Source of the DNA: Cyclobacteriaceae bacterium
GTDB lineage: Bacteria; Bacteroidota; Bacteroidia; Cytophagales; Cyclobacteriaceae
Reading direction: 5' to 3'
Length of the DNA: 13,286 nt
NCBI GenBank assembly: GCA_030589835.1
Contig: JAUUZS010000046.1
Coordinates: 1-13,286, forward strand
The notes beneath the pieces were generated by a model, which worked only from the letters and a program-made list of their open reading frames with translations, was not told the origin of the DNA and searched no databases. The position numbers and the translations under genes were made by a program. This document shows positions 1 through 13,286 of this stretch, piece by piece; the first letter of the stretch is position 1; each line of letters begins with the position of its first letter.

Positions 1-988
1 AAATATCTGATGCCTTATCATACTGCTTGTTCTGGATATTAAGCATCACATGCTTCTCAGCAAAGCTATACCAGGCTTTCGATGAACTATCTATTTCATC
101 TAACATTTTCTCAAGAAAAATACTTCCCTTCTTGAAATCCCTGAGTTTTATCAGTGCATTCCCTTTTGAAAACTGAACAAACAAGCCATCAAATCTTCGC
201 GCATTTATTTTGCCATTATCGTGCTCACGCTCTACATCACTTATCAATTTCAATACTTGCTTAAAATCCCCTTTAAGCTCCAGGTACCACACATGCATTT
301 TGAAATATTGCTCAAAGATGTTGTATGAATTGCTTTTTTGGTATAATCCCTTTAGCTCTTCAATTGCTGTTAAGTAGGGCTGAAGGCTTTTTTTTCTATT
401 GTTGATCGTACTATTTATTGACAGTCTGCTTTCCTGAAATATTGCATTTGCCTGCTCTTCTATAGCAGCTATCGCATCATATTCTTCAATCTGTCTTTTT
501 ATATTTTGAAATAACTTTGGCCTATAGGTTTTGGCATACACTTCGCGAAGCTCCCTCAGGCAATCAATCACGGTTTCGGTATATTCACATTCCCTGGCAA
601 GATCAATGGTTTTGTAGAGCAGCTTAGTTCCTAATTTAGTTTCCTCAACATTGAGAAGCATTTTTGAAAAATGAAGATAATCTAAGGCTTCCTGTTGCAG
701 GTTTGCTGATTTTGTGAAGCTTGATGATGAAAAATCCATAAAAAACAGATGGTTTAGTAATTTCCTGTTTAATCTGGATTTTAGCATTCTGAATTTAAAA
801 TCTACTTCTTTAGTTCCATATATGCCATTTGATGCCTCGTTATCATCATTAAAGTCACCATTTTTAATTCCTAAAAAGAGGTTCATTTCCTTGTTCCCAT
901 TTTGCTGGTGGTTTTTAAGGTCGAGCAAAGGCAGGTTCCTCTTGGTATTGCTGGTAATAATTTTGATTAAATCTTTTATTTCGTCCAT
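1..988 (-). CDS. Uncharacterised helical, TPR-like protein (3' end outside window)
   Basis: This is an open frame of 329 codons from an ATG at 988 leftward to the window edge, with no stop, so the C-terminus is missing. An in-frame TAA lies one codon before the ATG (GCC between them), which fixes the start. The protein begins MDEIKDLIKIITSNTKRN and is hydrophilic, rich in Leu, Lys, Glu and Asn, with no signal peptide or membrane segment. The first ~100 residues include an IYGTKEVDFKFRMLKSRL stretch. The remainder reads as consecutive amphipathic helices, and the last ~60 residues (GDFKQVLKLI..., KAWYSFAEKHVMLNIQ...) have the spacing of TPR-like helical hairpins. I do not recognise the family. 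A cytoplasmic scaffold or interaction protein is plausible from the repeats, but this is inference. It is transcribed away from the genes to its right and is not in an operon with them. Confidence 0.75.
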   Translation of the reverse strand, partial: MDEIKDLIKIITSNTKRNLPLLDLKNHQQNGNKEMNLFLGIKNGDFNDDNEASNGIYGTKEVDFKFRMLKSRLNRKLLNHLFFMDFSSSSFTKSANLQQEALDYLHFSKMLLNVEETKLGTKLLYKTIDLARECEYTETVIDCLRELREVYAKTYRPKLFQNIKRQIEEYDAIAAIEEQANAIFQESRLSINSTINNRKKSLQPYLTAIEELKGLYQKSNSYNIFEQYFKMHVWYLELKGDFKQVLKLISDVEREHDNGKINARRFDGLFVQFSKGNALIKLRDFKKGSIFLEKMLDEIDSSSKAWYSFAEKHVMLNIQNKQYDKASDI

Positions 989-1539
989 GGCTTACGCTTA
1001 ATTTCTACTTTTAAAACAATTATTCCATCCCTTCATTTACTATTGGTGGTTGTTTTTTTTCTATTTACATGAATTATTGGATCCAAAACCAGCACTACTA
1101 TAACGTTTGAAAATGATAGTTATGATTTTGTCAATACGTGAAGTCTGTCGTCAACAATATTGCCTGTCCGGAAACAGACACTTTAACAATCAAAGTTGGA
1201 AAATATTTCCATCTTTTTTTAAACTATTCTGTAACTATGAAGAATCTTTAGACGGATCAGCCAAAACTATCGACAAATAAAATATACCTATAATTAAAAG
1301 TGCTGAATTTACGTTAAAATTGCTAATATTATCAGCCTTCTTTTACTGTTTTATTAACCTATTGAGTATTAAGTAACCCTTACGCTGTCAATTAATCACA
1401 TTGCTATTATTTTTTAATTCGTGATATTCCAGCGATTAATAATCAATAAATAAATTATACCAGCTTTTGAAAACTACAATTTCATAGAAATAAGTGCCTT
1501 TTAACTCATACATATAATGAAATCGCTGATGATACCTGA
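989..1539. other. Gene-free stretch of about 550 bp
   Basis: No convincing coding frame, tRNA or terminator is visible here. The DNA is AT-rich. It lies between the 5' end of the left-hand gene and the 3' end of xerD, both on the minus strand, so it should hold the promoter of the left-hand gene. Two short dyads can be seen: TGGAAA-N3-TTTCCA at 1197-1211, and GTCTGT (1143-1148) paired with ACAGAC (1174-1179). Either could be an operator or simply chance in AT-rich sequence. Confidence 0.5.
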
Positions 1540-2439
1540 CTAACTCCTGGGGTGATATTCTTCAATAATTTGCTTCAGATAGGACCTGTCGAGGTGGGTA
1601 TAAATTTCTGTTGTGGTGATGGATTCATGGCCAAGCATTTCCTGAACAGCTCTCAGGTCTGCCCCTCCCTCGACAAGGTGGGTTGCAAAAGCATGACGAA
1701 ATGTATGCGGGCTCACCGTTTTTTCTATCCCTGCAATTTTTGCCAGATCTTTGATAATAATAAAAATCATGACTCTGCTAAGGCTTTTTCCTCGCCGATT
1801 AAGGAATACAAAGTTCTGAAAATCAGGATCAATTTTTTGCTGACCACGAATTTCATCAATATAGATGTTTAGGTATTTAATGGCTGATCTTCCAATAGGA
1901 ACCAATCGCTCTTTATTACCTTTGCCTAAAATTCTCAAAAAACCAATATCAAAGTATATTTGATTCATTTTCAGATTTATGAGCTCGGATACACGCAATC
2001 CTGAGCTATACAATACCTCGAGCATTGCCCGGTTGCGTCCTCCTTCCGGTTTCGACAAATCGATTGACTCAAAGAGTTGCTCAATTTCAATACTATTTAA
2101 TACTTCGGGAAGTTTTCTGCCCAGCTTAGGAGATTCAATCAATTCAGCAGGATTTTCAGCGATGATTTCTTCATACTCTAAAAAAACGTAAAATGATTTA
2201 ATGCCGGAAAGTATCCTGGACTGGCTGTGGGCTGATAATCCTAATTCGCCAAGGTGCATCAAGAAATTCTGTATTATCTCGGTAGTGACCCGTTGTGGCT
2301 CAAGTTCCATATTGGAGATGTCAATAAACTGTTTTAGTTTTACAACGTCTCTTACATAAGCTTGAATAGAATTATTAGAAAGCGATCGTTCAAGCTTAAG
2401 ATAATTGGCAAATTGGTGTATGAGTTTTTCCCAATTCAT
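1540..2439 (-). CDS. xerD: Site-specific tyrosine recombinase XerD
   Basis: This is a 299-residue tyrosine recombinase, essentially the length of E. coli XerD (298). Residues 1-100 form the SAM-like core-binding domain and 110-295 the catalytic domain. The full catalytic set is visible: Arg149 (SGLRVSEL), Lys173 (LGKGNKER), His245 and Arg248 (SPHTFRHAFATH), His271 (LGHESI) and the nucleophile Tyr280 (EIYTH). Each sits one position from its E. coli XerD counterpart. With a XerC-type partner it should resolve chromosome dimers at dif during division. It could be a XerC paralogue, but the length and the HTFRHAFATHLVEGGADLRAVQ stretch favour XerD. The gene diverges from aroQ with only 17 bp between the start codons, so the promoters must overlap the opposite coding sequences. 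The stop is TAG. No integron or phage context is present, consistent with the housekeeping recombinase. Confidence 0.93.
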   Translation of the reverse strand: MNWEKLIHQFANYLKLERSLSNNSIQAYVRDVVKLKQFIDISNMELEPQRVTTEIIQNFLMHLGELGLSAHSQSRILSGIKSFYVFLEYEEIIAENPAELIESPKLGRKLPEVLNSIEIEQLFESIDLSKPEGGRNRAMLEVLYSSGLRVSELINLKMNQIYFDIGFLRILGKGNKERLVPIGRSAIKYLNIYIDEIRGQQKIDPDFQNFVFLNRRGKSLSRVMIFIIIKDLAKIAGIEKTVSPHTFRHAFATHLVEGGADLRAVQEMLGHESITTTEIYTHLDRSYLKQIIEEYHPRS

Positions 2440-2456
2440 TTAATAAAAGTAGCTAA

Positions 2457-2876
2457 ATGGAACTATTAATTATTAACGGACCAAATTTAAATTTACTCGG
2501 CAAAAGAGAGAAAAATATCTATGGCGATCAAAGTTTCGAAGATTATTTTTCTGAGCTTCAACACGAATATGCGGAGACAAATCTAAGTTATTTTCAATCC
2601 AATTCAGAATCGGAAATTATAGATAAAATTCACGAAGTTGGTTTTGATATTGATGGCATCATCATCAATGCGGGGGCATTTACGCATACCTCTGTTGCCA
2701 TCCGGGATGCGATTGCCGGAGTCACAAGTCCTGTGATTGAAGTACACATTTCCAATGTACACACCCGGGAAGAATTTCGCCACAAAAGCTATATTTCTGC
2801 TGTTTGTAAAGGCGTGATAGCCGGTTTTGGCTTGGATAGCTATCGCCTGGCGATGGAGCATTTTTTGAATGATTAA
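2457..2876 (+). CDS. aroQ: Type II 3-dehydroquinate dehydratase
   Basis: A 139-residue protein of normal type II dehydroquinase size. It catalyses the third step of the shikimate pathway (3-dehydroquinate to 3-dehydroshikimate) and should assemble as a cytoplasmic dodecamer. It opens with the family signature IINGPNLNLLGKRE. Active-site residues can be matched to the M. tuberculosis enzyme: Asn10, Arg17, Tyr22 (NIYGD; general base), Asn71 (INAGAFTHTS), His77, His97 (IEVHISN) and Arg108 (EEFRHKS). Nothing catalytic is missing. The first ATG gives the canonical N-terminus, so the start is secure. It heads a tight plus-strand run (20 bp to the MarC-family gene, then 1 bp to rnhA), so these genes are probably co-transcribed although their functions are unrelated. 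Confidence 0.95.
   Translation: MELLIINGPNLNLLGKREKNIYGDQSFEDYFSELQHEYAETNLSYFQSNSESEIIDKIHEVGFDIDGIIINAGAFTHTSVAIRDAIAGVTSPVIEVHISNVHTREEFRHKSYISAVCKGVIAGFGLDSYRLAMEHFLND
2482..2489 (-). promoter_or_regulatory. Possible -7 element for xerD
   Basis: Read on the minus strand, this is TAAATTTG, an exact match to the Bacteroidota -7 consensus TAnnTTTG. It lies inside the first codons of aroQ, about 40 bp upstream of the xerD ATG, as expected if the two genes share a 17-bp gap. No TTG (-33) is found at the usual 17-23 bp spacing, so this is a weak call. Confidence 0.22.
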
Positions 2877-2896
2877 ATTTACTTTTTTTTATTTAT

Positions 2897-3466
2897 ATGT
2901 TAAACTTTAAAGAAATAGCCTCCGTTACGCTTATCCTGTTTTCGATTATTGATATACTTGGTTCCATACCGATCATTATTGATCTGAGGAAAAAAAACGG
3001 GAAGATCGAGTCGGGCAAGGCGACCCTGGTTGCAGGGATAATTATGATTGTCTTCCTATTCCTTGGTGAAGGCATCCTCAATTTGTTTGGAATTGATGTG
3101 GAGTCCTTTGCCATTGCCGGAGCAATTATTATTCTCATCATCGGCATGGAAATGATTTTGGACCGATCGTTTTTTAAGCAGGAAACTGGTGTCGGTAATT
3201 CTGCCTCTATTGTGCCGCTAGCATTTCCGCTCATCGCAGGTGCAGGTTCATTAACGACTATACTCTCTCTGAAAGCAGCTTATGGCGAAACAAATATTCT
3301 CATAGGTATTATTGTCAACCTGGTTTTTGTGTTTATCGTGTTGAAATCTTCTGTCTGGCTTGAACGAAAGTTAGGCCAGGAAGGCTTTAACGTGCTAAGA
3401 AAAGTTTTTGGCATCATACTATTGTCTTTAGCAATAAAACTCATAAAAGATAATTTACTCTCCTGA
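2897..3466 (+). CDS. MarC-family integral membrane protein
   Basis: A 189-residue, very hydrophobic protein with about six membrane helices (roughly 6-28, 43-64, 69-88, 105-127, 133-151, 166-183). The family hallmarks are an early helix with IDILGSIPIIIDL, corresponding to the NPxGxIP-like motif, and the central PLAFPLIAGAGSLTT segment, very close to the MarC signature PLAxPLIAGPGAITT. MarC proteins are inner-membrane proteins once linked to multiple antibiotic resistance. That link was not upheld, and the transported substrate remains unknown, with neutral amino acids proposed for some relatives. The first residues match the family start. The stop TGA is separated by a single base from the rnhA ATG, suggesting translational coupling. 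Confidence 0.85.
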   Translation: MLNFKEIASVTLILFSIIDILGSIPIIIDLRKKNGKIESGKATLVAGIIMIVFLFLGEGILNLFGIDVESFAIAGAIIILIIGMEMILDRSFFKQETGVGNSASIVPLAFPLIAGAGSLTTILSLKAAYGETNILIGIIVNLVFVFIVLKSSVWLERKLGQEGFNVLRKVFGIILLSLAIKLIKDNLLS

Positions 3467-3467
3467 T

Positions 3468-3917
3468 ATGGTAATAATTTATACTGACGGTTCTTCACTA
3501 GGAAATCCCGGTCCAGGAGGGTATGGAACTGTATTGAAATACGGACAGCACCGAAGAGAATTGAGTGAAGGCTTTCGGCTTACCACGAATAACCGCATGG
3601 AATTACTGGCAGTAATTAAGGGTCTCGAAGTTTTGACAAGAGATGGCCTTGATGTGACCATTTATTCAGACTCGAAGTATGTAGTGGATTCGGTAGAAAA
3701 AGGATGGCTTTGGGGCTGGGTGAAAAAAGGATTTAAAGGCAAAAAAAATCCCGATCTCTGGAAACGTTTTATTCCTGCATATAAAAGGCAAACGGTAAAA
3801 TTCAAATGGGTGAAAGGCCATGCAGGAATTCCTGAAAATGAGGTGTGCGACCAATTGGCTGTTGCCAGTGCCCATGGTGCTAATCTCCATATTGATAAGG
3901 GTTTTGAAGCAAAATAA
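3468..3917 (+). CDS. rnhA: Ribonuclease HI
   Basis: A 149-residue RNase HI, close to the E. coli length of 155. It degrades the RNA strand of RNA-DNA hybrids (R-loops, lagging-strand primers) in the cytoplasm. The metal-binding carboxylates are all present: Asp7 (IYTDGSSLGNPGPGG), Glu45 (NNRMELLAV), Asp68 (IYSDSKYVVDSV) and Asp128 (ENEVCDQLA). The catalytic His118 is in KWVKGHAGIPEN. The basic-protrusion region around residues 80-105 (WLWGWVKKGFKGKKNP) is retained, which is the substrate-binding handle of bacterial type 1 enzymes. The ATG lies one base after the stop of the MarC-family gene, so the two are likely coupled. The next gene begins 14 bp after this one ends. Confidence 0.95.
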   Translation: MVIIYTDGSSLGNPGPGGYGTVLKYGQHRRELSEGFRLTTNNRMELLAVIKGLEVLTRDGLDVTIYSDSKYVVDSVEKGWLWGWVKKGFKGKKNPDLWKRFIPAYKRQTVKFKWVKGHAGIPENEVCDQLAVASAHGANLHIDKGFEAK

Positions 3918-3931
3918 TTAGCAATCGACAA

Positions 3932-4642
3932 TTGGCAAACGATTTTTTTAAATTCAAGCAATTCACCATTCATCAGGATCGCTGTACCATGAAGGTCACT
4001 ACATTGGCTTGTATCCAGGGTAGTTGGCTGCCTGAATTTTCGCCAAGAAATATGTTGGATGTTGGCGCAGGAACAGGCTTGCTGTCGTTGATGGCGGCTC
4101 AAAAATACAACTGTGAGATAGATTCGGTAGAAATTGAACAGGATGCTCTTGATCAATTGAAGGAGAATATTGCCTCAAGTCCATGGGCCAAAAAGATAAG
4201 TTGTTTTCATGATGACATAAAATATTTCGCAACACAACAGCTCAAAAAGTATGATTTTATCATTTCCAATCCACCATTTTATGAAAAGCAACTAAAATCG
4301 CCGAATGATAAAAAAAATCATGCCCGACACGAAAGTGGCTTAACCATACCCGAACTAATAGATATTTGTGATCATCTGATACACGAGTCAGGAAAAATAT
4401 CCATTTTGCTTCCTCCGGCAGAAACAAAAAACTTAGCCGGATACTGCGCAGTAAAATCCTTATTTCTCACCCATCAGTTATTCATATCTGATGCTGCAAA
4501 TAAAAAGCCCGTGGCAATTATCACCCTTATATCTAAACAGCAGTCTGACCTCATTACTGAAAAACTGGCCATTAAAAAAGAAGATGGAACCTACACTTCA
4601 GGATTTATTTCCTTACTCGAAGCTTATTACCTGACTTTATGA
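3932..4642 (+). CDS. trmN6: tRNA1(Val) (adenine37-N6)-methyltransferase-like protein (YfiC/TrmN6 family), TTG start
   Basis: A 236-residue class I SAM methyltransferase. The SAM-binding motif is LDVGAGTGLLSLMA (residues 42-55) and the catalytic N6-adenine motif is NPPFY (113-117), followed by the family's KKNHARHE segment (127-134). The C-terminal YTSGFISLLEAYYL matches the usual YTxxFxxLLxxFYL ending. The likely job is N6-methylation of A37 in a tRNA. The first in-frame ATG is codon 20, but FKFKQFTIHQDRCTMKV (residues 6-22) is conserved in the family, so translation must start upstream. TTG at 3932 gives a typical MANDFFKFKQF N-terminus and is my choice. Oddity: where relatives usually carry MKVGTDxxLLGAW, this protein has MKVTTLACIQGSW, so the Gly-Thr-Asp is altered. 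It is the last gene of the aroQ run. Confidence 0.82.
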   Translation: MANDFFKFKQFTIHQDRCTMKVTTLACIQGSWLPEFSPRNMLDVGAGTGLLSLMAAQKYNCEIDSVEIEQDALDQLKENIASSPWAKKISCFHDDIKYFATQQLKKYDFIISNPPFYEKQLKSPNDKKNHARHESGLTIPELIDICDHLIHESGKISILLPPAETKNLAGYCAVKSLFLTHQLFISDAANKKPVAIITLISKQQSDLITEKLAIKKEDGTYTSGFISLLEAYYLTL

Positions 4643-4959
4643 TACATAATTGTGCGCTATTAAAGTAAAAGTTACACCAATATAATTAGGATTATATCAA
4701 GAATGAATTTGTTAAGACTCTGGCTGCCTGTTTACTAAAGGAATTGAGAAGAGGGGTAAAAAGTTAAAAAAATTATATTATATTTCGTCAAATAGTTTTG
4801 TGCCTGTATTTGGGCAATTTTTAGAAATAAAAAGTTAAGATTTGCATGGTATTAAAGTTTGTGGTTTTATTGGTTACTTGACTTTTAGTAAATACGATTG
4901 ATTTTTGATATGAATAATAATAAACAGACAATATTACGCCTGGTAAAAATAGCATAACC
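4643..4959 (+). other. Gene-free stretch between trmN6 and cheR
   Basis: About 317 bp, AT-rich, with no plausible coding frame on either strand and no strong terminator hairpin after trmN6. It presumably separates the housekeeping run from the signalling cluster and should contain the cluster's promoter. An exact TAGTTTTG match to the Bacteroidota -7 consensus lies at 4793-4800 but has no TTG at the right distance upstream. A better-spaced candidate lies nearer to cheR and is listed separately. Confidence 0.5.
4870..4907 (+). promoter_or_regulatory. Candidate Bacteroidota-type promoter for the cheR cluster
   Basis: Two overlapping candidates fit the TTG-N(17-23)-TAnnTTTG pattern with one mismatch each. 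TTG at 4878-4880 is followed 19 bp later by GATTTTTG (4900-4907). TTG at 4870-4872 is followed 20 bp later by TACGATTG (4893-4900). Transcription would begin near 4910, giving a leader of about 50 nt before the cheR ATG. Such degenerate matches also occur by chance in AT-rich DNA. Confidence 0.33.
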
Positions 4960-5784
4960 ATGCAGGAAATACATATTGTAGACATAAGGAAACTTACCGA
5001 GATCATAAAAACTAAGTATGATTATGATTTCACGAATTACGCCATTTCTTCGTTTAAGAGAAGGATATTGAGAATTTTGGAGCTTTACAAATTCAAAAGC
5101 GTTGATGCACTTGTCAAGAAGATTGGTGATGATCCGGTTTTCTTTGAAGAGTTTATCTCTGAAATTACAGTAAATGTTACCGAAATGTTTCGTGACCCTT
5201 CATTTTGGAGGATTTTACGCGACAAGGTTCTTCCAAATATTTTACTAAACCATAAAAGGGTAAGCATATGGCATGCAGGATGTTCCTCTGGAGAGGAAGT
5301 ATATTCAATGGCCATATTACTAAAAGAATTGGGCATTCTTGAAGATGCCAAAATCGTTGCCACTGACATCGATGACCAGATTCTAGAACGGGCACGTAAT
5401 GGTGTGTTTACCGCAAAAAATATGGAATTGAATGAAAAGAACTATGTAAGATTTAGAGGGGAGAATGCTTTAAATCAGTATTTCGAGGTAAAAAATGGTC
5501 TTGCATACATGGATAAGTCACTGGTCGAAGACGTCTCTTATCGTAAGCATGATCTGGTTAAAGGAATTGTATTTAGCAAATTCGATATCGTTATCTGTAG
5601 GAATGTAATGATTTATTTCAATCAAAACTTACAAAACGAGGTGCTGAAAAAACTCCATGAAAGTATTTTTAAATACGGGTATTTGGCAATCGGCTCAAAA
5701 GAGTCGCTTATTTGGTGTGAAATTGCCAACAAGTTTATTGTGGCAAACAATGAAGAGAAAATTTATAAGAAAATAAAAGAGTAG
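4960..5784 (+). CDS. cheR: CheR-type protein-glutamate O-methyltransferase
   Basis: A 274-residue CheR, a normal length. In chemotaxis it uses SAM to methylate glutamates on receptor coiled coils. Residues 1-75 form the helical N-terminal domain that contacts receptors (including FKRRILRILELYKF). The SAM methyltransferase domain follows: VNVTEMFRDPSFW (72-84), the SAM motif HAGCSSGEEVYSMAI (105-119), ATDID, and CRNVMIYFNQ. There is no C-terminal TPR or PAS extension. cheB follows after 22 bp, so the pair should be co-expressed. No chemoreceptor, CheA, CheW or CheY is encoded in the window, so the substrate is not a neighbouring classical receptor. The adjacent phosphatase receptor has a methylation-site-like helix and is my inferred candidate. 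The first ATG gives the expected family N-terminus. Confidence 0.9.
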   Translation: MQEIHIVDIRKLTEIIKTKYDYDFTNYAISSFKRRILRILELYKFKSVDALVKKIGDDPVFFEEFISEITVNVTEMFRDPSFWRILRDKVLPNILLNHKRVSIWHAGCSSGEEVYSMAILLKELGILEDAKIVATDIDDQILERARNGVFTAKNMELNEKNYVRFRGENALNQYFEVKNGLAYMDKSLVEDVSYRKHDLVKGIVFSKFDIVICRNVMIYFNQNLQNEVLKKLHESIFKYGYLAIGSKESLIWCEIANKFIVANNEEKIYKKIKE

Positions 5785-5806
5785 GCACAGATAGCATGTT
5801 GATTAG

Positions 5807-6400
5807 ATGAGATTTCCTGAATTAAATAATAGGTTCAAAGCTATCGTGATTGGAGGTTCGGCAGGTAGTTTTCAAGGTATAACGAAGATTCTTTCGCAAG
5901 TGCCGAAAGATTTTCCCTTACCTATTATTATGTGCTTACATAGGTTGAAACATGTGCGAAACGGATTTATTGAAGCATTGGAAATAAAAAGTATAAAAAA
6001 TGTAATTGAGCCATATGATAAAGAGTCGATCAAAAGGGGAAGTGTATATCTGGCTCCATCAAACTATCATCTTTCTATAGAGTTAGGACATTATTTTAGT
6101 TTGTCCACGGAAGAAATGATCAATAATTCCAGACCCTCAATTGATATTACCCTGGAAACGGCAGCTTTTACATATAAAAACAAATTGATAGGAATATTAT
6201 TGTCAGGAGCGAATAAAGACGGTGCAATGGGGATGAAAAAAATAAAAGACAACGGAGGATTTACGGTTGTTCAGGATCCTGTAGAATGCATGATAGATAC
6301 CATGCCCTCGGCGGCATTGAAAACAACAACCATTGACTATACGCTAAGTGTAGATCAAATAGTTAAGTTATTTTATGAAATTCATAAACAGTATAAATAA
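5807..6400 (+). CDS. cheB: CheB-type methylesterase, catalytic domain only
   Basis: A 197-residue CheB methylesterase/deamidase domain. The catalytic triad is readable: Ser18 in VIGGSAGS, His45 in MCLHR, and Asp138 in LSGANKDGAMGM. The C-terminal VQDPVECMIDTMPSAAL is the family's usual VQDP...MPxxA motif. The family reaction hydrolyses glutamate methyl esters placed by CheR. Classical CheB (about 350 residues) has an N-terminal receiver domain that gates activity by phosphorylation. That domain is entirely absent here and the gene starts directly at the esterase domain, so regulation must come from elsewhere or activity is constitutive. Stand-alone CheB domains are known in Bacteroidota. The stop lies 3 bp before the next gene, indicating an operon. 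Confidence 0.9.
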   Translation: MRFPELNNRFKAIVIGGSAGSFQGITKILSQVPKDFPLPIIMCLHRLKHVRNGFIEALEIKSIKNVIEPYDKESIKRGSVYLAPSNYHLSIELGHYFSLSTEEMINNSRPSIDITLETAAFTYKNKLIGILLSGANKDGAMGMKKIKDNGGFTVVQDPVECMIDTMPSAALKTTTIDYTLSVDQIVKLFYEIHKQYK

Positions 6401-6403
6401 TTT

Positions 6404-7246
6404 ATGAAATCTTATTATTCAAAATTAAATGTAATCATCACCGCATTCTTTGTGCTGGGAATTCTGTTTTCCACATTTAATCTGTACAACCTGCCTATAG
6501 AGCTTGAAAAAGTAAGCGGAAGAATTGATCTGACGGTAATACAGGAATTATCTTCTGTATTGAATCAAACCTATTTTATTGTGGGATTGACACTATCTCT
6601 TGGCCTGGGCGCTATCATTCTCACCTTATTCTTATTAAATTATAATAAGACTGTCGAGAAAATTATTTATGTTGATAAAACGGAGTCTCAAAAAAAGCAG
6701 GATATAAAAAGGGAATCTCAGGCCGTTAAAGACGATTTGGCCAAGCAAGTGAAGGATATTCGATCCAGTGCAGAAGATATTCAGGATATAAAATTGAAAT
6801 ACGAAAAAGTATTATCAAGCTTGTGCATGAAAATGGATGTGAGCCAGGGGCTTGTGTATTCGGTTAAAAAAGAGAAAAACAATAGATACATTGAGCTATA
6901 TGCAACCTTTGCCTATAACATTCCGGAAAGCGACACCGTGAGGTACGAATTTGGAGAGGGTCTTGCCGGTCAGGTAGCAAAAGAAGGAAAGAAAATTAAT
7001 ATAAAGGATATACCAGAAGGATACATCACCATTATTTCTGGTTTGGGAGCGTCATCACCTAATCACCTTGCCATTTTACCAATAAAGGAAAAAGGCGAAG
7101 TGGTCCAGGTTGTGGAGATAGCTTCTTTTAATGAAATATCAAGCTCTGATGAAAAACTCATTGCAGAAGTGTTGAATATGAGTGAAGTAAGCCGCGAGCC
7201 TGCGAAGAAAGCACAATCAGTGAAAAAGTCTGATGGAAAAAAATGA
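6404..7246 (+). CDS. Two-TM membrane protein with cytoplasmic GAF domain
   Basis: A 280-residue protein. Two hydrophobic helices (about 8-27 and 57-79) bracket a short extracytoplasmic loop. A charged coiled-coil-like linker (90-135) leads to a GAF domain (about 130-258), and a Lys/Ser-rich tail ends the protein. No kinase, phosphatase or other output domain is present. The GAF core, residues 181-242 (FGEGLAGQVA..., IPEGYITI, VVEIASF), aligns with the GAF of the next gene's product (506-568: FAEGLVGQAA..., IPNDYVSI, VVEFAGF). I count about 25 identities over 62 positions with a single one-residue gap, so the two domains are paralogous. It lies 3 bp after cheB and 41 bp before the phosphatase gene. 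A co-sensor or accessory subunit of the phosphatase receptor is plausible, but this is inference. Confidence 0.85.
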   Translation: MKSYYSKLNVIITAFFVLGILFSTFNLYNLPIELEKVSGRIDLTVIQELSSVLNQTYFIVGLTLSLGLGAIILTLFLLNYNKTVEKIIYVDKTESQKKQDIKRESQAVKDDLAKQVKDIRSSAEDIQDIKLKYEKVLSSLCMKMDVSQGLVYSVKKEKNNRYIELYATFAYNIPESDTVRYEFGEGLAGQVAKEGKKINIKDIPEGYITIISGLGASSPNHLAILPIKEKGEVVQVVEIASFNEISSSDEKLIAEVLNMSEVSREPAKKAQSVKKSDGKK

Positions 7247-7287
7247 GGATAGCGTAATTAATGTGTACAAAAACAAGAAGAAATTAG

Positions 7288-10200
7288 ATGTTTAAGAATA
7301 TTAGCGTAAGAGGTAAATTAACAACCCTGATTCTTTTTCTTGTTGTTGTTACGATTTTCACTTCAGGATACATCTCGTATTCGATCAGAAAAAATATGCT
7401 CCAGGAGAAATATCTTCAAAACCTGAGAGCTCTGGCAGATGTAAAGAAAGGAAATATACAAGCCTTTATTGATGCTGCAAAAATAGATATTGACCTGATT
7501 TCAAATCTTGAGGTTTTTCAATCCGTCAATGAAAAAAAGGAAGTGATTGCAATCGAGGAATCAGACTCTACTGTCATGGACTTAAGTGATTTTATAGAAG
7601 ATGAAACGGTCGATCTGGACGAGGTAGAAAAAACCTTAAATACGATTAAAACTTCTATAGGGGCTGAGAGAATAATCATTTCTGACAATAAAGGGCAAAT
7701 CATTATTAACACCAACCCAGATGGGGCATTGAGCATAAAACAGGAGATTAATGCCACCGACAATGCATTTACCCTAGGATCTGAAAAGGGAAAGACATTT
7801 AGCAAAATTTATACTTCAGGTGACGAATTTTTTGTTGCAATAGGTGCGCCTATTGGAGACATCGGGGCCAGTAATGCGCTATGTTTTATTATTTTGAATA
7901 TAAATACTATTCATGAAGAACTGGCCCAGGATATGGGATTGGGCGAGACTGTAGAAATAATTTTAGCACAAAAACGAGAAAAGATAGCGCTATTTTTAAA
8001 TCCACTAAAATATGATGAAAACGCCGCACTCAACAGGGCGGTAACTATGGGTTCCAAAGAGGCGGTGGCTATTCAGCTTGCCGTAGAAGGAAATGAAGGA
8101 ATCGGCTATTCTGTTGATTACCGGAATATAGAAACGCTCTCTATCTGGGGCTTTATTCCAGAATTGAATTGGGGTATTGAGGTAAAAGTAGATCAGACTG
8201 AAATACACCAGCAGGCCCTGATTGTAGTAAAAAAATTCACATTATGGGGAGGCTTGATTTTGGTTTTCACGCTCCTGATTTCATTGTTGTTTTCGCAATA
8301 TTTCGTCAGTCCATTGCTCTCGCTCAAAGATTCGCTGGTTTCCGTGGCAAAAGGAGTATTGCCGGATAAAATAGATAAAAAATACAACGATGAGGTGGGC
8401 CAAATGGCCGATACCACCGATGATCTGGTTCAGGCTCTAAAACGAACAGCTACTTTTGCAGAAAAAATTGGTAAAGGTGATCTTAAAGCAGATTTCAAGC
8501 CATCAAGCAAAGGGGATATTCTTGGTAATGCCCTGATTGAAATGCGTAATAACCTGATTGAAACAGAAATACAGGATACCGAACGCAACTGGATTGTGAC
8601 CGGGGTAGCGGAAATAAGTGAGATATTACGTTCCCATGACACCATCGATGAGCTTGGAGATGCCGTCATTGCCTATATTACCGAAAAAATTGATGCCATT
8701 CAGGGTGCATTTTATATACTGAACGACAATGATGAATCTGATCAGTTCATCGAAATGAAATCGGCCTATGCCTATCATAAGAAAAAATATATGCAGGCTA
8801 AATTCAAGTTTGCTGAAGGATTAGTTGGCCAGGCTGCCGTAGAAAAGGACTATATACTAAGAACCGAAATTCCCAATGACTATGTGAGCATTACTTCAGG
8901 TATTCTTGGAGACAAAAGGCCAACAGGTATTTTAATTGCCCCGCTTATCACGGAAGAAAAAGTGTATGGTGTGGTAGAATTTGCCGGCTTCCATAGATTT
9001 AGCGAAAGCCAGATCAAATTTGTACAGGAGATCAGCTTGATACTGGCCCGTACAATATTCAACATTAAGGTTAATGAGCGTACCAGAAACCTGTTGGAGG
9101 AGTCTCAGGAGATGAGTAATGAGCTTCAGGAGCAGCAGGAGGTTTTGAGGCAGAATGCCGAAGAAATGGCGGCAACACAGGAAGAATTAAAAAGGACAAA
9201 TCAGCGGCTTGAAGATCAGATAGAAGAAGTAAACAGAACGCAAAACAGGATGCAGCTGCTGCTCGAAAATGCCTCTGAGGTAATCGCAATTTACGAGAAA
9301 GAAGGAACGATAAGATATATCAGTCCGTCAGTAGAAAAAATACTTGGCTATTCACAAAATGACCTGATCGGTATCAACGATAAAATCCATGTCGACCCGG
9401 AAGGAGTGGCAAATTTCGAGCATATATTTAAGCAAGTAATTGCCAACCCATTCGAAAGTGTTACTGTTCAGTATGAATACATCAAAAAAGATGGTGATGC
9501 CATTTGGCTGGAGGCCACAGCAACAAATATGCTTTCTGACCCTGCAATACAGGGCATAATCCTCAATAGTAGAGATATTACCGAACGCAGACGTGCTGAG
9601 CGTGAGGAAAGAATGAAGTCGAAAATGCAGGCATTATCAGAAAACTCCCCTGACTTGATCACCAGATTCACCCAGGAAGGCGAAGTTTTCTATATCAATC
9701 CAATGATTGAGAGTTATACCGGGCACAAGCCGAGTGAAATCCTCAACAAGAAACTTGACGAGATAAATGTAGCGGATGTCATTAAGCAGGGGTGGATTGA
9801 TCTTTTGAAACAAGTTGAATCAAATAATGACAAAGTTGCGATTGAAATGGATTTCCCTTCATTAATTGGCGATCGTGTAATGCAGGTAAATGCCATCCCT
9901 GAATTTGATGAGGAAGAGGTCTTGGAGTCTGTCCTGATGGTATCTCATGACATTACAGAACGGAAACAAATTGAGCTTGAAATTGAATCCAGAGGAAGAA
10001 AAATATCAGAAAGTATAAATTATGCCAAAAGGATACAGGGGGCTATCTTGCCAAATAATGAAGTAATACGACAGTTCCTGCCCGATTCCTTTATTCTTTA
10101 TAAAGCGCGGGATGTAGTAAGTGGCGATTTTCCTTGGTTTATCAACGTTGGTGATATGATGTATTTTGCAGCAGTCGATTGTACAGGACATGGAGTGCCT

Positions 10201-10755
10201 GGCGCATTGATCTCGCTGATCGGTTATTTCTTGCTCAACGACATTGTCAAAGGAAGAAAAATCAATGACCCCGGAGAGATTTTAGATCAGCTTGATAAAG
10301 GAGTAACCAGAACATTACGTCAGGATTCTGATGATTCCAAGACCAAAGACGGTATGGATATAGCGCTTTGCAAAATTGATTTGAAAAATAAAAAAGTCTC
10401 TTATGCCGGAGCACATAGGTCATTATATTTCATGAATGGGCATGAATTGGAAGAAATAAAGGGGAATAAATTCCCAATTGGTGGTGGCATTTATAAAAAC
10501 CAAACTAAATTTACCTGTTCAACAATTGATGTGAAAAAGAATGACTCTATCTTCTTCTGTTCCGATGGTTTCCCGGATCAATTCGGAGGTCCTGATAACA
10601 GAAAGTATGGCCCAAGGAGATTGCGTGAAGCCATAGTGAAGTATCATGAAAAAACAATGACTGAAATAAATCAGACAATCGATACAGAATGGACAGAATG
10701 GAAAGGCGATCAAAAGCAGACAGATGATGTCTTATTGATTGGAGTGAGGTTTTAA
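7288..10755 (+). CDS. Membrane receptor with HAMP, GAF, two PAS and PP2C/SpoIIE phosphatase domain (SiaA-like)
   Basis: A 1155-residue protein. Domain order: TM1 (10-32); extracytoplasmic Cache-like sensor (33-316); TM2 (317-337); HAMP (338-391) with a second HAMP-like unit to ~430; GAF (435-595); coiled coil (596-655); PAS1 (655-770, ending in RDITERR); PAS2 (778-895, ending in HDITERK); PP2C-type SpoIIE phosphatase (935-1155). Metal-binding acidic residues are present: Asp947 (SGDF), Asp964 (VDCTGHGVPGA), Asp1093 (CSDGFPDQFGG) and Asp1146-1147 (TDDVLL). The expected reaction is dephosphorylation of a Ser/Thr-phosphorylated switch protein, here most likely the SiaC-like protein encoded downstream. 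P. aeruginosa SiaA has the same sensor-HAMP-PP2C plan without the GAF/PAS insert. Oddity: relatives usually read SGDFYW, while this has SGDFPW (Pro949). Residues 624-634 resemble a chemoreceptor methylation site. Confidence 0.9.
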   Translation: MFKNISVRGKLTTLILFLVVVTIFTSGYISYSIRKNMLQEKYLQNLRALADVKKGNIQAFIDAAKIDIDLISNLEVFQSVNEKKEVIAIEESDSTVMDLSDFIEDETVDLDEVEKTLNTIKTSIGAERIIISDNKGQIIINTNPDGALSIKQEINATDNAFTLGSEKGKTFSKIYTSGDEFFVAIGAPIGDIGASNALCFIILNINTIHEELAQDMGLGETVEIILAQKREKIALFLNPLKYDENAALNRAVTMGSKEAVAIQLAVEGNEGIGYSVDYRNIETLSIWGFIPELNWGIEVKVDQTEIHQQALIVVKKFTLWGGLILVFTLLISLLFSQYFVSPLLSLKDSLVSVAKGVLPDKIDKKYNDEVGQMADTTDDLVQALKRTATFAEKIGKGDLKADFKPSSKGDILGNALIEMRNNLIETEIQDTERNWIVTGVAEISEILRSHDTIDELGDAVIAYITEKIDAIQGAFYILNDNDESDQFIEMKSAYAYHKKKYMQAKFKFAEGLVGQAAVEKDYILRTEIPNDYVSITSGILGDKRPTGILIAPLITEEKVYGVVEFAGFHRFSESQIKFVQEISLILARTIFNIKVNERTRNLLEESQEMSNELQEQQEVLRQNAEEMAATQEELKRTNQRLEDQIEEVNRTQNRMQLLLENASEVIAIYEKEGTIRYISPSVEKILGYSQNDLIGINDKIHVDPEGVANFEHIFKQVIANPFESVTVQYEYIKKDGDAIWLEATATNMLSDPAIQGIILNSRDITERRRAEREERMKSKMQALSENSPDLITRFTQEGEVFYINPMIESYTGHKPSEILNKKLDEINVADVIKQGWIDLLKQVESNNDKVAIEMDFPSLIGDRVMQVNAIPEFDEEEVLESVLMVSHDITERKQIELEIESRGRKISESINYAKRIQGAILPNNEVIRQFLPDSFILYKARDVVSGDFPWFINVGDMMYFAAVDCTGHGVPGALISLIGYFLLNDIVKGRKINDPGEILDQLDKGVTRTLRQDSDDSKTKDGMDIALCKIDLKNKKVSYAGAHRSLYFMNGHELEEIKGNKFPIGGGIYKNQTKFTCSTIDVKKNDSIFFCSDGFPDQFGGPDNRKYGPRRLREAIVKYHEKTMTEINQTIDTEWTEWKGDQKQTDDVLLIGVRF

Positions 10756-10779
10756 TAAAGATTATAGTTAATAATTGTT

Positions 10780-10787
10780 TAGTTTTG
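10780..10787 (+). promoter_or_regulatory. Possible -7 element upstream of siaB
   Basis: TAGTTTTG matches the Bacteroidota -7 consensus TAnnTTTG exactly and lies in the 104-bp gap between the phosphatase gene and siaB. The same octamer occurs at 4793-4800 upstream of cheR. No well-placed TTG (-33) is seen, so the call is weak. If real, siaB-siaC could be transcribed independently of the upstream genes. Confidence 0.22.
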
Positions 10788-10859
10788 AATTTTGAAATAT
10801 TTTTAATCAACATAATATATAATATCGAAATAGGGTATAAAAAAAATTAAAAAAGTACG

Positions 10860-11276
10860 ATGAAATATATTTATGACATGCATCAAATGATGCTCAAGAA
10901 CAACGTTATTCTGGTGTACGAAGGGGAATTTACTCAGGAAATCACTAAATCTGTCTTGGCTATGGCCGAAAGAAACATGGACTCGGTAGGTGAAGATTCC
11001 GGAATAAAGAGAAAAGTGTTTAATGTGATGGTAGAGTGCCTCCAGAATATTGTTAAACATGGCGATGAAAAAGGTGCCGGGGAAATAAATATCAACACCG
11101 CTATATTTATGATAGGAAAACACGAGGACTCCTATATCATTACCTCTGGAAATCCCATCAAGAATGAGCATGTTGATGAACTGAAAAGCAAACTTGATGA
11201 GATCAACAGCCTGGACAAGGATGGATTAAAAGCGCTCTATAAAGACATAATTAAAGGCGGTACCGGCCTTACATAA
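10860..11276 (+). CDS. siaB: SiaB-type protein kinase, N-terminal part cut by an in-frame stop
   Basis: The frame encodes 138 residues and ends at TAA (11274-11276). The N-terminal part looks intact: KYIYDMHQMMLKNNVILVY, then KRKVFNVMVECLQNIVKHG (51-68), a GHKL-type N-box (Glu59, Asn63, Lys66, His67). The family (SiaB/DUF6272, anti-sigma-factor-like kinases) phosphorylates SiaC-type proteins. Family members are about 180 residues long and end with a Gly-rich ATP-binding box and a final strand. Those parts are missing from this product but are encoded in the same frame immediately after the stop (to 11405), so the full frame would have 181 codons. As it stands the product lacks the G-box and is probably inactive as a kinase. 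The cause may be a natural nonsense mutation or a base-call error. It sits between the PP2C receptor gene and siaC, as in Sia-type loci. Confidence 0.8.
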   Translation: MKYIYDMHQMMLKNNVILVYEGEFTQEITKSVLAMAERNMDSVGEDSGIKRKVFNVMVECLQNIVKHGDEKGAGEININTAIFMIGKHEDSYIITSGNPIKNEHVDELKSKLDEINSLDKDGLKALYKDIIKGGTGLT

Positions 11277-11405
11277 AAATGTGGTGCAGGCCTGGGATTT
11301 GTAGATATGGCAAGAAAATCAGGTCAAAAACTAGAATATGGATTTGAATCTATTGGAGAAGGTCATTCATTCTTCTCTTTAAAAACAACCGTTCCCAGAG
11401 GATAA
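11277..11405 (+). pseudogene. siaB: Detached C-terminal segment of siaB (G-box and final strand)
   Basis: Reading on in the same frame after the TAA at codon 139 gives 42 residues, KCGAGLGFVDMARKSGQK... to ...HSFFSLKTTVPRG, then TAA at 11403-11405. GAGLGF (142-147) is the Gly-rich ATP-binding box of the GHKL fold, and FFSLKTTV is the usual last strand of the family. No frameshift is needed, as the stop alone separates the two halves. Relatives typically read EKGGAGLGF where this reads *KCGAGLGF, so single G-to-T changes (GAA to TAA, GGT to TGT) six bases apart could explain both differences. That comparison is from memory of the family. Independent translation of this part is unlikely to give a stable protein. 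siaC begins 30 bp later. Confidence 0.75.
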
Positions 11406-11435
11406 CTAAATATAAACCGGAAAAGACATATAGAA

Positions 11436-11798
11436 ATGGAAATAATTAATTTAGAAGGCGCAGAAGATACTCCAAAAATAATATTGGATAAAACCAACAA
11501 AATTTTTGAAATTTCAGGGAGATCTTTACCAGAGGATTCTGCTGAGTTTTATCAGCCTGTATTAGATTGGTTGGCAGAATATGCTAAAGATCCGCTGCCA
11601 GAAACTACTTTTGATTTTAAATTAGAATACTTTAATACCGCTTCATCAAAATTAATACTTGATGTATTGACTGCTTTGGAAGATATCAGTAACACAGTCG
11701 TTCATTGGTATTTCTATGAGGATGACGAAGACATGGAAGAAGCTGGGGAGGAATTCTCAGAATTGGTAGATATTGAGTTTGAATTGAAACCATATTAA
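11436..11798 (+). CDS. siaC: SiaC-type regulatory phosphoprotein (DUF1987 family)
   Basis: A 120-residue acidic protein of the SiaC/DUF1987 family, a full-length single-domain member. Landmarks are KIFEISGRSLPEDSAEFYQPVLDWL (two helices after the first strands) and the LEYFNTASSKLILDVL segment, in which Thr68 is the predicted phosphosite. P. aeruginosa SiaC is phosphorylated by SiaB and dephosphorylated by SiaA at Thr68, and the number here is identical. The acidic YEDDEDMEEAGEEFSEL loop (94-110) is also typical. In Pseudomonas the unphosphorylated form activates the diguanylate cyclase SiaD. No cyclase gene is in view here, so the target is unknown. It follows the siaB frame by 30 bp with an A-rich leader and no clear Shine-Dalgarno sequence. 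It appears intact although its presumed kinase gene is interrupted. Confidence 0.88.
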   Translation: MEIINLEGAEDTPKIILDKTNKIFEISGRSLPEDSAEFYQPVLDWLAEYAKDPLPETTFDFKLEYFNTASSKLILDVLTALEDISNTVVHWYFYEDDEDMEEAGEEFSELVDIEFELKPY

Positions 11799-11909
11799 TA
11801 TTTGATATTTGGATAATTAGAGCCTCTACTTGTCCAATTTTTTATTTGCTCAAGACCTATAAATTAGTTTTAAGGGTGTATTTGAACCAGGGAATCTGAA
11901 GATTGAAAA

Positions 11910-13286
11910 ATGAGTGAGGAAATTCTAAAAGCTTTAACCCGGCTTTTTGCAATCATTACAAAACAGGATGGCGGAGTTACTGAAACAGAGAGAAATTTCG
12001 TTATCAGTATCTTCAAAGAAGACCTCGATCAGGACTCTATCAATGAGTACCTCGCATTGTACGACGATTTTGTCGGGTATGGAAAGAAAGTAGAAGTAAC
12101 AAAAAAAAAGAAACTCACTTCTGTACTGGATTCAGTAAAAACCCTTGCCATATGTCGCAAGATAAACAAAACCTTAACCCAGAAACAAAAAATTGTCGTA
12201 TTGATAAAATTGCTCGAGCTTGTCGGCTCGGATCGCAATTTTACTTCCCAGCGAATGGAAATTATCAATACGGTTTCCGAAGTATTTAACATTACCACAG
12301 AAGAATATAAGTTAATAGAAGGCTTCAACTCGCATACCATTGAGGATGTACATGATGAAGAGGGCCTTTTGTTTGCACGCAATTCATCTGAAAATAAATT
12401 AAAAAATGCCAAGGAGATCAATGTTTCCATAACTGGCGAATTAATATTCCTGAAAGTAAAGAGTGTCGACATGTATTTTGTCCGCTATTTAGGATCAGAA
12501 GAAATCCTCCTCAATGGCTTTGCCATCAAACCCGGACTTACCAATCAGTTCTCCCATGGCAGTACCATAAAACCCCCAAGTGGGAATGCCCTATATTATA
12601 GCGACCTTATCCGGCATTTTCTGTCAGGAGGCGAAGACGTCAATCTGTCATTTATTGCTGAAGACCTCGAGAAAAAATTTCCTAACGGAACTATTGGCCT
12701 TAGAGATATTAATATCTCTGAAGGACCGGGAAAACTCATAGGCATAATGGGTGCAAGTGGTGCCGGAAAAACCACCCTGCTCAACGTGCTTTCTGGAATT
12801 GATCCTCCTACCACCGGTAGTTTAAAAATTAATGGAGTGGACCTTTTCTCTGATTATACCCAAACGATAAAGGGCGTAATAGGGTACATTTCCCAGGATG
12901 ACCTGCTGATCGAAGAACTTACTGTCTATCAAAACCTATATTATAATGCCAAACTTTGCTTTGCAGATTTAAGCGAAGAAGAATTGAATAAAATAGTAAT
13001 CGCTACACTTACCACACTGGGTCTGGATCAAAGAAAGGACCTGAAAGTAGGAAGTGCCCTGGATAAAACCATCAGTGGAGGCCAGCGAAAGCGATTAAAT
13101 ATAGCCCTTGAGCTTATTCGTGAGCCTGCAGTGCTCTTTGTCGACGAGCCAACCTCCGGTCTTTCATCACGGGACTCTGAAAATGTAATCGACCTCCTAA
13201 AAGAACTAACGCTAAAGGGCAAGTTGATTTTTGTGGTGATTCATCAGCCATCGTCAGACATATATAAGATGTTTGATAAAATGATG
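11910..13286 (+). CDS. ABC protein with TerB-like and FHA-like N-terminus and ABCG-type ATPase (3' end outside window)
   Basis: An open frame from ATG at 11910 gives 459 codons with no stop before the window edge. Residues 1-140 are helical and TerB-like (LFAIITKQDGGVTETERNF, a typical acidic-residue site). Residues ~165-245 resemble an FHA-type beta domain (GSTIKPPSGNALYYSDLIRHF). The ABC ATPase starts near 247: Walker A GASGAGKTT (281-289), Q-loop Gln329 (YISQDD), signature ISGGQRKR (388-395), Walker B AVLFVDEP (407-414) and H-loop His445 (VIHQPSSD). ISGGQRKRxNIALEL and DEPTSGLSS are characteristic of ABCG-type half-transporters, so a membrane domain should follow beyond the window. The substrate is unknown. 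The 111-bp gap after siaC leaves open whether it is co-transcribed with the signalling genes. Confidence 0.87.
   Translation, partial: MSEEILKALTRLFAIITKQDGGVTETERNFVISIFKEDLDQDSINEYLALYDDFVGYGKKVEVTKKKKLTSVLDSVKTLAICRKINKTLTQKQKIVVLIKLLELVGSDRNFTSQRMEIINTVSEVFNITTEEYKLIEGFNSHTIEDVHDEEGLLFARNSSENKLKNAKEINVSITGELIFLKVKSVDMYFVRYLGSEEILLNGFAIKPGLTNQFSHGSTIKPPSGNALYYSDLIRHFLSGGEDVNLSFIAEDLEKKFPNGTIGLRDINISEGPGKLIGIMGASGAGKTTLLNVLSGIDPPTTGSLKINGVDLFSDYTQTIKGVIGYISQDDLLIEELTVYQNLYYNAKLCFADLSEEELNKIVIATLTTLGLDQRKDLKVGSALDKTISGGQRKRLNIALELIREPAVLFVDEPTSGLSSRDSENVIDLLKELTLKGKLIFVVIHQPSSDIYKMFDKMM

Follow-up and report, generated by a model that had tools for sequence, protein, structure and literature searches.

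A coiled coil in a Sia-type GAF receptor of Cyclobacteriaceae as a possible substrate of CheR and CheB outside the chemoreceptor family

Reversible glutamyl methylation is the textbook form of sensory adaptation in bacteria, and is known mainly for chemoreceptors (MCPs) wired to CheA. What, then, do cheR and cheB do beside a receptor that is not an MCP? The stretch of DNA analysed here (the window: 13,286 nucleotides of contig JAUUZS010000046.1, assembly GCA_030589835.1, from a Cyclobacteriaceae bacterium) raises this question, as matches to PF01739 and PF01339 bear out an earlier sequence-only reading that cheR and cheB lie directly upstream of the receptor gene on the same strand. That reading had proposed that the two enzymes could reversibly methylate a coil within the receptor. 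The features concerned are the following.

4960 to 5784, + strand: cheR, protein-glutamate methyltransferase, 274 aa (PF01739, 1.1e-44, 152.7 bits; CheR_N)
5807 to 6400, + strand: cheB, methylesterase domain alone, 197 aa (PF01339, 2.5e-47)
6404 to 7246, + strand: GAFtm, small membrane protein with a C-terminal GAF domain, 280 aa (GAF_2, 1.2e-07)
7288 to 10755, + strand: Sia-type receptor, 1155 aa (ORF call and domain profile matches)
9004 to 9267, + strand: predicted single long helix between GAF and PAS1, residues 573-660 (AlphaFold2)
9157 to 9189, + strand: methylation-like motif AEEMAATQEEL, residues 624-634 (conservation, and the consensus in the accessible part of PMC1079850)
9163 to 9165, + strand: candidate methylation site E626, second Glu of the first EE pair
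9184 to 9186, + strand: candidate methylation site E633, second Glu of the second EE pair
10860 to 11276, + strand: siaB-like kinase gene (DUF6272, 2.8e-29; SiaB_fam_kinase, 1.1e-37)
11436 to 11798, + strand: siaC, partner-switch phosphoprotein, 120 aa (PF09345, 1.8e-38)

Judged by their sequences, both enzymes look catalytically intact. CheR aligns to the solved CheR 5ftw at 4.4e-35 and retains the SAM-binding and CRNVxIYF stretches; CheB aligns to the solved CheB catalytic domain 3sft at 7.4e-31 and retains the catalytic Ser, His and Asp positions. No receiver domain was found in CheB, PF01339 being the sole Pfam match in its 197 aa. The receptor consists of a sensor region, a weakly matched HAMP domain, GAF, a coil, two PAS domains, a second coil and a C-terminal SpoIIE phosphatase; a domain profile scan found no MCP signalling domain (PF00015) in it. 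That no chemoreceptor, CheA or CheW is encoded nearby, as had been read from the sequence, agrees with the absence of such domains among the eight window proteins scanned.

With genes for a SpoIIE-type phosphatase receptor, a SiaB kinase and a SiaC substrate, the gene set of a Sia-type partner switch is present; no siaD was found among the window proteins scanned. Against the SiaA equivalog model (NCBIfam NF038263) the receptor scores 208.7 bits, below the cut-off of 700, and matches over the C-terminal part only. The siaB-like frame has its stop at 11276 and matches the SiaB-family profile only to position 132 of 177, a shortfall of about 45. The frame is longer in most related loci, and within 10860-11405 similar sequence seems to continue past the stop in another frame; sequencing error and real damage cannot be told apart here. 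GAFtm has two hydrophobic stretches (read by eye) and no coil after its GAF, and may pair with the GAF of the receptor. The nearest relatives of the locus, at 80-91% identity, are metagenome genomes of Cytophagales/Cyclobacteriaceae (L001-L003).

A model of the GAF-coil-PAS1 piece, built with AlphaFold2 from 42 sequences (mc31bd934c407), predicts that receptor residues 573-660 (H134-221 in the numbering of the model) form a single unbroken helix, with a mean pLDDT of 86.2 and about 90 around the motif. The motif had been read correctly at residues 624-634, its nucleotide start of 9154 being one residue too early (9157 is correct). By our own reading of the core leucines, with a register set from the Tsr letters given in the sequence-only reading, E626 and E633 both fall at heptad position c, 7 residues apart; Q631, also put forward there as a site, falls at core position a and is an unlikely one. 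The stretch E625-E626-M-A-A629-T630 fits the chemoreceptor methylation consensus given in the accessible part of PMC1079850, and the second pair, E632-E633, follows one heptad later without an Ala-Ser/Thr after it. The Tsr methylation sites 297, 304 and 311, as listed in the same part of PMC1079850, are likewise spaced 7 apart.

The likeness is easily come by. When the residues of the receptor coil are shuffled within their heptad positions, the motif comes up in 17.5% of trials, and together with a following E[EQ] in 6.3%; at such a frequency a single sequence is not strong evidence. The shuffles also favour a different explanation, namely that the coil is a signalling helix kept for dimer packing, for control of phase from GAF to PAS or for another partner, with a chance likeness to methylation sites in a Glu-rich heptad repeat, while CheR and CheB act elsewhere; we consider this explanation unlikely.

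Conservation bears on both readings. Among 64 orthologues less than 80% identical, A624, E626, M627, T630, Q631, E633 and L634 are invariant, E625 is retained in 63, and at 632 there are 62 sequences with E and two with D; residue 628, an X of the consensus, varies between A, E, Q and S. In these same 64 sequences equal conservation is seen in the PAS linker, the second coil and the motif coil, a point in favour of a helix kept for packing or phase. Conservation of E/Q among orthologues had been proposed as a check on methylation, and its outcome is favourable: with the receptors of genomes G282 and G344 (see below) set aside, 108 remain, of which 107 have E or Q at position 633 and 99 have one of these at 626. 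Another such check, for receptors without the motif despite linked cheR-cheB, came out mixed. In a set of 92 linked receptors, the window's included and only identical sequences removed, the first motif is retained in 85; the other seven have I or V at 626, and two of them also have I at 625 and two V at 632, while all seven retain E633. The seven substitutions at 626 are what a helix kept for reasons other than methylation would lead one to expect.

Could the two enzymes simply be hitch-hikers at this locus whose work is on the cell's MCPs? The alignment search with the receptor gave 339 loci in GTDB, of which the best 80 were analysed. In 72 of these, all six genes are present in the order cheR-cheB-GAFtm-receptor-siaB-siaC, and in Marivirga, Fulvivirga and Chryseolinea alike the operon is carried; of the remaining eight, seven run into a contig end and one (L073) is rearranged, with cheR-cheB-GAFtm kept elsewhere, apparently on the same contig (L099). 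Among 25 genomes with the cluster, CheR is found in all 25, MCPs in 22 and CheW in 22. The prevalence of MCPs is what hitch-hiking has in its favour, but the constancy of gene order speaks against it, as do the many MCP genes that have another CheR nearby (compared by eye) and three genomes (G001, G008 and G014) without any MCP or CheW match that have nevertheless kept the operon cheR-cheB, in G001 and G008 as the sole CheR and CheB matches. We regard hitch-hiking as barely credible. Retention of CheR and CheB without any MCP calls for another substrate, provided that these assemblies are complete, and it counts against a coil that the enzymes do not touch.

Several observations on these neighbourhoods may be added. 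In each of the 72 complete loci GAFtm is the gene that separates cheB from the receptor gene. In G014, a standalone CheR outside the operon (L083) adjoins a 703-aa SpoIIE protein of different build. An MCP of 935 residues in G025 (L193) has the coil motif EEMAATQEDL some 580 residues before its signalling hairpin; the hairpin could be found by our search expression in 4 of 13 MCP regions of the same genomes, too few for a comparison. Close linkage to cheR-cheB was considered as the deciding variable for the motif and was rejected, since L148, L155 and L174 keep the motif with no cheR-cheB in about 3.4 kb upstream.

The motif is also not special to the Sia receptor. A model of GAF plus coil (A2), whose rows include 14 hybrid kinases adjoining cheR, gives 6-26 matches per genome in 25 genomes, and EE(L/M)x(A/S)T is present in 19 of 20 GAF-coil proteins taken from places without cheR in the fetched stretch; the sole exception (L114) is of the kinase type. 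Specificity for the CheR-linked receptor is thereby ruled out. In many of these proteins away from cheR the motif scan used found no output domain. As a trait of a large GAF-coil family whose members mostly lie away from cheR, the motif weakens the argument from one sequence, and at the same time widens the hypothesis.

With the wider family comes another candidate explanation: CheR and CheB may modify a different protein of the module, either GAFtm or else just the GAF-coil sensors without output or the hybrid kinases, with the receptor coupled to it by heterodimerisation and itself unmethylated. This we judge improbable, more so than a coil kept for packing. The output-less paralogues do have the motif as well as the receptors or better (full motif in 54 of 58 from CheR-containing genomes), and the operon has been kept by receptors with altered pairs. 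In 25 of the 80 loci cheR is preceded by a GAF-type gene whose end lies no more than 500 bases upstream, and among 20 further CheR genes chosen by eye as lying outside the operon and not near an MCP, 14 adjoin hybrid kinases whose GAF is homologous to that of the receptor and whose coil begins with similar heptads. E626 and E633 are nonetheless kept in nearly all receptors, and both receptors from genomes without CheR have lost one pair. The 14 loci are L081, L082, L085-L088, L090-L096 and L098, their CheR with or without CheB; the hybrid histidine kinases are a possible second group of CheR clients. The upstream GAF-type gene (e.g. L012, L013, L016, L017 and L025), where read, often has EEEMRQNMEELxATQEEM, in which three EE pairs follow one another at heptad spacing, and the scan used found no output domain in it.

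The genomes without the enzymes amount to a natural experiment. Genome profile searches of G282 and G344 gave GAF-coil receptors and neither a CheR nor a CheB match; in G344 (L184), GAFtm, receptor, SiaB and SiaC are consecutive, and cheR-cheB is absent from the roughly 3.7 kb available upstream. The G282 receptor (L132) reads ALKMAASQEEI, the first EE pair being lost and the second kept, and the G344 receptor (L125) reads TEEMKLAQASL, the second pair and Ala-Thr being lost and the first pair kept. Over columns conserved in receptors of CheR-containing genomes, L132 has changed in 8 of 25 coil columns vs 9% elsewhere, a concentration in the coil that argues against a helix kept for packing; of ten CheR-accompanied receptors listed with at least 6% changed elsewhere, nine show 0-3 coil changes and one (L181) shows 4. 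The G344 receptor is weaker evidence because it has diverged throughout (coil 10/25, 23% elsewhere, GAF 20/41).

The paralogues point the same way. When duplicates and a receptor fragment (L142) are dropped and kinase-type coils left out, the full motif is found in 0 of 4 output-less paralogues of G282, vs the 54 of 58 above, which leaves 4 of 58 without it although CheR is present. With paralogues matched for GAF-only score (92-124 bits), the contrast is 0 of 4 vs 24 of 27 (hand count), again a point against a helix kept for other reasons. All four come from one genome, so that these are two loss genomes rather than six events, and the counts are not independent. Their motifs are VEELRVTQEES, QIAMEEAQQKM, LQELESAKQIA and ELRFKALQKEL, the last from an uncertain alignment; in the first (L124) both EE pairs are kept and only Ala has become Val, as in L123 from a CheR-containing genome. 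Motif loss in the genomes without CheR is only partial: L132 and L125 each keep one pair, and L124 keeps both.

There are also counterexamples from genomes in which CheR is present. The receptor L071 (G414) reads AKDMELAQDNL, so that both EE pairs have been lost, and 8 of 27 conserved coil columns have changed vs 4% elsewhere, as strong an effect as in L132. An operon-type CheR is present in this genome; no CheB, GAFtm or receptor was found in the 20 kb fetched around it. This receptor favours the view that the coil is kept for packing or phase. The receptors L073 and L181 are partly changed though CheR is present. Conversely, G416 (L003; a 2.7 Mb genome) has the motif and no CheR match, its contig being cut inside the receptor.

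A genome-wide test of co-occurrence, also proposed as a check, came out in favour of a link between GAF-coil proteins and CheR. In 154 genomes of the order (GAF-coil E up to 1e-30, CheR E up to 1e-15), GAF-coil matches occur in 97 of 119 genomes with CheR vs 2 of 35 without, a contrast that is inflated by shared ancestry and for which the GAF-coil model also includes kinases beside cheR; 99 genomes have GAF-coil in total, 97 have both, 22 CheR only, 2 GAF-coil only and 33 neither. Of 247 genomes sampled from the phylum, 93 had no CheR match and 142 had a match over the cut-off; GAF-coil was searched at 1e-15 in 80 of each, 60 of the 80 without CheR being assigned by absence from the CheR match list and then checked. 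Under the same two qualifications, matches were found in 1 of 80 genomes without CheR vs 31 of 80 with it, and the sole match without CheR (L121) is weak, with an unlike coil. A completeness of at least 95% was requested for both samples.

Taken together, we lean towards the reading that CheR and CheB methylate a family of GAF-coil sensors that are not MCPs, the window receptor included. What stands of the original proposal is the conserved operon, its retention in MCP-less genomes, the conserved residues and the partial motif loss where the enzymes are absent; L071 and the seven altered linked receptors do not fit it. The receptor coil would then be a substrate helix for CheR and CheB outside the MCP family. 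On the exposed face of the GAF-PAS1 helix, CheR would methylate the second Glu of each EE pair (E626 and E633), and CheB, which lacks REC, would take the methyl groups off again. The methylation state would shift the balance of the helix and so bias the drive that the HAMP-GAF helix exerts on the C-terminal SpoIIE phosphatase, and through it the phosphorylation of SiaC, such that the Sia-type partner switch adapts. The methylation of the receptor, the residues modified, the direction of the effect and the output through SiaC are all inferred. Since CheB has no receiver domain, we infer that feedback would run via substrate conformation or the amount of CheB rather than via phosphorylation by CheA. 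The same pair probably serves other GAF-coil proteins in trans, namely the output-less sensors and perhaps the related hybrid kinases.

Several known systems resemble parts of this arrangement. With the MCPs Tsr and Tar, the receptor shares cheR and cheB as partners and the fit of its coil to the consensus (PMC1079850, accessible part); it differs in lacking an MCP signalling hairpin, in its SpoIIE phosphatase output and in having a CheB without receiver; the window proteins scanned include neither CheA nor CheW, and methylation of the receptor is only putative. The SiaA/SiaB/SiaC(/SiaD) pathway, named in the accessible part of PMC9239204, shares in Pseudomonas aeruginosa the SpoIIE-domain receptor, the SiaB-family kinase and the SiaC protein; the window system adds GAF, coil, two PAS domains, cheR and cheB, and has no siaD among the proteins scanned. 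In Myxococcus xanthus, the CheR-type enzyme FrzF methylates FrzCD at sites seven residues apart, one of them off consensus (PMC2535941, accessible part), a spacing like that of E626 and E633; FrzCD differs from the window receptor in being an MCP homologue that signals to a CheA-type kinase.

A precedent outside the chemoreceptors is PhoP of Salmonella, a response regulator with no dedicated operon, which CheR is reported to methylate; in the accessible part of PMC8546571 the residue tied to CheR is R112, and a section heading speaks of glutamate and arginine. CheR/CheB genes have also been noted directly downstream of REC-domain kinase genes (PMC5108060), section 16 of which holds no methylation proposal for those kinases; the 14 kinase neighbours found here share the homologous GAF-coil, but their coil differs from that of the receptor after the shared first heptads, and their output is a kinase. 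No report of a Sia-type receptor or a GAF coil as a target of CheR/CheB was found in the titles, abstract starts and passages covered of the open-access literature, and the accessible part of PMC3447774, on CheR-TPR fusions, holds nothing on CheR with either.

The consensus match, the conserved cluster with the enzymes and the partial motif loss in two relatives without them together suggest that a kind of sensor other than chemoreceptors may be tuned by methylation. A broader formulation is plausible, and we offer it tentatively: the GAF-coil may be a methyl-accepting module of a second class that has no relation to the MCP hairpin, and one CheR/CheB pair in Cytophagales may serve a network of GAF-coil receptors with SpoIIE phosphatase outputs, no outputs or perhaps hybrid-kinase outputs, providing adaptation that in some genomes involves no CheA, CheW or MCP. 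Genomes without MCPs and lineages without CheR/CheB make the idea directly testable. If it is true, CheR and CheB would adjust the gain of output-less GAF receptors and of a partner switch driven by a phosphatase, adaptation would be an add-on module usable with other outputs, and proteins whose only name at present is 'PAS domain S-box protein' would have a function assigned to their conserved coil.
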